From: Leptotrichia trevisanii DSM 22070
GTDB taxonomy: Bacteria; Fusobacteriota; Fusobacteriia; Fusobacteriales; Leptotrichiaceae
Length of the DNA stretch: 64,000 bases
Reading direction: 5' to 3'
NCBI RefSeq assembly: GCF_000482505.1
Contig: NZ_AXVL01000006.1
Coordinates: 30,641-94,640, forward strand
Shown here: piece by piece, positions 1-64,000 of the stretch
Numbering within the stretch: the stretch's first letter is position 1
How the letters are laid out: each line of letters begins with the position of its first letter
Translations under genes and position numbers: made by a program
The notes under the pieces: model-generated
The model's database searches: none
The model's input: the letters and a program-made list of their open reading frames with translations, nothing else
What the model was told of the DNA's origin: nothing

Positions 1-992
1 TAGGTAATGGGGAAGGACATATCTTGGCTCAAGCGTTCGATCAGATGAGAGGACACATTTATGGTGGAGTTCAACAAAGAATCAAGGCTACATCTGATAT
101 TATCGGTGGAGAAATCAAGGGACTTAGAAATGATTCTAATGGCTCTAAAGACTCTAACAAGTTCAAAGCATTTGGACAAAGAAACGAATTCAAGACTGAC
201 ACAGCAGGAATGCCTGACTGGTACAGTAATGCGGGAGGATTTGCCTACGTTCATGAAGACGAAACTGTAAGACTTGGTGAATCTTCTGGATGGTATGCAG
301 GGGTTGTAAACAACTACTTCACATTCAAGGATCTGTCTAAATCATATGAAAATCAGGCAATGGCCAAAGTTGGAGCATTCAAACAGATACCGCTTGATGA
401 AAACGGAACTCTTACACTTAACCTAGGTGGAGACGGATTTGTTGGTAGAACTGACACTAAACGTAGATTCTGGGTAGTTGATCAGGAATTCAGGGCAAAA
501 GCTAGCTACTATACTTATGGTGCCGGAGCAAACGTTGGACTTGAAAAGGCATTCGTAATAAATGAAGGGTTCAGCATTGTTCCAAATATCGGAATCAAGG
601 CTGAATATGGAAGATTCTCAGGAATCCATGAAACTGGTGATATGGCGTTGAACGTTAAGAGCGACGACTATATCTCAGTAAAACCAAATGCAGGAATCGA
701 CTTCAGATACAGTCAGCCAGTGTTCAAGAATACAAACTTCACAGCTGCTTTAGGATTTACTTATGAAAATGAAATCGGAAAAGTAAACGACATAAACAAT
801 GAAGCAAGAATAGTGGGAGCATGGACAGACTACTACACAATCAGAGGAGACAAGGAAGACAAGAAAGGAAACTTCAAGTCACACCTTAACCTAGGATTGG
901 ATAACGGAAGACTAGGATTCACAGTAAATACAGGATACGAAACAAAAGGACATAACTTCAATGCAGGATTAGGATTGAAAGTATTGTACTAG
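1..992 (+). CDS. Autotransporter beta-barrel domain (5'-truncated by window edge)
   Basis: This is the C-terminal translocator of a type V secreted autotransporter; the passenger domain lies upstream of the window. The reading frame is open from base 3, so the TTG at 24 is not the start. About 330 residues are visible. They begin with the helix-like linker (AQAFDQMRGHIYGGVQQRIK) that normally threads the barrel pore, followed by alternating beta strands (for example GWYAGVVNNYFTF and GFTVNTGYETKGHNFNAG). The protein ends LGLKVLY, and a terminal aromatic residue is typical of BamA-recognised barrels. It should sit in the outer membrane. The substrate or adhesin role cannot be told without the passenger. 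A terminator follows directly. Confidence 0.9.
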   Translation, partial: GNGEGHILAQAFDQMRGHIYGGVQQRIKATSDIIGGEIKGLRNDSNGSKDSNKFKAFGQRNEFKTDTAGMPDWYSNAGGFAYVHEDETVRLGESSGWYAGVVNNYFTFKDLSKSYENQAMAKVGAFKQIPLDENGTLTLNLGGDGFVGRTDTKRRFWVVDQEFRAKASYYTYGAGANVGLEKAFVINEGFSIVPNIGIKAEYGRFSGIHETGDMALNVKSDDYISVKPNAGIDFRYSQPVFKNTNFTAALGFTYENEIGKVNDINNEARIVGAWTDYYTIRGDKEDKKGNFKSHLNLGLDNGRLGFTVNTGYETKGHNFNAGLGLKVLY

Positions 993-1059
993 TAAGGGGT
1001 ACAAACTTAAAGACTTAAGAAAGTATGAAGTAATGGAAATAGCTTAAACTTAGGAGGGA

Positions 1060-1084
1060 GGCTGCCCATATGGGTGGCCTTTTC
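1060..1084 (+). terminator. Rho-independent terminator of autotransporter
   Basis: The hairpin GGCTGCCCATATGGGTGGCC has an 8-bp stem including two G-T wobbles and is followed by TTTT. It lies about 70 nt after the autotransporter stop codon. Confidence 0.8.
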
Positions 1085-1194
1085 TGGCAAGAGAGTTAAA
1101 ATTTCTTATTAAGGAAAGCCTGGTGTGAATAAAAAAATTGTTTTAACATTTATATTTTTACTGCTGGGAAATGATTTTTATTTAAAGTATAAGT

Positions 1195-1245
1195 AAGGGT
1201 TTACAAAGTTTAATTTCTATTTTTTAATGAGGTTTGGTATTATAC
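1195..1245. repeat. Degenerate copy of the ATACTAAACC dispersed repeat
   Basis: The stretch with AATGAGGTTTGGTATTATA resembles, in reverse orientation, one arm of the repeats at 7977-8120 and 48410-48465 (AATGAGGTTTAGTATAATA in the latter). The rest of 1085-1246 is AT-rich with no gene seen. Confidence 0.4.
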
Positions 1246-1246
1246 A

Positions 1247-1282
1247 CAAAAAAAACTTATAAAATATTAAATTCTATAAGTT
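1247..1282 (-). terminator. Terminator of the secreted 194-aa protein gene
   Basis: On the minus strand, ACTTATA and TATAAGT arms (7 bp) are separated by 13 nt and followed by eight T residues. It lies about 35 nt after the stop codon at 1317. Confidence 0.75.
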
Positions 1283-1316
1283 CCAAAAATTATTTTTATT
1301 TCTTTATTAAAGTTAT

Positions 1317-1901
1317 TTATTTAACAACTTGCCATTTATTATCCTTACCTTTTTCAAATTTAACTGTTGATGTAGCTAAATTTATTTTTTTAGTATTTTT
1401 TAGATAATCGTATTCTAATTTTATGTATTTTTCAATATTAACTTCAATCTCATCTTTTACATTGTTTACTTTTGTTACATATTTGTCGGTATTTTCTCCC
1501 AGATACTTATCCAGAGCTTTTTCATCGTATCCTTTTATCAAAAACACAACTTCACCTTTATTGCCATTTTCATTCACTTTATAGACAGATACATCAAATT
1601 GTTCGATAAGCATTGTATTTGTATCTTCCCATTGCTTTTTCAAGGCTGAATTATTTGCTTTTGCAACATATTTATCCACATCAGGATTTATGGATTTAAG
1701 CATTTTTCTTGAACCATAGTTCGATATTTCCTGCAAGGCTTTTGCGTAATCTTTTGCAGCCGCATTTAATGAATCATATTTTTTTACTTCCACAGCCTCT
1801 TTTGCAGACGGTGCCGCATTCGCTATCACTGGTATAGCCACCAATTGCCCCAAAACCATTAGCCCCATTAACATTTTTCTTACTTTTGTAAATTTTATCA
1901 T
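1317..1901 (-). CDS. Secreted hypothetical protein, 194 aa
   Basis: The family is not recognised. Residues 1-29 form a clear Sec signal peptide (basic N-region, hydrophobic LMGLMVLGQLVAIPVI core, ANA-A cleavage site), so the product is periplasmic or exported. The mature part is lysine-rich and predicted helical at first (about 35-95), then has beta-like segments (VSVYKVNENGNKGEVVFLIKG; TVKFEKGKDNKWQVVK). A helix followed by sheet resembles small NTF2-like or DUF4878-type secreted domains, but this is only a shape comparison. A good terminator follows, and AcpH is upstream on the same strand about 70 nt away. Confidence 0.8.
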   Translation of the reverse strand: MIKFTKVRKMLMGLMVLGQLVAIPVIANAAPSAKEAVEVKKYDSLNAAAKDYAKALQEISNYGSRKMLKSINPDVDKYVAKANNSALKKQWEDTNTMLIEQFDVSVYKVNENGNKGEVVFLIKGYDEKALDKYLGENTDKYVTKVNNVKDEIEVNIEKYIKLEYDYLKNTKKINLATSTVKFEKGKDNKWQVVK

Positions 1902-1971
1902 CTTTCTTCTTCCTCCAATTTTATTAATAATATAAAAATCAAAATTATTATTTTAAAGACAAACTCCGTTC

Positions 1972-2571
1972 TTAACTGTTCATCAAAAAACTTTTTATAC
2001 TTTCCTCTTTTACATAAAAAAATTCCTTTATAGATTTTTCTTCAAAAGCACTGTAATTTTTTTCCAGCTCTCCTACAGCCAGCCTTAAAATTTCTCCCTT
2101 TCTGACTCTTTGAGAAATCCCATAAAATGCTCGCTCCAAAAAATCTATATTTTTGTAATTGGACATTACTTTCTCACTTTCAATCCATTTGAATGTTTTG
2201 GCGAATTTCTTTGGAAAAAAAACTTGATTTTCAGATATATTATACAGTATCTTCTTTTCAATATTATTAATATTTTCATTGAATAACCTATCAAAATTTT
2301 TGGCTAAAAAATGATCAATAAACATATCGGACACAATCCCTTTAAAAATTCCAAATCTTTCCACAAGCAATTCATTCAAAAAATTCTCATTCCTGTCAGA
2401 AATACCATCAATTATCCGATGTAAAATAATCCCATCCTTCAGCTCCTTGGGAAGTTCTATTTTATCAACCAGCCCCTTGTAAAAATCTCCAGTAAAATTT
2501 CCATATAATGTCTTTTTATTTTCCTGTTCATCAATTTCCAGCGAAATTAGTGAATGTGCTAAAAAATTCAT
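1972..2571 (-). CDS. acpH: Acyl carrier protein phosphodiesterase (AcpH/DUF479 family)
   Basis: AcpH removes the 4'-phosphopantetheine group from holo-acyl carrier protein in the cytoplasm. The start MNFLAHS matches the family hallmark (E. coli MNFLAHLHLA), and GNFTGDFYKG, ILHRIIDGISD and MFIDHFLAKNF match the conserved metal-binding HD-like positions in order. At 199 aa it has the usual family length (about 190-200). The start is followed by no better alternative, although the upstream Shine-Dalgarno is weak (GGAAAAGAG). It may be co-transcribed with the downstream secreted protein. The family assignment is firm; the in vivo role in this organism is inferred. Confidence 0.85.
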   Translation of the reverse strand: MNFLAHSLISLEIDEQENKKTLYGNFTGDFYKGLVDKIELPKELKDGIILHRIIDGISDRNENFLNELLVERFGIFKGIVSDMFIDHFLAKNFDRLFNENINNIEKKILYNISENQVFFPKKFAKTFKWIESEKVMSNYKNIDFLERAFYGISQRVRKGEILRLAVGELEKNYSAFEEKSIKEFFYVKEESIKSFLMNS

Positions 2572-2715
2572 AATTTTTTCTCTTTTCCAATTTACTTTTA
2601 AAACTAAACCAGATTAAACGATAAGAGTTAAACAAATTTAGGATTTTCCCTATTTTTCATTTAATTTCAAAAATAGTTCAATCTGATTAATTTCAGTTTT
2701 AAAAAATTCCATTAA

Positions 2716-3474
2716 TTATTTTTCGTCCAATTCATCAGCAAATTTGAATCCTTGATCTTCCAAGTCCTGTTTTGATTTATTATAGAAATTTTCATAGATT
2801 CTTACAATCATTTCCTTGTATGATGGTAATTGTGGTGTTCCATTTTCTTCACGCCAAGCTACTGTATCTTTTTCGTGAAATTCTACACCTTCCTCCACTT
2901 TTTTTGCATCATAAGTATCTTCAAATACAAATGTATCTAATGGAACTCTTGGTTTTACCCTAGTCAATTTTCTTTCCACAGGCACTCCAAGCGTGCTTCC
3001 TACTATTGGAAATACATATTCTGGTAACCCAAGCATTTTTATAAATTCCTTTGTTTTCTTTCTAATTGCTCCAATTACGGTACTTCCGTATCCAAGAGCA
3101 AAAGCTGCTGTCTGCAACGCACTTACAACAATTCCCGCATCTACTGCACCAACTAGAATTCCATCCGCAGATTTTGGAGCGATATTTCTCTTTCCAACAG
3201 AATTTGCCGCATAAACTCCACGATGGAAGTCAACTAATACAAATACAAAAGCGTCAGCCTCTGCAATATGCTTCTGTCCTCCACAAAGTTCCGCAATTTT
3301 TGCCAATTTTTCCTTATCTCTTACAACAATCAACGAAGTTTGCTGTCCATTAACTGAATTTGCCGCCCTTTGAGCAGTCGCAAGTATTGTCTTCAAATCT
3401 TCTTCCTTTATCTTTTCTCCTGTAAATTCCCTTACAGAACGTCTATTTTGCAATTGTTTTATCAATTCATCCAT
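2716..3474 (-). CDS. NADPH-dependent nitroreductase / flavin oxidoreductase, NfsA-like
   Basis: This is an FMN-dependent oxidoreductase of the nitroreductase superfamily (NfsA/FRP group), which reduces nitroaromatics, quinones or flavins with NAD(P)H. The N-terminus LQNRRSVREFTGEKI is the classic FMN-phosphate-binding motif. The central VDAGIVVSALQTAAFALGYGSTVIGAIR and the GLPEYVFPIVGSTLGVP segment match the family. At about 252 aa it has NfsA length, not the shorter NfsB length. The start is placed at the ATG at 3474, which has GGGA about 10 nt upstream; a GTG at 3483 overlaps that Shine-Dalgarno. A well-formed promoter lies upstream. The physiological substrate is unknown. Confidence 0.85.
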   Translation of the reverse strand: MDELIKQLQNRRSVREFTGEKIKEEDLKTILATAQRAANSVNGQQTSLIVVRDKEKLAKIAELCGGQKHIAEADAFVFVLVDFHRGVYAANSVGKRNIAPKSADGILVGAVDAGIVVSALQTAAFALGYGSTVIGAIRKKTKEFIKMLGLPEYVFPIVGSTLGVPVERKLTRVKPRVPLDTFVFEDTYDAKKVEEGVEFHEKDTVAWREENGTPQLPSYKEMIVRIYENFYNKSKQDLEDQGFKFADELDEK

Positions 3475-3509
3475 CCAAATCACTTCCCTTTTTCAAATTT
3501 ATTTAATTA

Positions 3510-3538
3510 ATGTTATCACATTATATTTGTATTGTCAA
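3510..3538 (-). promoter_or_regulatory. Promoter of the nitroreductase gene
   Basis: TTGACA, a 17-nt spacer and TAACAT read on the minus strand, about 35 nt upstream of the nitroreductase start. Confidence 0.6.
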
Positions 3539-3590
3539 ACTATTTAAAATCATTCTATCCCTTTAAAATTGGAGTGGTATAAACTACATA

Positions 3591-3657
3591 AAATTAGCAT
3601 TTGAACATAATAATTATAATTTAAAAATTTAACTTCAAAGTGGTTTTACTATGACTC
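3591..3657 (+). repeat. Dispersed repeat R1, copy A
   Basis: This intergenic block of about 65 bp contains ACTTCAAAGTGGTTTTACTATG. It matches copies at 27752-27825 (inverted), 44761-44830 and 59286-59352, best in the ending TTTAAAG(T/C)(G/A)GTTTTACTAT. It runs into the -35 region of the mvaK2 promoter. Confidence 0.6.
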
Positions 3658-3672
3658 TTTTTATGGTATAAT
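3644..3672 (+). promoter_or_regulatory. Promoter of the isoprenoid genes (extended -10)
   Basis: A perfect TATAAT at 3667-3672 is preceded by TGG, an extended -10. The -35 is weak (TTTTAC with a 17-nt spacer). It lies 57 nt upstream of the chosen mvaK2 start. Confidence 0.65.
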
Positions 3673-3728
3673 TGGTTATTATAAGCATTTTTAATGCCTT
3701 ACCCTTTATAAAAAAGAAAGAGAAAAAA

Positions 3729-5799
<2,071 letters not shown>

Positions 5800-5874
5800 T
5801 AAATCTGCTGATAACTTAATTGTATATTAAAAATTAGTTTTAAACGAATATAATCAAAGAAAGAGAGTTAATTA

Positions 5875-6537
5875 ATGAAAAAAAAAATTATAGTTTATGA
5901 TTTTGACAAAACAATTTACGATGGAGAAACTGGTGTTAATTTTTCCACATTTTATTTAAGAAAATATCCGTTAAAGTCCATTTTATTTTTGATAAAATAT
6001 TCAAAGGACTTGCTTTTTTATCTAGTAAAAATAATAAATTTGACTACTTTGAAGGAAAGATATTTTGAATTTTTGGAAACCTATTCAAGAGAAGAAATTG
6101 AAAAATTAGTAGCAGATTTCTGGGAAACTAAAAAACATAAAATTTATCCGTGGATAAAAGTCGAGCTGGAAAGAAACAAAAAAGACTGTGAAATGGTTAT
6201 CGTATCTTCTGCAAGCCCTCTGTTCCTAATCGAACACTTTTTATTATCACTTGGCTATGACAAAGTTTTTGGAACAAATTTTGTAAATGATAACAAGGAA
6301 ACCTTTATTGCCAAAATTGACGGAGAAAACAACAAAGGCGATGAGAAAGTAAAAAAACTGAATGAATGGGCAAAACAAAATAATTTTGAATACGAAATTA
6401 TAGAATTTTACTCTGACAGTCTAGCAGACAAACCACTTTACGATATTTCCAAAAAAACATACTGGATTAAGAATGGAGTTAAGTTGGAAGGGATGCCAAA
6501 GAGAAAGACTTTGATTGATAAATTATTTTGGAAATAA
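5875..6537 (+). CDS. HAD-IB family phosphatase
   Basis: This is a haloacid dehalogenase superfamily phosphatase of the SerB-like IB group. Motif I is VYDFDKTIYDG, with nucleophile Asp9 and acid/base Asp11. Motif II is IVSSAS, and motif IV is FYSDSLADKPL, with metal-binding acidic residues. A four-helix cap probably spans about residues 20-95, containing a hydrophobic stretch (SILFLIKYSKDLLFYLVKII) that could be membrane-facing. The substrate is unknown. It is 75 nt after fni with its own GAAAGAGAG ribosome site and no intervening terminator, so co-transcription with the isoprenoid genes is likely. A role on an isoprenoid phosphate or a phospholipid head group is only a guess. Confidence 0.85.
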   Translation: MKKKIIVYDFDKTIYDGETGVNFSTFYLRKYPLKSILFLIKYSKDLLFYLVKIINLTTLKERYFEFLETYSREEIEKLVADFWETKKHKIYPWIKVELERNKKDCEMVIVSSASPLFLIEHFLLSLGYDKVFGTNFVNDNKETFIAKIDGENNKGDEKVKKLNEWAKQNNFEYEIIEFYSDSLADKPLYDISKKTYWIKNGVKLEGMPKRKTLIDKLFWK

Positions 6538-6549
6538 TCATTTAAAAAA

Positions 6550-6600
6550 GGGAATTTATTCTAATTCTATCAAAACTAGATATAATTCCCTATTTTTATT
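6550..6600. terminator. Bidirectional terminator between the HAD gene and frr
   Basis: GGGAATT and AATTCCC arms enclose a 26-nt loop. A T-rich tail is present on the plus side (TATTTTTATTT) and TTTTTT follows the stem when read on the minus strand, so it can end both convergent transcripts. Confidence 0.7.
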
Positions 6601-6625
6601 TCATTTCTAAATTTTATCTTAAAAA

Positions 6626-7183
6626 TTAAACTGTCAACAATTCTTTTTCTTTTTTACTCAAAGCATCATCAACTTGTGCGATAAATTTATCTGTTGATTT
6701 TTGCACTTTTTCTTCACTTGATTTTAATTCATCTTCTGTGATTTCGCTGTCTTTTTCAAGTTTTCTTAGTTTATTGTTTACATCTTTTCTTACGTTTCTG
6801 ATTGCAACTTTTCCTTCTTCAGCTTCTTTTTTTACCATTTTTACATATTCTTTTCTACGATCTTCTGTAAGTTCTGGTACAACAAGTCTGATAACTTTAC
6901 CATCGTTTGACGGGTTAAATCCTAAGTTTGCCTGTAAAATAGTTTTTTCAATTACTGGAATTAGTGATTTGTCCCAAGGATCAATTACTAATAATCTAGC
7001 TTCTGGAGCTGAAACTGTTCCAACTTGATTAAGTGGAGTTTGAGCACCATAGGCTTCCACTGTTACTCCATCAAGCATAGAAACACTTGCACGCCCTGCT
7101 CTTACGTGAGAAAACTTATCTTTTGTGTTTTCCACAGATTTTTGCATTTTTTCTTCAGCTTCTTTTAAAATTGCATTTAACAT
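6626..7183 (-). CDS. frr: Ribosome recycling factor
   Basis: RRF splits post-termination ribosomes together with EF-G. The sequence MLNAILKEAEEKMQKSVENTKDKFSHVRAGRAS matches the family N-terminus (helix with RAGRAS). The C-terminal three-helix bundle stretch VKKEAEEGKVAIRNVRKD is the conserved RRF signature. Choosing the ATG at 7183 (GGTGG 5 nt upstream) gives 185 aa, the canonical RRF length; a GTG three codons earlier overlaps the Shine-Dalgarno. The gene follows pyrH after 56 nt in the conserved rpsB-tsf-pyrH-frr order. Confidence 0.97.
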   Translation of the reverse strand: MLNAILKEAEEKMQKSVENTKDKFSHVRAGRASVSMLDGVTVEAYGAQTPLNQVGTVSAPEARLLVIDPWDKSLIPVIEKTILQANLGFNPSNDGKVIRLVVPELTEDRRKEYVKMVKKEAEEGKVAIRNVRKDVNNKLRKLEKDSEITEDELKSSEEKVQKSTDKFIAQVDDALSKKEKELLTV

Positions 7184-7239
7184 TCTTACCACCTTTTTAT
7201 TTTTTATTAAAATATTTTATACCAATTTTTTCCTATCAA

Positions 7240-7950
7240 TTATTTTTTTACAGTTGTTCCTATATTATCGCCTTGAGCCATTTTTAAGATATTTCCCTCT
7301 TCCAAAGCGTTAAATACCACGATTGGCATTTGGTTTTCCCTACATAGTGAAAGTGCCGCTGTATCCATTACTCCCAGATTTTTTGAGATAGCTTCGTCAA
7401 AGGTTACTGTATCATATCTCACAGCGTCATTAAACTTCATCGGATCCTTATCATAGATTCCATCGACTTTTGTTCCTTTTGCAAGTACATCTGCCTGAAT
7501 TTCCACAGCTCTTAGTGCTCCCGAAGAATCCGTCGTAAAGTAAGGATTGCTTGTTCCTCCTGCAAAGATAACAACTCTTCCTTTTTCCAAATGTCTTATT
7601 GCCTTACGTCTGATATAAAGCTCAGCTACTTGTGGCATTTGAAGTGCTGTCATAACTCTTGTTGGCACTCCTATGCTTTCAATTGCATTTTGCAGTGCAA
7701 GTCCATTCATAATTGTCGCAAGCATTCCCATTGTATCGCCAGTCACTCTGTCAAAGCCTTTTTCCATTCCGCTTATCCCACGGAAAATATTTCCACCACC
7801 AATAACAATGGCAATTTCCACACCTTTTTCATGTACATCCTTTATCTGTTTTGCAAAACTTTCAAGCACTTCATTTGAAAAACCAAATTCCTTGTTCCCT
7901 GCCAGTGCCTCTCCACTTAGTTTTAATAATATTCTTTTATATTTAAGCAT
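7240..7950 (-). CDS. pyrH: Uridylate kinase
   Basis: This bacterial UMP kinase of the amino-acid-kinase fold makes UDP from UMP and ATP. It carries YKRILLKLSGEALAG at the N-terminus, the phosphate-binding GGGNIFRG (residues 51-58), RGAD-like region features such as VTGDTMGMLAT, and the C-terminal CRENQMPIVVFN. At 236 aa it has normal length. The start ATG at 7950 follows GGAGG by 8 nt; an ATG five codons upstream overlaps that site. A MITE-like repeat and the tsf terminator separate it from tsf, so pyrH-frr may have its own promoter, which I could not place with confidence. Confidence 0.96.
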   Translation of the reverse strand: MLKYKRILLKLSGEALAGNKEFGFSNEVLESFAKQIKDVHEKGVEIAIVIGGGNIFRGISGMEKGFDRVTGDTMGMLATIMNGLALQNAIESIGVPTRVMTALQMPQVAELYIRRKAIRHLEKGRVVIFAGGTSNPYFTTDSSGALRAVEIQADVLAKGTKVDGIYDKDPMKFNDAVRYDTVTFDEAISKNLGVMDTAALSLCRENQMPIVVFNALEEGNILKMAQGDNIGTTVKK

Positions 7951-7976
7951 TATAGGAGCCTCCATAAATTTTATAG

Positions 7977-8120
7977 GTTATACTAAACCCCGTTTAAAAA
8001 TGAGAATAAATTTTTATAATAGGGTTGTTCAATAGCTAATTCATAATCATTCAACTTTTTTCTTTTTTATTAGAAAAGTTTATAATAAATTCGTTATTTA
8101 AATGGGATTTAGTATTAAAT
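7977..8120. repeat. MITE-like imperfect inverted repeat (R2) between pyrH and tsf
   Basis: The left arm 7977-8020 begins TTATACTAAACCCCGTTTAA. The right arm (8083-8118), read in reverse complement, begins TAATACTAAATCCCATTTAA; the two match at roughly three positions in four by eye. The arms are about 40 nt with a loop of about 60 nt. The right half is also about 80% identical by eye to 48410-48465. No ORF is inside, so it is non-autonomous if mobile. Confidence 0.6.
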
Positions 8121-8143
8121 AAAAGTAATTATTTAAAAATTTG

Positions 8144-8170
8144 CGAAAAAATAAGGGGATAATTCCCCTT
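8144..8170 (-). terminator. Terminator of tsf
   Basis: On the minus strand, AAGGGGA and TCCCCTT form a perfect stem with a 4-nt loop, followed by ATTTTTTCGC. It starts 5 nt after the tsf stop codon. Confidence 0.85.
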
Positions 8171-8174
8171 ATAA

Positions 8175-9059
8175 TTAATTTCCAGAAATTTGTGCAGCTA
8201 CTTCAGCAGCAAAATCTACTTCTTCTTTTTCGATTCCTTCTCCAACTTTGAATCTGTCAAATGAATTTATTGTACTAGGGGCAATAAATTTTTCAATAGT
8301 AACGCTGTCATCTCTAACATATTTTTGTTGCACTAAGCAGTTTTCTTCGTAGAATTTTCTCATTTTTCCTTCTAATATTTTTTCAATTATATTAGCCGGT
8401 TTTCCTTCTGATTCCAATTGATGTCTTGCAATTTCCTTTTCTCTTTCCAAATCATCAGCCGTAACTTGTGATTTATCCAAATATTTTGGATCCATTGCCG
8501 CAATGTGCATTGCAACACCTTTTGCTTTTTCGATATTTTCAGGAGTAGCTTCTCCATTAACATTTAATAATACACCAATTTTTCCGCCTAAGTGAATATA
8601 AGTTTCGATGAATCCGTCAGTTGAAACAACTTTTAGTCTTCTTACATTCATATTTTCACCAATTTTAGCGATTAATTCTGTTAGGTGAGTTTCAACAGTT
8701 TTTCCTTCAAGTTCAAACGCTTTTAATTCATCTTCGCTTGTCAAATCGTGATTTAAAGTCAATGCTACTAATTTTTCTCCAAAAGATTTGAATTCATCAT
8801 TTTTAGCAACGAAGTCAGTTTCAGAGTTAAATTCTAAGATAGCACCTTTTTTTCTATCTTCAGATATTGCTGCAAATACCAATCCTTCTGCTGCAACTCT
8901 TCCAGATTTTTTAGCTGCCTTAGCAATCCCTTTTTCTCTTAACCAGTCAATCGCTTTTTCAATGTCTCCGTCATTTTCTTGTAAAGCCTTTTTACAGTCA
9001 AGCATTCCTGCTCCTGTTCTTTCTCTTAATTCTTTAATAAGTGCTGTTGTAATTGCCAC
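8175..9059 (-). CDS. tsf: Elongation factor Ts
   Basis: EF-Ts is the guanine-nucleotide exchange factor for EF-Tu. The N-terminal UBA-like domain [24 protein letters not shown] and the core motif [16 protein letters not shown] (TDFVAKN contacts EF-Tu) are intact, and the C-terminal [10 protein letters not shown] is typical. The length of 294 aa is normal. The start is a GTG at 9059 with GGAGGG 7 nt upstream and agrees with the family start MA-ITA. Unusually, rpsB is not immediately upstream: three TPR genes intervene, the nearest ending 28 nt before the tsf start. A strong terminator lies immediately downstream. Confidence 0.97.
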
Positions 9060-9087
9060 TTTATTTCCCTCCTATATTTTTAATTTT

Positions 9088-9984
9088 TTATTTATTTAAT
9101 TCTCCATCTAACATCATTAATAATTGTTCTATATGTTTACTAAAAGAACCTTCTTTTTTTGCTCCATCCAATGCCTTTTTTGCCCAGCTTTCTGCTTCTT
9201 TAAACTTCTTAGTTTCAAAATATCCCATTGCTAAAAACCATTGTGCTTGTGTATTCCCTTTTTTCGCAAGTGGTAAAAGAAATTTCTCTGCTTCCGCATA
9301 TTTTTTTTGTTCAAAATATGTTCCAGACAGCATTTCTATAATAAAGTAATCTTCTTTATCAAATTCTAAAAACTCTTTTGCATATTTTTCAGCTTGTCTC
9401 GGATGTCCAGAATCATAATAAAAAGCTGCTAATCTTAATATCGCATAAGCATTACCAGTTAATGCTTCGGTTTTACTTATTCTAAGTTCCCTAAGCCCTC
9501 TTTCCGAATAGCTTCCTTGTGATAATTCTTCAAAATATTTATCAGCCTGTTTCCTTTTGACTCCTTTTTTTTCATTTGCATATAAAAGAACAAAAGAATA
9601 TTTACCAGTATCATCATCACCTAATTCAATAGCTTTTGAAAAATATTTATCAGCTTCCTTTGTATTATTCTCTGAAACATATAATGATCCCATAACTTCG
9701 TATGCATAGGCATCATTTGGATATTTTTCAATGTATTTTTTCATTAGGGCAATTAAACCTTTATTATCATTTTTTTCCTGCATAGCTCGGAAATTTTTTC
9801 TAAAATCATCTTTTTCTTTTGCATAAGTACTCATAAATTTTTCATAATCTGGTACATGACTAACTTCATCCAGCATTAAAAACTTATCTTCCCTATCAGT
9901 GCTTAATTTACGTTCGGTATTTACATTTGCACCTAGAACACTTAAACTTGCTAATAAAAATAGTCCAACTAAAAATTTTTTCAT
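9088..9984 (-). CDS. Secreted TPR/SEL1-like protein, paralogue 1 of 3
   Basis: The signal peptide MKKFLVGLFLLASLSVLGAN is almost identical to that of the two upstream genes. There is no lipobox cysteine, so it is probably periplasmic. Mature TPR-like helical pairs include KYPNDAYAYEVMGSLYVSENNTKEADKYFSKAIELGDDDTGKYSFVLLYANEKK and, nearer the C-terminus, YAEAEKFLLPLAKKGNTQAQWFLAMGYFETKKFKEAESWAKKALDG. TPR arrays bind proteins; the partner is unknown. The ATG at 9984 is chosen, with GGTG 7 nt upstream, over an in-frame ATG at 9996 that abuts a GAGGG. It is last in a three-gene tandem array and directly precedes tsf on the same strand. Confidence 0.85.
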   Translation of the reverse strand: MKKFLVGLFLLASLSVLGANVNTERKLSTDREDKFLMLDEVSHVPDYEKFMSTYAKEKDDFRKNFRAMQEKNDNKGLIALMKKYIEKYPNDAYAYEVMGSLYVSENNTKEADKYFSKAIELGDDDTGKYSFVLLYANEKKGVKRKQADKYFEELSQGSYSERGLRELRISKTEALTGNAYAILRLAAFYYDSGHPRQAEKYAKEFLEFDKEDYFIIEMLSGTYFEQKKYAEAEKFLLPLAKKGNTQAQWFLAMGYFETKKFKEAESWAKKALDGAKKEGSFSKHIEQLLMMLDGELNK

Positions 9985-10045
9985 AGTTTTCACCATTCCC
10001 TCTATTTCTTATTTTGCTTAATGATTAACTTATTATTCACAAAAA

Positions 10046-10741
10046 TTATTTTGAAATATTTTTTAGTATATTCAAAATTTCTGGATTTTTATTATCAAAT
10101 TCTAAAAAGTCCTTCGCATATTTTTCTGCCATCTTATAATTTTTAGTACCATAATAATGGACTGCTAATCGGTATATTGAATAAGCATTACCAATTAATG
10201 CCATTTGTTTGTGGCTTCTAAGTTCTTTAAGTTTATCATGCGTAAAACCAGCATCTGAGAGTTGCTTTTCATATTTGTCTACTATGCTCTTTTTTTCATT
10301 TTTCTCTTTAGCAGTCAAATTTAATAATTTTAGAGAATCTTCATCACTGTATAATAAAGCCAGTGAGTACACGCCTGTGTCGTTATCTCCTAATTCAATT
10401 GCTTTTAAATAATACTTCTCTGCCTCTTTTTGATTGCCTAATATATCATAATCAGTTCCTATCTCTTCATAAGCGTAAGCATCATTTGGATATTTTTTTA
10501 CATATTCTTTTAATAATGCAATCAGATTTTTCTTATCTCTCTTTTCAGTTAAAGCCATATATTTATTTTTAAATTCTGTTTTTTCTTTTGAATACATATT
10601 CATAAGGCTTCCGTCTACTGCAAAATACTGGTTATTTACATTTGCCGTATAATTTGAAGTGCTTGCAGTTTTTTTCTGGCTCTTTGCACCTAGAACACTT
10701 AAACTTGTTACCAAAAATAATCCAATTAAAACTTTTTTCAT
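10046..10741 (-). CDS. Secreted TPR/SEL1-like protein, paralogue 2 of 3 (shorter)
   Basis: This is a paralogue of its two neighbours, with a signal peptide (MKKVLIGLFLVTSLSVLGAK) and TPR-like repeats (KYPNDAYAYEEIGTDYDILGNQKEAEKYYLKAIELGDNDTGVYSLALLYS). It ends at EFLDFDNKNPEILNILKNISK-like sequence, about 60-65 residues before the ends of the other two, so it lacks their last repeat pair (the SEKLFLPLAQKG region). Whether it is a truncated copy or a complete short variant cannot be told: the stop is clean and codon use looks normal. The start ATG at 10741 has GGTG upstream, exactly like paralogue 1. Confidence 0.82.
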   Translation of the reverse strand: MKKVLIGLFLVTSLSVLGAKSQKKTASTSNYTANVNNQYFAVDGSLMNMYSKEKTEFKNKYMALTEKRDKKNLIALLKEYVKKYPNDAYAYEEIGTDYDILGNQKEAEKYYLKAIELGDNDTGVYSLALLYSDEDSLKLLNLTAKEKNEKKSIVDKYEKQLSDAGFTHDKLKELRSHKQMALIGNAYSIYRLAVHYYGTKNYKMAEKYAKDFLEFDNKNPEILNILKNISK

Positions 10742-10758
10742 AATTTTCACCATTCCCT

Positions 10759-11649
10759 TTATTTTTTATTTAATTCTTTTAATTTTGAATTTATTCGATT
10801 CAGCAATTCTTTCGCTGCTTCAATATCATCTGACTGTTTTCTTTCAGGTTTTTCCAGCGTCTTTTTAGCCCATTTTTCTGCTTCCTTAAGATTTCCAGCG
10901 TGATAATATCCAAGTGCTAAAAGATATTGTGCCTGCATCATCCCTTTTTGAGCGAGTGGTAAAAATAGTTTTTCTGATTCTGCATATTTTTTCTGAGCAA
11001 TGTATGCGTTGCTTAAAAACATTAAATTATCTAAATTTTCCTTATCAAATTCCAAAAATTCCGTAGCATATTTTTCTGATATTTTATAATTTTCATAATT
11101 ATCATAATAAGCCGCTAATCCAAATATTGGTTCAGCATACCCTATTAACGCACCATTTTTAACATTTCTAAGATTTTCAAGATTATAGTGGGAATTAATT
11201 CCTTCATTCTCTAATTCTTTCAAATATTTCTCAGCAAGTTTTGTTTTTTCCTTATCGTTATCCTTTTCGCCTTTATCAGCATACAAAAGAGCTAAAGAAT
11301 ACTTCGCTGTGTCATCATCCCCCAGCTTTATAGCCTTTAAAAAATTTGCTTCCGCTTCCTTAAAATTATCCGACATATACGCTGTACCTAGAACTTCGTA
11401 AGCATAAGCATCATCTGGATATTTTTCAATATATTTTTTTACTAGAGCAATTAAATTCTTTTTATTATTATTTCCCCATTTATCCTTAAATTCTTTCTTT
11501 TCTTTTGAGAATAAGTTTTCATACTTAGAATCCAATTCATAATGATACCGTACATAATCTATATCACGCTGCATTGGGACTTTTCCTTTATTCACACCCA
11601 AGACACTTAAACTTGCTATTAAAAATAAACCAATTAAAACTTTTTTCAT
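10759..11649 (-). CDS. Secreted TPR/SEL1-like protein, paralogue 3 of 3
   Basis: This is the first gene of the tandem array as transcribed. Its signal peptide is MKKVLIGLFLIASLSVLGVN, with no lipobox. The body has repeated helix pairs: KYPDDAYAYEVLGTAYMSDNFKEAEANFLKAIKLGDDDTAKYSLALLYADKG, then YAEPIFGLAAYYDNYENYKISEKYATEFLEFDKE, then YAESEKLFLPLAQKGMMQAQYLLALGYYHAGNLKEAEKWAKKTLE. Only 17 nt separates it from paralogue 2. The near-identical leader peptides against diverged bodies point to duplication followed by divergence. The function is unknown; periplasmic scaffolding or envelope assembly is plausible for the class. Confidence 0.85.
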   Translation of the reverse strand: MKKVLIGLFLIASLSVLGVNKGKVPMQRDIDYVRYHYELDSKYENLFSKEKKEFKDKWGNNNKKNLIALVKKYIEKYPDDAYAYEVLGTAYMSDNFKEAEANFLKAIKLGDDDTAKYSLALLYADKGEKDNDKEKTKLAEKYLKELENEGINSHYNLENLRNVKNGALIGYAEPIFGLAAYYDNYENYKISEKYATEFLEFDKENLDNLMFLSNAYIAQKKYAESEKLFLPLAQKGMMQAQYLLALGYYHAGNLKEAEKWAKKTLEKPERKQSDDIEAAKELLNRINSKLKELNKK

Positions 11650-11740
11650 AATTTCTCATCCTTCCTTTTTTAATTTTTTGACCAATAAGAAATATGAGTT
11701 TATTCTTTTGCTTTTTTAATTACTATTTTTACAAGAACAG

Positions 11741-11765
11741 GGGAATGGCTTTATTCCCCTATTAC
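11741..11765. terminator. Hairpin downstream of rpsB
   Basis: AGGGGAAT and ATTCCCCT form a perfect 8-bp stem with a 6-nt loop, 33-57 nt after the rpsB stop. The minus-side tail is weak (GTTCTTGTAAA), so it may be leaky, or it may act as a processing or stability hairpin before the TPR genes. Confidence 0.55.
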
Positions 11766-11797
11766 TTTTATTTAATTTTTTTTGGATTATGTTTTAA

Positions 11798-12583
11798 CTA
11801 TGCTTCTGTAGTTTCTTCAACAACTTCTTCTACTACTTCCTCAACGATTTCTTCGTTTGCAGGAACTTCTACTTCTGCTCCTTCAACAACGTTTTCAATT
11901 CCACCGTTTCCTTCGATTGCTGCATTTGCAATAACTTGTGCAAATAATTTTACTGATCTTATAGCATCATCATTTGCTGGGATTTTGTAAGTTACTAAAT
12001 CAGGATCTACGTTTGTATCGATTAATGCGATTACAGGGATTCCCAATTTTTTAGCTTCTTCTAATGCTAAGAATTCTTTTTTGATGTCAACTACGAACAA
12101 TGCAGCTGGTAAAGTGTTCATTTCTTTGATTCCACCGATATTTTTAGAAAGTTTTGCCATTTCCTTTCTTAATAATCCAGCTTCTTTTTTAGTATATGCT
12201 TCGTCTAAAGTTCCATCAGCATCCATTTCTTCTAATTCTTTTAATCTTTTTACTCTTGTTTTGATTGTGTTCAAGTTAGTTAAAAGTCCACCTAACCATC
12301 TGTGGTTTACATAGAATCCTCCAGCTCTTTCTGCTTCTTCTTTAATAGCTTCCTGAGCTTGTTTTTTAGTTCCTACGAATAATACTTTTCCACCTTCTTC
12401 AGAAATTTGTCTTACAAATTCGTAAGCTGTTTCAGTTGCTCCTAAAGTTTGGTGTAAATCCAAAATGTGGATTCCGTTTCTTTCTGTAAAAATATAAGGT
12501 TTCATTTTAGGGTTCCATCTTTTTGCCTGATGTCCAAAATGAGCTCCTACTTCTAATAATTGTTTCATTGTAATTACTGCCAT
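11798..12583 (-). CDS. rpsB: 30S ribosomal protein S2
   Basis: RpsB is a small-subunit protein that docks on S1 and 16S rRNA. Hallmarks are [59 protein letters not shown] and [27 protein letters not shown]. It is 261 aa including an acidic C-terminal tail of repeated EEVVEE units, a common extension. The start is the ATG at 12583 with GGAGG 9 nt upstream; a longer frame would include untranslated leader. In most bacteria tsf follows directly, but here about 2.6 kb of TPR genes separates them. No known S2 autoregulatory leader was identified. Confidence 0.97.
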
Positions 12584-12802
12584 TACGTTTTTCCTCCTAA
12601 TTTTTTTTGGTTTTTCTCCCACTTTTCTTTAAAAGACAGATTGTAATTTTCACTTTTTATTTCATTTTTTTTGTTTTTCTAATTTAATAAATAAAAACCT
12701 TTTTAAAAATAAATTGTAAAATTGCAACACCCTATCCCTAAACAATACAAAGTGTGATTAATCGTTGTATTTTAACATTTTTTTATAACTTTTGTCAATA
12801 CT

Positions 12803-13390
12803 CTAAAAATTTTCTATCAATTTTAATTGTTTATCCAATAGAACTGTACGCATTTTTTCGTTTCTTTCCTGCTGTAATTCCTGATATTTTGCAATAAAAT
12901 TCTCTTCTGTCAGTCTTTGATCCTTCAATTTGCCAACTTCTCTTTTAAAATCTCTCTCATATTTCAAAATACGTGACTTTTGCTCATTTGACAAATTCAT
13001 ACTGTCAATAAAGTTTTTAATCTTATCATTTTTTTCATTAAATAAGGCCTTCTGGGAATTTATGTAAGAATTATAGGCTTCTAGTTGTTCATTTGACAAA
13101 ACTTTTGCAATCGCTCTGTATCTATCCTCTTCTATTTTACCAATTTTAGCTTTTTTCCCATCAAACTGAACTAAATCCTTTTCTACTCCCTCAGCTTTTT
13201 TCTGATATTCATCAAATATTTTGGACAATTTTTTTTGTTGACTTTTAGTTGCATTTACAATTTTGAATAAATCATTTTTAGAAATTTTTACTGTATAAAT
13301 TTTTTGATAATAATCTTCGTAGGAATAAGATAAAACACTTATTCCAAACACCAATACTGATAAAAGTGCTATTTTTTTTACTTTATTCAT
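12803..13390 (-). CDS. Secreted helical protein, Spy/CpxP (LTXXQ)-like
   Basis: A signal peptide (MNKVKKIALLSVLVFGISVLSYS) is followed by an almost entirely helical, charged body. Repeated phrases of the form L(S)NEQ (KVLSNEQLEAYNSY; MNLSNEQKSRILKYERDFK) resemble the LTXXQ motif of Spy/CpxP periplasmic chaperones, and the size is similar. This is a motif-level comparison and could be coincidence in a coiled coil. The start ATG at 13390 has AAAGGA 5 nt upstream. The gene lies between guaB and rpsB on the same strand. The upstream region 12584-12802, before rpsB, is AT-rich with no gene seen. Confidence 0.65.
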   Translation of the reverse strand: MNKVKKIALLSVLVFGISVLSYSYEDYYQKIYTVKISKNDLFKIVNATKSQQKKLSKIFDEYQKKAEGVEKDLVQFDGKKAKIGKIEEDRYRAIAKVLSNEQLEAYNSYINSQKALFNEKNDKIKNFIDSMNLSNEQKSRILKYERDFKREVGKLKDQRLTEENFIAKYQELQQERNEKMRTVLLDKQLKLIENF

Positions 13391-13418
13391 TCTCATCCTT
13401 TCACAAATTCCTTTAATT

Positions 13419-14894
13419 TTAATTATTTGAATTATTATAATTAGGTGCTTCCTTCGTAATTATAACATCATGCGGATGGCTTTCCTTCAATCCTGCTCCT
13501 GTTATTTTTACAAATTTTCCATTTTCTTTTAAATCTTCAATTGTAGCTGTTCCACAGTATCCCATTCCAGAACGAAGTCCACCGCAGATTTGATAAACTG
13601 TATCTTTTAATGCACCTTTGTATGGAACCATTGATTCTATTCCTTCTGGAACCAATTTTTCTGTTGCCGCTTCAAGTTGAAAATATCTGTCACTGCTTCC
13701 TCTCTTCATTGCCGCAAGTGAGCCCATCCCTGCATAAGTCTTGAATTTTCTTCCATTATATAAAATTTCTTCTCCTGGTGCCTCATCAGTTCCTGCAAGC
13801 ATTCCTCCAAGCATAACACAGTCTGCTCCAGCCGCAATAGCCTTTACAACATCTCCAGACAGTTTTATTCCACCATCGGCAATAAGTCCGATCCCTTTAT
13901 CCTTACAAACTTCCGCAATATTCATTACAGCCGAAATTTGTGGCACTCCAACTCCTGACACAACTCTAGTCGTACAGATTGAGCCTGGCCCTACTCCCAC
14001 TTTTACGGCGTTTACTCCTGCTTCTATCAAGTCAAGTGCTGCCTCTGGAGTTACGATGTTTCCTCCAATAATGTCTAAATCAGGAAAAGCCGCTCTAATT
14101 TCCTTTATTTTTTCAATAACTCCTCTTGAATGTCCGTGTGCCGAATCAACAGCAATGATGTCAACTCCAGCTTCCACTAAAGCTGCAACTCTTCTTACTG
14201 TATCAGTTCCAACTCCAACTCCTGCTCCTACTCTAAGTCTACCATGTTCATCTTTTGCAGCATTAGGATAATTTATAACATTGTCAATATCTTTAATTGT
14301 AATCAAACCTTTTAATTTTGTACCTTCTACGATTGGCAACTTTTCAATTCTGTTTTCCAGAAGAATAGACTTTGCACCTTCAAGAGTCGTTCCAACAGGT
14401 GCTGTCACCAAATTTTCCTTTGTCATAATATCTACAACTTTTGATGATAAATCTTCTCTATATTTTAAATCACGGTTAGTAATAATTCCCTTTAAATTGC
14501 CTTCACCATCAACTACAGGAAGCCCAGAAATTTTATAATTTTTCATTAAATCGTATGCATCCTTTAGAATAGCGTCTTCCTTCAATGTAATCGGATTTGT
14601 AATCATACCGCTTTCATATCTTTTTACCCTTGATACTTCTTCAGCCTGTCTGTCAATAGTCATATTTTTATGAATAAATCCAATTCCACCTTCTCTTGCA
14701 AGTGCAATCGCAAGTTTTGATTCTGTAACCGTGTCCATTGCAGCACTTAGTATTGGTATATTTAATACCAATTTTTTAGTTAAATTAGTTTTTAACAATA
14801 CTTCATGTGGCACCACACTTGATGCTTGCGGAATTAATAGTACATCATCAAAAGTTAATCCTTCAGAAATTACAATTTTGTCTTTTTGACTCAT
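13419..14894 (-). CDS. guaB: Inosine-5'-monophosphate dehydrogenase
   Basis: GuaB oxidises IMP to XMP with NAD, the committed step of GMP synthesis. Key segments are LTFDDVLLIPQ at the N-terminus, a pair of CBS domains (about residues 95-210; MTKENLVTAPVGTTLEGA), VKVGVGPGSICTTRVVSGVG with the catalytic cysteine, IADGGIKLSGDVVKAIAAGA, and the GMGSLAAMKRGSSDRYFQ flap. The length of 491 aa is normal. The start is the ATG at 14894, 8 nt after AAGGAGG; in-frame upstream codons belong to the leader. A promoter lies about 125 nt upstream. Confidence 0.97.
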   Translation of the reverse strand: MSQKDKIVISEGLTFDDVLLIPQASSVVPHEVLLKTNLTKKLVLNIPILSAAMDTVTESKLAIALAREGGIGFIHKNMTIDRQAEEVSRVKRYESGMITNPITLKEDAILKDAYDLMKNYKISGLPVVDGEGNLKGIITNRDLKYREDLSSKVVDIMTKENLVTAPVGTTLEGAKSILLENRIEKLPIVEGTKLKGLITIKDIDNVINYPNAAKDEHGRLRVGAGVGVGTDTVRRVAALVEAGVDIIAVDSAHGHSRGVIEKIKEIRAAFPDLDIIGGNIVTPEAALDLIEAGVNAVKVGVGPGSICTTRVVSGVGVPQISAVMNIAEVCKDKGIGLIADGGIKLSGDVVKAIAAGADCVMLGGMLAGTDEAPGEEILYNGRKFKTYAGMGSLAAMKRGSSDRYFQLEAATEKLVPEGIESMVPYKGALKDTVYQICGGLRSGMGYCGTATIEDLKENGKFVKITGAGLKESHPHDVIITKEAPNYNNSNN

Positions 14895-15019
14895 TTTAAA
14901 TATCCTCCTTATTTTATTTTCAAGTTCACAGTTCTGCAAATTCAGCAAGTTAAGAGAAAATTTTATAAAATTAAACTCTTCTGTATTACTTTTTGCTTTA
15001 TCTTATTTTAAATTATATT

Positions 15020-15049
15020 ATTTTATCACAAAACAAGGCATAATTTCAA
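15020..15049 (-). promoter_or_regulatory. Promoter of guaB
   Basis: TTGAAA, an 18-nt spacer and TAAAAT (preceded by TGA, an extended -10) read on the minus strand. The leader is about 115 nt. No purine riboswitch core was recognised in it. Confidence 0.6.
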
Positions 15050-15124
15050 TACTTTTTTTAAAAGATTTTTTTATAATTTTTCCAAACTTAAACTAAGTAT
15101 AATCATATATTTTTTTGATTTTTT

Positions 15125-15874
15125 TTACACATTCGGTGTTTCAGGCAATACCTGTCCCCCGTCTACAACTATTGTCTGTCCTGTAATGAAGCCGGCTTCA
15201 CGACTTGCCAAAAAAACAGCTGTATACCCAATATCTTCAGGTTTTCCTAAAGTATAAACAGGGATTATCTCCTTCATTTTTCTCATATATTCCTCTCCAG
15301 CCTGTATTAATCCATCTGTCAATATATTTCCTGGCTGAATGGCATTAACTGTAATTCCATATTTTGCATATTCCAGTGCTGCACTTCGCATAAACCCCAG
15401 TTGTGCCGATTTACTCGCCCCATAGTGTGCCCAGCCTGAAAATCCTGTAATAGGCCCTGTAATCGAAGATGTCAATATTACCCGCCCATAACTTTGCTTT
15501 TTCATATATTTAAGTGCTGCCTGTGCCACAAAAAAAGTTCCTTTTGCATTTATATTCTGAACCTTGTCCCAATCTTCCTCCGTCATATTTTCAATACTCA
15601 CTTGTGGAAAAATTCCCGCATTTGAACAAAGAATACTTAATTTCCCATATTTTTCATAAATACTTTGAACAATATACTGAACCTGATCTCTGTCTGTAAC
15701 ATCAAGATAATAAAATTCCCCATCCAGCTCACTTGCCGTTTCTTTCCCTTTTTCCTTGTCAATATCTCCAATAAGGACTTTTGCCCTTGCCTGTTTCAAC
15801 GCCTTTGCGATTCCTTTTCCAATACCTTTCGCTCCGCCCGTGACAAGAGCAACTTCCCCAGCTAAATCAAACAT
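15125..15874 (-). CDS. Short-chain dehydrogenase/reductase (SDR)
   Basis: This is a classical SDR with a Rossmann fold. The cofactor motif is VTGGAKGIGKGIA (residues 11-23), NAG is in LCSNAGIFP, catalytic Ser is in ILTSSITG, and catalytic Tyr/Lys are in HYGASKSAQ. The C-terminal ITGQTIVVDGGQ is standard. At about 250 aa it is of classical length. The acidic residue after beta strand 2 (IGDIDKEKGKE) suggests NAD(H) preference. The start ATG at 15874 has AGGTG 9 nt upstream. The substrate is not predictable from sequence; sugar alcohol or 3-oxoacyl substrates are common in this group. No pathway partners are adjacent. Confidence 0.88.
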   Translation of the reverse strand: MFDLAGEVALVTGGAKGIGKGIAKALKQARAKVLIGDIDKEKGKETASELDGEFYYLDVTDRDQVQYIVQSIYEKYGKLSILCSNAGIFPQVSIENMTEEDWDKVQNINAKGTFFVAQAALKYMKKQSYGRVILTSSITGPITGFSGWAHYGASKSAQLGFMRSAALEYAKYGITVNAIQPGNILTDGLIQAGEEYMRKMKEIIPVYTLGKPEDIGYTAVFLASREAGFITGQTIVVDGGQVLPETPNV

Positions 15875-15932
15875 TCCAATCATCACCTTTCTTATTTTTT
15901 TATTTTATATCTTTTCTTTATTATTTTTGAAT

Positions 15933-16949
15933 TTAATCTGCCTTTAAAGGGCTGAATTTTATAACCTTATCCCCAGTTTTCCCACTTTTTATTTCATTAT
16001 TTGCCTTTACCAATTCCTCTGCAAATCTTAATCTATTTAAATTTGAAATATATTCCTTATATTTAGCCTTATTTTTATTTTTCATCTCTTCTGTAATATC
16101 AACAAGCATATTATAAATTTGAAATCTCAAATCATTATCATTTTGTGCCATAAAAATATATGCTTCCTTAGAATATTCAAATGCCTCATCATACTTTTTC
16201 ATTTGAATATAATTTAAAAATACGAGATAATGGGCATCCGCCTTGTATCTATTTTTTGCTGATTCCGTAACATAAGAATAGTCTAGTTTCTTCATTTTAT
16301 CATATTTTTCTATAGCCAATTTTGTATATTTTATTGAATCTGAATAATTTTTATTTTGAAAATCTATTGCAGCTATCGAATAATAACCTTCTGGAAACTC
16401 AGGAAATAATGTTATCATTTTTTTTGCAAGCTCTACCTGCTCCTTTTCCATCCCCGCCTGTCCATATCTTGCCACAAGATTAGTATAAGCCATCGGATTT
16501 TTAGGATTAGCCTTAATCGCATCCTTGTAATACTCCATCGCAACTTTGATATTATCCGCCTCTTGTGCTAAATAATAATATGGCAGATAATTCTTTTTAT
16601 CCTCCTCTATCGCCTGCAAAAATAGTTTTCTTCTCTTCTCATAGTCGTTTTCCTCTTTTATCGCCTTAAACGTAGTTTCAATGGATTTTTTATTAATTCC
16701 AAGCTCAGTCAATTCCTTCAAAGTCAAATCCATAACTTCCTTCTGCTCCCTTTTTTCCAAATCCAGCTCTTCAAATCTTTTCCTATCATTTTCACTAATT
16801 TCCTTAATCGTATCTTTTACAGACATTTCCCCAATATTCTTCCCAGCTTTATTTTCACTTTTTAAAGTATTACTCCTCTGCGTGCCTACTTTTGCTGAAA
16901 AACTATAAAAACTGCATAAAATAAAACTCATCAATAAAAATTTTTTCAT
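15933..16949 (-). CDS. Secreted TPR-repeat protein
   Basis: The signal peptide MKKFLLMSFILCSFYSFSAK is followed by a charged linker and then TPR repeats, clearest at YLPYYYLAQEADNIKVAMEYYKDAIKANPKNPMAYTNLVARYGQAG and FPEGYYSIAAIDFQNKNYSDSIKYTKLAIEKY, and KADAHYLVFLNYIQMKKYDEAFEYSKEAY. It is likely periplasmic. The start ATG at 16949 has AGGAG 8 nt upstream; two earlier in-frame starts overlap that site. It is 17 nt downstream of a membrane-anchored TPR gene, which is itself 5 nt after pepT, so the three form one operon. The function is unknown. Confidence 0.82.
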   Translation of the reverse strand: MKKFLLMSFILCSFYSFSAKVGTQRSNTLKSENKAGKNIGEMSVKDTIKEISENDRKRFEELDLEKREQKEVMDLTLKELTELGINKKSIETTFKAIKEENDYEKRRKLFLQAIEEDKKNYLPYYYLAQEADNIKVAMEYYKDAIKANPKNPMAYTNLVARYGQAGMEKEQVELAKKMITLFPEFPEGYYSIAAIDFQNKNYSDSIKYTKLAIEKYDKMKKLDYSYVTESAKNRYKADAHYLVFLNYIQMKKYDEAFEYSKEAYIFMAQNDNDLRFQIYNMLVDITEEMKNKNKAKYKEYISNLNRLRFAEELVKANNEIKSGKTGDKVIKFSPLKAD

Positions 16950-16966
16950 TCTCATCACTCCTTCTA

Positions 16967-17689
16967 TTAACTTAGTTCCAAAATTTTCTCCTGTGCAATT
17001 TTCCCCATATAAAGTTTATTCCCTTTTTCAGCTACTTCTTTATAAAATTCTATTGCTTTTTCAAAGTTCCCAGTCTCTTCATATGCCTTAGCTAAATTGA
17101 ACTTTATCTCTATTTGGTACAATTTTCTTTTCCCTTTTAATAATTTTTCCAGTTCAACAATTTTCTGTTGCGGATTATTTTCATAGTCCAATAAAATTCC
17201 TATTTCCAGTTTTTCTCCACTTTTTCTAAAATTTTCATCAAATATTTTTCTTGCTTCCTCTTTTTCTCCCATAAAATACTTGTACTCCATTAAATTTCTA
17301 TAATAACAGTATTTTATTATTGGTAATGTTAATCTAGTTATTTTTATTTCATTTAAATATTTTAATGCTTCTTTTCTTTCATTCAGCAGCCAATAACAAA
17401 CTGATAAATTAATTCTGTTAAAATCTTTCATAATATTAATTTTAAAAATTTTGTACGTTTTTTCTACTATTAAAATATATTTTTCAGGATCTAATTTAAC
17501 AAATAAGTAATGATTTCCTATCAAAAATAGTATTAAATACGGAAATAAATATATCATTATTATTACTGACAATATCCATAGTAAAAAATATACAAAATAA
17601 GACACTCTCAAAAATATGTCCATGCTTAATTTATAAACTAATATAAAAATTATTTCATACAGATAAGTTTTTAATGCCGCCTTTCGCAT
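16967..17689 (-). CDS. Membrane-anchored TPR protein
   Basis: The family is not recognised. The N-terminal third is hydrophobic, with one or two transmembrane helices (about residues 30-62; VYFLLWILSVIIMIYLFPYLILFLI). The soluble C-terminal part has TPR-like helix pairs, including a good one at KFNLAKAYEETGNFEKAIEFYKEVAEKGNK. The topology suggests a cytoplasmic or periplasmic TPR arm on a membrane anchor. It starts 5 nt after the pepT stop codon and precedes the secreted TPR gene, so translational coupling to pepT is likely. Any link to peptide metabolism is inference from position only. Confidence 0.75.
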   Translation of the reverse strand: MRKAALKTYLYEIIFILVYKLSMDIFLRVSYFVYFLLWILSVIIMIYLFPYLILFLIGNHYLFVKLDPEKYILIVEKTYKIFKINIMKDFNRINLSVCYWLLNERKEALKYLNEIKITRLTLPIIKYCYYRNLMEYKYFMGEKEEARKIFDENFRKSGEKLEIGILLDYENNPQQKIVELEKLLKGKRKLYQIEIKFNLAKAYEETGNFEKAIEFYKEVAEKGNKLYMGKIAQEKILELS

Positions 17690-17694
17690 TTTTT

Positions 17695-18936
17695 TTACTC
17701 TCCTTCAGCGTTCAATCTTACAATCTCCACAATCACATCAGTTGCCAGAATCATACTCTCAAGTGCTACAAATTCGTATTTCCCATGAAAATTTTCCCCA
17801 CCTGCAAAAATATTTGGTGTAGGAAGTCCCATGAATGAGATTTTTGAGCCGTCTGTTCCACCACGGATTGGCTTGATTATTGGTTTTATTTTAACGTTTT
17901 CCATTGCTTTTTTGGCTATTTCTACGATTTCCATGTGATCTTTTATAATTTCACCCATATTGTAGTATTGATCTTTTATTTCAATTGTTACTAATTCTTT
18001 TTTGTATTTTTCATTAATTTTTTTGGCAACATTTTCAGCAAATTTCTTTTTTTCTTCAAACTTCTGTCTGTCGTGATCTCTCAAAATGTATGATATTTCA
18101 GCATCTTCACAATTTGCATTGATTTTTTCAAGAAAATAAAATCCTTCGTAGCCTTCTGTCTTTTCAGGCACTTCATCTGCTGGAAAACTGTTTATAATTT
18201 CTGCCGCTATTAAGCTTGCATTTATCATTTTTCCTTTGGCTGTTCCTGGATGAACGCTTTTACCTTTTATTTTAAATACAGCTCCAGCTGCATTAAAACT
18301 CTCATATTCAAGCTCTCCGACAGGTCCTCCATCCATTGTATAAGCAAAATCCGCTCCAAATTCCTCAACATTAAAGTTATCTGCTCCACGCCCAATTTCC
18401 TCATCAGGCCCAAATGCTATTTTTACTGTCCCATGCTTAATTTCAGGATGATTAATCAAATATTTCATAGCCTCAATAATTTCCACAACTCCAGCCTTGT
18501 CATCGGCTCCCAGAAGTGTTGTTCCATCAGTAGTAATTACAGTTTTCCCAACATAATCTTTTAAATTAGGAAATTCATCCACAGAAAGCACAATATTTTG
18601 CTCCCTATTCAAAATAATATCTTTCCCGTCATAGTCTTCCACAATCTGTGGATTTACATTAACTGCATTAAAATCAGCAGTATCCATATGTGCAATAAAT
18701 CCAACAGTTTTCACATCTTTATCAACATTACTTTTCAAAGTTGCATTAACAAAGCAATTTTCATTCACATATACATCTTCCAGTCCAATGTCTTCCAGCT
18801 CTTTTACAAGCATTTTAGCAAATTCAAGTTGTGTCGGTGTCGATGGGATACTCTCACTTTTTTCATCCGATCTAGTTTCAATCTTTACATATTTCAAAAA
18901 TCTCTCTTTAAGTGTTTCATATTTGTTCAAATCCAT
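17695..18936 (-). CDS. pepT: Peptidase T (tripeptide aminopeptidase)
   Basis: PepT is a cytoplasmic dizinc M20B aminopeptidase that releases the N-terminal residue from tripeptides. Metal and catalytic motifs in order are VGFIAHMDTAD, TTDGTTLLGADDKAGVVEI, FGPDEEIGRGADNF, YTMDGGPVGELEYESFNAA and the C-terminal IRGGTDGSKISFMGLPTPNIFAGGENFHG. The length of 413 aa is normal (E. coli 408). It heads an operon with two TPR genes and has a good promoter upstream. It fits with the oligopeptide importer at 36.9-43.2 kb in a peptide-fermenting lifestyle, which is inference. Confidence 0.95.
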   Translation of the reverse strand: MDLNKYETLKERFLKYVKIETRSDEKSESIPSTPTQLEFAKMLVKELEDIGLEDVYVNENCFVNATLKSNVDKDVKTVGFIAHMDTADFNAVNVNPQIVEDYDGKDIILNREQNIVLSVDEFPNLKDYVGKTVITTDGTTLLGADDKAGVVEIIEAMKYLINHPEIKHGTVKIAFGPDEEIGRGADNFNVEEFGADFAYTMDGGPVGELEYESFNAAGAVFKIKGKSVHPGTAKGKMINASLIAAEIINSFPADEVPEKTEGYEGFYFLEKINANCEDAEISYILRDHDRQKFEEKKKFAENVAKKINEKYKKELVTIEIKDQYYNMGEIIKDHMEIVEIAKKAMENVKIKPIIKPIRGGTDGSKISFMGLPTPNIFAGGENFHGKYEFVALESMILATDVIVEIVRLNAEGE

Positions 18937-18986
18937 TTATTTCCCCTACTTTCTCAAATATTTTGATATTTTAAATTTTATAACTT

Positions 18987-19015
18987 ATTTTACAATTTTT
19001 TACAGTTTTTTTCAA
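18987..19015 (-). promoter_or_regulatory. Promoter of pepT
   Basis: TTGAAA, a 17-nt spacer and TAAAAT on the minus strand, about 50 nt upstream of pepT. It is back-to-back with the plus-strand promoter at 19045-19073. Confidence 0.65.
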
Positions 19016-19044
19016 TGTTCTAGTTAAATAATTTATGAATAAAT

Positions 19045-19073
19045 TTGATTTTTTTAATATTTATATGTATAAT
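19045..19073 (+). promoter_or_regulatory. Promoter of the 25-aa peptide gene
   Basis: TTGATT, a 17-nt spacer and a perfect TATAAT on the plus strand. A start site near 19080 would give a leader of about 25 nt carrying AGGAGG. Confidence 0.7.
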
Positions 19074-19105
19074 ATTAACAAAATAAATATTAGGAGGTAA
19101 CAAAT

Positions 19106-19183
19106 TTGAAAAATATTAAACAATGGGCTAAATTATCACTAACTTTTGGTATTATTTCACTAATTTCATTAATTTTACAATAA
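19106..19183 (+). CDS. Putative 25-residue hydrophobic/amphipathic peptide
   Basis: This is a tiny ORF with a complete transcription unit: promoter 19045-19073, a perfect AGGAGG ribosome site 8 nt before a TTG start, and a hairpin terminator right after the stop. The product begins MKNIKQWAKLSLTF and ends GIISLISLILQ: a short basic N-terminus with one tryptophan followed by a hydrophobic, serine-spaced helix. The look is that of a membrane-inserting small protein such as a type I toxin, a modulin-like peptide or a transporter regulator, but no family is recognised. No antisense RNA or partner gene was identified. It is flanked by pepT (divergent) and a convergent DUF2628-like gene. Confidence 0.6.
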   Translation: MKNIKQWAKLSLTFGIISLISLILQ

Positions 19184-19189
19184 ATAAAA

Positions 19190-19236
19190 AACTCAAGTAA
19201 TCATAAGTTAATACAATTTCTTGAGTCATATTTTTA
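19190..19236. terminator. Bidirectional terminator after the 25-aa peptide gene
   Basis: ACTCAAG and CTTGAGT arms are separated by 22 nt. The plus tail is CATATTTTTATT and the minus tail is TTTTTTATTT, so it serves both the peptide gene and the convergent gene ending at 19252. Confidence 0.75.
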
Positions 19237-19251
19237 TTCTTTGTAATAATA

Positions 19252-19581
19252 TTATTCGTTACTGCTAGTCATAATTACACCATTTGAAATCAATAGCTGT
19301 TTATCAGTTTCGCTTGCTGGTTCCCATCCTTTTTCAATTAGAGTTTTTGCATACATTCGATTGTATTTTAATCCAATAAGAACACGATATCCGATTGTTG
19401 CAAGTCCAAAAGTAAATCTACCAATAATTCCCGCTAAAAAGCCAATTATCAAAAACATAATCGCCTCCTCCTTATCACCTCTAAATAAAGGCACAAACCA
19501 TCCAAAAAAAAATGTCGTCCATGAGAATCCTAATTTTACTTCTTTTCTCAAGCCATTATTTTCTACAATCGCTACTGCCAT
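19252..19581 (-). CDS. Small membrane protein, DUF2628-like
   Basis: This 109-aa protein contains GFSWTTFFFGWFVPLFRGDKEEAIMFLIIGFLAGIIGRFTFGLATIGY, with two hydrophobic segments. The phrase GFSW-x-FFFG followed by a basic loop and a transmembrane helix is the pattern of DUF2628-type membrane proteins. C-terminal RMYAKTLIEKGWEPASETD is also typical: the family often ends with a soluble LL-x-KGW-xP element. The function is unknown for the family. The start ATG at 19581 has TGGAGGAT 7 nt upstream, and a strong promoter is about 35 nt further up. It is a single-gene unit with a bidirectional terminator. Confidence 0.75.
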   Translation of the reverse strand: MAVAIVENNGLRKEVKLGFSWTTFFFGWFVPLFRGDKEEAIMFLIIGFLAGIIGRFTFGLATIGYRVLIGLKYNRMYAKTLIEKGWEPASETDKQLLISNGVIMTSSNE

Positions 19582-19615
19582 AAAAAATATCCTCCATTTT
19601 TAGATTATTTTATTA

Positions 19616-19644
19616 ATTATATCTTCTTTTTATTAAGATTGCAA
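19616..19644 (-). promoter_or_regulatory. Promoter of the DUF2628-like gene
   Basis: TTGCAA, a 17-nt spacer and a perfect TATAAT on the minus strand. Stretch 19645-19814, between this and the end of alr, shows no gene; AACAGTA/TACTGTT arms around the alr stop may form a weak terminator. Confidence 0.7.
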
Positions 19645-19814
19645 ATTTTTACTGACTTCATTTATAGTTTTATTATAGTAGCTCACTTATTCCCAATTTG
19701 AAAAATGGTAAAAAACGGCTTTAATTTTATGAATTTTTTTTGTTTTGATTTCCACTATTTAAACAGAAAATAGTATAAAATGTGATAAAACAGTAAAAAG
19801 ATTTAACTTTCAAA

Positions 19815-20987
19815 TCAATCTACTGTTTTTTTTATTGCCAAAAACTTAGTCAGCACATCATCCTGTATTGTACCAGCCCACTTTGCCACTTGCCTCAACG
19901 TTATTTTTTCAGTAATTTCATTTTCAATATTTTTCTGACTTCCCACAATCACAACTTCATCATTCATTCCCACATTTTCTATATCCGTCAAGTCAACAAA
20001 AATCATATCCATGCAAATTTCTCCGATAATTTTTGCCTTCTGTCCATTTACAAGAACATACGCTTCTTTCGAATTTTCAATTTGTTTTTGAAATCCATGT
20101 GCATAGCCGACTGACATAATGCCTATTTTAGAATCCCTGTTTACAATACCTTTACTTCCATAAGAAATTTTATCATTCTTTTTTACACTTCTTATATTTA
20201 TAATTTGTGATTTTACCGTTATAACATCTAATAATCCCACATCATAAGACAAAGGTTCCATTCCATAAAGTGCCATTCCCACTCTTGCAAAATCATAATT
20301 GTACTTTTCTTTATATTTAAAAAGTAACGGGCTTGCCTGTAAATGCTTGTATTGATATTTCATATTATTTTCGTCAAATATTTTTAAAATATTTTGATAT
20401 TTCTCAACTTGCTTTTCAGTTTCAATTTGATTTTCTGCATCTGAAATATGAGAAAAAATCGAGATTATTTCCAGTTTGTTATTTTTAGAATTTATTTCAT
20501 ATTTTTTTATTTTTTCAATTAATTCCAAAATCTCATTTTCATCAAATCCAAGCCTGTTCATTCCGCTGTTTACTTTTATATGGATTTTCAAAATTGTGTT
20601 TTCAAAAGATTTATCCAGAATTTTTAAGTAATCAGACAATTGTGAAAAATTAAAAATTGTCAATTCAATATCATTTCCTATTGCATACTTCAAGTTTTTA
20701 GGCTCAATATAGTTAAGTGTCATTATTTTTATTTTCTTATTTTCCAAAATGTCCAACTTTTTCTCTTTTTTTAAATTTTTTAGAATTTCATGAATTTTTA
20801 CTGCTTCCTCAATATACGCCACCGCAAAGTAATTACAGCTATTTTCAAGCAATATAGGAAAAATATTTTCAATTCCGAGTCCATAAGCGTTGTCCTTGAT
20901 TACACAAATGAGATTTTTATTTATCGAACGGATTTTTTCCAAGTTTTTTTTTAGATTTTTCCTGTTTATTTCCAGATTTACTAACAT
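19815..20987 (-). CDS. alr: Alanine racemase
   Basis: Alr is a PLP enzyme that makes D-alanine for peptidoglycan. The PLP lysine is Lys31 in CVIKDNAYGLG. NSGMNRLGF and IFSHISDAEN match the barrel, and RVGMALYG is the conserved PLP-ring contact. SYGSKGIV contains the second catalytic base Tyr and is followed by MSVGYAHGF, while GEICMDMIFVDLT lies in the C-terminal beta domain. The length of 390 aa is slightly above average (about 370), due to a Lys/Asn-rich insertion near residue 70. It is third in an operon after rdgB and a membrane protein (29-nt gap). Confidence 0.95.
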   Translation of the reverse strand: MLVNLEINRKNLKKNLEKIRSINKNLICVIKDNAYGLGIENIFPILLENSCNYFAVAYIEEAVKIHEILKNLKKEKKLDILENKKIKIMTLNYIEPKNLKYAIGNDIELTIFNFSQLSDYLKILDKSFENTILKIHIKVNSGMNRLGFDENEILELIEKIKKYEINSKNNKLEIISIFSHISDAENQIETEKQVEKYQNILKIFDENNMKYQYKHLQASPLLFKYKEKYNYDFARVGMALYGMEPLSYDVGLLDVITVKSQIINIRSVKKNDKISYGSKGIVNRDSKIGIMSVGYAHGFQKQIENSKEAYVLVNGQKAKIIGEICMDMIFVDLTDIENVGMNDEVVIVGSQKNIENEITEKITLRQVAKWAGTIQDDVLTKFLAIKKTVD

Positions 20988-21016
20988 TTTTTATTTTTGC
21001 TCTCCTTAATGTATTC

Positions 21017-21538
21017 CTAAACTGTTATTATTAATGGAGCCATTATTCCCAAAAGGATAACCAATCTCAAAAGTAGAATTTCACGATAAATCTTTTGATA
21101 TTGTATTTCAGGTACTCCTTTTTCTTTTAGGAAAAATCCGATTGCTGTGATTTTATTAGAAGTGTCGCTTCTGCTGTAACGGTTTACGTAAGGCTCGAAT
21201 AATATTTTTTCTCCGTTTACTGTCAAATGCAGTCTTGGGGTTCCCACATATTTATCCATATAGCCTGTCGTATTTTTACCATCCAGATTTTTCCCATTTA
21301 GTGAAACTACTCCATTTTCAACTTTTAATTTATCAATTCTCAAAAAAATAAACAAAATCCAGACAACAATGGCAGCTACTGGTAAAAAAGCCGAAATCGT
21401 CCTTGCAACTTGAATTTTTTCCAGCAAAGTAAACGCTATCCCATAGATAACTGACAATATCGCCATTAATATCAGAATTTTATCCACTCCCTTGTGAATT
21501 AATCCATTAAGTTCAATTTTTTCATTAGTAATTTCCAT
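21017..21538 (-). CDS. Predicted membrane protein, 173 aa, unknown family
   Basis: The family is not recognised. There are two N-terminal transmembrane segments (ILILMAILSVIYGIAFTLL and FLPVAAIVVWILFIFLRI), then a soluble beta-rich stretch (KLKVENGVVSLNGKNLDGKNTTGYMDKYVGTPRLHLTVNGEKILFEPYVN) that resembles a small PH-like or NEAT-like sheet by pattern only, then a C-terminal hydrophobic helix (LLLRLVILLGIMAPLIITV). It lies between rdgB (23 nt) and alr (29 nt) in a tight minus-strand operon. Confidence 0.75.
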   Translation of the reverse strand: MEITNEKIELNGLIHKGVDKILILMAILSVIYGIAFTLLEKIQVARTISAFLPVAAIVVWILFIFLRIDKLKVENGVVSLNGKNLDGKNTTGYMDKYVGTPRLHLTVNGEKILFEPYVNRYSRSDTSNKITAIGFFLKEKGVPEIQYQKIYREILLLRLVILLGIMAPLIITV

Positions 21539-21561
21539 AATAATACAGCTCCTTACATATT

Positions 21562-22155
21562 TTATTTTTCTTCCAAAAGCCCCGATGCAATCAGTTTTCT
21601 AAATGCTCTTGCACGATGGCTCACACTTTTTCTTTCCTCATCATCAGCTTCCCCAAACGATTTTCCAAGTTCATACGAATAAAAAATCGGATTGTAACCA
21701 AATCCATTATTTCCTCGTGCTTCAAATAAAATTTCACCTTCTATTTCTCCACGAAATGAATGAATTTCCCCATTTGGAAAGGCAATGCTTACAACAGATA
21801 CAAAATGTGCTTTTCTATTCTCTTTTTCCACATCCTTCAGAAGTTCCAGCATTTTTTGGTTCTTTTCGCTGTCAGTTGCATTTTCTCCTCCAAATCTCGC
21901 CGAATAAACTCCCGGTGCTCCATCCAGAGCGTCTACACAAAGCCCCGAATCATCTGAAATTGTTACAATATTCGTATAATCTGCAATTTCCTTTGCCTTC
22001 TTCTGCGAATTTTCCTCAAAAGTTTCCCCATCCTCCACAACATCAGGAATATCAAGCCCATCCAAAATCGTTACAACTTCCAAGTCCATTCCTTCCGTCA
22101 GCTTTTCAAAATCTTTTATTTTACCTTTATTTTTCGTTGCTAAAAATACTTTCAT
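21562..22155 (-). CDS. rdgB: XTP/dITP diphosphatase (RdgB/HAM1)
   Basis: This enzyme hydrolyses non-canonical purine triphosphates (dITP, XTP) and so cleans the nucleotide pool. The N-terminus FLATKNKGKIKDFEKL (ATxNxGK motif), ETFEENSQKKAKEIA, SDDSGLCVDALDGAPGVYSARFGG, GNNGFGYNPIFY and the final SVSHRARAFRKL are all intact. The length of 197 aa is typical. It is the first gene of an operon with a membrane protein and alr. The upstream region 22156-22314 is AT-rich; no convincing promoter was found. Confidence 0.96.
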   Translation of the reverse strand: MKVFLATKNKGKIKDFEKLTEGMDLEVVTILDGLDIPDVVEDGETFEENSQKKAKEIADYTNIVTISDDSGLCVDALDGAPGVYSARFGGENATDSEKNQKMLELLKDVEKENRKAHFVSVVSIAFPNGEIHSFRGEIEGEILFEARGNNGFGYNPIFYSYELGKSFGEADDEERKSVSHRARAFRKLIASGLLEEK

Positions 22156-22314
22156 CGCATCACTTCCTTTTTTTAATAACTTGTTCTAAATTTATCCCTG
22201 TCCCTGGTTATTTAACTACGTTATTTATTTGTGAAAATTAATCACTAAAAATAAAAAAATAGAAATAACTAATTAAATAGTAAAAAATAGAATTTAGATT
22301 GTGAAAAAAATATG

Positions 22315-22351
22315 AACCACGATAAACAGGGGCATATTAAATTATCCCCTG
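22315..22351 (-). terminator. Terminator of plsC
   Basis: CAGGGG and CCCCTG arms are separated by 13 nt, directly after the plsC stop, followed on the minus strand by TTTATC. Confidence 0.6.
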
Positions 22352-22352
22352 C

Positions 22353-23096
22353 TTAACAATTGTATTCCTCATAGTTATCTTTTATAATTTTATTTACAAT
22401 ATTGTGAACATCTTTTTTTTCTTCCCTTGACATTTCCTTCAAGTCCACAGGCTTATCCACAATGATTTTTATATTTTTGTTTGAAGTTACTTTTAGACTT
22501 TTTCTGCTTTGGACCACATACGTTCCTACAATTGTAATTGGTAAAATTCTGGCATTTGTGTCAGTCGCAAGTTTGAAACTTCCTTTTTTGAAATCCCCTA
22601 TTGTTCCATCACTGCTTCTGCTTCCTTCAGGGAAAATTACATAAGAATGTCCTTTTTTTATTTTATTTATTGCATCTTTCATATCCTTCATTCCCTGTCT
22701 TGCATTTTTTCTGTCCAGAAATATACAGTCAAAGGAACGCATCCAACGCCCAATTGCAGGCCACCTTTTCATTTCCTTCTTTGCAATGAACGAAAAATCA
22801 AGTGGTAAATATCCAAGTAATACAGGAATATCAACGTTACTTTGATGATTTGAAATTAATATAACCGCCTCATTTGTTTCACGTATTTTTTTTATTTCTT
22901 TCTCACTGCCATTTTTGTAAATGATGTTTACTTTGCTTCCAGCTCCCCAGATTAGATTTTTTCCCCAGTTTTTAGCTACTTTACACACATATCGGTATCT
23001 TTTTTCACCTTTATTAAATATTAGATACCATATGTGAACAATACTTCCATAAATAAAAGTTCCCACTAACACAAGATGGTAAAATATGGTTCTCAT
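22353..23096 (-). CDS. plsC: 1-acyl-sn-glycerol-3-phosphate acyltransferase
   Basis: PlsC acylates lysophosphatidic acid to phosphatidic acid at the inner membrane. The catalytic NHxxxxD motif is SNHQSNVD (residues 82-89), and the glycerol-phosphate-binding EGSRS motif is FPEGSRSSDG (155-164). PITIVGTYVV is the family block IV. A hydrophobic N-terminal segment (YHLVLVGTFIYGSIVHIWYLIF) anchors it. The length of 247 aa is typical. The start follows GGGAGGAG. It lies 21 nt after recX, so recA-recX-plsC may be one transcript ending at the hairpin at 22315-22351. Confidence 0.93.
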   Translation of the reverse strand: MRTIFYHLVLVGTFIYGSIVHIWYLIFNKGEKRYRYVCKVAKNWGKNLIWGAGSKVNIIYKNGSEKEIKKIRETNEAVILISNHQSNVDIPVLLGYLPLDFSFIAKKEMKRWPAIGRWMRSFDCIFLDRKNARQGMKDMKDAINKIKKGHSYVIFPEGSRSSDGTIGDFKKGSFKLATDTNARILPITIVGTYVVQSRKSLKVTSNKNIKIIVDKPVDLKEMSREEKKDVHNIVNKIIKDNYEEYNC

Positions 23097-23117
23097 ACTC
23101 TTCTCCTCCCTTACTAT

Positions 23118-23726
23118 TTATTCGTAGTTTTCCTTGTACTCTTTTAACTTTTTAAAGATTTTATCCAGAGAAAAACCTTGTCTTGCCAGATATTGTATAA
23201 GTTTCTGCTCTTCCTTCATTTTTTTTTCATCCCGTCTGTTACTCACATTGATTTTTTTACTATTTTTTTCAATTAATTTTTCCAGCTTTGTATCGTCAAC
23301 GTTTTCTTCCTTTTCCTCATCCAAAGCTAAATATGCCTCTTCAACTATACTTCTGTCAATCCCCTTTTGAAAAAGATTGTAGGAAATACGGTTTTTGCCA
23401 TAAGTTCTGCTTTCAATATATGACACTGCATAATTCAAGTCATTCAAATATCCAAATTCTTCCAATTTTTCTATCGTTCGTAAAATTGCCGATTTATTCC
23501 AATATTTTTCTTCCAGCTTTAGCCGTACTTCCTTTTTTGTCCTATCTTTTAATGAAATTAAAAAAATACCTTTTTCAAGAGAGGCTTCATACGAAATCTC
23601 ATCATAAAACCTCTCAATGTCATCATTTACCTTCAAATCATATTTTTGCCTGATAAATGGGCTTATATCCATAATTTCATCAGTATCAAGATATATTTTA
23701 TTTCGATAAATTTTATTAATCTTCAT
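23118..23726 (-). CDS. recX: Regulatory protein RecX
   Basis: RecX binds inside the RecA filament groove and limits its activity. Tandem three-helix repeats are visible: [67 protein letters not shown], and a last repeat [30 protein letters not shown] and [14 protein letters not shown] match the family consensus. The N-terminal extension (about 55 aa, with beta strands) is common in Firmicutes and Fusobacteria forms. Its start overlaps the recA end by 11 nt, indicating translational coupling. Confidence 0.92.
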
Positions 23727-24870
23727 TATTTTCTGCTACTTCTTCGTTTTCGGTATTTGTATCATTTTCCACTACTTCCTCAGACTTGTCAGCCTTTTTA
23801 CCTTTAGCTGATTTTTTTTCAGTAGTTCCTCCATTTGCAGCAATTGCTTCAAGCACCTGTTTTTCAAATCTTCCGTACAATTCTGTATTTTCCTTAAGCA
23901 TATTTTCCACGTTGACACGCCCCTGCCCAAGCCGTTCATCTCCATAACTGAACCATGCCCCACTCTTTGAGGCAATCCCAAGATTAATCGCCGCATCCAG
24001 CACTTCTCCAATTCTCGAAATTCCAGTTCCATACATAACACTGAATTTAGCTTCCTTAAATGGAGGTGCAACTTTATTTTTGGTAACTTTTACTACAACT
24101 TCATTTCCAACAACGTCATCACCCTGCTTAACAGAACCTACTCTTTTCACTTCCATTCTTACAGTTGAGAAAAATTTTAACGCACGTCCTCCAGAAGTCG
24201 TTGTCTGTACTCCTGGAACAAATGAAAATCCACCGATTTTTTCTCTTATCTGGTTAATAAAAATCATAACTGTATCAGATTTTGAGATACTTCCAGTCAA
24301 TTTTCTAAGTGCCTTTGACATAAGTCTTGCTTGTAGCCCCATTTGCTGATCTCCCATTTCCCCTTCAATTTCAGCTTTTGGAACAAGTGCCGCAACCGAA
24401 TCCACAACGATTACATCCATCGCCCCACTTCTTACAAGCATATCTGAAATTTCAAGTGCCTGCTCCCCTGTATCAGGTTGTGAAATTAAAAGCTCATCAA
24501 TATTTACTCCAAGAGCCTTTGCATAAACTGGATCAAGAGCATGTTCCGCATCAATGAATGCCACAGTTCCCCCAGTCTTTTGAGCTTCTGCAATAATGTG
24601 AAGTGCAAGCGTAGTTTTCCCTGACGACTCCGCCCCATAAATCTCAACAATTCTTCCTCTTGGCACTCCACCAATCCCAAGTGCTATATCCAGATTCAAA
24701 CTTCCTGTAGAAATAGCCCTAATATTCATTTTCTGATTTTCACCAAGTTTCATTATAGCACCTTCACCGTAGTCCTTTTCAATCTGCTTCAGTGCCAAGT
24801 TAAGCATTTTCTCTCTTTCGCTTAACCCTTTATCATCTTTTTCTTTTTCTTCTGCTTTTTTTCTAGCCAT
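23716..24870 (-). CDS. recA: Recombinase RecA
   Basis: RecA is a DNA-dependent ATPase for homologous strand exchange. Walker A is GAESSGKTT (residues 79-87), [16 protein letters not shown] is invariant, and [47 protein letters not shown] and [12 protein letters not shown] are the core motifs. At 384 aa it is slightly longer than average, because of an acidic low-complexity C-terminal tail rich in Glu/Asn that usually tunes filament activity. The start follows AAGGAGAGGG. No clear LexA-type operator was recognised upstream. Confidence 0.98.
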
Positions 24871-24907
24871 TTACCCTCTCCTTATTTATTGTTTTATTAC
24901 AAACATT

Positions 24908-24916
24908 ATTATACCA
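24908..24916 (-). promoter_or_regulatory. Extended -10 promoter of recA
   Basis: TGGTATAAT on the minus strand, about 35 nt upstream of the recA ATG. No clear -35 is present. Confidence 0.5.
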
Positions 24917-25081
24917 CAATTTGATTTCTTTTTATATATTTTATTTCATATCTTTTATTATTTTTACTTTTCACTGCATTTGACCTGATAATTTATCACT
25001 CAATATTAATGGGATTCCTGTATATTTTATTATACAAAATTAAAATAATGGATAAATGATATTAATTTTAGCAAAAAAGTA

Positions 25082-25110
25082 TTGAAATAATAGTAAAAAA
25101 GTGGTAAAGT
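25082..25110 (+). promoter_or_regulatory. Promoter of glgP
   Basis: TTGAAA, a 17-nt spacer and TAAAGT preceded by TGG, ending 32 nt before the chosen glgP ATG. Confidence 0.6.
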
Positions 25111-25141
25111 TGAGGTGAAAACAAAATATTTAGGAGGAAAT

Positions 25142-27607
25142 ATGAAAATTGATAAAGCTGAATTAAAGGACAGTATTCTTAGGAAACTGAGAAGACAATA
25201 TGGGAAAACCCTTGAGGAAGCTCATGAATTTGAACTATATTACGCAATTTCAAGGGCAGCTTTAGATTATGCAATGGAAAAATGGTATAATACTAAAAAG
25301 ACTTATGCTAAAAAACAGGTAAAACAGATGTACTACTTCTCAGCAGAATTCCTGATGGGAAGATTTATGGGAAACAATTTAATCAACTTGCAAATTAATG
25401 ACGTTATTAAAGAAACATTGAATGAATTAGGTGTAGATATTAACAAAATTGAAGATCGTGAAATGGACGCAGGACTCGGAAATGGAGGGCTTGGAAGACT
25501 TGCGGCATGTTTTCTTGATTCACTTGCAGCATTGGCATTACCAGGGCACGGATACGGGCTTAGATATAAATACGGAATGTTTGAGCAAAAAATCGAAAAC
25601 GGATTCCAGATGGAGTATCCAGATGACTGGACAAAATACGGAGATCCCTGGTCAATCAAGAGAATGGACAGAGTATTTGAAGTAAAATTTGGCGGGCAAA
25701 TTGAAGTTCACCGTGATGAATTTGGAAAAGAATACTTTAAACGTGTAAATACCGAAACAGTTCATGCTGTGGCTTATGATGTGCCAGTTATCGGTTATGG
25801 AAACGACACAGTAAATACGTTGAGACTATGGGAAGCAAGATCGCCAGAAGGATTTGACTTGAAATTATTCAATGATCAGACTTATTTACAGGCTTCTGCA
25901 AAAGCAGTTCAGGCAGAGGACATTTCAAGAGTATTGTACCCAAATGACACTGAAAAAGATGGAAAGCAATTAAGACTGAAACAGCAGTTCTTCTTTACAT
26001 CAGCTTCATTGCAGGATATTATAAGAAGATATAAATCTGTTTTTGGAAATGATTTTTCTAAATTTGCAGAAAAAGTGGCAATTCAGCTAAATGACACACA
26101 TCCAGTTGTTGCAATTCCTGAATTAATGAGAATCTTCCTGGATAAGGAAAAATTAGGATGGGATGAATCTTGGAACATATGTAAAAATGTATTTGCATAC
26201 ACAAACCATACAATTTTATCAGAAGCATTGGAAAAATGGGATATTTCACTATTCCAACCATTACTTCCAAGAATTTACCAAATTATAGAAGAAATTAACA
26301 GAAGATTTGTCGCAGAATTACAGCAAAAATATCCAGGAGATTGGGAAAGAATCAATAAAATGTCAATCATTGGAAACGGACAGGTTAGAATGGCGTGGCT
26401 TGCAATCGTAGGATCGCACAAAGTAAATGGAGTTGCGGCATTGCATACAGAAATTCTTAAAAACAGCGAATTAAGAGAATGGAATGAACTTTATCCTGAA
26501 AAATTCCTAAACAAAACAAATGGAATTACTCAAAGAAGATGGCTATTAAAATCAAATCCAGAACTAGCCACATTAATTACAGAATTAATTGGCGACAAAT
26601 GGATTACAGACTTGTACGAACTTAAAAAATTAGAGCAATACCTTGATGATGATAATATTTTAAACAGGGTTTCTGAAATTAAACTACATAATAAGGAAAA
26701 ATTGGCTAAATACATAAAAGATACGACAGGAATCGAAGTAAATCCTCATTCCATCTTTGATATTCAAGTTAAGAGATTACATGAATACAAAAGACAATTG
26801 TTAAATGTGCTTCATATTATGGACTTGTATAACAGATTAAAAGAGAATCCATATTTGGATGTTGAACCAAGAACATTTATCTTTGGAGCAAAATCAGCCG
26901 CTGGATACAGACGTGCAAAAGGAATCATCAAATTAATCAACTCTGTTGCGGAAAAAGTAAACAACGACAGCGACATTAACGGAAAAATCAAAGTTGTATT
27001 CCTTGAAAACTACAGAGTTTCACTTGCAGAAAAAATATTCCCATCAGCGGATGTATCAGAGCAAATTTCTACAGCAAGTAAGGAGGCATCTGGAACTGGT
27101 AATATGAAATTTATGCTAAACGGTGCATTGACTCTTGGAACAATGGACGGAGCAAATGTGGAAATTGTCGAAGAAGTCGGATTAGAAAATGCGTTTATTT
27201 TTGGACTTTCTGCACAGGAAGTTGAAAATTATCAGGCAAATGGCGGATATAATCCATTTGATGAATATAACAATGTGGAAGGACTCAAGAAAGTTGTAGA
27301 TCAGCTAGGTGACGGAACTTATGACGACAACCACACAGGAATCTTCCGAGAGCTACAAAATTCATTGCTATATGGAGTAGACGGTTCCCGTCCAGATGTG
27401 TACTTCCTATTAAAAGACTTTGCATCATACAGAGAAGCTCAAGACAGACTTCAAAATGCCTTCAAGGACAGAAGGGAATGGACTAGAAAAGCTCTTAAAA
27501 ATATTGCAAATGCAGGTAAATTCAGTTCAGACAGAACAATTGCCGAATATGCAAAAGAAATTTGGAATATTGAGCCAGTTGAAATTCAAGATTATATAGA
27601 AGGTTAA
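25142..27607 (+). CDS. glgP: Glycogen/maltodextrin phosphorylase
   Basis: GlgP releases glucose-1-phosphate from alpha-1,4-glucans by phosphorolysis. It is a GT35 enzyme with PLP: the signature EASGTGNMKFMLNGALTLGTMDGANVEI carries the PLP lysine at Lys656. The N-terminal MYYFSAEFLMGRFMGNNLIN and GNGGLGRLAACFLDSLA, and the central AIQLNDTHPVVAIPELMRI and TNGITQRRW, are conserved. The length of 821 aa is normal. The start is the ATG at 25142 after AGGAGG (6 nt); an upstream in-frame ATG at 25115 lies at the expected transcription start and lacks a ribosome site. No other glycogen genes are nearby. Confidence 0.96.
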   Translation: MKIDKAELKDSILRKLRRQYGKTLEEAHEFELYYAISRAALDYAMEKWYNTKKTYAKKQVKQMYYFSAEFLMGRFMGNNLINLQINDVIKETLNELGVDINKIEDREMDAGLGNGGLGRLAACFLDSLAALALPGHGYGLRYKYGMFEQKIENGFQMEYPDDWTKYGDPWSIKRMDRVFEVKFGGQIEVHRDEFGKEYFKRVNTETVHAVAYDVPVIGYGNDTVNTLRLWEARSPEGFDLKLFNDQTYLQASAKAVQAEDISRVLYPNDTEKDGKQLRLKQQFFFTSASLQDIIRRYKSVFGNDFSKFAEKVAIQLNDTHPVVAIPELMRIFLDKEKLGWDESWNICKNVFAYTNHTILSEALEKWDISLFQPLLPRIYQIIEEINRRFVAELQQKYPGDWERINKMSIIGNGQVRMAWLAIVGSHKVNGVAALHTEILKNSELREWNELYPEKFLNKTNGITQRRWLLKSNPELATLITELIGDKWITDLYELKKLEQYLDDDNILNRVSEIKLHNKEKLAKYIKDTTGIEVNPHSIFDIQVKRLHEYKRQLLNVLHIMDLYNRLKENPYLDVEPRTFIFGAKSAAGYRRAKGIIKLINSVAEKVNNDSDINGKIKVVFLENYRVSLAEKIFPSADVSEQISTASKEASGTGNMKFMLNGALTLGTMDGANVEIVEEVGLENAFIFGLSAQEVENYQANGGYNPFDEYNNVEGLKKVVDQLGDGTYDDNHTGIFRELQNSLLYGVDGSRPDVYFLLKDFASYREAQDRLQNAFKDRREWTRKALKNIANAGKFSSDRTIAEYAKEIWNIEPVEIQDYIEG

Positions 27608-27633
27608 TTTAAAAAATAAAATATAATTCAAAT

Positions 27634-27675
27634 AAAAAGGAGTTATTTTTAATATTAGAAGTAATTCCTTTTTTT
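27634..27675 (+). terminator. Terminator of glgP
   Basis: AAGGAGTTA and TAATTCCTT arms (one G-T pair) are followed by seven T residues. Confidence 0.8.
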
Positions 27676-27682
27676 ATTTTCC

Positions 27683-27711
27683 TTGATTTTTCTTGTTTAT
27701 TCTAGTATAAT
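27683..27711 (+). promoter_or_regulatory. Promoter upstream of the AAA-ATPase gene
   Basis: TTGATT, a 17-nt spacer and TATAAT. The predicted leader is about 175 nt and contains repeat R1 copy B. Confidence 0.6.
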
Positions 27712-27751
27712 TTATACTAAGTAAAATATTTATTACATAATTTCGCATTTC

Positions 27752-27825
27752 AAAAAAATAATATAGCAAAATCGCTTTAAAACTGAACCTAAAAATTATA
27801 ACTATTCTACTCAAACCTTAAGTTT
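27752..27825 (-). repeat. Dispersed repeat R1, copy B (inverted)
   Basis: Read on the minus strand, GGTTTGAGTAGAATAGTTAT followed about 20 nt later by TTTTAAAGCGATTTTGCTAT matches copies at 44761-44830 and 59286-59352. It lies inside the probable leader of the AAA-ATPase gene. Confidence 0.6.
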
Positions 27826-27894
27826 ATTTAATTTTATCAGTTCAATGTTAGAGAGATTTAGAATATAAACTGAAATGGAGGATTTTTTTTTAAT

Positions 27895-29610
27895 ATGAAA
27901 AGGAGTTTGCCTATTGGCATAAGTGATTTTAAAAGAATAATAGAAGATAACTATTATTACGTGGATAAAACAAGTTTAATTAGTAGCATTTTAAAAGATG
28001 GGGCAGGTGTAAAATTATTTACTAGGCCGAGAAGATTTGGGAAAACATTAAATGTGTCCATGATTAAATATTTTTTTGATATAGAAAAAAGAGAGGAAAA
28101 TCGAAAATTATTTGAAGGACTGGACATTTCAAAGAGCAAATATTTTGAAAAACAGGGAACGGCTCCAGTAATCTCAATTTCCTTTAGAAACTATGATGAA
28201 AAGAACTGGAAAGAAGGATTTAGAAGAATAAAGACTGAAATTGGAAATGTGTATTCAGAATTCAAATTTCTGATGGATGTTCTGGATAAAAAGGAATCAA
28301 AAAAATTTGAGGACATTTGGCTTGAAAAAGATGAGGCAGACTGGAAAAATTCCTTATTAAACTTATCAAAATATCTGTATAGCTATTATGGAAAAAAAGT
28401 AATAATCTTAATTGACGAATATGATCAGCCGATAATAGACTCTTATGTAAAGGGCTATTATGGCGATGCAATTAATTTTTTTAAATCGTTTTACGGTTGT
28501 GTCTTAAAAGATAACAGCAGACTAAAAATAGGAATTCTTAAAGGAATATTAAGAGTTGCAAAAGAAAATATCTTTTCAGGATTAAATAATCTGGAAGTAC
28601 ATACGATACTGGATGATAGATTTACAGGATATTTTGGACTTTTAGAAGAGGAAGTTGAACAGGCTTTAAAAGACTTTGGCTTGGAAAGCGAACTGAGCAA
28701 TGTCCAAAAATGGTACAATGGATATTTATTCGGCAATACAAAAGTCTACAATCCATGGTCAATAATAAGTTTCTTAAACCGTGATGTCCTAAAACCTTAC
28801 TGGGTAAACACAAGTAAAAACGAATTAATTAAAGTATGTCTTAAAAAATGCAAAAATGAAATGTTTCCAGACTTTTCAAAACTTTTAAATAAAAAAACTA
28901 TTTTAAAGAGAATAAATGACAATATAACTTTCTGCCATCTAGAATTTAACTATCCAAAAAATATATGGAACCTGTTCTTTCACAGCGGATATTTAACCTT
29001 ATCAGATAAAATAACAGATGATGGCAGATGTAATTTAAAAATTCCAAACGAGGAAATTTTAAAAATGTTTTCTGAAACTTTTATAGAAATATATTTTGAT
29101 GACTATGATATGTTTTTGGATATGACAGATGCCTTAAAAGACGGTAATATTGAGCTTTTTCAAAAAAATTTGAAAGAAGTGCTGCTAGAAAATACAGGAA
29201 TTTTTGATTTAAGTGGAAAATACAAGGAGCAGTTTTACCATGGACTTTTATTGGGAATAATGCTCGTTCTGAAAAATGAGTATGAAATCACATCAAATAA
29301 TTTTTCAGGAAAAGGAAGATATGATTTGTTATTGAAACCTAAAGATCTGAAAAAACAAAAAGAAGGCATAGTAATAGAAGTTAAAATTGTTAATTTGGAA
29401 AATGAAAAAAATGTGCCAGAAAACAAAGTTCAGGAAATATTGAAAAAGGAATGTGAATTGGCATTAAGACAAATTGAAGAAATGGAATACTGTGCGGCAC
29501 TAAAAAATGCCGGAATTGATAATTTCCTAAAAATTGGTATTGCTTTTTACGGAAAAGAAGTTGAAGTTGCTTTTAAAAATGAAGAATATACAGATTTTTA
29601 TAAAATATAA
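27895..29610 (+). CDS. AAA-ATPase-like / PD-(D/E)XK nuclease-fold protein
   Basis: The N-terminal domain (about 1-230) is the AAA-ATPase-like family (PF09820 type): it starts LPIGISDFKRIIEDNYYYVDKT, has the P-loop-like TRPRRFGKTLNVSM and a Walker B IILIDEYDQPI. The C-terminal part (about 440-560) matches the PD-(D/E)XK-fold partner domain: GRYDLLLKPKD then GIVIEVKIVN gives the D...ExK triad. The length of 571 aa is typical. These proteins occur in many copies in gut and oral anaerobes, and their function is not established. A GGAGGA ribosome site precedes the ATG by about 12 nt. A remnant of a second copy follows 26 nt downstream. Confidence 0.9.
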   Translation: MKRSLPIGISDFKRIIEDNYYYVDKTSLISSILKDGAGVKLFTRPRRFGKTLNVSMIKYFFDIEKREENRKLFEGLDISKSKYFEKQGTAPVISISFRNYDEKNWKEGFRRIKTEIGNVYSEFKFLMDVLDKKESKKFEDIWLEKDEADWKNSLLNLSKYLYSYYGKKVIILIDEYDQPIIDSYVKGYYGDAINFFKSFYGCVLKDNSRLKIGILKGILRVAKENIFSGLNNLEVHTILDDRFTGYFGLLEEEVEQALKDFGLESELSNVQKWYNGYLFGNTKVYNPWSIISFLNRDVLKPYWVNTSKNELIKVCLKKCKNEMFPDFSKLLNKKTILKRINDNITFCHLEFNYPKNIWNLFFHSGYLTLSDKITDDGRCNLKIPNEEILKMFSETFIEIYFDDYDMFLDMTDALKDGNIELFQKNLKEVLLENTGIFDLSGKYKEQFYHGLLLGIMLVLKNEYEITSNNFSGKGRYDLLLKPKDLKKQKEGIVIEVKIVNLENEKNVPENKVQEILKKECELALRQIEEMEYCAALKNAGIDNFLKIGIAFYGKEVEVAFKNEEYTDFYKI

Positions 29611-29636
29611 AGCAAAAACAGGAGGAAGTGATTTTT

Positions 29637-29759
29637 ATGAAAAAAAGTCTACCAATAGGAATAAATGATTTTAAAACAATAATAGAAGAAGATTTCTACT
29701 ATTTTGATAAAACAAATTTTATTAGCAATATTTTGGAAGAAAGAATAAAGGGAAGATGA
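29637..29759 (+). pseudogene. 40-codon remnant of a second AAA-ATPase-like gene
   Basis: An intact AGGAGG ribosome site and ATG lead into LPIGINDFKTIIEEDFYYFD, clearly parallel to the first 34 residues of the preceding gene, and then end at EERIKGR-stop. Nothing of the ATPase core remains. It looks like a tandem duplicate cut down by deletion, with the join near residue 34. Its TGA is immediately followed by the pheA ATG, so translation of the remnant may now help initiate pheA. Confidence 0.8.
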
Positions 29760-30935
29760 ATGAATATAAATAAAAATTTGGATTTAGGAAAAATTCGGGA
29801 AAAAATTGATAAATTGGATAGTCAGCTTGTGGAACTGTTGGAGGAAAGGTTGCATATTGTGCAGGAAGTGGCACAGTTTAAGAAGTTGACTGGAAAGAAG
29901 ATTTTTGATGAAGAACGGGAAAAGGAAGTTATTCGGAAAAATTTGGAAAGAGTGAAAAATAAGGAGCTGGATCATTATATTGAATTGATTTTAAAGGATA
30001 TTATGGATTCCAGCAAGGAATATCAGAAATTTAAGATAGGGATTTCGACTAGATATGTGAATGATTTGGAATTGGAAAATAAAAGGCTGGGCTACACTGG
30101 GGTGCCAGGTTCTTATGCTTATGAAGTGCTTATGAACCTGCTTAAAAATAATAAAAATTCAAATGTTTATAATATTGAAGAGAATAAAAATATTTTTCAT
30201 TTTAATTCGCATAGGGACTTGGTGGAGGCTGTGCATACTGATCAAATTGATATTGCGATATTGCCGATAGAAAATTCTATTGTGGGGGAAGTGCGGGATA
30301 GCATTGATTTGATTAATACAAAAAATATTCATATAATTGGGGAAGTTAGACATAAGATTTCACATAATTTGCTTGGTGTAAAAGGGAGTAAAGTTGAGGA
30401 TATAAAAAATATTTATTCTCACGAGCAGGCTTTTATGCAGTGTTCGGAATTTCTATCAAAGCACGAATGGCATCTTAACCGGATGACAAATACTGCAATT
30501 AGCGGAAAATATATTGCGTCAAAAAATAAAAAGGAAAATGCCTGTATTGCGAATATGAAAACAAAAGAAGTATACGGCTTGGAATTACTGAAAGAAAATA
30601 TTAATAATGAAGAGGAAAATTATACGAGATTTTTTGTTATTTCAAATGAAGATGTTGTAATTGACGGAAGCGATAAAATAAGCATTGTAACAAGTGCGAA
30701 TAATGAGTCAGGAGCATTAATCGAATTATTGCAGATTTTTTATAAATATGGGCTGAATATGGTAAATCTGAAATCACGTCCGAGAGTAAATAAACCTTGG
30801 GAATATTATTTTTACATTGACTTCGAGGGGAATATGTCTAGTGAGAAAGTAAAAATGGCACTTGAAGAAATGAGGGAAAAATCAAATTATTTACAAATTC
30901 TTGGAAATTATAAACTATATAATTTGGAAATATAA
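29760..30935 (+). CDS. pheA: Bifunctional chorismate mutase / prephenate dehydratase
   Basis: PheA converts chorismate to prephenate and on to phenylpyruvate for phenylalanine. Residues about 8-90 are an AroQ-type mutase (IREKIDKLDSQLVELLEERLHIVQEVAQFK). Residues about 108-290 are the dehydratase (YTGVPGSYAYEVL, AILPIENSIVGEV, NYTRFFVIS with the TRF motif). The C-terminal ACT domain (KISIVTSANNESGALIELLQIFYKYGLNMVNLKSRP) should bind phenylalanine for feedback inhibition. The start ATG abuts the remnant ORF stop; GGGAAG lies 4 nt upstream. It is the first gene of a long aromatic operon. Confidence 0.95.
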   Translation: MNINKNLDLGKIREKIDKLDSQLVELLEERLHIVQEVAQFKKLTGKKIFDEEREKEVIRKNLERVKNKELDHYIELILKDIMDSSKEYQKFKIGISTRYVNDLELENKRLGYTGVPGSYAYEVLMNLLKNNKNSNVYNIEENKNIFHFNSHRDLVEAVHTDQIDIAILPIENSIVGEVRDSIDLINTKNIHIIGEVRHKISHNLLGVKGSKVEDIKNIYSHEQAFMQCSEFLSKHEWHLNRMTNTAISGKYIASKNKKENACIANMKTKEVYGLELLKENINNEEENYTRFFVISNEDVVIDGSDKISIVTSANNESGALIELLQIFYKYGLNMVNLKSRPRVNKPWEYYFYIDFEGNMSSEKVKMALEEMREKSNYLQILGNYKLYNLEI

Positions 30936-30992
30936 AAAACTGTATGATTTGAAATTTTGATTTTAGCCTAATTTTGAAGGAGTTTAAGAGCA

Positions 30993-31751
30993 ATGAGATT
31001 GGATAAATTTTTGGCAAATTCGGGCATTGGAACGAGAAAAGAAGTCAAGGATATTTTAAAAAACAGGAAAATTAGTGTTAATGATGTTTTTGTGAAAGAT
31101 GGAAAAATTCAGATTGATGAAAAAAAAGATATTGTAAAATATGAAAATAAAATTGTGAATTATAAGCCATTTGTCTATATTATGATGAATAAACCCGCTG
31201 GAGTAATTTCTGCAACGGAAGACAATCATCACAAAACTGTCATTGACTTGCTAAATGATGAATACAGAACTTACGATATTTTTCCAGTCGGACGGCTGGA
31301 TATTGATACGGAAGGCTTGCTTTTGCTTACAAATGATGGAGTTTTGTCACATAATTTGCTTTCTCCCAAAAAACACGTGGATAAGAAATATTATGTAAAA
31401 ATAGCAAATCCTCTTAGTGAAGATGATATAAAAATGTTGGAAAATGGAATAAAACTGGAAGAAAACTTTGTAACAAAAAAGGCAAAAGTTGAAATAATTT
31501 GTAATGGTTCTGAAAAGGAAAGTAAAAATTCTGATTTTGATGAAAATAAAAATAATAAAAATGAAAATTTGGTATATATAACAATTTCTGAAGGAAAGTT
31601 TCATCAAGTGAAGAGAATGTTTAAAGCTGTCAATAATGAGGTGCTTTATTTGAAGAGGGTAAAAATGGGAAATCTTTTACTGGATGAAAAGCTGGAACTT
31701 GGGGAATATCGGGAATTGACAGAGGAAGAACTGAATAATTTGAAAGTTTAA
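30993..31751 (+). CDS. rsuA: 16S rRNA pseudouridine synthase (RsuA/RluB family)
   Basis: It isomerises a uridine in rRNA. The N-terminal S4 domain (MRLDKFLANSGIGTRKEVKDILKNRKISVND) precedes the catalytic domain with MNKPAGVISAT and the catalytic Asp in VGRLDIDTEGLLLLTNDG; the C-terminal EGKFHQVKRMFKAV is conserved. The S4 and fold type fit RsuA/RluB/RluE; RsuA (16S position 516) is preferred by length and the single S4 domain, but RluB is possible. A Lys/Asn-rich insertion (about 172-190) is likely lineage-specific. It is 57 nt after pheA on the same transcript. Confidence 0.85.
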   Translation: MRLDKFLANSGIGTRKEVKDILKNRKISVNDVFVKDGKIQIDEKKDIVKYENKIVNYKPFVYIMMNKPAGVISATEDNHHKTVIDLLNDEYRTYDIFPVGRLDIDTEGLLLLTNDGVLSHNLLSPKKHVDKKYYVKIANPLSEDDIKMLENGIKLEENFVTKKAKVEIICNGSEKESKNSDFDENKNNKNENLVYITISEGKFHQVKRMFKAVNNEVLYLKRVKMGNLLLDEKLELGEYRELTEEELNNLKV

Positions 31752-31777
31752 TTTTACAGAAAGAAGGAAACAGTAAA

Positions 31778-32593
31778 ATGGAAAGATATGGATTATTGGG
31801 GGAAAAGTTGGGACATAGCTATTCAAAGGAAATTCATGAGATTTTTTTTGAACTGACTGGAAAAAAGGCGAGCTATGAAATGATTGAAAGGGAGACTGAC
31901 GAGATTGGGGAATTGCTGGAAAGTATAAGAAATGGAAAGTTTAATGGGATTAATGTTACAATTCCGTATAAGCTGGAAGTTATTAAATATCTTGATGAGG
32001 TGTCGGAAACTGCTAAGAAGATTGGGGCGGTGAATACGATAACGTTACGAGATGGCAAGTTGATTGGGGATAATTCTGATTACTTTGGATTTTTGAAAAC
32101 TTTGGAATTAAATAATATTGATGTGAATGGGAAAAAAGTGCTTGTACTAGGAACTGGAGGGGCTTCAAAGGCTATTTACAATGCACTGGTTGATAATGGG
32201 GCAAAAAATATTTATCTTGCTACAATTATTGAAAATGATCCATTTAAGGTGAGAACGCAGGATAGGTTGCTTCATTATTCGGCGATTTCGTCATTACGGG
32301 ACATTGAATTAATTGTAAACTGTACACCGGTTGGGATGTATCCTGCCATTGATAACTGCCCACTTGAGAAGAAAAATCTAATTAACACAAATGCAGTGGT
32401 TGACATCGTATACAATCCCGAAGAAACGGTTCTTATGACAAAATATAAATTAAAGGGCGTAAAAGTGGCAAACGGACTTATAATGCTCATTTCACAAGCT
32501 ATAAAATCAGAAGAGATTTGGCACAATGAAAAATATGACACAGAAATTCTGAAAGAAATACACAAAAGATTAGCAAAAAAATTATATAAATAA
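31778..32593 (+). CDS. aroE: Shikimate dehydrogenase
   Basis: AroE reduces 3-dehydroshikimate to shikimate with NADPH. The shikimate-binding GEKLGHSYSKEIHE (Ser pair), catalytic Lys in NVTIPYKLEVIKYLD, Asp in LIGDNSDYFGFL, nucleotide loop VLGTGGASKAIYNAL, and VVDIVYNPEETVLM are present in order. The length of 271 aa is normal. There is no NRT-type basic motif after the glycine loop; ATIIENDPFK occupies that place, so cofactor choice may deviate. It is 26 nt after rsuA. Confidence 0.95.
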   Translation: MERYGLLGEKLGHSYSKEIHEIFFELTGKKASYEMIERETDEIGELLESIRNGKFNGINVTIPYKLEVIKYLDEVSETAKKIGAVNTITLRDGKLIGDNSDYFGFLKTLELNNIDVNGKKVLVLGTGGASKAIYNALVDNGAKNIYLATIIENDPFKVRTQDRLLHYSAISSLRDIELIVNCTPVGMYPAIDNCPLEKKNLINTNAVVDIVYNPEETVLMTKYKLKGVKVANGLIMLISQAIKSEEIWHNEKYDTEILKEIHKRLAKKLYK

Positions 32594-32621
32594 AAAAGAG
32601 TTGAGAAGAAAGGAAAGTTTA

Positions 32622-33437
32622 ATGTTAAAAAAAATAATATTGGGAATACTTATTTTTTCAAGTATTGGCGTTGCACAGACAAATAAGGAAATTATTGATG
32701 CAGGAAATGAAAGACAGAAGATGGTTTTTGACAAAAATTTTAATTCCACTAAAGATAGGACGGCTGTTGCAAATTCAAATTACACGGAAGTAATGACAAC
32801 TTTGTATAATGAAAATCGTGCATATTTTGATAAGGAATTCGCAAGACTTTCGGGAAATCGGCGTTCCAACTTTAGGACAATGTATGCATATTATAGTGAT
32901 TATGTCGTGGAATACCGTAAATTTTTACAAAATGCGTTTGGAGCATTTTTGGCTGATGTAGGGGATTTTCAATCGTATGCCTATACTAATAACTATTTAT
33001 TGCTGGAAACATTTAACTTAAATATGAATACTTATCTTGAAGCTAAAAAAGATGGAAAAACTGTGGATGAAAATATAAATGCAATTTATGATTATTTATA
33101 CAGTGCAGGGGATAAAATTGATAAAGAGGAATATAAAAAAATGCCAGTCAGCAGAATGCAGGCAATTGTAAATGAAGAATATGACAAACTGGAAAAATTG
33201 CTGGATGTAAGAGGAAATGAAGGAAAAGGGATGAAAAAAGCTGCGACTACCTCAAAATCAAGCCTAAAAAAAATTAGAAAATCATATAATAATTATGATA
33301 AATGGTTTGACGACTATGTGAATACATCTTCATTGTCGTATGAAAATAAGGAAAAATTGAAAAAAATAGTAAAATTTGAAACTATTTCCAATATTAAATT
33401 TGTAATTCAGGCAATTGAGAAAGAAACGGATAAATAA
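32622..33437 (+). CDS. Secreted protein of unknown function, 271 aa
   Basis: The family is not recognised. A signal peptide (MLKKIILGILIFSSIGVAQ) precedes a helical, tyrosine- and lysine-rich body (YTEVMTTLYNENRAYFDKEFARLSGNRRSNF; FNLNMNTYLEAKKDGKTVDENINAIYDYL; SLSYENKEKLKKIVKFET). No cysteines are seen. The start ATG at 32622 has AAAGGAAA 5 nt upstream, and this choice exposes a clean signal peptide. It lies 28 nt after aroE and is an odd envelope protein inside a cytoplasmic biosynthetic operon. Confidence 0.75.
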   Translation: MLKKIILGILIFSSIGVAQTNKEIIDAGNERQKMVFDKNFNSTKDRTAVANSNYTEVMTTLYNENRAYFDKEFARLSGNRRSNFRTMYAYYSDYVVEYRKFLQNAFGAFLADVGDFQSYAYTNNYLLLETFNLNMNTYLEAKKDGKTVDENINAIYDYLYSAGDKIDKEEYKKMPVSRMQAIVNEEYDKLEKLLDVRGNEGKGMKKAATTSKSSLKKIRKSYNNYDKWFDDYVNTSSLSYENKEKLKKIVKFETISNIKFVIQAIEKETDK

Positions 33438-33475
33438 AATAACAAAATAAAAGTTAGAAAACGAAAGGAGCTAAA

Positions 33476-34345
33476 ATGAGTGAAAAAAATTTTAACAACA
33501 ACGAGGATTTCAAAAATGCAACTGAGGAAAAAGACGGGAAGGTTTATACTCTGGAAAGTCCAATAGAAGAGGATAAAGGGATTTCAAGGGATAGAAAATA
33601 TATAAATTTAACTGATAAAACTAAACATCTTGATTTGTCTGTTTACAATGAACTTGATGATTTTGCTGCAGAAGTGCTGGACACAGATACCCTTTTAAAA
33701 TATGTGGAAGCTAGAAGGGAATATTTATTTGAGCCTGAAGAAACTGTAAAAAAATATTTTGGTGAAGAATTTCTGAGTGATGAAAACAGTGAAAATAAAA
33801 TTGCGACTTTTTCAGATTTTTATTACCAGTATTTAATAAAATATTCAGACAGCTATCTTTACGACTTTATGGCAAAAGGCTATACCGACGGATTTAGAGC
33901 CTTGCTTACAGGAAAAGGGATAGATCCTGATGAACTGAATGTAGACTGGGAAAGCATCCGTTCAAAAGAACTGGAATATGATGAATCACTTGTGGATATT
34001 TTGTATTCAATTGTAAATTATGAGCTGGAGCACCGTGGATATGCTATTTTTGGAATAAATATGGGCTATGAGTCAACATTATACTTCATTCTTCCTGAAA
34101 AAGCATTTCTTAGAATAGACAATGAACCTCAATTATTCACGATTTTTGATATTGGCTTTTTGGAAACAATTTATAATGAAATTTATGAAGTTGTTGGAAA
34201 TATTGGCACAGAAAATGTCAGAATTGGAGATTTTTTGGAAAAACGTGGAAATGAATATTATACTTTATTTGCAGATGCAAGTAAAAATGTTGTAATTGAA
34301 AACATTGATGAAAATGATGAATCAAAAGTGAAAATAATTTTGTAA
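33476..34345 (+). CDS. Acidic cytoplasmic protein of unknown function, 289 aa
   Basis: The family is not recognised. There is no signal peptide or membrane segment. The N-terminal 50 residues are polar and probably disordered, and the rest alternates helix and sheet with many Asp/Glu/Tyr (FSDFYYQYLIKYSDSYLYDFMAKGYTDGFRALLTGKGIDPDELN; YELEHRGYAIFGINMGYESTLYFILPEKAFLRID). It has a good ribosome site (AAAGGAG, 6 nt). It is 38 nt after the secreted protein and 15 nt before the DUF4250 gene, so it is clearly operonic. Confidence 0.75.
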   Translation: MSEKNFNNNEDFKNATEEKDGKVYTLESPIEEDKGISRDRKYINLTDKTKHLDLSVYNELDDFAAEVLDTDTLLKYVEARREYLFEPEETVKKYFGEEFLSDENSENKIATFSDFYYQYLIKYSDSYLYDFMAKGYTDGFRALLTGKGIDPDELNVDWESIRSKELEYDESLVDILYSIVNYELEHRGYAIFGINMGYESTLYFILPEKAFLRIDNEPQLFTIFDIGFLETIYNEIYEVVGNIGTENVRIGDFLEKRGNEYYTLFADASKNVVIENIDENDESKVKIIL

Positions 34346-34360
34346 AAAAGGGAGCAAAAA

Positions 34361-34549
34361 ATGATAAATTTTGAAACAAAAGATATAATGCTGCTTTATA
34401 GCCTTGTAAACATGAAATTGCGGGATGAATTTCTGGATTTGAACGATTTGGTAAATTACTATGGTGTTGATAAAAATGAGCTTTTGAATAGATTTAATAA
34501 AGCAGGATATAAGTATATGGAAAGTGAAAATCAGTTTAAAAAAATGTAA
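34361..34549 (+). CDS. DUF4250 small protein, 62 aa
   Basis: It matches my recollection of the DUF4250 family: about 55-65 aa, with the motif LYSLVNMKLRDEFLDLNDLVNYYGVDKNELLNRFNKAGYKYMESENQF. The core resembles a small winged-helix-like or helix-turn-helix arrangement (three short helices then YxYxxxxNQF), suggesting nucleic-acid binding, but the family has no known role. Ribosome site AGGGAG is 6 nt before ATG. It lies 15 nt after the preceding unknown gene and 40 nt before aroK. Confidence 0.8.
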   Translation: MINFETKDIMLLYSLVNMKLRDEFLDLNDLVNYYGVDKNELLNRFNKAGYKYMESENQFKKM

Positions 34550-34589
34550 TTTTGAAAATAAAAAAACATAGAAAAAAGGTAAATGGTTT

Positions 34590-35084
34590 ATGAAAAATAT
34601 TGTATTAATTGGAATGCCTGCCTGCGGAAAAAGTACAGTTGGATATTGGCTCTCAAAGAAGACGGGGTATCCACTTTTAGATGTGGATAAATACTTGGAA
34701 GAAAAGGAAAATAGAGTTATTTCAGATATTTTTTCAAACGAAGGTGAAGAATATTTTAGGGAACTTGAAACAAAGTATTTGAAGGAATTGTCGGAAAAGG
34801 AAGGAATTATTATTTCGACGGGCGGTGGAGCCGTTAAAAAGAAAGAAAATATTGATATTTTGAAACAAAATGGAATTGTAATATTCTTAAACAGGGGAAT
34901 TGCCGATATTTCCAAGGAAAATCACGAAAATCGCCCTCTTTTGCAGGATATTGACAATATTCAGAAATTGTATGATGAAAGAATAGATTTGTATAGGAAA
35001 TACGCAGATATTATTATAAAAAATAATGATGATATGGATGTAATTGTGAATAGAATAATTACATCTTTAAAAGGAAAGCTTTAG
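34590..35084 (+). CDS. aroK: Shikimate kinase
   Basis: AroK phosphorylates shikimate at the 3-hydroxyl with ATP. Walker A is GMPACGKST (residues 8-16). LLDVDKYLEE contains the shikimate/Mg-binding Asp pair, IFSNEGEEYFRELE the conserved Arg, IISTGGGAV the second shikimate contact, and NRPLLQD the lid. The length of 164 aa is normal. It follows DUF4250 by 40 nt and precedes aroQ by 29 nt. Confidence 0.95.
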   Translation: MKNIVLIGMPACGKSTVGYWLSKKTGYPLLDVDKYLEEKENRVISDIFSNEGEEYFRELETKYLKELSEKEGIIISTGGGAVKKKENIDILKQNGIVIFLNRGIADISKENHENRPLLQDIDNIQKLYDERIDLYRKYADIIIKNNDDMDVIVNRIITSLKGKL

Positions 35085-35113
35085 GCTAAAAAAATGAGGA
35101 TGGTAAAATAGAA

Positions 35114-35551
35114 ATGAAAAAAATAATGATTATAAATGGCCCTAATCTGAATTTTTTAGGAATCAGGGAAAAAGATGTTTATGGAAATGATGATTATGAA
35201 AGTATTTGTAGCTATATAAAAGAAAAGTTTTCAGATAAAAAGGTGAGAATAGATATTTTACAATCAAATTCGGAGGGAAAACTTATTGATTTTTTACAGT
35301 CAGCATATTTTAGGAACTTTGATGGAATTGTAATAAATCCGGGAGCCTATACTCATTACAGTTATGCAATTCTTGACGCAATAAAGTCAATATCAATTCC
35401 AACAGTGGAAGTACATTTGAGCAATATTCACGAAAGGGAAGATTTTAGAAAAATTTCAGTTACGGCATCTGCCTGCATTGCCCAAATTTACGGGAAAGGC
35501 AAGGATGGATATGTAGAAGCTGTGGAACTGCTGATAAAGGATGAAAATTAA
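35114..35551 (+). CDS. aroQ: 3-dehydroquinate dehydratase, type II
   Basis: It catalyses the third shikimate-pathway step by the type II trans mechanism. IINGPNLNFLGIREKDVYG carries the Asn and catalytic Tyr near residue 23; the dodecamer-family motifs QSNSEGKLIDFLQSA, INPGAYTHYSYAILDAI and VEVHLSNIHEREDFRKISV (catalytic His, substrate-binding SN) follow. The length of 145 aa is normal. With aroE and aroK it gives three consecutive shikimate steps; aroB, aroA, aroC and the first enzyme are not in the window. Confidence 0.95.
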   Translation: MKKIMIINGPNLNFLGIREKDVYGNDDYESICSYIKEKFSDKKVRIDILQSNSEGKLIDFLQSAYFRNFDGIVINPGAYTHYSYAILDAIKSISIPTVEVHLSNIHEREDFRKISVTASACIAQIYGKGKDGYVEAVELLIKDEN

Positions 35552-35596
35552 ATGAGTCAATGTAAACAAAAAATTATTCTTTAAGGAGATTCCAAA

Positions 35597-36031
35597 ATGG
35601 AAGAAAATAATAAAAGTGTAGAAATATGCAGAACAGCACTAAAAATGGCTATTTCTTCACGAGATGAAGAAAAAAAATTGATGCAGGACTACCGAAAAAT
35701 AGGGATAAAAACTGCTGCTGTAAATGTTGGTGGTGCAATGCCCCAGTCCCGTTTTAAATTTATCGAAAGTGCATTAATGGCGGCAAAACGCAATAATCTG
35801 ATTCAGGACGTGCATGCTCATGATGGTGCAGTTATCGGTGCAATGAGGGAAGCAATGAGCCAGATTGAAGCGATTATAAACGGGCTTAGCGTTGGTGGAA
35901 AAATTGGGCTGGCACGAGAAGGGGAACATCTGGCTGTGGCGATATTTTTAAGTGTGGGAATATTACAGTTTAATGAAGTGATAACTTCTGTTGCTCATCG
36001 TTCTGTTTCAATACTTGATAATGAGAAATAA
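35597..36031 (+). CDS. HutP-family protein (putative RNA-binding antiterminator)
   Basis: HutP in Bacillus is a histidine- and Mg-dependent RNA-binding antiterminator of the hut operon. This 144-aa protein has the anaerobe-type HutP layout: helical N-terminus SVEICRTALKMAISS, then GIKTAAVNVGGAMPQSRFKFIESALMAAKRNNLIQDVHAHDGAVIGAMREAMSQIEAIINGLSVGGKIGLAREGEHLAVAIFLSVGI and a final SVAHRSVSI. Histidines in VHAHDG and GEHLAV may bind metal or ligand. No histidine-degradation genes are present; it lies 45 nt after aroQ with AAGGAG. An RNA target is inferred, not shown. Confidence 0.75.
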   Translation: MEENNKSVEICRTALKMAISSRDEEKKLMQDYRKIGIKTAAVNVGGAMPQSRFKFIESALMAAKRNNLIQDVHAHDGAVIGAMREAMSQIEAIINGLSVGGKIGLAREGEHLAVAIFLSVGILQFNEVITSVAHRSVSILDNEK

Positions 36032-36053
36032 AATTTTAATAAGGAAATAAAAA

Positions 36054-36731
36054 ATGGGAAAATTAATAATTATTGAAGGTACAGACGGAAGCGGAAAACA
36101 GACGCAGACAGAATTGCTGTACAACAAACTGAAAAAAATAAAAGGGAAAAATAAGATAAAAAAAATATCTTTCCCGAACTATGAAAGCAGAGCCTCCGAG
36201 CCAGTGAAAATGTATCTTGCAGGTGAATTTGGAAAAACGGCTGAAAGTGTGAATGCCTATGCAGCTTCGGTTCTTTACTCAGTTGACAGGTTTGCCTCGT
36301 TTAAGACAGAATGGGAAGACTTTTATAATAATGGCGGCATTGTTATTAGTGACAGATACACAATTTCAAATATGATTCATCAGGTACCCAAAATTTTGGA
36401 TGAAGCTGAGAAAGAAAAATATTTAAATTGGTTGATAGATCTGGAATGGGATAAAATTGGAATACCGAAGCCAGATATTGTGTTTTTTCTGGACATTCCT
36501 TTTGAGTTTAGTCAAAAACTTATGAAAGACAGGGAAAATAAAATAACTGGTAAAAAAGAGAAAGATATTCACGAAAAAGACAAAAATTATTTAAAAAATG
36601 CGTATGAAGTTGCTAAAAAGTTGTCAGTAAAATATGGATGGAACGTGATTTCGTGTGTTAATGAGAATAATTTAAGAGCAATAGAGAATATAAATGATGA
36701 AATGCTGGAAATAGTATTGAAAAATATATAA
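36054..36731 (+). CDS. tmk: Thymidylate kinase
   Basis: Tmk phosphorylates dTMP to dTDP. The P-loop is IIEGTDGSGKQTQTELL (residues 6-22), with Q in place of the usual S/T of GKS/T: the sequence reads GSGKQTQ. The DRY-type motif is VISDRYTISNMIHQ, and a LID region with basic residues follows (KDRENKITGKKEKDIHE). The length of 225 aa is a little above bacterial average. The P-loop Gln substitution is seen in a related deoxynucleoside-kinase-like subgroup, so the annotation as dTMP kinase is likely but not certain. It is last in the operon, 22 nt after the HutP gene. Confidence 0.85.
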   Translation: MGKLIIIEGTDGSGKQTQTELLYNKLKKIKGKNKIKKISFPNYESRASEPVKMYLAGEFGKTAESVNAYAASVLYSVDRFASFKTEWEDFYNNGGIVISDRYTISNMIHQVPKILDEAEKEKYLNWLIDLEWDKIGIPKPDIVFFLDIPFEFSQKLMKDRENKITGKKEKDIHEKDKNYLKNAYEVAKKLSVKYGWNVISCVNENNLRAIENINDEMLEIVLKNI

Positions 36732-36833
36732 TCTTGATTTTATTTACACATTGTTTTAACCTATCTCTAAACCACAATAAAACCATCTCAAAATCAAACT
36801 TACAAATTTTAAATTTTTATATTGTATTTTCAA

Positions 36834-36872
36834 GTAAGGGCATTGTTATTATCATGCCCTTACATTTTTTAT
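36834..36872 (+). terminator. Strong terminator of the aromatic operon
   Basis: GTAAGGGCAT and ATGCCCTTAC form a perfect 10-bp stem with a 10-nt loop, followed by ATTTTTTATT. The same arms recur at 41685-41712. Confidence 0.88.
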
Positions 36873-36926
36873 TAATTATTTTATTTTTATTTATAAAAGA
36901 AAATAAGTTATAAATCTTGTAAAAAA

Positions 36927-38708
36927 CTATCTCATTGGTGTAATTGCCGTTAATTCCCACTTATGAATCCCTTCATCCTTTAATGACGAATCATAACCAA
37001 TATACACATTTTTTAGCCGTTTATTTATCGGATAAAGTTTGTATCTGTACATTAACGGGACTTCCGCTGCTTGCCCAATGTAGTATTTTTGCCAGTTTTT
37101 GTATGCTTCCACTTTATAATTTGGAACTGTTAATGATTTTTCTCCTAATATTTCACCTATTAGCCTGTCATTTTCTTCTGATGCAAAACGAGAAAAGTTA
37201 AGCTGGGATTTTCTTCCTGCTGATCCAGTTGGATCTAGACTTGTTCCAACTCCCCAAGCTCCAAAGAACACATCTATATCTTTAGAATCTCCCTGCACTT
37301 TTTCGTAAAAATTCTGGAAAGCTAGCAATCTTCCTGATGTAAGAACAGCTTTTATTCCTATCTTTTTCCAGCTTTGAATGTAATTTTGAGCAAGCGGCTC
37401 TGCCACATCCCCACCAGCCATAAATGCCATCTTTATTTCAAAAGGTTTTCCATTTTTATCTTCACGGATTCCATCGCCATTTACATCCTTGTATCCCGCT
37501 TCATCCAATAACTGTTTTGCTTTTTCAGGATTATACGGATAACCTTTCAAATCCTTTGGAAAATATTTCTTGAAAACAGGAGGAATTGCTGAAGTCGCTT
37601 CCTGCCTTAACCCAAAATAAAATGCCTGTGCTATTTCCTCAACATTTATACCGTATGCAAGTGCTTGCCGTAGTCTCACATCTGACATCTTGGCATTCGG
37701 ATCTGTCACATTTTCACCTTTAGCCTTGTCATAATGCCCCAATTTAAAAGCTAAATACGAATAATACAAATCCTGTTGCCCTAAAGTTTCTATATTTTTC
37801 AAATCTTTATAATTATTGTACAGTGAATCCGGCATATCCAATACAAAATCATATTTTCCAGCTTTTAACGCAGCCACTATTGATTGCGAGTTTACCACTT
37901 GCACTATCGCCTTGTCAATTCTTGGCTTTCCTTTGTAATAATACGGGTTTGCCGTAAATTCCAGACTCTCTCCACGTGAAACTTTTGTCAAATTATACGG
38001 CCCCAATGTTACTGGTTTTATTCTAATTTTATCCGATGAAATCAAGTCCTTTATCGGAGTTCCTTTTAAATAGTGTTTTGGTAGTGCATTTCCAACTAAA
38101 CCGTTTGCAACTGTGTAAATACTTTGTCCCAGTTGTAGAAATGAGATCTCCACCGTTTTATTGTCTATTTTTTTTATTCCTGAAATATTTTGGGCTTTCC
38201 CATCGTGATATTCCTTCATCCCAACAATTTTCTGAGTTTCTTCAGTATATCTCACACCTGTATAATCTTTATTTCCTATAATTTCATAAGGGAAAATAAT
38301 GTCATCAGATGTTAGAGGCTGTCCGTCAGACCATTTTATGCCATCTTTTATTTTTATTGTAGCTTTTTTATTTTTTGCGTCAACTGTAAGAGTTGCAGGT
38401 CCTGTATCTGTTATCTCAAAATTTTCGTCTACTTCAAATATACTCGAACTTAAAAACATTGAGATAATCTCGCCATCATAGCCATCTGAATAAAATGTTT
38501 CATTAAAAACCCCAACCAATGGATCATCCTTTACTATCGCCACTTTCAAAGTTCCGCCTTCTACTGCAGGCTCATTATTTGATGTTTTTTCTGGAAATAA
38601 TGATAAATTTAGTTTTGCTCCCGGCATTTCACTTCTCTTTTTACCAGGATTACACGAAACTGCGAATATTAATACAAGAAACGTGATTATTAATTTCCAT
38701 TTTTTCAT
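36927..38708 (-). CDS. oppA: Oligopeptide ABC transporter substrate-binding lipoprotein
   Basis: This family 5 solute-binding protein is anchored by a lipobox (LIFAVSC; lipidated Cys19). ATLTVDAKNKKATIKIKDGIKWSDGQPLTSDDIIF is the family motif near the N-terminus, then LRQALAYGINVEEIAQAFYFG and YPYNPEKAKQLLDEAGYKDVNGDG. The length of 593 aa is at the upper end for OppA/DppA. The last gene of the opp operon, 9 nt after oppC, it is expected to capture peptides in the periplasm. Substrate (oligo- versus dipeptide) cannot be fixed from sequence; nickel-binding members exist but lack support here. Confidence 0.92.
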   Translation of the reverse strand: MKKWKLIITFLVLIFAVSCNPGKKRSEMPGAKLNLSLFPEKTSNNEPAVEGGTLKVAIVKDDPLVGVFNETFYSDGYDGEIISMFLSSSIFEVDENFEITDTGPATLTVDAKNKKATIKIKDGIKWSDGQPLTSDDIIFPYEIIGNKDYTGVRYTEETQKIVGMKEYHDGKAQNISGIKKIDNKTVEISFLQLGQSIYTVANGLVGNALPKHYLKGTPIKDLISSDKIRIKPVTLGPYNLTKVSRGESLEFTANPYYYKGKPRIDKAIVQVVNSQSIVAALKAGKYDFVLDMPDSLYNNYKDLKNIETLGQQDLYYSYLAFKLGHYDKAKGENVTDPNAKMSDVRLRQALAYGINVEEIAQAFYFGLRQEATSAIPPVFKKYFPKDLKGYPYNPEKAKQLLDEAGYKDVNGDGIREDKNGKPFEIKMAFMAGGDVAEPLAQNYIQSWKKIGIKAVLTSGRLLAFQNFYEKVQGDSKDIDVFFGAWGVGTSLDPTGSAGRKSQLNFSRFASEENDRLIGEILGEKSLTVPNYKVEAYKNWQKYYIGQAAEVPLMYRYKLYPINKRLKNVYIGYDSSLKDEGIHKWELTAITPMR

Positions 38709-38717
38709 ATTGTCCTC

Positions 38718-39650
38718 CTATCCTCTTCTCTGTTTTGCGTCAGCTGCCCTGTTTAAAGCCTGTCCGATATAATTAATACACAGCATCATAATTAAAATTA
38801 ATATTGACGCTGGAAGCCAAATCCATAATTTTGTTGACAATACTTCCGGATCTGCTGCATAACCGACCAAAGTCCCAAGGCTTGGAGTAGAAAGCGGTAA
38901 TCCAAAGCCAAGAAAACTAAGCCCTGTTTCAATTCCAATATTTCCAGCAAAACCTAATGTCAATTCCACAATTATAATTGAACTCAAGTTAGGCAGTATT
39001 TCCCTGAAAATTATCGTAAAATCCTTTGTTCCCATAGTCTTTGAAGCCAAAATGTAATCTTTCTGACTTTCTGCAAGTGCCTTACTTCTAATCAGCCTTG
39101 CTGCTCCAACCCAGTAAAACGCACTCATTATCAGCACAAAAGTCGCTATCGTATACTTTGGAACAATAGTAACAAACACAATAATTATCATAAGTGTAGG
39201 CAAAATCGTAATAAAATCGATAACTCTCATAATTACGTTATCCACCCATTTTCCATAATATCCTGCAATCAAACCAAAAAATATCCCAATTCCTGATGTC
39301 AGAATCGTTATTGTAAAACCAATAATAATCGAGTTTCTAGCACCTAGTATCAACTGCCCCAATATTGAACGCCCTCCAGAGTCAGAGCCTAGCCAAAATC
39401 CCTCTTTCATAGGAATAGCATATTTATCCAGAAGACTTATTTTCATAATTTCCTCCTGATTTGCAAAAAGCGATCCAATAAAAATTATTCCAAAAAGTAT
39501 GATAAGAATAATAAGCGAAGCAAGTGCCAGCTTATCTTTTAAAATCTCTCTTACAATAACACTAATTCCAGTCGGTTTGTCGCTTTTCTTAATTTCGTCA
39601 AAATTTTCTGCTTTTTCGTTATTTTCCTTTAAAATTTCGTTATTAGACAT
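38718..39650 (-). CDS. oppC: Oligopeptide ABC transporter permease C
   Basis: This is an inner-membrane permease with an N-terminal OppC_N helix (LALASLIILIILFGIIFIGSLF) and the DppC/OppC core: FWLGSDSGGRSILGQLILGARNSIIIG, then the ATPase-contact EAA loop RSKALAESQKDYILASKTMGTKDFTIIFREILPN. About six membrane spans are visible. The polar N-terminal 35 residues are cytoplasmic. It is 11 nt downstream of oppB and 9 nt upstream of oppA. Confidence 0.94.
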   Translation of the reverse strand: MSNNEILKENNEKAENFDEIKKSDKPTGISVIVREILKDKLALASLIILIILFGIIFIGSLFANQEEIMKISLLDKYAIPMKEGFWLGSDSGGRSILGQLILGARNSIIIGFTITILTSGIGIFFGLIAGYYGKWVDNVIMRVIDFITILPTLMIIIVFVTIVPKYTIATFVLIMSAFYWVGAARLIRSKALAESQKDYILASKTMGTKDFTIIFREILPNLSSIIIVELTLGFAGNIGIETGLSFLGFGLPLSTPSLGTLVGYAADPEVLSTKLWIWLPASILILIMMLCINYIGQALNRAADAKQRRG

Positions 39651-39661
39651 TTTTTCACCAC

Positions 39662-40624
39662 CTACTCTATTCTAATTCTAGGATCAACAATGCTAAGAAT
39701 AATGTCTGAAAGCAAACTTCCAAGCAATGTTAAAAATCCAAACAGCAGTATTAATGCTGTGACAACGCTGTAATCCCGTGTTATAATTGAATTTACAAAC
39801 AGTCCTCCCATTCCAGGATAACTAAATATTTTTTCAATAAAAATTGAACCTCCCAGAAGCCCTGTTATCGAATAACCAAAAAACGCTGCAATCGGTAAAA
39901 TCGAATTTCTGAAAATATGTCTTGAATAAACTTTATTTTCTGGCACTCCCTTACTTTTCGCCGTTTTTACATAATCCAAATTCTTAGCGTCAATTACTTC
40001 ATTTCTCAAATACTGCACAATCCAAGTTGTTCCTAGCAATGCATATGTAATTGCAGGCAATATAATGTGATAAATCCTGTCCAAAATATGTCCCAAAGTA
40101 CCAGTATTAAGTCCAGCCGTCACCGATCCAGTTGTTGGAAACCATCCAAGCGTATATCCAAAAAACCAAATCATTATAAGCGAAAGCACAAAAGTCGGAA
40201 TCGCATAGCTCACATAATTATAAAATGTAACAAATTTGTCAAGAAATGAGTTCTGATAACGTCCAGCAAGCATTCCAAGCGGTATTGCAATACAATATGT
40301 CAAAATAAGGCTAAGTAGCGATAAAATAAAAGTATTTACTGCACGTTCCCCAATAAGCGTCTTTACAGGAACATTATAAGTGTAGCTCATCCCCAAATTT
40401 CCAGAAACGGCATTTTTTAGCCATCTTACATACTGAATATGCCAAGGATCCAGCAATCCTGCCTTTCTTCGCAATTCTTCAAGTGCCGCAGGATCAGTCT
40501 GTGGTGTAATCAGCCCAGTAAACGGATCTCCCGGCATAAGTTTTGCCAGAACAAAGATTAATAGGCTAAGTATAAATAGTTGCGGTATCATAACCAGAAT
40601 TCTTCGTAAAACTGTTTTCCACAT
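39662..40624 (-). CDS. oppB: Oligopeptide ABC transporter permease B
   Basis: The permease has the OppB/DppB signature: RRILVMIPQLFILSLLIFVLAKLMPGDPFTGL at the N-terminus, GNLGMSYTYNVPVKTLIGERAVNTF, and EAA loop RNEVIDAKNLDYVKTAKSKGVPENKVYSRHIFRNSILPI. About six membrane segments end with a DPRIR motif. The length of 320 aa is normal. It is 3 nt after oppF, so it is tightly coupled. Confidence 0.94.
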   Translation of the reverse strand: MWKTVLRRILVMIPQLFILSLLIFVLAKLMPGDPFTGLITPQTDPAALEELRRKAGLLDPWHIQYVRWLKNAVSGNLGMSYTYNVPVKTLIGERAVNTFILSLLSLILTYCIAIPLGMLAGRYQNSFLDKFVTFYNYVSYAIPTFVLSLIMIWFFGYTLGWFPTTGSVTAGLNTGTLGHILDRIYHIILPAITYALLGTTWIVQYLRNEVIDAKNLDYVKTAKSKGVPENKVYSRHIFRNSILPIAAFFGYSITGLLGGSIFIEKIFSYPGMGGLFVNSIITRDYSVVTALILLFGFLTLLGSLLSDIILSIVDPRIRIE

Positions 40625-40627
40625 TGA

Positions 40628-41590
40628 TTATTTTCCCCCTTTTCCGTTATTTTTCACTATTTCATCTTTAAAAGCAACAAAATGGGTATCCGTCAATTTT
40701 TTCAAATCAAAGACACGCCCATTTTCATCATAATATTTTTTTTCATTTTTCAAATATTCCTTTTCAATTTCTAATCGTCTTTTCTTATTTTCCAGCCTTT
40801 TTTCAGGATGTACTTCTGGAATTGCGGCAATTAGCCGTTTTGTATAAAAATGTTCAGGATTTTTATAAATATCATTCTTTGTCCCAGTTTCCACAAACCT
40901 TCCACGATACATTATAAACATATAATCGCACATATGCTTTACAACTCCCAAATCGTGGGAAATAAAAAGATAACTTAGCCCAAACTGCTCCTGAATATCC
41001 TTCATATAATTCAAAACTTGTGCCTGAACCGATAAATCAAGTGCTGACACAGGCTCATCTGCAATAATTAGCTTAGGCTTTGTCGCAACAGCCCGTGCAA
41101 TTCCCAGCCTCTGCCTCTGCCCGCCAGAAAATTCATGCGGATATTTGTAAATATCTTCCCTATTCATTCCTACAATTTCCAGCAATTCCGATACTTTCCT
41201 CTTTTCTTCATCTGACGTCAAATTCTCAAAATTTCTCAAAGGCTCAGAAATCAAGTCAATCACTCTTTTCTTAGGGTTTAAACTAGACAACGAATCTTGA
41301 AAAATCATCTGAACATTCCTATTATACTCACTTCTTCTATTCCGAAACTTACCATCAATTTCCTTACCTTCATAAATAATCTTTCCACTTTTTATCTTCT
41401 CCAGCCCAATTATAGCCTTCCCAATCGTAGACTTCCCAGACCCTGACTCCCCCACGAGCCCGTAAGTCTTCCCTTCTTCAATAGTAAAACTGACACCATC
41501 CACAGCATAAACGTAATCAATTATCTTATTGAAAAAGCCCCCACGAATAGGATAATGAACCTTCAAGTCTTTCACTTCAATAAAACTCAT
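40628..41590 (-). CDS. oppF: Oligopeptide ABC transporter ATPase F
   Basis: Cytoplasmic ATPase: Walker A GESGSGKST (47-55), signature FSGGQRQRLGIARAVA, Walker B LIIADEPVSALD and H-loop LFISHDLGVV. The N-terminal VHYPIRGGFF is typical of OppF rather than OppD. The C-terminus keeps the oligopeptide extension (YKNPEHFYTKRLIAAIPEVHP) but then ends in a Lys/Glu-rich tail. The start ATG at 41590 lies 10 nt after AAGGA; a TTG earlier is less likely. It is separated from oppD by an unusual spacer of about 600 nt. Confidence 0.93.
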   Translation of the reverse strand: MSFIEVKDLKVHYPIRGGFFNKIIDYVYAVDGVSFTIEEGKTYGLVGESGSGKSTIGKAIIGLEKIKSGKIIYEGKEIDGKFRNRRSEYNRNVQMIFQDSLSSLNPKKRVIDLISEPLRNFENLTSDEEKRKVSELLEIVGMNREDIYKYPHEFSGGQRQRLGIARAVATKPKLIIADEPVSALDLSVQAQVLNYMKDIQEQFGLSYLFISHDLGVVKHMCDYMFIMYRGRFVETGTKNDIYKNPEHFYTKRLIAAIPEVHPEKRLENKKRRLEIEKEYLKNEKKYYDENGRVFDLKKLTDTHFVAFKDEIVKNNGKGGK

Positions 41591-41684
41591 ATTTCTATTT
41601 TTCCTTTCCAATATTCAATGTTTTTAAGTTCTTATTTCCAATTAATAATTATAATTATTTTCTATTTATACTTTCTGTTTTAAC

Positions 41685-41712
41685 GTAAGGGCATCAAACG
41701 CCATGCCCTTAC
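41685..41712. repeat. Perfect inverted repeat in the oppD-oppF spacer
   Basis: GTAAGGGCAT and ATGCCCTTAC with an 8-nt loop, the same 10-bp arms as the terminator at 36834-36863, but without a T tail on either strand. It could stabilise or process the oppF mRNA. The remaining spacer is described under the repeat at 41890-42150. Confidence 0.6.
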
Positions 41713-41889
41713 AACCCCGCTTTACACAAAACTTTCTTATAAAGAAAAAATAAAACTCGATTTTGAATTAAGATTATTTCAACATTAATAACTGTATATA
41801 ATTTAAAATTTAATCCAAAATCTCAAACAGTTATTTTTTCTTTAACGAAATTTTGCTTAATTTTTATTTTAGTTAGATTATTCGCATCA

Positions 41890-42150
41890 ATTAAACTAAA
41901 AATTATCCTGATTTTTTGGAAATAAAATTGATTAAACATATTTATATGTTTCTTTCGTCGTAACTTCTATAATAAATCCGTTTGTAGAATTAAATTCACT
42001 TTATATTCGCGAAAGTGAGCGAAGTTTTACACAGCAATTTTCGATTTTGCTTTCAAAAAATGCTTAGACAAGCCGGGATTGTAAAAAGGGACGAATTATC
42101 CCCCTTACTTATAAAAAAAGAAAATACAGAAAAAATATTTATTAACAAAA
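41890..42150 (-). repeat. Intergenic repeat R3, copy 1 (tandem-terminator module)
   Basis: Three collinear blocks match 54450-54830: ATTAAACTAAAAATTATC (41890 on), TTTCAAAAAATGCTTAGACA (42051 on), and the hairpin-plus-ATAAAAAAAGAAAAT block (42083-42150). It lies downstream of oppD on the minus strand. No ORF of note is inside. Confidence 0.6.
42083..42105 (-). terminator. Terminator after oppD inside the opp cluster
   Basis: On the minus strand, GGGA and TCCC arms with a 7-nt loop are followed by TTTTT; 15-30 nt further a second small hairpin (GCTTGTCTAAGC) is followed by ATTTTTT. Confidence 0.6.
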
Positions 42151-42193
42151 AATTTATTATATTAAAATTTTAAAAATAAGTTAACTCTATGAT

Positions 42194-43186
42194 TTATTTT
42201 TCAAAATGAAAATTTTTCCAGCAAGTACATCTTACAAAATGCTCTTTTTCCACTTCATGCAATGTTGGATTTTTTTCGTGTTCACTTTCCTTTATCCATG
42301 GAATTCTTTGAGAAAAACGGCATCCTGTTCTAGTTAATTTAGTTAATGACGGAACAATTCCCTGAATTACGTGTAATTTTTCAGTTTCTGTATCAAGTTG
42401 CGGAATTGAGTTTAGTAAGGATCTTGTGTAGGGATGTTTTGGATTATTGAATAAATCATTTACGTTTGCGATTTCTACAATTTCTCCAGCGTACATTACT
42501 GCCACTCTGTCCGCCATTTCAGCAACAACGCCCAAATCATGTGTAATCAGTATAATCCCAGCATTTATTTCACTTTGTAAAGTTTTTAGCAAATCCAGTA
42601 TTTGTGCCTGTATTGTAACATCCAGTGCAGTTGTCGGCTCATCAGCTATAATAATTTCAGGCTTGCAGGAAAGTGCTATTGCAATCATAACTCTTTGACG
42701 CATTCCTCCAGATAATTCGTGCGGAAATTGCCTTGCTACACGTTTTGGATTTTTTATTCCTACATTTTGCAGTAATTCCAGCATTCTATCTTCTCTTTCA
42801 GTTTTGGACAATTTTGTATGATAAATCATTCCCTCTTCAATTTGTTCTCCTATTCTCATAAGCGGATTTAAAGCCGATAGAGGATCTTGAAATATCATGC
42901 CAATTTTATTTCCCCTAATTTTATTATATTCTTCTTCATCAATTTCTACCAAATTTTTCCCTTCAAAATTGATTTCTCCCTTTAATTTAGTGTTATTCGG
43001 ATTATGCAGTCCAATAATAGAAGTTGCAAGCGTACTTTTTCCACATCCTGACTCCCCCACTATCGCAAGTATCTCATTTCTTCTAAGTTCCAGTGAAACA
43101 TTATCCACAGCGGGAAAATATTCATCCTTTATCCGAAAACTTGTAACAAGATTATTAATTTTTATCAATGTTTCAGTTTGCTCCAT
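42194..43186 (-). CDS. oppD: Oligopeptide ABC transporter ATPase D
   Basis: Walker A GESGCGKST (44-52), signature LSGGMRQRVMIAIALS, Walker B IIIADEPTTALD and ITHDLGVVAEMADRV are present. The C-terminal oligopeptide domain NNPKHPYTRSLLNSIPQLD ... GCRFSQRIPW ... HFVRCTCW keeps cysteines like those of Fe-S-containing OppD/DppD. The length of 330 aa is normal. The start ATG at 43186 has GAGGAGA 5 nt upstream. It is first in the transport operon but separated from oppF by repeat R3 and hairpins, which may lower downstream expression. Confidence 0.94.
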   Translation of the reverse strand: MEQTETLIKINNLVTSFRIKDEYFPAVDNVSLELRRNEILAIVGESGCGKSTLATSIIGLHNPNNTKLKGEINFEGKNLVEIDEEEYNKIRGNKIGMIFQDPLSALNPLMRIGEQIEEGMIYHTKLSKTEREDRMLELLQNVGIKNPKRVARQFPHELSGGMRQRVMIAIALSCKPEIIIADEPTTALDVTIQAQILDLLKTLQSEINAGIILITHDLGVVAEMADRVAVMYAGEIVEIANVNDLFNNPKHPYTRSLLNSIPQLDTETEKLHVIQGIVPSLTKLTRTGCRFSQRIPWIKESEHEKNPTLHEVEKEHFVRCTCWKNFHFEK

Positions 43187-43255
43187 ATTTTTCTCCTCAT
43201 ACAAAAATTTTAATTAAAAAATTTATTTTCTTATAATAATAATATTGTAACACAG

Positions 43256-43284
43256 ATTTTAACATTTTACCTTATGATTTTCAA
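43256..43284 (-). promoter_or_regulatory. Promoter of oppD
   Basis: TTGAAA, a 17-nt spacer and TAAAAT on the minus strand, about 70 nt upstream of the oppD start. Confidence 0.65.
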
Positions 43285-43310
43285 AAAATTTACATAATAA
43301 TTTTTGCGAT

Positions 43311-43350
43311 TATAAAAAATAAAACCACAGCTAGCCTAAATAACTGTGAT
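43311..43350 (-). terminator. Terminator of the tRNA-Leu pair
   Basis: On the minus strand, ATCACAG and CTGTGGT arms with a 14-nt loop are followed by TTTATTTTTTATAAT, about 30 nt after the tRNA-Leu(CAG) 3' end. Confidence 0.75.
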
Positions 43351-43378
43351 TTTTTATATAATTATCATTTATTTTTTG

Positions 43379-43463
43379 TGGTGCGAGTGACGGGAGTCGA
43401 ACCCGTACGGCTACTGCCACTACCCTCTGAAAATAGCATGTCTACCAATTCCATCACACTCGC
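43379..43463 (-). tRNA. tRNA-Leu (anticodon CAG)
   Basis: Acceptor GCGAGTG/CACTCGC is perfect, a class II long variable arm (TGGCAGTAGCCGT) is present, the anticodon stem is CTATT/GGTAG with loop TTCAGAG, T arm is ACGGGTTCGACTCCCGT, and CCA is encoded. It reads CUG codons. It is 87 nt downstream of the second tRNA-Leu. Confidence 0.95.
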
Positions 43464-43550
43464 AAATTATTTTTTAGTTAGTTTTGTTGAAATTTGTTGA
43501 AAAATATATTTTTTCTTAAAATAATTTTATATAGAAATTTATTTAATCGG

Positions 43551-43636
43551 TGGTGCGAATGATGGGACTTGAACCCATACGGCTAAAAGCCACTACCCCC
43601 TCAAGATAGCGTGTCTACCGATTCCACCACACTCGC
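43551..43636 (-). tRNA. tRNA-Leu (anticodon GAG)
   Basis: Acceptor GCGAGTG/CATTCGC pairs with one G-T wobble. The anticodon stem is CTATC/GGTAG with loop TTGAGGG, the variable arm is long (TGGCTTTTAGCCGT), and CCA is encoded. It reads CUC/CUU. It is the upstream member of the pair and has a consensus promoter 45 nt before it. Confidence 0.95.
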
Positions 43637-43679
43637 ATAATTATTTTAAATTAATTTACTTTTTCCAATAACTAAGTTT

Positions 43680-43708
43680 ATTATACATAGAAATTTCTAA
43701 ATTGTCAA
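43680..43708 (-). promoter_or_regulatory. Consensus promoter of the tRNA-Leu genes
   Basis: A perfect TTGACA, 17-nt spacer and perfect TATAAT on the minus strand. Confidence 0.85.
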
Positions 43709-43740
43709 TCAGAAAAAAATAATAAAATATCATTAAATGT

Positions 43741-43769
43741 TTGACTTTTTAATTATCAAATGTTATAAA
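43741..43769 (+). promoter_or_regulatory. Promoter of fruKA
   Basis: TTGACT, 17-nt spacer and TATAAA. TTTGA and TCAAA arms overlapping the -35 could be a repressor site; no FruR gene is in view. Confidence 0.7.
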
Positions 43770-43821
43770 TATTATAGTGGAAAACAATGTTTAAAAATAG
43801 TTAAATTTAAGGAGGAGAATG

Positions 43822-44739
43822 ATGATTTACACGTTGACATTGAATCCAGCATTGGATTATGACATGTATCTGAAAGATGATTTACAGGCTGAACATCTGA
43901 ATCTTGCTCACGAAGTAAATTATAGGGCTGGAGGAAAAGGAATTAATGTTTCAAAAGTATTGAAAAATCTGGATGTGGAATCTACAGCAATTGGCTTTGT
44001 TGCTGGGTTTGTTGGGGATTTTATTATTAAGGATCTAAAAAAGGACAACATAAAATCTGAATTTGTGGAACTTGAAGGAAATACTCGAATTAACGTAAAA
44101 GTTAATGGCAATGACAAGGAAACAGAACTTACAGGAGTTTCACCAGAAATTACAGCGGAAAAATTACAGGAACTGACTAACAAAATTTCTGATTTGAAAG
44201 ATGGAGATATTCTTGTGCTTTCAGGAAGTATCCCAGCTTCAATTAGCAGCAAAATTTACAAAGAGTTATCTGAAAATGTAAAAGCTAATGTGGAAATTGT
44301 GCTTGATACAAGAGGAAATTTATTGCAGGACAATATTCACAATAATCTTTTTGTTAAACCTAATATTCACGAACTGAGGGAAATGTTTAATGAAAAATTG
44401 GAAACAAAGGCTGAAATTGTGGAAAAATGTAAATTCTTTTTAGACAAAGGTGTAAAAAATGTTATTCTTTCCAGAGGTGGCGAAGGCGCATTGCTTGTAA
44501 ACAAGGATTTTGTGCTGGAAGCATCGGTTCCAAAAGGACAGCTGATTAACTCAATCGGAGCAGGAGATTCTATGGTTGCAGGATTTATCGCCGGATTTGT
44601 AAAAGGTCTTTCTCCAGAAGATTCATTTAAACTGGCAGTCGCTTCAGGAAGTGCAACAGCTTATTCCTATGGACTTGCAGAAAAAGATTTAGTAAATAAA
44701 TTATACAGCGAAATTGAAATTACAAAAGAAACTTTCTAA
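43822..44739 (+). CDS. fruK: 1-phosphofructokinase
   Basis: FruK phosphorylates fructose-1-phosphate to the 1,6-bisphosphate. PfkB-family motifs: MIYTLTLNPALDYDMYL at the N-terminus, YRAGGKGINVSKVLKNL, VFLSGSIP-like LVLSGSIPASI, and INSIGAGDSMVAGFIAGF with the catalytic Asp. The length of 305 aa is normal. ATG at 43822 is preferred (GGAGG 6 nt upstream, family start MIYT); an ATG one codon earlier is also possible. fruA follows after 125 nt containing repeat R1. Confidence 0.95.
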   Translation: MIYTLTLNPALDYDMYLKDDLQAEHLNLAHEVNYRAGGKGINVSKVLKNLDVESTAIGFVAGFVGDFIIKDLKKDNIKSEFVELEGNTRINVKVNGNDKETELTGVSPEITAEKLQELTNKISDLKDGDILVLSGSIPASISSKIYKELSENVKANVEIVLDTRGNLLQDNIHNNLFVKPNIHELREMFNEKLETKAEIVEKCKFFLDKGVKNVILSRGGEGALLVNKDFVLEASVPKGQLINSIGAGDSMVAGFIAGFVKGLSPEDSFKLAVASGSATAYSYGLAEKDLVNKLYSEIEITKETF

Positions 44740-44760
44740 AATAGACTTAAATTAATAAAA

Positions 44761-44830
44761 ATCAAATTTCAATTTGAGTAAAATAATGATGATTTTGGAA
44801 TCGAATTTTAAAGTGGTTTTATTATGTTAA
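44761..44830 (+). repeat. Dispersed repeat R1, copy C
   Basis: AATTTGAGTAAAATAATGAT followed by TTTTAAAGTGGTTTTATTAT matches copies A, B and D. It lies between fruK and fruA. Confidence 0.6.
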
Positions 44831-44864
44831 ATACAAAAATAAATTTAATAAGGATGGTATAAAT

Positions 44865-46781
44865 ATGAAAATATCAGATTTACTGATTAAAGATAGAATA
44901 AATCTGGATGTAAAATCTACAAATAAAGTAGATGTTATTAAAGAACTTGCAAAATTGCATGAAAAAACAGGTGTCTTAAATGACTATGACGGTTACGTTA
45001 AGGCGTTGATGGCAAGGGAAGAGCAAAGTTCGACTGGAATTGGGGAAGGAATCGCAATTCCACATGCGAAAACAGAATTTGTAAAAGAGCCTGCACTTGC
45101 TATGGGAAGAAAGCCTGAAGGAATCGACTATGATTCATTGGACGGAGAGCCTGCGACACTGTTCTTCATGATTGCAGCTCCAGATGGTGCGAACAACACT
45201 CATATCGAAACACTTGCAAGATTATCACAATTATTACTGGATGATGATTTTAAGGCGGCATTAGAAAATGCAAAAACTGCCGACGAAGTATTGGAAATCA
45301 TCAACAAGGCCGAGGCAGAAAAATTTGCAGAGGAAGAAAAGAAAGAAGCAGCGCCTGCACAGACTTCATCAGATGAAAACGCTCCTTACATAATCGCAGC
45401 AACAGCCTGCCCAACAGGAATTGCTCACACTTATATGGCGGCAGAAGCCCTGAAAAAAGCAGCTGACGAAATGGGAATAAACATAAAAGTTGAAACAAAC
45501 GGTGCCGACGGAAGAAAAAATGTCTTAACTGATGAAGATATTAAAAAAGCTACAGGTGTAATTTTAGCAATTAACAGAAATATTGAAGTTGACAGATTTG
45601 ATGGAAAACCATTAATTCAAGTAGAGGCAAAAGAAGGAATTAACAACGCAAAAGCATTAATTCAGCAAGTTTTAGATGGAAAAGCTCCTATTTTCCATGC
45701 AAGCGGTTCTTCTACAGCTTCTTCTGAATCATCTTCATCTGAGAAAAAAGGACTTTACAAACACTTATTAAGTGGAGTTTCATATATGCTTCCATTAGTA
45801 ATAAGTGGAGGTATCTTAATTGCATTAGCATTTTTAGTAGATACATTGTCTGGTAATGGTGGAGCTGGAGCAGAATATGGTTCTAAAGCACCACTAGCTA
45901 AAATGTTAAAAGATATTGGCGGACAAGCATTTGGATTATTTGTGCCAGTTTTAGCTGGATATATTGCTTATAGTATTAGTGAAAGAGCGGCACTTGCTGC
46001 AGGATTAGTAGCGGGAGCTATTGCCTCAGCTGGTGGTTCTGGATTTATCGGTGCGTTACTTGGTGGATTTTTAGCAGGATATGTTGTACGAGGTTTAGTA
46101 AAAGCATTATCTGGAATGCCAAGATCTTTAAGTGGATTAAAAATGATACTGTTATACCCAGTTTTATCAGTATTAATTACAGGTATAGCAATGGTACTTG
46201 TTATAAATCCTTTTGCAGCAATAATTAACAATGCTTTAAATACCTGGTTAAACGGAATGTCTGGTTCAAGCGCTGTTCTATTGGGTGCAGTTCTTGGCGG
46301 AATGATGGCTATTGATATGGGAGGCCCTGTAAATAAAGCAGCTTATGTATTTGGTTCTGGAACATTAGCAGCTACAATGACTTCAGGCGGAAGTTTACCA
46401 ATGGCAGCTGTTATGGCAGGCGGAATGGTTCCTCCAATCGCAATTGCATTAGCATCATCAATCTTTAAAAATAAATTTACAGCAGAAGAAAGAGAAGCTG
46501 GACTTACAAACTACATTATGGGATTCTCATTCATTACAGAAGGTGCAATTCCTTATGCGGCGGCAGATCCTACGAGAGTTATTCCAGCAAGTGTTATTGG
46601 TTCAGCAATTGCAGGAGCATTGACAGGTTTATTCAACATAAAAATACCCGCTCCACATGGCGGAATTTTAGTAATGGCATTGAGCAACAACTTCTTCCTA
46701 TATTTAATAGCAGTTATTATTGGAAGTATCGTAGCAGCTTTCGTATTGGGAACATTAAAACCTGTTGTAAAAAAAGACTAG
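44865..46781 (+). CDS. fruA: PTS fructose transporter subunit IIABC
   Basis: The fused permease imports fructose as fructose-1-phosphate. The IIA domain (1-150) carries the phospho-acceptor His67 in GIAIPHAKT. A Glu/Ala-rich linker leads to IIB (about 173-275) with Cys182 in ATACPTGIAHTY. A Ser-rich linker precedes the membrane IIC domain (about 300-638; about nine spans), with conserved GGPVNKAAYVFG and TEGAIPYAAADP. The order A-B-C fits Firmicutes/Fusobacteria FruA. It is paired with fruK and ends in a strong terminator. Confidence 0.95.
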   Translation: MKISDLLIKDRINLDVKSTNKVDVIKELAKLHEKTGVLNDYDGYVKALMAREEQSSTGIGEGIAIPHAKTEFVKEPALAMGRKPEGIDYDSLDGEPATLFFMIAAPDGANNTHIETLARLSQLLLDDDFKAALENAKTADEVLEIINKAEAEKFAEEEKKEAAPAQTSSDENAPYIIAATACPTGIAHTYMAAEALKKAADEMGINIKVETNGADGRKNVLTDEDIKKATGVILAINRNIEVDRFDGKPLIQVEAKEGINNAKALIQQVLDGKAPIFHASGSSTASSESSSSEKKGLYKHLLSGVSYMLPLVISGGILIALAFLVDTLSGNGGAGAEYGSKAPLAKMLKDIGGQAFGLFVPVLAGYIAYSISERAALAAGLVAGAIASAGGSGFIGALLGGFLAGYVVRGLVKALSGMPRSLSGLKMILLYPVLSVLITGIAMVLVINPFAAIINNALNTWLNGMSGSSAVLLGAVLGGMMAIDMGGPVNKAAYVFGSGTLAATMTSGGSLPMAAVMAGGMVPPIAIALASSIFKNKFTAEEREAGLTNYIMGFSFITEGAIPYAAADPTRVIPASVIGSAIAGALTGLFNIKIPAPHGGILVMALSNNFFLYLIAVIIGSIVAAFVLGTLKPVVKKD

Positions 46782-46806
46782 AATTTTAAATTTTATAACC
46801 AATAGC

Positions 46807-46858
46807 AAAAAACCGTCTTATTTGATTAATTCATTTAAAACGGTTTTTTCTTTTTTTC
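46807..46858 (+). terminator. Terminator of fruKA
   Basis: AAACCGT and ACGGTTT arms with a loop of about 22 nt, followed by TTTCTTTTTTT. Confidence 0.75.
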
Positions 46859-46877
46859 TCATTTTTAACCAACACCT

Positions 46878-48161
46878 TTATTGTATTGTCTTTTCCTCTT
46901 CATAATTTATTTCCAGAACTTCCTTAATTTCATTCCCAAAATAAATCATTTTCGCCTCATTTGATATTGCCTGTGTCAATTCAAAAACATTATTCTGTGT
47001 CAAAATCTTCTCTGCCACCTCAAAACTTTCCAGACTGTTTAAATGTGAATCAAATACCACTTCAATCATTGCTAGTCCATATCCTAAATTCGCAGATTTT
47101 TTTAAATATTTAAAATAATCATTCTGTAAACTTGTTTCTGTTTCAGAAAATTTTTGGCTTTGCAATTTTGAAAGTCTGTAAAAAGACTTATAATTCTCAT
47201 TTTTTGTAGATATTTCGTACCAGTTTATTGCATCGGAAAGATTGTTTTGGTGTTCACTGTATCTTCCAAGTTGATAAGAGGATTCTGCTCGTATTTGTTT
47301 TAGAAAATTATTTTTAAAAATCTTTTTTAGTTTTTCATATTTATCAAATTCTGCAGATTTTCCATAAAATTTAGCTAGTTCTATATTTCCATATTCATTA
47401 TATTCAATGGATTTTTTATAAAACTCCTCTGCTCTTTCGACTTCACCCAATTTCTCAAAATTTTTAGCATTTTCCACAAATTTTATATATTCCCTGCTCT
47501 TTTCATCCCCAAGCATACATTCAACATTGTATAAAATTTCTTTTGTCAAATACAAAATCTGGCTTTCATTCAGCAGTTTATTCTGAATTTCCCTTATTTT
47601 TTCAAAATCATTTCTCCAAAAATAATATTTTGCAAATTCATATAGATTTTTAGCACTTTCCTCATATTGTAACAAATAATAAAAATATCCATCTATTGCC
47701 CAGAAATTCTGTTCTCTAATAGCAAAATAAAACAGCTTCATAACAGACTGCTCAGAAAAATTAAAACTGGTAACATACCAATTTCTAGCCAAATTTATAT
47801 TTCCACTCTTTTCCTCTAACAACCCCAAACAATACCCAGCCTTCACAATCCCATTTTCAAACGCAATATACAAGTTGCTCTCCGCCTTGCTCAAATCCCC
47901 CTCACAAAAATAATAATACTTCCCAAGTTCGTAATACCCCATCCGATGAAGCCCCTTCATCTCTTCCAAAACACTTCTCGCCCTTTTAAATTCTCCCTTT
48001 TTTATAAAATCATTAACTTTTTTAACATTCTGATTGTACTCAAATACATTCCCCTCTTCATCTACCACACTTTTTGTCTTTCTTTCCAATTCCTCCAAAG
48101 TCCGAATATTCACCAAAATATTTCCAAGTCTTTGATTTATCCCTTTTAAATAATTTTTCAT
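46878..48161 (-). CDS. Cytoplasmic SEL1/TPR-repeat protein, 427 aa
   Basis: No signal peptide. Helical-pair repeats run through the whole length: YELGKYYYFCEGDLSKAESNLYIAFENGIVKAGYCLGLLEEKSGNINLARNWY and SSYQLGRYSEHQNNLSDAINWYEIST match SEL1/TPR consensus positions. An acidic end closes the protein. Likely a protein-protein interaction scaffold; the partner is unknown. It is a lone gene convergent with fruA, and the fruA terminator lies just downstream of its stop. Confidence 0.78.
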   Translation of the reverse strand: MKNYLKGINQRLGNILVNIRTLEELERKTKSVVDEEGNVFEYNQNVKKVNDFIKKGEFKRARSVLEEMKGLHRMGYYELGKYYYFCEGDLSKAESNLYIAFENGIVKAGYCLGLLEEKSGNINLARNWYVTSFNFSEQSVMKLFYFAIREQNFWAIDGYFYYLLQYEESAKNLYEFAKYYFWRNDFEKIREIQNKLLNESQILYLTKEILYNVECMLGDEKSREYIKFVENAKNFEKLGEVERAEEFYKKSIEYNEYGNIELAKFYGKSAEFDKYEKLKKIFKNNFLKQIRAESSYQLGRYSEHQNNLSDAINWYEISTKNENYKSFYRLSKLQSQKFSETETSLQNDYFKYLKKSANLGYGLAMIEVVFDSHLNSLESFEVAEKILTQNNVFELTQAISNEAKMIYFGNEIKEVLEINYEEEKTIQ

Positions 48162-48299
48162 CTTACTATTTCCCCCATCTTTTATTTACTTATTTTTTTC
48201 TATTATATCATATTTTTTAAAAAATTTATTCTTAAGCATTATTTCTATTTAAAATATATCAAGTTATGATTACTAATAAATAATTTTTAAATTTTTTTC

Positions 48300-48395
48300 T
48301 TTATTTAGTTTTCGCAGGAATGCTCATTGTCACAAATCCTCCACCTACGTCTAGACTATGGCTTTTATTTAAATTTACAATGACTTTATAAAATG
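48300..48395 (-). pseudogene. Possible remnant of a C-terminal coding segment
   Basis: On the minus strand a short frame reads through NLNKSHSLDVGGGFVTMSIP and ends AKTK-stop. It is notably GC-richer than the flanking AT-rich spacer and has no start or ribosome site. The parent gene is not recognised. It could be chance; it is the only structured piece of 48162-48400. Confidence 0.3.
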
Positions 48396-48409
48396 AAAAG
48401 AATTTTTAT

Positions 48410-48465
48410 TATACTAAACCTCATTTTAATAATGAATTTATTACAAACTTTTCTAATAAAGTATA
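48410..48465 (+). repeat. Dispersed repeat R2, second copy
   Basis: TTATACTAAACCTCATTTTA continuing to ACAAACTTTTCTAATAAA matches, in reverse complement, the right arm at 8069-8120 (about 80% by eye over 55 nt). A partner arm is only partly visible at 48490-48512. Confidence 0.55.
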
Positions 48466-48534
48466 TAAGCCTAATATTTTTAAGCAATTCTAAGATATAA
48501 TTCTCATTTTTTAAAGAAAAACTAGTCAGAGATG

Positions 48535-48560
48535 CAAGGGAAAGGCGTTTATTTCCCTTG
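48535..48560 (-). terminator. Hairpin directly after the ybaN-like gene
   Basis: CAAGGGAAA and TTTCCCTTG form a perfect 9-bp stem with an 8-nt loop, 2 nt after the stop codon; there is no T tail on the minus strand, so it may be a 3'-end stabiliser. Confidence 0.5.
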
Positions 48561-48562
48561 TT

Positions 48563-48922
48563 TTAAAATTTTGTTTTTATTTTAAAAATAAAATAATAAT
48601 ATTTAAAAACTTCCAGCAAAACAAATATGCCTCTTACATAAGGATTACTAAATTTAATTATTGGAAATAGCATCATTCCGCTTGAAAAAAGTAATATTCC
48701 TATTTTGGCTTTTAAACTCATACTTCTGTTTTTTTCAAAGTCTTCCAGATGGTTTTTATACAGCTTTGTTGATTTGAACCATCTGTCAAATCGCCTCGAG
48801 CCCTTTGCAAAGCAGAAGCTAGCTAATAATAAAAATGGTGTCGTCGGCAACCCTGGCAGAAAAGCTCCTATAAATCCCAGTGTTACTGCCAGTAATCCTG
48901 CAATTACATAAATTATTTTCAC
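48563..48922 (-). CDS. Inner-membrane protein, YbaN/DUF454 family
   Basis: 119 aa with the DUF454 pattern: LGFIGAFLPGLPTTPFLLLASFCFAKGSRRFDRWFKSTKLYKNHLEDFEKNRSMSLKAKI. The LPGLPTTPFLLLAA-type motif and the SxRFxxWLxxHxxxGxxI segment are conserved. Three or four membrane helices. The function is unknown; the family often sits next to haem-related genes (E. coli ybaN beside priC, others beside hem genes), and here it is 30 nt after a flavodoxin of a haem operon. Confidence 0.85.
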   Translation of the reverse strand: MKIIYVIAGLLAVTLGFIGAFLPGLPTTPFLLLASFCFAKGSRRFDRWFKSTKLYKNHLEDFEKNRSMSLKAKIGILLFSSGMMLFPIIKFSNPYVRGIFVLLEVFKYYYFIFKIKTKF

Positions 48923-48952
48923 AATTTATCCCCCTTATTTTTATTCTTAATT

Positions 48953-49468
48953 TTACAATCCTCCAAATATTCTCTTAGCATTTTCAATATCCTTTTCGTC
49001 TGGATGTTTTACCGCTTCTGCCCATCTGGTTTCTCTTTCTGGAGTTGCTGCAAAAGGCCCTACTATACCCTGTTTTGTCATTTCACGGAATTTATTTATT
49101 AGATTAGGATCAATCGCACCTTGACATACAAATATTTTTTCTACAATGTTTCCATTTTTTTCCAATGATTTTTTTATTTCCTGAAAGCAGTTTTTCGCCC
49201 TGTCTGTTTCTGGATTTCCACCCATTGTTACAAAAAGTCCTAGTTTTTTATTTTTTAGCTTAGTCAAAAACTCTTTGGCTTTTTCATCAATCTCTCCCTT
49301 GTCAATCCAGCCACCAATAATAATTTTGTCAAATTTATTGAAATTTACTTTATTTATTTCATTCACATCCACTATTTTTTTATCTGTATCCTTTAAAGCT
49401 GAAAAAATGGCATCAGCTATTTTTCTTGTGTTTCCTGTTGATGTGGAAAAGACTACTAGGCTTGACAT
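48953..49468 (-). CDS. Flavodoxin-family protein of the haem-degradation operon
   Basis: FMN-binding flavodoxin fold: the phosphate loop is FSTSTGNTRKIADAIF (residues 7-22) and IIIGGWIDKGEID and VTMGGNPETDRAKN form the other FMN loops. At 171 aa it is longer than short-chain electron-transfer flavodoxins. Position right after HutW matches HmuF of Fusobacterium nucleatum, reported to reduce the anaerobilin product and move haem (established knowledge, recalled). The start lies inside the end of hutW (56-nt overlap) with GGAGG 8 nt upstream, so the two are coupled. Confidence 0.83.
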   Translation of the reverse strand: MSSLVVFSTSTGNTRKIADAIFSALKDTDKKIVDVNEINKVNFNKFDKIIIGGWIDKGEIDEKAKEFLTKLKNKKLGLFVTMGGNPETDRAKNCFQEIKKSLEKNGNIVEKIFVCQGAIDPNLINKFREMTKQGIVGPFAATPERETRWAEAVKHPDEKDIENAKRIFGGL

Positions 49469-50777
49469 CCTTTACACCTCCTAAACATTTTTTTAATATT
49501 GTTGCACTTATGTTGTTTCCCCAGAAAATTCCTTCTGGCGTGAGTTCTGTGTAAGTTTCATGAATTTTCAAGTATCCTTTTTTTTCAAAATTTTCAAAAA
49601 TCTTATAAATTTCATCAAACATTTCATCGGAAACATATTCTTTTAATTTGTCAAAATAAACTTTCGGATACTGTAAAAGTCCACTTATTCGTTTCATCTT
49701 CAGTTCATTTTCATCTGAAGAAATTGCATAAAATGCCTTGTCCTGACTTAATCTAAAAATTTCAAAATTATCAATTTTCCCGCCTGCACCTACTCCAATC
49801 GGCAGAATATCCTTCCCTTGATGTGTATTTCTTATATATCTATACTCATCTCTTCCTTTTCTGATAATTTTTGTATGCTCCATCACTTCATATTCTCCAC
49901 TTTCAAGCATACTTTTGAGAAAAGCATCATGCAGTTCAAAGTCTTTTTTCAGTTCATAATTCAACTCCAATGTGTTATTTCGTATATCCTTAGACATTTG
50001 AGAGCCTTCATAAATCATAAGCGAATAAAAACTTGTGCTATCTATTTTGAGATCCTTCACGATTCTCGCATCTTCCAGCACTTCCTCAACCGTTTCATCG
50101 GGATAATTGTAAATTATATCAGTACAAACCATTCCACTAAAACTCTCTTTAAGATTTTTCAGTCTTTTTACAGTTTCTTCCTTTGAAAAAGTCCTGTTTA
50201 GAATCTTCCTTCCTCTGTCAGAAAAAGTCTGAATTCCAACACTTAGCCGATTTACTCGGCCTTTTTCCAGAACTTTTATTTTTTTTGGATTTAAGTTGTG
50301 CAATGTTGTTTCAAATGTAAATTCACAGTCGTCTGTTAACGTAAAGTTATTATTTATAGCCTTTAAAATTCGTTCCAGCTGGTGTTCCTTATAAATAGTC
50401 GGTGTTCCACCACCAAAGAAAATTACATTTATTTTTTTACTTTTCATATAAGGTGTCTTTCCGTATTTTTCAAATTCTGAAACAAGAAAATTTGTGTAAT
50501 CTTCCAAATCATTGTCAATCTGCTTTCGGTTCAAGTTGCAAAATGAACAGATTTTATCGCAGTATGGAGTATGGACGTAAATTGTTCCAAGTTCATTTTC
50601 CGCAGGTTTCTGCATTCTTTCCAGCAGTTCCGCTTCTGTTCCAAATTTCTTATTTTTCCTGAAATAATCCGATACAATTCCCGCCGAATCATTATGTGAC
50701 TTAAATCTTTTTGGGAAAATTCCCTGCTCCTCCAAATTTGGCTCTGAAATTTCACCTTTTCGCATTTCCTTTGGCAT
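49413..50777 (-). CDS. hutW: Anaerobic haem-degrading radical SAM methyltransferase (HutW/ChuW family)
   Basis: It opens the haem ring without oxygen and releases iron, giving a linear tetrapyrrole. The 4Fe-4S motif is CDKICSFC (Cys73, Cys77, Cys80; CX3CX2C), followed by HemN-like VIFFGGGTPTIY (SAM glycine motif), SVGIQTFSDRGRKILNR and DIIYNYPDETVEEV. The C-terminal winged-helix/HemN_C region (ISGLLQYPKVYFDKLKEYVSDEM) follows. HemW is excluded by position and by the long N-terminal extension. It lies 6 nt after the HugZ-like gene and overlaps the flavodoxin. The family role is well established; activity here is inferred. Confidence 0.88.
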   Translation of the reverse strand: MPKEMRKGEISEPNLEEQGIFPKRFKSHNDSAGIVSDYFRKNKKFGTEAELLERMQKPAENELGTIYVHTPYCDKICSFCNLNRKQIDNDLEDYTNFLVSEFEKYGKTPYMKSKKINVIFFGGGTPTIYKEHQLERILKAINNNFTLTDDCEFTFETTLHNLNPKKIKVLEKGRVNRLSVGIQTFSDRGRKILNRTFSKEETVKRLKNLKESFSGMVCTDIIYNYPDETVEEVLEDARIVKDLKIDSTSFYSLMIYEGSQMSKDIRNNTLELNYELKKDFELHDAFLKSMLESGEYEVMEHTKIIRKGRDEYRYIRNTHQGKDILPIGVGAGGKIDNFEIFRLSQDKAFYAISSDENELKMKRISGLLQYPKVYFDKLKEYVSDEMFDEIYKIFENFEKKGYLKIHETYTELTPEGIFWGNNISATILKKCLGGVKDVKPSSLFHINRKHKKNS

Positions 50778-50783
50778 TTCTTT

Positions 50784-51563
50784 TCAGCTGTTTTCCGTTG
50801 CTCCCAGCGTAACTTCCACAACTCTTCTGTCCTTTGTGATGTCAAAAGCCTGTCTAGGTCCTTTCACATATCTTCCACTTGCCAATTTTGCTCTTACCAA
50901 GTGAAAAACTGGCACGTTTCTAGTCATTTGTATTGAAAAGTCATTTTTCTGAAATTCGTCCAAAATTTCATTATAGTAATCATTTTTTTCTAAAAATTGA
51001 ATTTCTGCATTATATGTAACTCTTTGTCGCATTGACGGCACCATTGCCTGTCCTTCATCCTGAATAAACAGCAAACTTGCTTTCCCATTTTTCTTAAAAT
51101 TTTCAAAATATGCTTCTGTTTCATTAACATATAAGTAACTGTCCCCGTGATACTTAAAAAATGGTGCATAACTTGCATTCGGCTCTCCTTCTTCCGACAC
51201 AGTTCCAATTATAACTGATTTAAAGTTTCCAATAAAATCACTTATTTCCATTTTCATTTTTTCTTCTTCTTGATGCCCTTTATCCTTATAATGCTCAGGT
51301 GCAGGTACATTCAAGGCTCTTCTTGCAATCTTTGCCATCTTTATCATTTCCAAATGAATCCCTTTAAAATCAGTCTTTTTCGTAAATTCAATCTGAACTC
51401 TCTCATTCCCGTTTACAAGTAAAGTCATCCCCTCTTCATTCACATCAATCAGCTTTGCTTCCTTCACATCTTCTCTCTTACAAAAATGCCTTACATACAA
51501 AGGCAAAACATCTTCATGATCGTTATTCATGTGATCCAAAATTCTTTCTATGCTTATATCCAT
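50784..51563 (-). CDS. HugZ/HutZ-like haem utilisation protein
   Basis: N-terminal DUF2470 domain (ILDHMNNDHEDVLPLYVRHFC) plus a split-barrel FMN-binding-type domain (NFKSVIIGTVSEEGEPNASYAPFFKYHGDSYLYVNETEAYFENFKKNGKASLLFI). FHLVRAKLASGRYVKGPRQAFDIT carries the C-terminal conserved portion, where HugZ has a haem-contacting histidine. Such proteins bind or degrade haem, and here pair with HutW as in other anaerobes. ATG at 51563 has GGAG 8 nt upstream; a GTG three codons earlier overlaps that site. Confidence 0.85.
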   Translation of the reverse strand: MDISIERILDHMNNDHEDVLPLYVRHFCKREDVKEAKLIDVNEEGMTLLVNGNERVQIEFTKKTDFKGIHLEMIKMAKIARRALNVPAPEHYKDKGHQEEEKMKMEISDFIGNFKSVIIGTVSEEGEPNASYAPFFKYHGDSYLYVNETEAYFENFKKNGKASLLFIQDEGQAMVPSMRQRVTYNAEIQFLEKNDYYNEILDEFQKNDFSIQMTRNVPVFHLVRAKLASGRYVKGPRQAFDITKDRRVVEVTLGATENS

Positions 51564-51609
51564 TTTTTTCACTCCTTCTATTTTGATTTAATAAATTATC
51601 CTCAAATTC

Positions 51610-52473
51610 TTACTTTGCAACCGCTTTTGCAATTTCTTCAATCTGATCAATAGTTCTTGGCGAACCTCTTAAAATTTGTGATGAATTTACAACAATAAAT
51701 TTGCTGTTTTTTATTGCATTCACATTTTTTAACTGTGGATTTGTAGCCACAATTTGAGATGGATTTGGTAATAATGTAATTATGATGTCTGGATTTTCCT
51801 TTATTATAAATTCAGGCGTTACAATCGGATTTCTCCCCTTCTGATTTTCTGCGATATTCTTAATATTCAGCAATTTCATTATGTCATTTGGTAAATTATC
51901 GTTTCCAAACACCATAAGCGGGGAAACTGACATAACAAACAGTCCTTTTTTATTACCAGTTGCTATCTTTTTAATTTCTTCCAGCTTTGCTTTTTTTTCA
52001 GCGATTATTTTATTTGCTTCATTTTCTTTCCCAAGCATTTTTGCCACTTCCAGAAAATTGGTAAATATTTCTTCTATCGAATTTGCCTGAACTCTTTTTG
52101 TCTCAATATTATTTGATTTAAGCCCATTATTCAACTCTTCGCCTGTAAGGGCTGACATTATAACCAGATCAGGCTTTAGGGCTATTATTTTTTCAAGCGA
52201 CGGCTTCATAAAAGTTCCCACACTCTCAAGTTTTGCAACCTTTTCTTCAGGCCATACCTTTGAACGCTCCAAATTGGCAACTCCCACGATTTTATCTTCT
52301 GCTCCAAGCATATAAATCATTTCAACAGTCGCAGGATCCAGCACAACAATCCTATTATATTTTTTATTTTCCCTCTTTTTACCATTTTCAGCATTTTTCT
52401 TTGAACAAGAAATCACAAATATTGAAATAACTAGCAATGCAAAATAAAAAGAGTTTTTTATTATTTTTTTCAT
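51610..52473 (-). CDS. Haem/iron-siderophore ABC transporter binding lipoprotein
   Basis: Cluster A-III (BtuF/FhuD/HmuT-type) binding protein. The lipobox is ISCSKK with acylated Cys at residue 23. RIVVLDPATVEMIYMLGAEDKIVGVANLERS is the family N-terminal lobe, GTFMKPSLEKIIALKPDLVIMS the linker helix, and FIIKENPDIIITLLPNPSQ the C-lobe. The ATG at 52473 gives a clean signal peptide. Haem as ligand is inferred from the downstream HugZ-HutW-flavodoxin genes; a siderophore or cobalamin cannot be excluded. Confidence 0.85.
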   Translation of the reverse strand: MKKIIKNSFYFALLVISIFVISCSKKNAENGKKRENKKYNRIVVLDPATVEMIYMLGAEDKIVGVANLERSKVWPEEKVAKLESVGTFMKPSLEKIIALKPDLVIMSALTGEELNNGLKSNNIETKRVQANSIEEIFTNFLEVAKMLGKENEANKIIAEKKAKLEEIKKIATGNKKGLFVMSVSPLMVFGNDNLPNDIMKLLNIKNIAENQKGRNPIVTPEFIIKENPDIIITLLPNPSQIVATNPQLKNVNAIKNSKFIVVNSSQILRGSPRTIDQIEEIAKAVAK

Positions 52474-52491
52474 TTTCTCCATCCTTTCCTA

Positions 52492-53301
52492 TTAAATTTT
52501 TTTAGGTATTACATACAAAAGTTCATTATTTTCCACAATCTCACATTCAAATCCATAAATTTCAGAAAAAACTTCCTTTTTGTAAAGCTCCTTTGGACTC
52601 CCTGAATATGCAATTTTTCCATCCTTTAAAAACATCACATTATCACAGTACATCGAAGCCAGATTCAGATCGTGTAAAACCATAACAGCCGTAATCTTTT
52701 TCTCCTTCACAAAATCCGATGTAAGCTTCATAATTTCAAGAGCATAATTCATATCCAATGCAGAAGTCGGCTCATCCAGTAGAATAATCCTCGTTTCCTG
52801 CACTAATGCCCTTGCCAGCAAAGCACGCTGAAATTCTCCACCTGAAAGTGAAAAAATCGATCTGTCCCTAAATTTTTCAAGTTGCAACTTTTCCAAAATC
52901 TCATTTACCTTCCGCTCATCTTCTTTATCAAAACCAATCCACTTATTCTTAATATGTGGCGTACGTCCCATATAAACCATTTCAATTACACTTATCGGCA
53001 TATTCAAAGCTGACTTTTGAGGAACAAAACTTATTATTTTTGCCATTTCCTTAGGACTATACAAACTGATATTTTTGTCATAAATCTCAATATTCCCCGT
53101 TTCTATCGGAAAATATTTCAAAACCATTTTCAAAAGTGTCGATTTTCCACTCCCATTTGCACCAAGAATCCCGACAAATTCACCTTTTTTTATATTTATA
53201 TTTAATCCATCAATTATCTTTTTTTGGGAATTATCATAGCTAAAACTTACATTTTTTATCGAAATTTCTGAATTATTATTTCCACTACTCATCCTATCCA
53301 T
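52492..53301 (-). CDS. ABC transporter ATPase (haem/FecE type)
   Basis: Walker A GANGSGKST (47-55), signature SLSGGEFQRALLARALV, Walker B RIILLDEPTSALD and H-loop VMVLHDLNLASMYCDNV. The FecE/HmuV/BtuD-type Q-loop region is IISFVPQKSALNMPISVIEMVYMGRTPH. Its ATG (AAGGA 6 nt upstream) lies inside the end of the permease gene, an 8-nt overlap. It powers import through the permease. Confidence 0.92.
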   Translation of the reverse strand: MDRMSSGNNNSEISIKNVSFSYDNSQKKIIDGLNINIKKGEFVGILGANGSGKSTLLKMVLKYFPIETGNIEIYDKNISLYSPKEMAKIISFVPQKSALNMPISVIEMVYMGRTPHIKNKWIGFDKEDERKVNEILEKLQLEKFRDRSIFSLSGGEFQRALLARALVQETRIILLDEPTSALDMNYALEIMKLTSDFVKEKKITAVMVLHDLNLASMYCDNVMFLKDGKIAYSGSPKELYKKEVFSEIYGFECEIVENNELLYVIPKKI

Positions 53302-54322
53302 CTTTTTTCCTTCTTATCGCCAAATATAGAAAAAATGGTGCTCCAAAAAATGAAGTTACCACTCCTATCGGAATTTCCGTCGGTGCCAAAATTGTACGTC
53401 CAATCGTATCACAAATCAGCAAAAACAGCCCTCCACCCAATGTTGCTAAAGGCAGTAACCTAGTATTACTTCCACTTTTTAGCACAAGCCTTACCGTATG
53501 TGGTGCAATCAGCCCAACAAATCCTATCATTCCAGTAAATGCCACAGAAAAGCCAACAATCAGTGCCGAAACAATCAATAAATTCCTTTTTAGCCCATCC
53601 ACGTTCACTCCAAGCGAATGTGCCTCTTCATCCCCACTCATCAGTAAATCCATCTCATATCTTTTCAAATAAAAATAAACAACAGAAACTACAAGAGGTA
53701 TCATAAGAACTCCGATTTTCAGCCAAGAAGCACTTCCCATATATCCCATCATCCATGTTACTATTCTAAAAGAATCCTGCCCAATCAAATACATACTGAA
53801 CGACGTAAATGCCCCTAAAAAAGATGAAATCGCAATCCCAACAATTAGAAGCACCGCCACATCCGTCCTAGTCCTGCTTCTTGAAATCCTAAAAATTATC
53901 AATGCCACGATAACCGATACAATAAACCCACAAATTCCATACATAACATCAGGAAAATTAAGGACATACGCAATAACAGCTCCAAGCGTAGCACTAGCCG
54001 AAATACCAATTATATAAGGATCCGCCAATGGATTCTGAAAAACCGACTGCACAACTGTCCCCGAACTAGCCAGCAGCATCCCAATCAATACCGCCATAAT
54101 AATTCTCGGAAACCTCACATCAATTATTATTGATTTCATCGATTCATCCCCCATTTTCCCACCTAAAAGACTCCTAAATATATCTTTTGCCGAAATATCC
54201 ACAGTTCCTATTTTCAAAGACAAAAATGCCACTACAATTATAAAAATTGTTATTCCAGAATACATTTTCCACGTATTACTATCACGCTTTTTACATTTTA
54301 CTTTTCTACTTTCAATTTCCAT
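53294..54322 (-). CDS. ABC transporter permease (FecCD/HmuU type)
   Basis: Inner-membrane permease of the BtuC/FecCD family, about ten spans. GTVVQSVFQNPLADPYIIGISASATLGAV is the near-invariant FecCD motif, followed by FTGMIGFVGLIAPHTVRLVLKSGSNTRLLPLATLGGGLFLLICDTIGRTI. The length of 342 aa is normal. It is separated from the TonB receptor by 603 nt holding repeat R3 and a terminator. Confidence 0.93.
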   Translation of the reverse strand: MEIESRKVKCKKRDSNTWKMYSGITIFIIVVAFLSLKIGTVDISAKDIFRSLLGGKMGDESMKSIIIDVRFPRIIMAVLIGMLLASSGTVVQSVFQNPLADPYIIGISASATLGAVIAYVLNFPDVMYGICGFIVSVIVALIIFRISRSRTRTDVAVLLIVGIAISSFLGAFTSFSMYLIGQDSFRIVTWMMGYMGSASWLKIGVLMIPLVVSVVYFYLKRYEMDLLMSGDEEAHSLGVNVDGLKRNLLIVSALIVGFSVAFTGMIGFVGLIAPHTVRLVLKSGSNTRLLPLATLGGGLFLLICDTIGRTILAPTEIPIGVVTSFFGAPFFLYLAIRRKKDG

Positions 54323-54449
54323 CTTTTATTCCTTATCTGCATTTATTAATATTTTTTTCTTAATTTATATTAATCTTTTTTTATTTAAGACTATTAATTC
54401 CATTTTTTACAATCTTGCTTAAGAATTTTTTATTAAAATAACTGTTGTA

Positions 54450-54830
54450 ATTAAACTAAAATCGTCGTGATTTTTTTGAAATGAAAACTACTGTTTGAGC
54501 TTTTTCAAAATATTAAAATTGCAATTATTTAAAGAGTTGACAATAACTTTTATTAAAAAGCGAGTTTAGTTTTCGTAGTAATTCAGGTTTATCCAAACAA
54601 TAAATGTTTAGACTACTTTCCCAAATAAAATTTGGGAATATTTCAAAAAAATGCTTAGACAAGCTGGGATTAGTGCGTAGAACTTTCGCCAAAATCTTCA
54701 GATGTTATAATTTAAAGAAATTGAAATAACTAATACTGCGAAATAAAAGGGGATGGCGATTGATCCCGTTTACACATAAAAAAAGAAAAAATATAAAAAT
54801 TATTGAAAAAATATTTATTAATAACTGTAT
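54450..54830 (-). repeat. Intergenic repeat R3, copy 2
   Basis: Collinear with 41890-42150: ATTAAACTAAAATCGTCGTG (54451 on), TTTCAAAAAAATGCTTAGAC (54641 on), then the hairpin and ATAAAAAAAGAAAA block (54746-54830). It lies just downstream of the TonB receptor gene. The rest of 54323-54925 holds no gene I could see. Confidence 0.6.
54741..54768 (-). terminator. Terminator after the TonB receptor gene
   Basis: On the minus strand GGGAT and ATCCC arms with an 8-nt loop are followed by CCTTTTATTT. About 75 nt further a conserved GCTTGTCTAAGC mini-hairpin is followed by ATTTTTTT. Confidence 0.6.
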
Positions 54831-54925
54831 CTTATAAAAATTAACAATTTTATTTATTTATAAAATACAGCCAAACAACTTTATAACAATTGCTTGACTG
54901 CCATTTTCCATATTTAAAATTATTT

Positions 54926-56914
54926 TTAGAAATTATAACTTACACCAATATAATATGTTCTTTCAGATTCAGGAACATAACTATCTCCACTTTTATATTT
55001 ATAGTATTTTTTATCAAATACGTTTTTAATTCCTGCTTGCACTCCTAAACCTGTTTTATGAGCGTAACTTATCCCTAAATCTGTTGTAGAGTAACCTTTG
55101 ATTTTTTCGTAGTCGCTATCCACAGAATTTGAGAAGTAGTTAAAATCCGCCATTAAATTTAGTCCTTTTACAATTTCATAATTCGTTCCTAAAGTTGCTT
55201 TTGTTTTTGATACATAAGGAATTTTTTTATTTTTATCTGTACCCTTACTAATTTTTGCATCCACATAAGAAACTGACTCATTTACTCTAAAAGGCCCAAA
55301 ATATTGCTCTGCAAACAGTTCCACACCTTTTCTTTCTGTTTCCTGCAAGTTTTTATATGTCCAGTTTATTCCATGCCCTAACATATTTATAAGAATTTCA
55401 TCATTTTTCTTAGTGTAAAATCCTGTCAAGCTCACAAATGATGGCCCAACCATATCTTTTATACCAATTTCATAAGTATCATATTTTTCAGATTTTAAAT
55501 TATTTAATACATATCCGTATCTTGCTGATTTATCTACCATTTCTGTTGGACTTGGTGATCTGTATCCTCTTTCGTATTTTGCATAAACATTTCCTGTATC
55601 AGAATATTTAAAGTTCAAACCTGTTTCGTAAGCACTATTATTTTTTTTAGACTTTTTATTTATAACATTTGTTCCGTCTGTTCTATAAATGTCATAATCA
55701 GCATGCTCGTATCTGTATCCCAAAATTCCATCCAATTTATTTGTAAATGAGTGTCTACCTTGTACAAATGCTGAATGTGTATTTTTTTGTAAATCAATAT
55801 CAATAGTAGATGTTGGGAACAGCCTTCTGTTTCTCATATACATTGCTCCATAGGCACTTCTGTTTGAGTTATTTTTTATATATTCATACCCAAAAATAAT
55901 ATCTCCCACTCCATAATTATACTTACCTTTTAAGTCAACTCCTGTTTTTCTATCCTTAAATTGTCCATCCGTCTTATGTGTCATTCTTCCAGCAGGCGAA
56001 TCCTGATCATAATCCCTAATTGTTTTCTGATTATATCCTAACAATGAAAATGTCAAATTATCAGTTGGTTTAATGTCATAGTTCAAGCTATATTCTGTTC
56101 TGTCCAAAGTAGAATCTGTCAAAGTAGTTCCAGGCTGTTTTCTGTCTTGTTCAAGCTGAACCTTAGTTATTCCACTTGTTTCATTTGATTCTTCCTTATA
56201 TCTTGTCGCTCTAAATCTCAAAGTTTGATTATCAGCGATATTATATGTAAATCCACCTCTTAAATTTTCACCATCTCTTTTATCTCCACGTCTATACCCG
56301 TTCCCATTAACATTTTCGTATGCCAGATCCAGCAAGAAATTATCTGTAAATTTGATACTTGTCCCAAATCCAAATTTATTTGTATCGAATGAACTGTTTT
56401 GATAATAAACTTTGTTTTTTACAGCTTCTTCCTGTCCTTTTTTTGTAATGATGTTAATTACTCCACCAGCAGTTCCTCCACCATAAAGCACAGTTCCTCC
56501 ACCGTTAATAATTTCTATTTTCTGAATATCTTCCACTGAAACAGAATTTAGTGGTAAAATCGCATGCGACATATCAAGTATGTTTAAAGGCGAACCGTCC
56601 ACAAGAACTTTTACATTTTTAGCAGCTCCCTGAACTCCCTGTCCTCTGACATCTACAATATATCCAAAAGCATTATTTACAAAATTCACTCCTGGAGTAC
56701 GTTTCAATATTTCCTCCACAGTATTATATCCCTTATCATGTATATCCTGAGCCGTTACAATTGTCGTATTCTTAATCTGATTACTTTGAACATCATCAAA
56801 TCCCGTAGCCGTTACAACCGACTCTTCCAATTTTACATTAAACGTATCATTTTCATCCCCAAACGCCATCATTCCAACTACAATAAAACTCAAAACCGCT
56901 AATTTTTTTAACAT
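54926..56914 (-). CDS. TonB-dependent outer-membrane receptor (probable haem/iron)
   Basis: Signal peptide MLKKLAVLSFIVVGMMAFG, a TonB-box-like EESVVTATG near the mature N-terminus, then the plug domain (QDIHDKGYNTVEEILKRTPGVNFVNN; VKVLVDGSPLNILDMS; IEIINGGGTVLYGGGTAGGVINIITKKG) and a 22-strand barrel ending YIGVSYNF with terminal Phe. 662 aa, normal for haem, cobalamin or siderophore receptors. No FRAP/NPNL haem signature was recognised, so the haem assignment rests on context: the importer and haem-degradation genes follow on the same strand. TonB/ExbBD are not in this window. Confidence 0.9.
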   Translation of the reverse strand: MLKKLAVLSFIVVGMMAFGDENDTFNVKLEESVVTATGFDDVQSNQIKNTTIVTAQDIHDKGYNTVEEILKRTPGVNFVNNAFGYIVDVRGQGVQGAAKNVKVLVDGSPLNILDMSHAILPLNSVSVEDIQKIEIINGGGTVLYGGGTAGGVINIITKKGQEEAVKNKVYYQNSSFDTNKFGFGTSIKFTDNFLLDLAYENVNGNGYRRGDKRDGENLRGGFTYNIADNQTLRFRATRYKEESNETSGITKVQLEQDRKQPGTTLTDSTLDRTEYSLNYDIKPTDNLTFSLLGYNQKTIRDYDQDSPAGRMTHKTDGQFKDRKTGVDLKGKYNYGVGDIIFGYEYIKNNSNRSAYGAMYMRNRRLFPTSTIDIDLQKNTHSAFVQGRHSFTNKLDGILGYRYEHADYDIYRTDGTNVINKKSKKNNSAYETGLNFKYSDTGNVYAKYERGYRSPSPTEMVDKSARYGYVLNNLKSEKYDTYEIGIKDMVGPSFVSLTGFYTKKNDEILINMLGHGINWTYKNLQETERKGVELFAEQYFGPFRVNESVSYVDAKISKGTDKNKKIPYVSKTKATLGTNYEIVKGLNLMADFNYFSNSVDSDYEKIKGYSTTDLGISYAHKTGLGVQAGIKNVFDKKYYKYKSGDSYVPESERTYYIGVSYNF

Positions 56915-57054
56915 AACTTTTCCTCCCTATTCCAATTCATTAAAACACCTAAATTTTTTTAAAAATCAAACCTAAAACTTAAATTTCCCTTTAAAATTTA
57001 TTTTTTTTATAATATACTTTTATATTATTCAAAAAATACTTTGATTATAAAATA

Positions 57055-57083
57055 ATTTTACTACAAAATATTATTGATGTCAA
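57055..57083 (-). promoter_or_regulatory. Promoter of the TonB receptor/haem operon
   Basis: TTGACA, 17-nt spacer and TAAAAT on the minus strand. The -35 overlaps ATTGATGTCAAT, a 5-2-5 palindrome (57074-57085) that could be an operator. The leader to the receptor start is about 135 nt. No cobalamin riboswitch was recognised. Confidence 0.7.
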
Positions 57084-57096
57084 TATTTTATTTTGA

Positions 57097-57123
57097 TTGA
57101 TAATTTAAAAAAAATGATATAAT
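57097..57123 (+). promoter_or_regulatory. Divergent plus-strand promoter (extended -10)
   Basis: TATAAT preceded by TGA, with TTGATA 15 nt or TTGATT 19 nt upstream. The downstream AAACCCTAAGGGTTT (57136-57150) is a perfect 15-bp palindrome just past the predicted start site, a typical operator place. Confidence 0.6.
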
Positions 57124-57129
57124 AAAATT

Positions 57130-57212
57130 ACCTTAAAACCCTAAGGGTTTAAACTATTATAAATTGTTAAAAAAAGTGTTACAAATTAGGCTGGAAATAT
57201 TCAGTCTTTTTT
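57130..57212 (+). ncRNA. Putative small RNA or attenuated leader
   Basis: It runs from the predicted start of the promoter above to a terminator: GGCTG and CAGTC arms (57189-57206, one G-T pair) followed by TTTTTT. About 82 nt with no ORF. It could be an sRNA, or a leader attenuator for the 14-codon ORF at 57276. Prediction only. Confidence 0.4.
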
Positions 57213-57275
57213 GTTATAACAAATAAGTGAGTTTTAACACAACTCATAAACAATTTAATAATAGGAGATGGCAAG

Positions 57276-57320
57276 ATGGTAGACATTATTGCAATTATTA
57301 AATTATTTATTACAGTTTAA
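57276..57320 (+). CDS. Putative 14-residue peptide ORF
   Basis: MVDIIAIIKLFITV is preceded by AGGAGAT 6 nt before the ATG. It is highly hydrophobic with one Asp and one Lys in amphipathic spacing, similar in look to phenol-soluble-modulin-type peptides but shorter. A hairpin (GAGTTTTAACACAACTC) precedes the ribosome site and a terminator follows at 57360. Coding is unproven. It could be a leader peptide, though no ordinary plus-strand gene follows. Confidence 0.4.
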   Translation: MVDIIAIIKLFITV

Positions 57321-57359
57321 GCAGATAATCCTAATCCTATAATTTCACCTCTACCCCTC

Positions 57360-57376
57360 AGCCCTTAGGGCTTTTA
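57360..57376 (+). terminator. Terminator after the 14-codon ORF
   Basis: AGCCC-TTA-GGGCT followed by TTTT, 40 nt after the stop codon. Confidence 0.6.
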
Positions 57377-57390
57377 AAATTAATAATTAA

Positions 57391-57434
57391 ATAAAAAAAT
57401 ATCCGAATGATTTTGTTTCTATCAAACAGATACT
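57391..57434 (-). terminator. Probable terminator of the DUF438/hemerythrin gene
   Basis: On the minus strand a short TGTTT...AAACA hairpin and flanking AGTATC/GATATT pairing end in TTTTTTT. Imperfect. Confidence 0.4.
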
Positions 57435-57465
57435 TTTTTATTTTTATTTAATATTTTTTAAAACC

Positions 57466-59061
57466 CTATTTTTTCTTTTCTTCCTCATCAATTTTAGCCT
57501 CTATCATCATAATCAAGTAATCGAGTTCCAGTTCTCCACGCATTGCAATCATTTGAAGAGTTGCTATTTTAGACATCATCATATATTGAACAGGATCTAA
57601 AAGACGTTTGTACTCTGGAGAAATTAATGGCATATATTCCTTAATATAAGGATATTTTTTAACAATGTCCCCTATTACAGTTTTTCCACTCAAATTATAT
57701 TTACTTGTAAATACTTCTTTTTTTTCATCTTTAGCTTTATTTTCCCAAGTCACAAGTTTTCTTTCCCCTGTCAAACTTCTAATTCTTGTAACATCCTGCA
57801 TCATTTCCAGAACACCTTTAAACACACCATTTTCGTCCCTTACAGCCACATAATAGATGTAAATGAATTTTCCACGCATTTCCAGCCAGAAGTCAATCTC
57901 ATCCTGTTCCCCTTTTCTAAAAGCATCTATTATTTCCAGCACCGAACTCACACTTTCCCTCGGATGACAATTTTTAACATCACGCCCAATAACTCCCGCA
58001 CTTCTTGGGAAAACTCTATGTTTAGTGTCCGTATAAAATTTCACAATTTCATTTTCGTCAACAAATGACAAGTCCACAGGCATATGCTGAAAAATAAGAT
58101 TAATTTGCTCAATCGTCAATTTCCCCTGCTTCACATCAAAAACTTCATTTTTCTTATTTTCATTTTGATTTCCCATATTATATTTTGCCATAAGGCTTGC
58201 AAGATCATTCATAAAGTTTCCAGCATTTTGATTATTCTGAACATTAGTTTCTGATTTTACAGTTTCCTCTTTTACAGACTGATTACTGTTGTCATCTTGT
58301 TTTTCTATGTTTTCAGAATAAAATCCAGTTGGTTTATCAATCAGGAAATATCCAATTTCATCATCTCCAGCACGCATTTGCTTAAATTCTTCTTCACTAA
58401 TCATTTTCATCGAAGTTGGAAAAAGCACTTCTTCTTCCTTATGCATAATATCAAGCGTCAATTCCCATACATTTTCCTGTTTTTCCAAAAATTCTTCAAT
58501 TTTATCATTTTCAAGCAATTTATATGCTTCACTTATGCTATCTCTCACATTATTATCAAAGCTCCACATTATTCTTGATGGACGGTCAAACCCTTTTTTC
58601 TCTAATATTGAAAATAATTGATGCTGTTTTCTTGCAAGATGGGTAGGATTAAATTGAGATAATTTTTCATAAAGTTCAAGCCATCTGTTCTTTATAAATT
58701 TTTTCCCAAACTCCTCTTTCATTTCCGCAATCAGCTTTCTAGCCGCTTCATTTTCCAAAATATACGTATTTATCGGATGCCCCTCAGGCAAGTCAAATTC
58801 ATCCTTCACAATAATATCCTCAAAAAGCCCTAACACATCATTCATCTTATCATGAACCGTATTGTCATCAAATCCAAGTTCTTTAATTTTTTGCTCTGAA
58901 TAAGCAAATTCGCTCGCTGTCATCTTGTCAAAGTTTTCTTTTATCAATTTTTTAGTAGTCTCAAAATCAGTCTTTCCTTCAATATAATCTTTTTTTATTT
59001 GAGTCATTTTCTCAATTTTCTCAAGATCTAATTTTAGATAATTTTTCATATCCTGTGCCAT
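57466..59061 (-). CDS. DUF438/hemerythrin/PAS sensor-like protein
   Basis: About 531 aa, cytoplasmic, three recognisable parts. The N-terminal DUF438 region (KLIKENFDKMTASEFAYSEQKIKELGF) is followed by a hemerythrin-like helical bundle with metal-type His: HPIN, THLARKQHQLFSILEKKGF, DIMHKEEEVLFP. A Gln/Asn-rich linker leads to a PAS domain (about 320-430; FQHMPVDLSFVDENEIVKFYTDTKHRVFPRSAGVIGRDVKNCHP), and the end resembles DUF1858 (TVIGDIVKKYPYIKEYMP). Likely an oxygen, NO or redox sensor without an enzymatic output domain. ATG at 59061 has GGTGG 5 nt upstream. A single-gene unit. Confidence 0.85.
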   Translation of the reverse strand: MAQDMKNYLKLDLEKIEKMTQIKKDYIEGKTDFETTKKLIKENFDKMTASEFAYSEQKIKELGFDDNTVHDKMNDVLGLFEDIIVKDEFDLPEGHPINTYILENEAARKLIAEMKEEFGKKFIKNRWLELYEKLSQFNPTHLARKQHQLFSILEKKGFDRPSRIMWSFDNNVRDSISEAYKLLENDKIEEFLEKQENVWELTLDIMHKEEEVLFPTSMKMISEEEFKQMRAGDDEIGYFLIDKPTGFYSENIEKQDDNSNQSVKEETVKSETNVQNNQNAGNFMNDLASLMAKYNMGNQNENKKNEVFDVKQGKLTIEQINLIFQHMPVDLSFVDENEIVKFYTDTKHRVFPRSAGVIGRDVKNCHPRESVSSVLEIIDAFRKGEQDEIDFWLEMRGKFIYIYYVAVRDENGVFKGVLEMMQDVTRIRSLTGERKLVTWENKAKDEKKEVFTSKYNLSGKTVIGDIVKKYPYIKEYMPLISPEYKRLLDPVQYMMMSKIATLQMIAMRGELELDYLIMMIEAKIDEEEKKK

Positions 59062-59285
59062 AATAACCACCTTCTATTTTTTATAATCTTTTTTCAACCA
59101 AATAAAATTTCTTTATTAAAATTTTAAAACCAAATTTTATATGATTTTATTGCTTAAATAATATACACTAGTAACATTTTATGCCAAATTTTTAAATTAT
59201 AGCTATTTTTCTCAACTCTTAGAAATATTTAATTTTGTTAATTTATACTCAAACCTATTTAAAATTAAACTACTAAAATTATATA

Positions 59286-59352
59286 GATTTAGGGTTTGAG
59301 TAAAATAGTCATAGCCTTTTGAGTTTATTTTTAAAGCAGTTTTACTATAACA
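59286..59352 (+). repeat. Dispersed repeat R1, copy D
   Basis: AGGGTTTGAGTAAAATAGTC followed by TTTTTAAAGCAGTTTTACTA. The motif TACTCAAACCTA at 59246 and CTCAAACCTA at 59383 form inverted partners around it, so this may be the fullest element. The rest of 59062-59404 is AT-rich without a gene. Confidence 0.6.
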
Positions 59353-59404
59353 TAAAAAAGTTCAATTATATTTTGATTCTCAAACCTATTTTAACATATT
59401 TTCA

Positions 59405-59434
59405 TAAAAAAAAGTGTGATAAACAACACACTTT
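59405..59434 (-). terminator. Terminator of the MetE-C-domain gene
   Basis: On the minus strand AAGTGTG and CACACTT arms (8-nt loop) are followed by TTTTTTTATG, 25 nt after the stop codon. Confidence 0.85.
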
Positions 59435-59457
59435 TACAAATATAAATCAAATTATTA

Positions 59458-60603
59458 TTAATTTTCTCCCCATACTTCATCTGAAATTTCCTTAATAAAT
59501 CTAAGTTTTGCCCATTGCTCTTCTTCTGTAAGCCTATTTCCTTCCTCTGTTGAAGCAAATCCGCACTGTGGACTCAAATAAAGCCTGTCAAGCGGCACAT
59601 ATTTTGAAGCCTCTTTTATACGTGCAATTACACTTTCCTTTTCCTCTAATGTTGGATTTTTAGAAGTTATTAATCCCAAAACAACTTTTTTATCTCCAGA
59701 AACTTTTGCAAGTGATTCAAAAGTACCTGCTCTTTCTGTATCAAATTCCAAATAATAGGCATTTACATCTTCTTTCCCAAAAAGCTCATCTGCAATTTTA
59801 TCGTATCCGCCTTTTCCAAACCAGGTAGAAGCATAATTTCCACGGCAAACATGCGTATTAATTATCAAATCTTCTGGATTATTTTGAAATACCCTGTTGT
59901 TTATATTTAGAAATTTTTCTGCAAATTCTTGCCTAATAATTTCTTTATCCCTATCACTTTTTTCAATAAACGAAGCAATAAAGTCATCGTCTACAAGACA
60001 ACCCCAAGTACAGTCATCAATTTGCAAAGTTCTAAGTCCTTCGTTATACAAGTCATTTATAACAGTTTTGTAGGCACTGACAATATCGTCTTCCAATCCT
60101 ATAAAATCAGGATAAACTTTAAGAAGTGCCGCCACATGTTTATCTTCCCTTACTAATTCTGCATAAAATTGTGCTGGAGCAGGTATCGTAAATCTAGCTT
60201 CCACACCTTTTTTATCTTTTACTAAATCTCGCAAAAATGTATAATGTTTCACAAATGGATGATTTTCCCCACTAATTTTTCCAGTAACAATCGCAGTATC
60301 ATCACGGGTAACAACACCATTAAATTCGTAACCTTTATCAGCATGCACATGCCCAATTCCATTGAATCCCCAGAAAAAGTCCAAATGCCAGTAACTACGT
60401 CTAAATTCCCCATCCGTAACACTTGTATATCCTAGTTCAATCTGCTTATTCACAATTTTTTTAATTTCTTCATCTTCAACTTTCGTCAATTCTTCTCTGT
60501 CAATTTTTCCCTTTTCAAAATCATTTCTAGCTTTTTTCAATCTTTCAGGTCTTAAAAAACTTCCTACTGTATCGTGTCTGTGAGGTGCATTTATTGTACA
60601 CAT
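59458..60603 (-). CDS. MetE C-terminal-domain protein (YxjG/YxjH-like methyltransferase)
   Basis: A stand-alone catalytic barrel like the C-terminal half of cobalamin-independent methionine synthase. HRHDTVGSFLRPERLKKAR opens it, then VTDGEFRRSYWHLDF, IPAPAQFYAEL, LQIDDCTWGCLVDDD, NTHVCRGNY (zinc-type His/Cys) and SPQCGFAST (second zinc Cys). 381 aa. Bacillus YxjG/YxjH relatives are S-box genes for methionine salvage; a homocysteine methylation role is likely but the methyl donor is not known. ATG at 60603 is 9 nt after AGGGAG. It lies 73 nt downstream of metE. Confidence 0.88.
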   Translation of the reverse strand: MCTINAPHRHDTVGSFLRPERLKKARNDFEKGKIDREELTKVEDEEIKKIVNKQIELGYTSVTDGEFRRSYWHLDFFWGFNGIGHVHADKGYEFNGVVTRDDTAIVTGKISGENHPFVKHYTFLRDLVKDKKGVEARFTIPAPAQFYAELVREDKHVAALLKVYPDFIGLEDDIVSAYKTVINDLYNEGLRTLQIDDCTWGCLVDDDFIASFIEKSDRDKEIIRQEFAEKFLNINNRVFQNNPEDLIINTHVCRGNYASTWFGKGGYDKIADELFGKEDVNAYYLEFDTERAGTFESLAKVSGDKKVVLGLITSKNPTLEEKESVIARIKEASKYVPLDRLYLSPQCGFASTEEGNRLTEEEQWAKLRFIKEISDEVWGEN

Positions 60604-60676
60604 ATTTATCAACTCCCTTATTTTTCATTTTATAAAATTATCAAAAATTCTGTTAAAAGTATACTTGGCAACACTT

Positions 60677-62965
60677 TTATAATCTGCTTTTCACAATTTC
60701 CGTAGCTTTCACAAGATTTTCCAAACTTTTTACCGTTTCTACAATTCCTCTTGTCTTTAATCCGCAATCAGGATTTACCCATAATTTTTCTTTTCCAATT
60801 TTTTCAATCATTATTTCCAAAGCTACTACAATTTCTTCAACTGAAGGTACTCTAGGAGAATGAATATCGTAAACTCCAGGCCCTACTTCTGTTTCAAAAT
60901 TATTTTCTTTCAAGAAATCGAGAATTGTCAATTTTGATCTTGAGGCTTCAAAAGTTATAACATCAGCATCCATATTATCAATATCTTTTATTATGTCTTC
61001 AAACTGGCTGTAGCACATATGTGTATGAATCTGTGTATCCACTTTTACTCCGCTATGGCAAAGTCTAAATGCCTTCAATCCCCAATCAAGATATTCCTTA
61101 TGCCAATCTTCTTTTCTTAACGGTAATTTTTCCCTAAGTGCAGCTTCATCTATCTGAATTATTTTTATTCCTGCTTTTTCTAAATCCAATACTTCTTCTC
61201 GTATGGCAAGTCCAATTTGAAATGCCATTTCGCTTAATGAAATATCTTCTCTTGGGAATGACCAGTTTAGTATTGTTACAGGCCCTGTAAGCATTCCTTT
61301 AACAGGTTTTTCAGTTAATTTTTGAGCATATTCTGAATATAGAACTGAAATTGGTTTAGTTCTTTTCACATCTCCAAAAATTATTGGCGGTTTTACACAT
61401 CTTGTTCCATAAGACTGAACCCACGCTTTTTCTGTAAATATATATCCTGCCAGATTTTCTCCAAAAAATTCAACCATGTCATTTCTTTCATATTCTCCAT
61501 GCACAAGCACATCAAGCCCTATTTCTTCCTGTAATTCAATACATTCTTTTATGAAACTGAATACATTTTTATCATATTCTTCCTTATTAATTTCGCCTTT
61601 TCTAAATTTACTTCTATTTAGCTTCACTTCCTTTGTCTGTGGAAAAGATCCTATTGTAGTTGTTGCAAGTAAAGGAATATTCAACTTTTCTCTTTGTATT
61701 ATCTGTCTTTCCTTTCTTGTACCTTTTCTTACAAAATCATTATCCGTCAATTTTTCAACTTTATCCCTGACTTCCTTGTCTTCCATGCCTCTTTCAGAAG
61801 TTATGATTTCCTGATTTTTTATATAAAATTCATTTTCCTGTGCTTTTTCCAATGAACTTTCCCAAAGAATTTGACTCAATTCTCCCAATTCTTTTAATTC
61901 TGATAATTTTTCCTCAGCAAACGAGAAATGTCTTAATATATTTTCTGATAATTTTTTTTCATTTCTCAAAGTATAAGGCACATGAAGCAATGAACAAGAT
62001 GTCGTTATTACTACATTTTTAACCTTTTCCTTTAAATTATTCAATATATTTAAAACTTTTTTATAGTCACATTTCCAAATATTTTTCCCATTTACAACTC
62101 CTGCAAATAAAACTTTATCTTTTGGAAATCCCTTTTCAGCTATTAATTTCTCAGTTTGTCTTCCCTCAGCAAAATCAAGACCTATCCCATCAAAATCAAG
62201 TTCTGTTATTGTCTTGTAGCAATCTCTCACATCTCCAAAATATGTTTGAAGTAATACTTTTACATCTTTCTTATTTTTCAAAATCTCCATATAAATTTCT
62301 TCAAACAAATTAATATCTTCCTCTGTCTGATCTGTTACCAATTGCGGTTCTTCAATTTGAATCCACTCGATATTTTTTTTGTTACACTTTCTCAACAATT
62401 CTACATAAGCATTGACAATATCATCTAAATAATCTTTTTTATCTTTATTTCCAGTTGTTTTAGCCAATTTATAAAATGTAAATGGTCCAATCACTGACGG
62501 ATGAGTATTCACTCCTAATTTCTCAGCTTCCTCAAGTTCATTAAATATTTTATCTGAATTTAACTTAATTTCTGCATAATCATCCAGTTCAGGCACTATA
62601 TAATGATAATTTGTGTTATACCATTTTCTCATTGAAAGAGCCTTTACATCTCCTTTTTCCCCTTGATAACCTCTAGCAATTGCAAAATATGTATTCAGTT
62701 CATTTAACCCTAAATCTCTATAATGCTTTGGAATCGCATTCAATAAAATTATTGTATCCAATATTCCATCATAAAATGAAAATGTATTTCCTGAAATAAA
62801 TGAAATTTTCTCTTCCTTCTGTTTTAACCATTGATTTTTTCTAAGCTCTTTCGCTATTTTCAAAAGTTCATTTTCTGTAATTTCATTTCTCCAATATTTT
62901 TCTATTGCAAATTTTAATTCTCTATTTTCCCCAATTCTAGGGTATCCAACAATTGCTGTTTTCAT
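60677..62965 (-). CDS. metE: Cobalamin-independent methionine synthase
   Basis: MetE transfers a methyl group from 5-methyltetrahydropteroyl-triglutamate to homocysteine. N-terminal barrel: IVGYPRIGENRELKFAIEKYW, FSFYDGILDT; C-terminal catalytic barrel: TTIGSFPQTKEVKLNRSKFRKG, VHGEYERNDMVEFFGENL, GPVTILNWSF, IQIDEAALREKLP, HTHMCYSQF (His/Cys zinc ligands) and NPDCGLKTRG (Cys). 762 aa, normal length. Having metE plus a MetE-C protein side by side suggests a methionine module under the LysR gene just upstream. No SAM riboswitch was found in the 205-nt leader. Confidence 0.97.
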   Translation of the reverse strand: MKTAIVGYPRIGENRELKFAIEKYWRNEITENELLKIAKELRKNQWLKQKEEKISFISGNTFSFYDGILDTIILLNAIPKHYRDLGLNELNTYFAIARGYQGEKGDVKALSMRKWYNTNYHYIVPELDDYAEIKLNSDKIFNELEEAEKLGVNTHPSVIGPFTFYKLAKTTGNKDKKDYLDDIVNAYVELLRKCNKKNIEWIQIEEPQLVTDQTEEDINLFEEIYMEILKNKKDVKVLLQTYFGDVRDCYKTITELDFDGIGLDFAEGRQTEKLIAEKGFPKDKVLFAGVVNGKNIWKCDYKKVLNILNNLKEKVKNVVITTSCSLLHVPYTLRNEKKLSENILRHFSFAEEKLSELKELGELSQILWESSLEKAQENEFYIKNQEIITSERGMEDKEVRDKVEKLTDNDFVRKGTRKERQIIQREKLNIPLLATTTIGSFPQTKEVKLNRSKFRKGEINKEEYDKNVFSFIKECIELQEEIGLDVLVHGEYERNDMVEFFGENLAGYIFTEKAWVQSYGTRCVKPPIIFGDVKRTKPISVLYSEYAQKLTEKPVKGMLTGPVTILNWSFPREDISLSEMAFQIGLAIREEVLDLEKAGIKIIQIDEAALREKLPLRKEDWHKEYLDWGLKAFRLCHSGVKVDTQIHTHMCYSQFEDIIKDIDNMDADVITFEASRSKLTILDFLKENNFETEVGPGVYDIHSPRVPSVEEIVVALEIMIEKIGKEKLWVNPDCGLKTRGIVETVKSLENLVKATEIVKSRL

Positions 62966-63017
62966 AATCTCATCTCCTTTATTATAGTAATATCTGTCCT
63001 TTTCAAAAGTTTATAAA

Positions 63018-63026
63018 ATTATATCA
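63018..63026 (-). promoter_or_regulatory. Extended -10 promoter candidate for metE
   Basis: TGATATAAT on the minus strand, about 55 nt before metE; no good -35, as expected for an activator-dependent promoter. Speculative. Confidence 0.4.
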
Positions 63027-63134
63027 GCATAACACCTTTCAATTTTAAAATTCTAATTTAATATTACTAACTATTTTTGATGAAATTATTATATACAAAT
63101 ATTTAATTTCTGTAAAATATATTTATTTTTCAGT

Positions 63135-63159
63135 TTGTTATAACTTTAGTTTATAACAA
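63135..63159. promoter_or_regulatory. Perfect 9-7-9 palindrome upstream of metE
   Basis: TTGTTATAA and TTATAACAA arms with a 7-nt centre lie between the LysR stop and metE. The length and dyad suit a LysR-type binding site. TTGTTATAACAA also occurs at 57211-57222. A weak terminator for the LysR gene is the alternative, but no T tail follows. Confidence 0.5.
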
Positions 63160-63170
63160 TCTATTTAAAT

Positions 63171-64000
63171 TTATGGAATTTCTGTATATTTCAAATGCTC
63201 CTTCAAAGCCTCAACATAAACTTTCCCATAAACACTCAGTTCAATATTTTTCTGCATTATAATTCCAACTTTCATATACTCGTCCACTTCCAGTGGTTTT
63301 GCAATAATATTTTCCCCATTCAGCTCTTTACTGATTATTCCTGTACTTACCGTATACCCATTAAGCCCAACTGCCAAATTAAACAAAGTCGCTCTGTCTC
63401 TCACTTTTATATTTTTATCCCTGTCAAGTGTACTCAATATTTCTTCTGAAAAATAAAAAGAATTATAATCTCCCTGTTCAAACGACAAATATGGATATTC
63501 CTTCAAATCCTCAAGGCTAATGCTTTCCTTTTTTGCTAACGGATGATTAAAGCTGATGAAAACATGTGGTTTTGCTGTAAACAGTTCGACAAATTTCAAG
63601 TTATTTCTTTTTATCATTTTCTCAATCACAGTTTTATTCGCTCCCGAAGTGTACAAAATTCCAATCTCACTTTTCCTCTTGCTCACATCCTCAATAATCT
63701 CATTAGTCTGCGTTTCCCGAAGCGTAAAATCATACTTATTCTCTCCAAACTTCTTAATCACATCCACAAAAGCATTCACTGCAAAGGAATAATGCTGAGT
63801 TGATACCGAAAATCTCCGAGTTATCTTATTCCCCTTCTTATACTCTTCCTCCATCAAATTTGTCTGCTCTAGAACCTGCCTTGCATACCCAAGAAACCTA
63901 TCTCCCTCAAGAGAAACAATTACTCCCTTATTTGTTCTGTTAAAAATAGTTATATTCATTTCATCTTCCAGCTCTTTTATAGCTTTAGTCAATGCTGGCT
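63171..64000 (-). CDS. LysR-family regulator (N-terminus beyond window)
   Basis: Visible part: end of the helix-turn-helix (ALTKAIKELEDEMNITIFNRTNKGVIVSLEGDRFLGYARQVLEQ) and the whole effector domain (RFSVSTQHYSFAVNAFVDVIKKF; IGILYTSGANKTVIEKMIKRN; LFTAKPHVFISFNHPLAKKESISLEDLKEYPYLSFEQGD). The frame is open to the edge and reads P-A-L-T-K, the usual recognition-helix region, so the start lies within about 35 codons beyond 64000. It is on the same strand just upstream of metE; regulation of methionine genes is inferred from position. Confidence 0.88.
   Translation of the reverse strand, partial: PALTKAIKELEDEMNITIFNRTNKGVIVSLEGDRFLGYARQVLEQTNLMEEEYKKGNKITRRFSVSTQHYSFAVNAFVDVIKKFGENKYDFTLRETQTNEIIEDVSKRKSEIGILYTSGANKTVIEKMIKRNNLKFVELFTAKPHVFISFNHPLAKKESISLEDLKEYPYLSFEQGDYNSFYFSEEILSTLDRDKNIKVRDRATLFNLAVGLNGYTVSTGIISKELNGENIIAKPLEVDEYMKVGIIMQKNIELSVYGKVYVEALKEHLKYTEIP

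What the first reader, a model, noticed from the sequence alone, without database searches (positions are those of the whole stretch)
19045..19236. A complete transcription unit for a 25-residue membrane-like peptide
Near-consensus promoter (TTGATT-17-TATAAT), perfect AGGAGG, TTG start, 25 codons and a hairpin terminator sit in 190 nt. The peptide has a basic Trp-containing head and a hydrophobic serine-spaced helix. Such units are missed by standard gene callers; it could be a small toxin, a modulin-like peptide or a regulator of a membrane protein.
Basis: partly seen in the sequence, partly recalled or inferred. Interest (0 to 1): 0.7.

Follow-up and report, generated by a model that had tools for sequence, protein, structure and literature searches.

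The report
Orphan 25-codon ORF in one Leptotrichia
A tiny possible gene with a good-looking start signal sits between two ordinary genes of an oral bacterium, but its closest relatives lack the start signal, so it is either a very young or an abandoned gene rather than a conserved toxin or regulator.

Summary
The hairpin is the terminator of the convergent 109-aa gene: it is far more stable on that strand, its U-run follows the stem directly there, and it is conserved in 4 of 4 genomes. The three closest relatives with this locus lack a 41-nt block, bounded here by the 8-bp repeat AATATTAA, that carries the Shine-Dalgarno sequence, the start codon and codon 2. In two of them the rest of the frame is recognisable, ends one codon early and differs only at non-synonymous codons. 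An intact unit exists in 1 of 13 genus genomes. Shine-Dalgarno-led small ORFs exceed chance in this genome, and the other four in about 430 kb all have family matches or conserved copies. So translation is plausible, but conserved function is not supported. Best reading: a lineage-specific orphan ORF, newly born or the last intact copy. The controls exposed a better lead outside the window: a multicopy 20-aa hydrophobic peptide with a tandem small RNA, resembling a type I toxin-antitoxin.

The parts
19045..19073 (+). promoter-like TTGATT-17-TATAAT
   Evidence: 10/12. TATAAT is kept in 4 of 4 aligned genomes; the -35 hexamer is not (CTAATT in G004/G009, TTTAAT in G003).
19071..19111 (+). 41-nt block (equivalently 19079-19119) between 8-bp direct repeats AATATTAA (19071-19078, 19112-19119); holds SD, start codon and codon 2; absent from G004, G009 and G003
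   Evidence: alignment; no second copy within 3 mismatches of the SD-start part in the own genome
19092..19097 (+). Shine-Dalgarno AGGAGG, 8 nt before the start
   Evidence: this genome only among the aligned relatives
19106..19183 (+). 25-codon ORF, TTG start, TAA stop
   Evidence: intact in 1 of 13 genus genomes
19191..19226 (-). intrinsic terminator of the convergent 109-aa gene (weakly bidirectional)
   Evidence: -15.7 to -16.8 kcal/mol on the minus strand, -8.1 to -10.6 on the plus strand in 4 of 4 genomes; 1-2 differences in 81 nt against G004/G009
19252..19581 (-). convergent 109-aa protein gene, no Pfam or NCBIfam match
   Evidence: present beside pepT in 4 of 13 genus genomes
17695..18936 (-). 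pepT, peptidase T; its own promoter TTGAAA-17-TAAAAT at 19015-18987 (-)
   Evidence: the promoter sequence is kept in relatives

Best explanation
This is a lineage-specific orphan small ORF in the pepT / 109-aa gene spacer. A promoter-like site that was already partly there sits just upstream of a 41-nt block, found only in this genome, which supplies a strong Shine-Dalgarno and a TTG start. These are joined in frame to an older T-rich stretch that encodes a membrane-like string largely by composition. If the RNA is made (inferred), ribosomes would start at 19106 and produce a 25-residue membrane-inserting peptide at some level (inferred). It has no conserved function: it is best seen as an incidental or very young (proto-gene) product. 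Reading through towards the opposite gene would be limited only weakly by the bidirectional hairpin. Shown: sequence elements, absence of SD/start in relatives, non-synonymous divergence, terminator orientation. Inferred: transcription, translation, membrane insertion, direction of the indel.
For: SD, start and codon 2 lie in a block absent from 3 of 3 relatives that share the locus. The frame in G004/G009 has no SD and no ATG/GTG start (only an internal TTG, 7 codons from the end, in G004). 0 synonymous against 5-6 non-synonymous codon differences, with 76% of possible changes being non-synonymous. The ORF stretch differs at 8 of 69 nt from G004 and from G009, while pepT differs by 6.3 and 5.7% and the hairpin stretch by 1-2 of 81. 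Peptide search of 33 family genomes: only G000 plus the two start-less relatives. The same kind of search finds two other exact-SD peptides of 26 and 20 aa in 6 and 8 of 13 genus genomes, so it has the power to see conserved ones. Absence in all three relatives, including G003, makes one gain more parsimonious than two or more losses.
Against: Deletion between 8-bp direct repeats is a common event and could have removed the block from relatives more than once, so the direction is not proved. Four of four other exact-SD small ORFs in the genome sample look real, which raises the odds that this one is a working gene. Only one genome of this species is available, so no test within the species was possible. 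With 8 differences in 69 nt the selection test is weak, and it says nothing on constraint within G000's own lineage.
Confidence: 0.5

Rival explanations
1. Ancestral small membrane-peptide gene whose start was deleted in relatives by slippage between the AATATTAA repeats; this genome keeps the last intact copy, and the codon changes in G004/G009 are decay after inactivation.
For: The repeats fit a simple slippage deletion. SD-led ORFs rarely arise by chance. In the spacer G004 and G009 share several states against G000 and G003, so a single deletion could serve both (alignment read by eye).
Against: G003 lacks it too and shares CCAGCTAAAT with G004/G009, so TGG (Trp) looks derived in this genome. 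The other codons are mostly not alignable in G003. The ORF stretch has diverged no more slowly than its surroundings.
Confidence: 0.25
2. Chance assembly that is not expressed: AT-rich spacer with a promoter look-alike, a fortuitous AGGAGG and the convergent gene's terminator.
For: Promoter look-alikes are dense here (16 in 900 bp). The -35 is not conserved. The hydrophobicity is explained largely by composition. The first stage searched a whole window for such patterns.
Against: Exact SD + start + ORF + promoter is expected only 0.0025 times in this window's spacers and 0.017 times in the 457 kb sample.
Confidence: 0.18
3. A functional type I toxin, modulin-like peptide or regulator of a membrane protein.
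For: Length, basic head and hydrophobic segment fit the general look; strong SD.
Against: Single copy, no conservation, no antisense promoter above 9/12 over the ORF, no unusually stable leader/ORF fold (z 0.0), no family match.
Confidence: 0.07

Closest known systems
Intergenic smORFs of bacteria (Fesenko et al. 2024, PMC11188072; abstract and section list seen)
   Same: 15-70 codons, intergenic, hydrophobic and potentially transmembrane
   Different: Their families were chosen for purifying selection; this ORF shows none and has no conserved family.
TM-first proto-genes of yeast (Vakirlis et al. 2020, PMC7005711; abstract and section list seen)
   Same: T-rich non-genic DNA encoding a potential transmembrane segment, lineage-restricted start
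   Different: A bacterium; the start comes with an SD on a 41-nt indel; no expression or fitness data; gain against loss unresolved.
Type I toxin peptides (Ibs, TisB, Fst and similar; recalled, not compared by a tool)
   Same: Short hydrophobic peptide with strong SD
   Different: No antitoxin RNA candidate, no SD-hiding structure found, single copy, no relatives.

Membership tests
Type I toxin-antitoxin toxin | short hydrophobic peptide with a translation start | tested here: met
Type I toxin-antitoxin toxin | antitoxin RNA encoded opposite or nearby | tested here: not met
   only 9/12 minus-strand promoter look-alikes over the ORF; no Rfam RNA there. A weak promoter could be missed.
Type I toxin-antitoxin toxin | mRNA structure that hides the SD | tested here: not met
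   115-nt leader and ORF fold no better than shuffles, z 0.0
Type I toxin-antitoxin toxin | homologous family, often several copies | tested here: not met
Type I toxin-antitoxin toxin | growth arrest on expression | not testable with these tools
   experiment needed
Phenol-soluble-modulin-like peptide | amphipathic helix | tested here: inconclusive
   Kyte-Doolittle moments 0.15-0.69 over 18-residue windows; no threshold was set
Phenol-soluble-modulin-like peptide | secretion and surfactant activity | not testable with these tools
   experiment needed
De novo proto-gene | restricted to one lineage, with a matching stretch without a start in relatives | tested here: met
De novo proto-gene | absence is ancestral | tested here: inconclusive
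   G003 lacks it too, but repeat-mediated loss cannot be excluded
De novo proto-gene | transcribed and translated | not testable with these tools
   no expression data found

The most novel reading that the evidence does not exclude
A bacterial de novo gene caught at birth: one 41-nt insertion placed a Shine-Dalgarno and start codon behind an existing promoter-like site and turned a T-rich, already open frame into a translated membrane peptide in a single lineage, with the enabling event visible between 8-bp repeats.
Probability: 0.25. Interest if true: 0.5.

Novelty: new member of a known kind. Interest (0 to 1): 0.25.

Why it matters
Taken as a conserved toxin or regulator it would mislead. 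As an orphan ORF it is a clean, testable case: intact and start-less alleles differ by one 41-nt block, so gain or loss of translation can be tied to one event. The controls also show that exact-SD small ORFs in this genome are mostly real, and they brought up a stronger small-peptide/small-RNA candidate.

Tried and rejected
Donor for the 41-nt block: no other copy within 3 mismatches of the SD-start part in the own genome, none for the start-Trp codons, nothing in viral contigs (exact) or plasmids (blastn); inside the window only 11-13-nt exact or 16-nt one-mismatch AT-rich matches among the hits printed. Rejected as a truncated copy of a longer gene: no relative of the peptide elsewhere in the own genome and no family match. 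Phage copies by tblastn: none. Papers on Leptotrichia small proteins or start-site maps: the 10 rows listed hold 0 occurrences of Leptotrichia (713 papers held two of the three terms, so the rest were not seen).

Full report
Observation. The elements are at the stated coordinates: TTGATT-17-TATAAT at 19045-19073, AGGAGG at 19092-19097, TTG at 19106, 25 codons, TAA at 19181-19183, hairpin 19191-19226. The spacer lies between pepT (17695-18936, minus strand; NCBIfam peptidase T) and a convergent 109-aa gene without a family match (19252-19581, minus strand).

Chance. With a first-order Markov model of this window's spacers (29 blocks, 7026 nt), exact AGGAGG + start + ORF of 15-80 codons is expected 0.024 times, and 0.0025 times with a promoter of 10/12 or better within 90 nt. 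In 21 stretches totalling 457 kb (window included; about 24 kb counted twice) there were 5 such ORFs against 0.25 expected. The other four are ribosomal L36, a 40-aa start of a Pfam AAA-ATPase_like protein, a 26-aa peptide present in 6 of 13 genus genomes and a 20-aa peptide present in 8 of 13. So this kind of signal is usually real in this genome, and the conservation search can detect peptides of this size.

Conservation. A DNA search of 13 genus genomes gave long matches over the spacer in G009 and G004 and partial ones in G003. The alignment shows one 41-nt block, bounded in this genome by two copies of AATATTAA (19071-19078 and 19112-19119), that is missing from G004 and G009. G003 lacks it as well, and its following sequence is mostly not alignable. 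The block holds the SD, the start codon and codon 2. The -10 hexamer is kept in 4 of 4; the -35 is not (CTAATT in G004 and G009, TTTAAT in G003). In G004 and G009 the remaining frame is recognisable (51 codons stop to stop, no SD, no ATG or GTG; one internal TTG in G004). Against this genome it has 5 and 6 non-synonymous and 0 synonymous codon differences, including Gln to stop. The stretch differs at 8 of 69 nt, against 6.3 and 5.7% in pepT and 1-2 of 81 in the hairpin stretch. The peptide search of 33 family genomes finds only this genome and the two start-less relatives.

Polarity. Presence in one genome only is most simply a gain. But the flanking direct repeats make deletion easy, and the flanking genes give mixed groupings: informative sites in pepT are 12 for G000+G009, 8 for G004+G009 and 6 for G000+G004; the other gene segments favour G000+G009; the spacer groups G004+G009 by eye. 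This suggests recombination. I leave gain against loss open, favouring gain about 2 to 1.

Terminator. On the minus strand the stem is followed directly by TTTTTTATTT and folds at -16.6 kcal/mol (z -4.9). On the plus strand it is -7.7 (z -2.2), with CATA between stem and T-run. The preference holds in 4 of 4 genomes. It is the convergent gene's terminator and may stop plus-strand RNA weakly.

Peptide. GRAVY 0.86; best 15-residue window 2.42. 4.7% (ORF composition) and 8.9% (spacer composition) of 20,000 random peptides each reach that peak; 16% and 26% reach 1.9. Hydrophobicity is therefore not evidence of function. The leader and ORF fold no better than shuffles (z 0.0); no antisense promoter exceeds 9/12 over the ORF; single copy.

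Conclusion. Real sequence signals, not a conserved gene. I rate translation in this strain as about even or slightly better, conserved function as unlikely, and a toxin or modulin role as poorly supported.

Side find (outside the window). The 20-aa control peptide MVDFIAIFILFVIICYSLNR (L066:15241) has 11 copies in 8 of 98 phylum genomes examined, all 8 within the 13 of this genus, with 3 copies in G011. Of 11 loci, the script located the peptide in 10 (it missed L100). In 9 of those 10, a strong promoter (TTGACA-16-TATAAT in 8; a TTGACT variant in L092) lies upstream on the same strand, 85-89 nt before the end of a terminator, which is followed at once by the peptide's own TGTTATAAT; L097 has the terminator and the -10 but no such promoter. 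The mRNA folds with its SD paired (z -3.5; in the consensus of 4 sequences the SD pairs with the region after the stop). The short RNA and the mRNA tail carry near-complementary CCCTAAGGG / CCCTTAGGG elements: exact complements of 8-12 nt in 5 of the 10 located loci, only 5-6 nt in 4, none in L097. Whole-RNA duplex energies beat composition shuffles in some of the 5 loci tested but not in L095. No Pfam, NCBIfam or Rfam match at gathering scores. It resembles a type I toxin-antitoxin with a tandem, same-strand RNA. Two paper searches gave 0 papers for Leptotrichia and 2 listed for Fusobacterium, neither about this by title; not a proof of absence from print.

Noticed in passing
L066:15241-15303 (+) = G000:C3:15241, outside the window; copies in L091-L101: 20-aa hydrophobic peptide with strong SD, multicopy in 8 of 13 genus genomes, SD hidden by a long mRNA hairpin, preceded on the same strand by an 85-89-nt RNA with a consensus promoter and terminator; loops CCCTAAGGG/CCCTTAGGG complementary over 8-12 nt in 5 of 10 located loci. 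Candidate new type I toxin-antitoxin.
   Followed up: partly
L075:10346-10426 (+), outside the window; L086-L090: 26-aa peptide MRVKETIKILLLILLEVLRYLIEKFL with SD and a following terminator-like hairpin, 96% identical in 5 other genus genomes, no family match; a recalled resemblance to DinQ/TisB-type peptides was not tested.
   Followed up: partly
window 29637 (+): 40-aa ORF with SD matching the first 30 positions of Pfam AAA-ATPase_like (PF09820): a truncated gene start.
   Followed up: no
window 19252-19581 (-): 109-aa protein without a family match, beside pepT in 4 of 13 genus genomes; more distant relatives (about 40-51% identity) at other places in 9 of the 13 genus genomes.
   Followed up: no
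window 18987-19015 (-): pepT promoter TTGAAA-17-TAAAAT kept across several Leptotrichia genomes whose further upstream DNA differs.
   Followed up: no

Follow-up and report, generated by a model that had tools for sequence, protein, structure and literature searches.

Positions 57,055 to 57,376 of the window (the whole 64,000-nucleotide stretch of Leptotrichia trevisanii DSM 22070 DNA that was analysed) are a damaged copy of a module that has not been described before and that occurs in multiple copies in Leptotrichia and its relatives. Very probably, the element is a two-gene module in which a small RNA (sRNA) silences the mRNA of a tiny peptide, and which most likely represents a type I-like toxin-antitoxin system. 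P1, the promoter of the first gene, would give rise to a short sRNA that stops at a strong terminator, and P2, a promoter fused to this terminator, would drive an mRNA for a membrane peptide of 18–21 residues.

Anatomy and distribution of the element

Used as a query in a whole-genome search, the window stretch gives 11 matches in its own genome, and the element is present in 13 of the 13 Leptotrichia genomes searched, several of which carry tandem arrays with a period of ~290 bp, other copies being dispersed. A covariance model with 22 copies as input, run over 98 Fusobacteriota genomes, detects it in 22 of them, namely the 13 Leptotrichia genomes and nine from five other Leptotrichiaceae genera; among the 98 genomes, those outside Leptotrichiaceae gave no match under stricter filters that may miss weak copies. 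Rfam returned nothing above threshold for the window copy and five family loci.

The anatomy seen in the window (Table 1) recurs in dozens of copies, far above chance. On a single strand, P1 is followed by a short 5' hairpin, an unpaired stretch of ~35–40 nt and a terminator, which make up the sRNA half (the sRNA is ~85 nt long in the family), and then by the mRNA half, in which P2 (TGTTATAAT) is fused to that terminator and precedes a leader with a hairpin, the Shine-Dalgarno (SD) sequence AAGGAGG, the ORF, a CCTC motif and a terminator hairpin. P1 scores at least 11 in 40 of 46 copies, compared with 0 of 46 after shuffling. A minus-strand antisense promoter opposite the ORF or the 3' UTR was also sought and is not conserved, being present in one of the 46 copies. 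Separate transcription of the sRNA is predicted from P1, the terminator and P2.

Most of these parts had been recognised in the initial annotation, which described back-to-back promoters, a short RNA with a T-tailed hairpin, a second hairpin, a ribosome site and a terminator 3' of the ORF. All of them are present, although the last hairpin is weak, and the view that a small RNA and a small peptide ORF stand here and serve no ordinary gene is supported as well. The antisense relation between sRNA and leader, the terminator-fused P2 and the multi-copy family were all overlooked. The palindrome placed at the predicted RNA start has two perfect 6-bp arms, but with TAA between them it is not the perfect DNA palindrome that had been claimed, and the ORF, whose length of 14 codons was given correctly, is a frame-shifted form of the 20-codon family ORF.

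Table 1. Features of the window copy and the adjoining receptor promoter; the sRNA 5' end was placed by inference ~7 nt past the -10
Feature	Position	Strand	Basis or remark
Receptor promoter, TTGACA-17-TAAAAT	57083-57055	minus	
P1, sRNA promoter: TTGATA (57097-57102), 15-nt spacer, TG-A-TATAAT extended -10 TGATATAAT	57097..57123	+	
Predicted antitoxin-like sRNA, ~80-85 nt	57130..57212	+	P1 position, terminator, family conservation
sRNA 5' hairpin AAACCC-TAA-GGGTTT (AAACCCTAAGGGTTT)	57136..57150	+	
Antisense arm 1	57154..57168	+	Partner: leader 57249-57264, across SD
Antisense arm 2	57176..57187	+	Partner: leader hairpin and loop, 57230-57240
sRNA intrinsic terminator, T-tailed hairpin GGCTGGAAATATTCAGTC then T6	57189..57212	+	Near invariant in family
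P2, mRNA extended -10, TGTTATAAC	57212..57220	+	TGTTATAAT in nearly all other copies
Leader hairpin GAGTT-TTAACAC-AACTC	57229..57245	+	Copy-specific pairing sequence in loop
Leader target for antisense arm 1	57249..57264	+	Extends into SD
SD AGGAGA	57263..57268	+	Family AAGGAGG
Peptide ORF MVDIIAIIKLFITV, 14 codons	57276..57320	+	Frame-shifted version of 20-codon ORF MVDFIAIFILFVIIYYSLNR
Relic of family C-terminus, out of frame (IIYYSLSR, then stop)	57302..57328	+	Marks frameshift; comparison with family copies
3' UTR anti-SD region TTTCACCTCTACCCCTC	57343..57359	+	SD pairing weaker than in family
mRNA terminator hairpin AGCCC-TTA-GGGCT (57360-57372) then TTTT	57360..57376	+	Weak; family-conserved

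A genome-wide search for the palindrome, as the initial annotation had proposed, finds CCCTAAGGG eight times, seven times within elements and once in a decayed copy whose P2 is deleted. Hairpins of this type are kept at the 5' end of the sRNA in most copies and are absent from the most distant genus, for which reason the idea of an obligatory pairing between the 5' CCCTAAGGG hairpin and the 3' CCCTTAGGG terminator was dropped.

The ORFs are 18–21 codons long, with a mean GRAVY of 1.55, and the groups into which the peptides fall include MVDFIAIFILFVIIYYSLNR, MNNDDIIRLLIILYIIYRITR, MENVITIIVMMYIIYRLTK and MRTLLIVVILFIAISKILY. Pooled dN/dS values of 0.30, 0.18, 0.29 and 0.23 in four groups (some with few sequences) indicate purifying selection, which makes it very probable that the ORFs are genuinely coding. 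The three intact peptides scanned gave no match to Pfam or NCBIfam models; the product is a tiny membrane peptide, which is probably toxic. It is hardly credible that the family is a non-coding REP- or MITE-like repeat with an accidental ORF, as could be suggested by its dispersed and tandem copies and the short inverted repeats at both ends, given dN/dS values of 0.18–0.30 and antisense arms that, unlike a conserved repeat, change together and stay complementary.

Pairing between the sRNA and the mRNA leader

Two blocks in the unpaired part of the sRNA are antisense to the leader of its own mRNA; one targets the leader hairpin with its loop, the other the 12–16 nt directly before and into the SD. 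Although the block sequences differ greatly among copies, the complementarity is kept: for 25 Leptotrichia leaders, own pairs average −20.2 kcal/mol, against −8.8 kcal/mol for all others. The set was extended to 48 leaders and 58 sRNAs, with the cognate partner defined as the sRNA of best computed duplex energy in the genome and the remaining sRNAs of the same genome as the control. For every one of the 48 leaders, a strong partner is encoded in the same genome (mean −22.8 kcal/mol, sd 2.9, weakest −17.0), whereas the non-cognate sRNAs average −8.3 kcal/mol (sd 2.5, n = 159), and the longest Watson-Crick run on the SD side averages 11.9 nt in cognate and 5.4 nt in non-cognate pairs. Many arm positions show several pair types across copies, an illustration drawn from predicted duplexes rather than a covariation test. 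The arms of the window copy pair with their leader at −17.8 kcal/mol, the best of 34 sRNAs, and none of 1000 dinucleotide shuffles was as good.

The partner lies directly upstream for 44 of the 48 leaders and in another copy for the other four. Two copies 1.8 kb apart in genome G011 have swapped partners reciprocally, and a leader in G009 and another in G079 have their match in a nearby orphan sRNA, the adjacent arms not matching. These four leaders indicate that the sRNA acts in trans, and such swapped partners are what would be expected if it does so and if recombination between copies, taking place at the conserved terminator, is only tolerated as long as a cognate sRNA is still present. 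Recognition by the sRNA would begin at the leader hairpin loop and extend as pairing along the leader over the SD, and the resulting duplex would block ribosomes and probably be exposed to RNase III. Since the loop and arm sequences differ among copies, each sRNA would silence only its own mRNA. Besides a free sRNA working in trans, read-through from P1 would yield an mRNA with its antisense sequence attached in cis.

This last product leads to an alternative in which there is a single transcript whose 5' leader, the sRNA part, folds onto the SD, as a cis-only attenuator with no free RNA acting in trans. The arms and the terminator are indeed nested on one strand, the read-through RNA would fold in this way according to cofolding, and in most copies the duplex could act in cis alone. 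Such an attenuator is nevertheless improbable, as P2 is conserved right after the terminator, the four leaders with cognate arms in other copies are mismatched to the arms beside them, and orphan sRNA copies are retained in which there is no mRNA to attenuate.

In the favoured reading, namely a module silenced by a separate sRNA, the full-length mRNA would be closed by a further structure, in which the CCTC beside the 3' terminator covers the SD until the 3' end is lost. Of 41 modelled mRNAs, 40 are predicted to have the SD paired with the 3' UTR, nearly always at the CCTC before the terminator, and the predicted mean unpaired value of the SD goes from 0.14 in full-length mRNAs to 0.50 with the 3' UTR removed. 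The main support for the modelled closure is the conservation of CCTC across genera.

Comparison with known toxin-antitoxin systems

In its mechanism the element would be type I-like, and in its gene order type III-like. As in type I, the peptide is small and hydrophobic (the usual limit is under 60 aa) and the sRNA is complementary to the mRNA. TADB 3.0 demands that a type I sRNA lie on the strand opposite the toxin (PMC10767807), whereas here sRNA and ORF share one strand, the sRNA being upstream, so the element would not be filed as type I there. The order of promoter, RNA antitoxin, terminator and toxin on one strand is that of type III (PMC4147584) and is shared with ToxIN and CptIN, but in those systems the RNA neutralises a protein toxin, an RNase, by binding it, in contrast to the peptide of ~20 residues and the antisense RNA found here, which also has no tandem repeats. 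Candidate ToxI RNAs have been reported for Leptotrichia (PMC8040213).

Among type I systems, Ibs/Sib of E. coli shares with the element a hydrophobic peptide of 19 residues, multicopy tandem loci and an sRNA that covers the SD and has recognition domains. Sib, however, is encoded opposite and across ibs, whereas the sRNA of the element lies upstream on the same strand, with its own terminator and no overlap with the ORF. The likeness is mainly that of one outgroup peptide, MMKLIVITILVVAITRVTY of genome G087, which scores 38 against IbsC (MG1655 record), compared with 22.9 ± 3.8 for shuffled sequences (0 of 500 as good). As this was the best of seven tried and the composition is strongly hydrophobic, common descent is not claimed; most family peptides are not convincingly IbsC-like, and together with the different arrangement and the absence of an Rfam match, the element falls outside Ibs/Sib.

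In non-overlapping type I systems, a separate sRNA gene adjoins the toxin and is complementary to its 5' UTR (PMC4147584). The element resembles TisB/IstR-1, ShoB/OhsC, Zor/Orz and DinQ/AgrB in this respect, but their sRNAs are divergent and pair away from the SD, while that of the element is in tandem on the same strand and pairs into it. With its predicted 3' closure of the mRNA and leader recognition, the element also resembles hok/Sok and aapA1/IsoA1, whose antisense RNAs, unlike its own, overlap on the opposite strand. In aapA1/IsoA1, the full-length mRNA is closed by a 3' element, 3' processing is presumed, and the antisense RNA recognises the leader. The same features are described for hok (PMC4147584), which also has a leader ORF, of which none was seen in the element.

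According to a 2025 paper on a cyanobacterial case, type I modules had until then been known from three phyla only (PMC12390103); the hosts given in the literature consulted are Proteobacteria, Firmicutes, Tenericutes and now one cyanobacterium. The literature searched, which excludes subscription journals, contained no account of a type I module from Leptotrichia or any other Fusobacteriota. We lean towards regarding the element as the first family of type I-like toxin-antitoxins in Fusobacteriota, one marked by an upstream sRNA on the same strand, a terminator-promoter fusion, loop and arm sequences that act as copy barcodes and diverge in arrays, and recombination at the conserved terminator that gives rise to partner swaps and antitoxin-only copies. 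Searches that, like TADB 3.0, require opposite strands would overlook a same-strand family whose predicted toxins have ~20 residues. Its dozens of co-changing sRNA-leader pairs, with swaps and orphans, allow direct tests of antisense specificity and of how it evolves, and they offer many orthogonal translational switches. Leptotrichia is the source of a much-used Cas13a, which lends practical interest to its toxin modules.

Decay of the window copy and genomic setting

In comparison with the family, the window ORF has suffered a net loss of 10 nt, which shifts its frame and shortens it from 20 codons to 14. In addition, P2 has the sequence TATAAC, and the 3' lock is not as clear-cut. A frame-shifted IbsC remained toxic (PMC7192591); since short hydrophobic peptides of this kind can thus stay active, loss of function is likely for the window peptide but not certain. 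The sRNA may still be made from the window copy, in spite of the damage to P2 and the peptide, and, as the modelled arms still pair, it may be functional.

The minus-strand genes at 49413–56914 encode a TonB receptor, a FecCD permease, an ABC ATPase, a binding protein, a PNPOx/DUF2470 (HugZ-like) protein and a radical SAM protein, and apparently form a haem-uptake operon. The initial annotation had suggested that the unit may be an sRNA that responds to haem or iron and comes with a peptide. Taken as control of the receptor by this sRNA and a dual-function peptide, that reading would suit both the operon and the divergent promoters shared with the receptor gene. This reading is very unlikely: the element is scattered over many unrelated sites, its conserved pairing is that of the sRNA with its own leader, and among family sRNAs it is the window's own upstream sRNA that best matches the window leader. 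The initial annotation had named lack of conservation in sister strains with the same receptor as grounds for refutation, and this is what is found. The named relatives of the receptor are from Leptotrichia; beside it, Leptotrichia sp. oral taxon 879 carries a degraded remnant without an ORF, and in L. hongkongensis a gene that by eye is flavin-reductase-like replaces the element after a similar -10. Given the frameshift, the TATAAC of P2 and the remnant or absence in these two relatives, the window copy is a decaying one, and its position at the haem operon is incidental. Just upstream of the receptor in L. hongkongensis (L057), an element-type -10 and TACCTTAAAA precede the flavin-reductase-like gene; P1 may have been captured, or an older promoter may be shared.

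Elsewhere in the family, the two halves have fared differently. The copies found with an mRNA but lacking the sRNA or P2 are damaged: one is without P2 and has a mutated SD, one is decayed and two have P2 deleted, mRNA-only copies having been sought with two sequence queries within the genus. Copies of the sRNA without an mRNA are kept, and this asymmetry is what a toxin-antitoxin system would leave behind. Among the orphan sRNA-like copies, those at L045 ~941 (−) and L050 ~869 (+) have intact hairpins and the leader loop, with neither SD nor ORF; they are conserved in two species, each time ahead of the same converging gene, and possibly represent a separate regulatory RNA. At L041 ~270 (−) and L049 ~853 (+), the terminator of the module, again fused to TGTTATAAT, precedes an apparent lipoprotein gene, and the sRNA arms are missing.

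The toxicity of the peptide is itself inferred, and a smaller though appreciable chance is left that this RNA-regulated membrane peptide is no toxin but acts in signalling or as a modulator of a membrane protein. Purifying selection and the presence in all Leptotrichia genomes searched would fit such a role, whereas the tandem arrays, the double lock on translation, the broken mRNA-only copies and the conjugative-like island typify type I systems. The island in question lies at L106 2755–13898, where four modules are found among TrbL/VirB6-like, S26 peptidase, topoisomerase, Toprim primase-like and ArdC-like proteins, and is a probable conjugative element. Plasmid, phage and IMG/VR collections, searched with one query each, which may miss distant copies, gave no match to the element, so a role in selfish maintenance would rest on this one island.

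Tandem arrays also adjoin very long genes at L105 and L051, which share the N-terminus MSNNLRQIAKDLRSFVKRCKDVHYSDSLL and of which the tested stretch has no Pfam match. At L105, the MSNNLRQIAKDLRSFVKRCKDVHYSDSLL N-terminus is found on both sides of the array.
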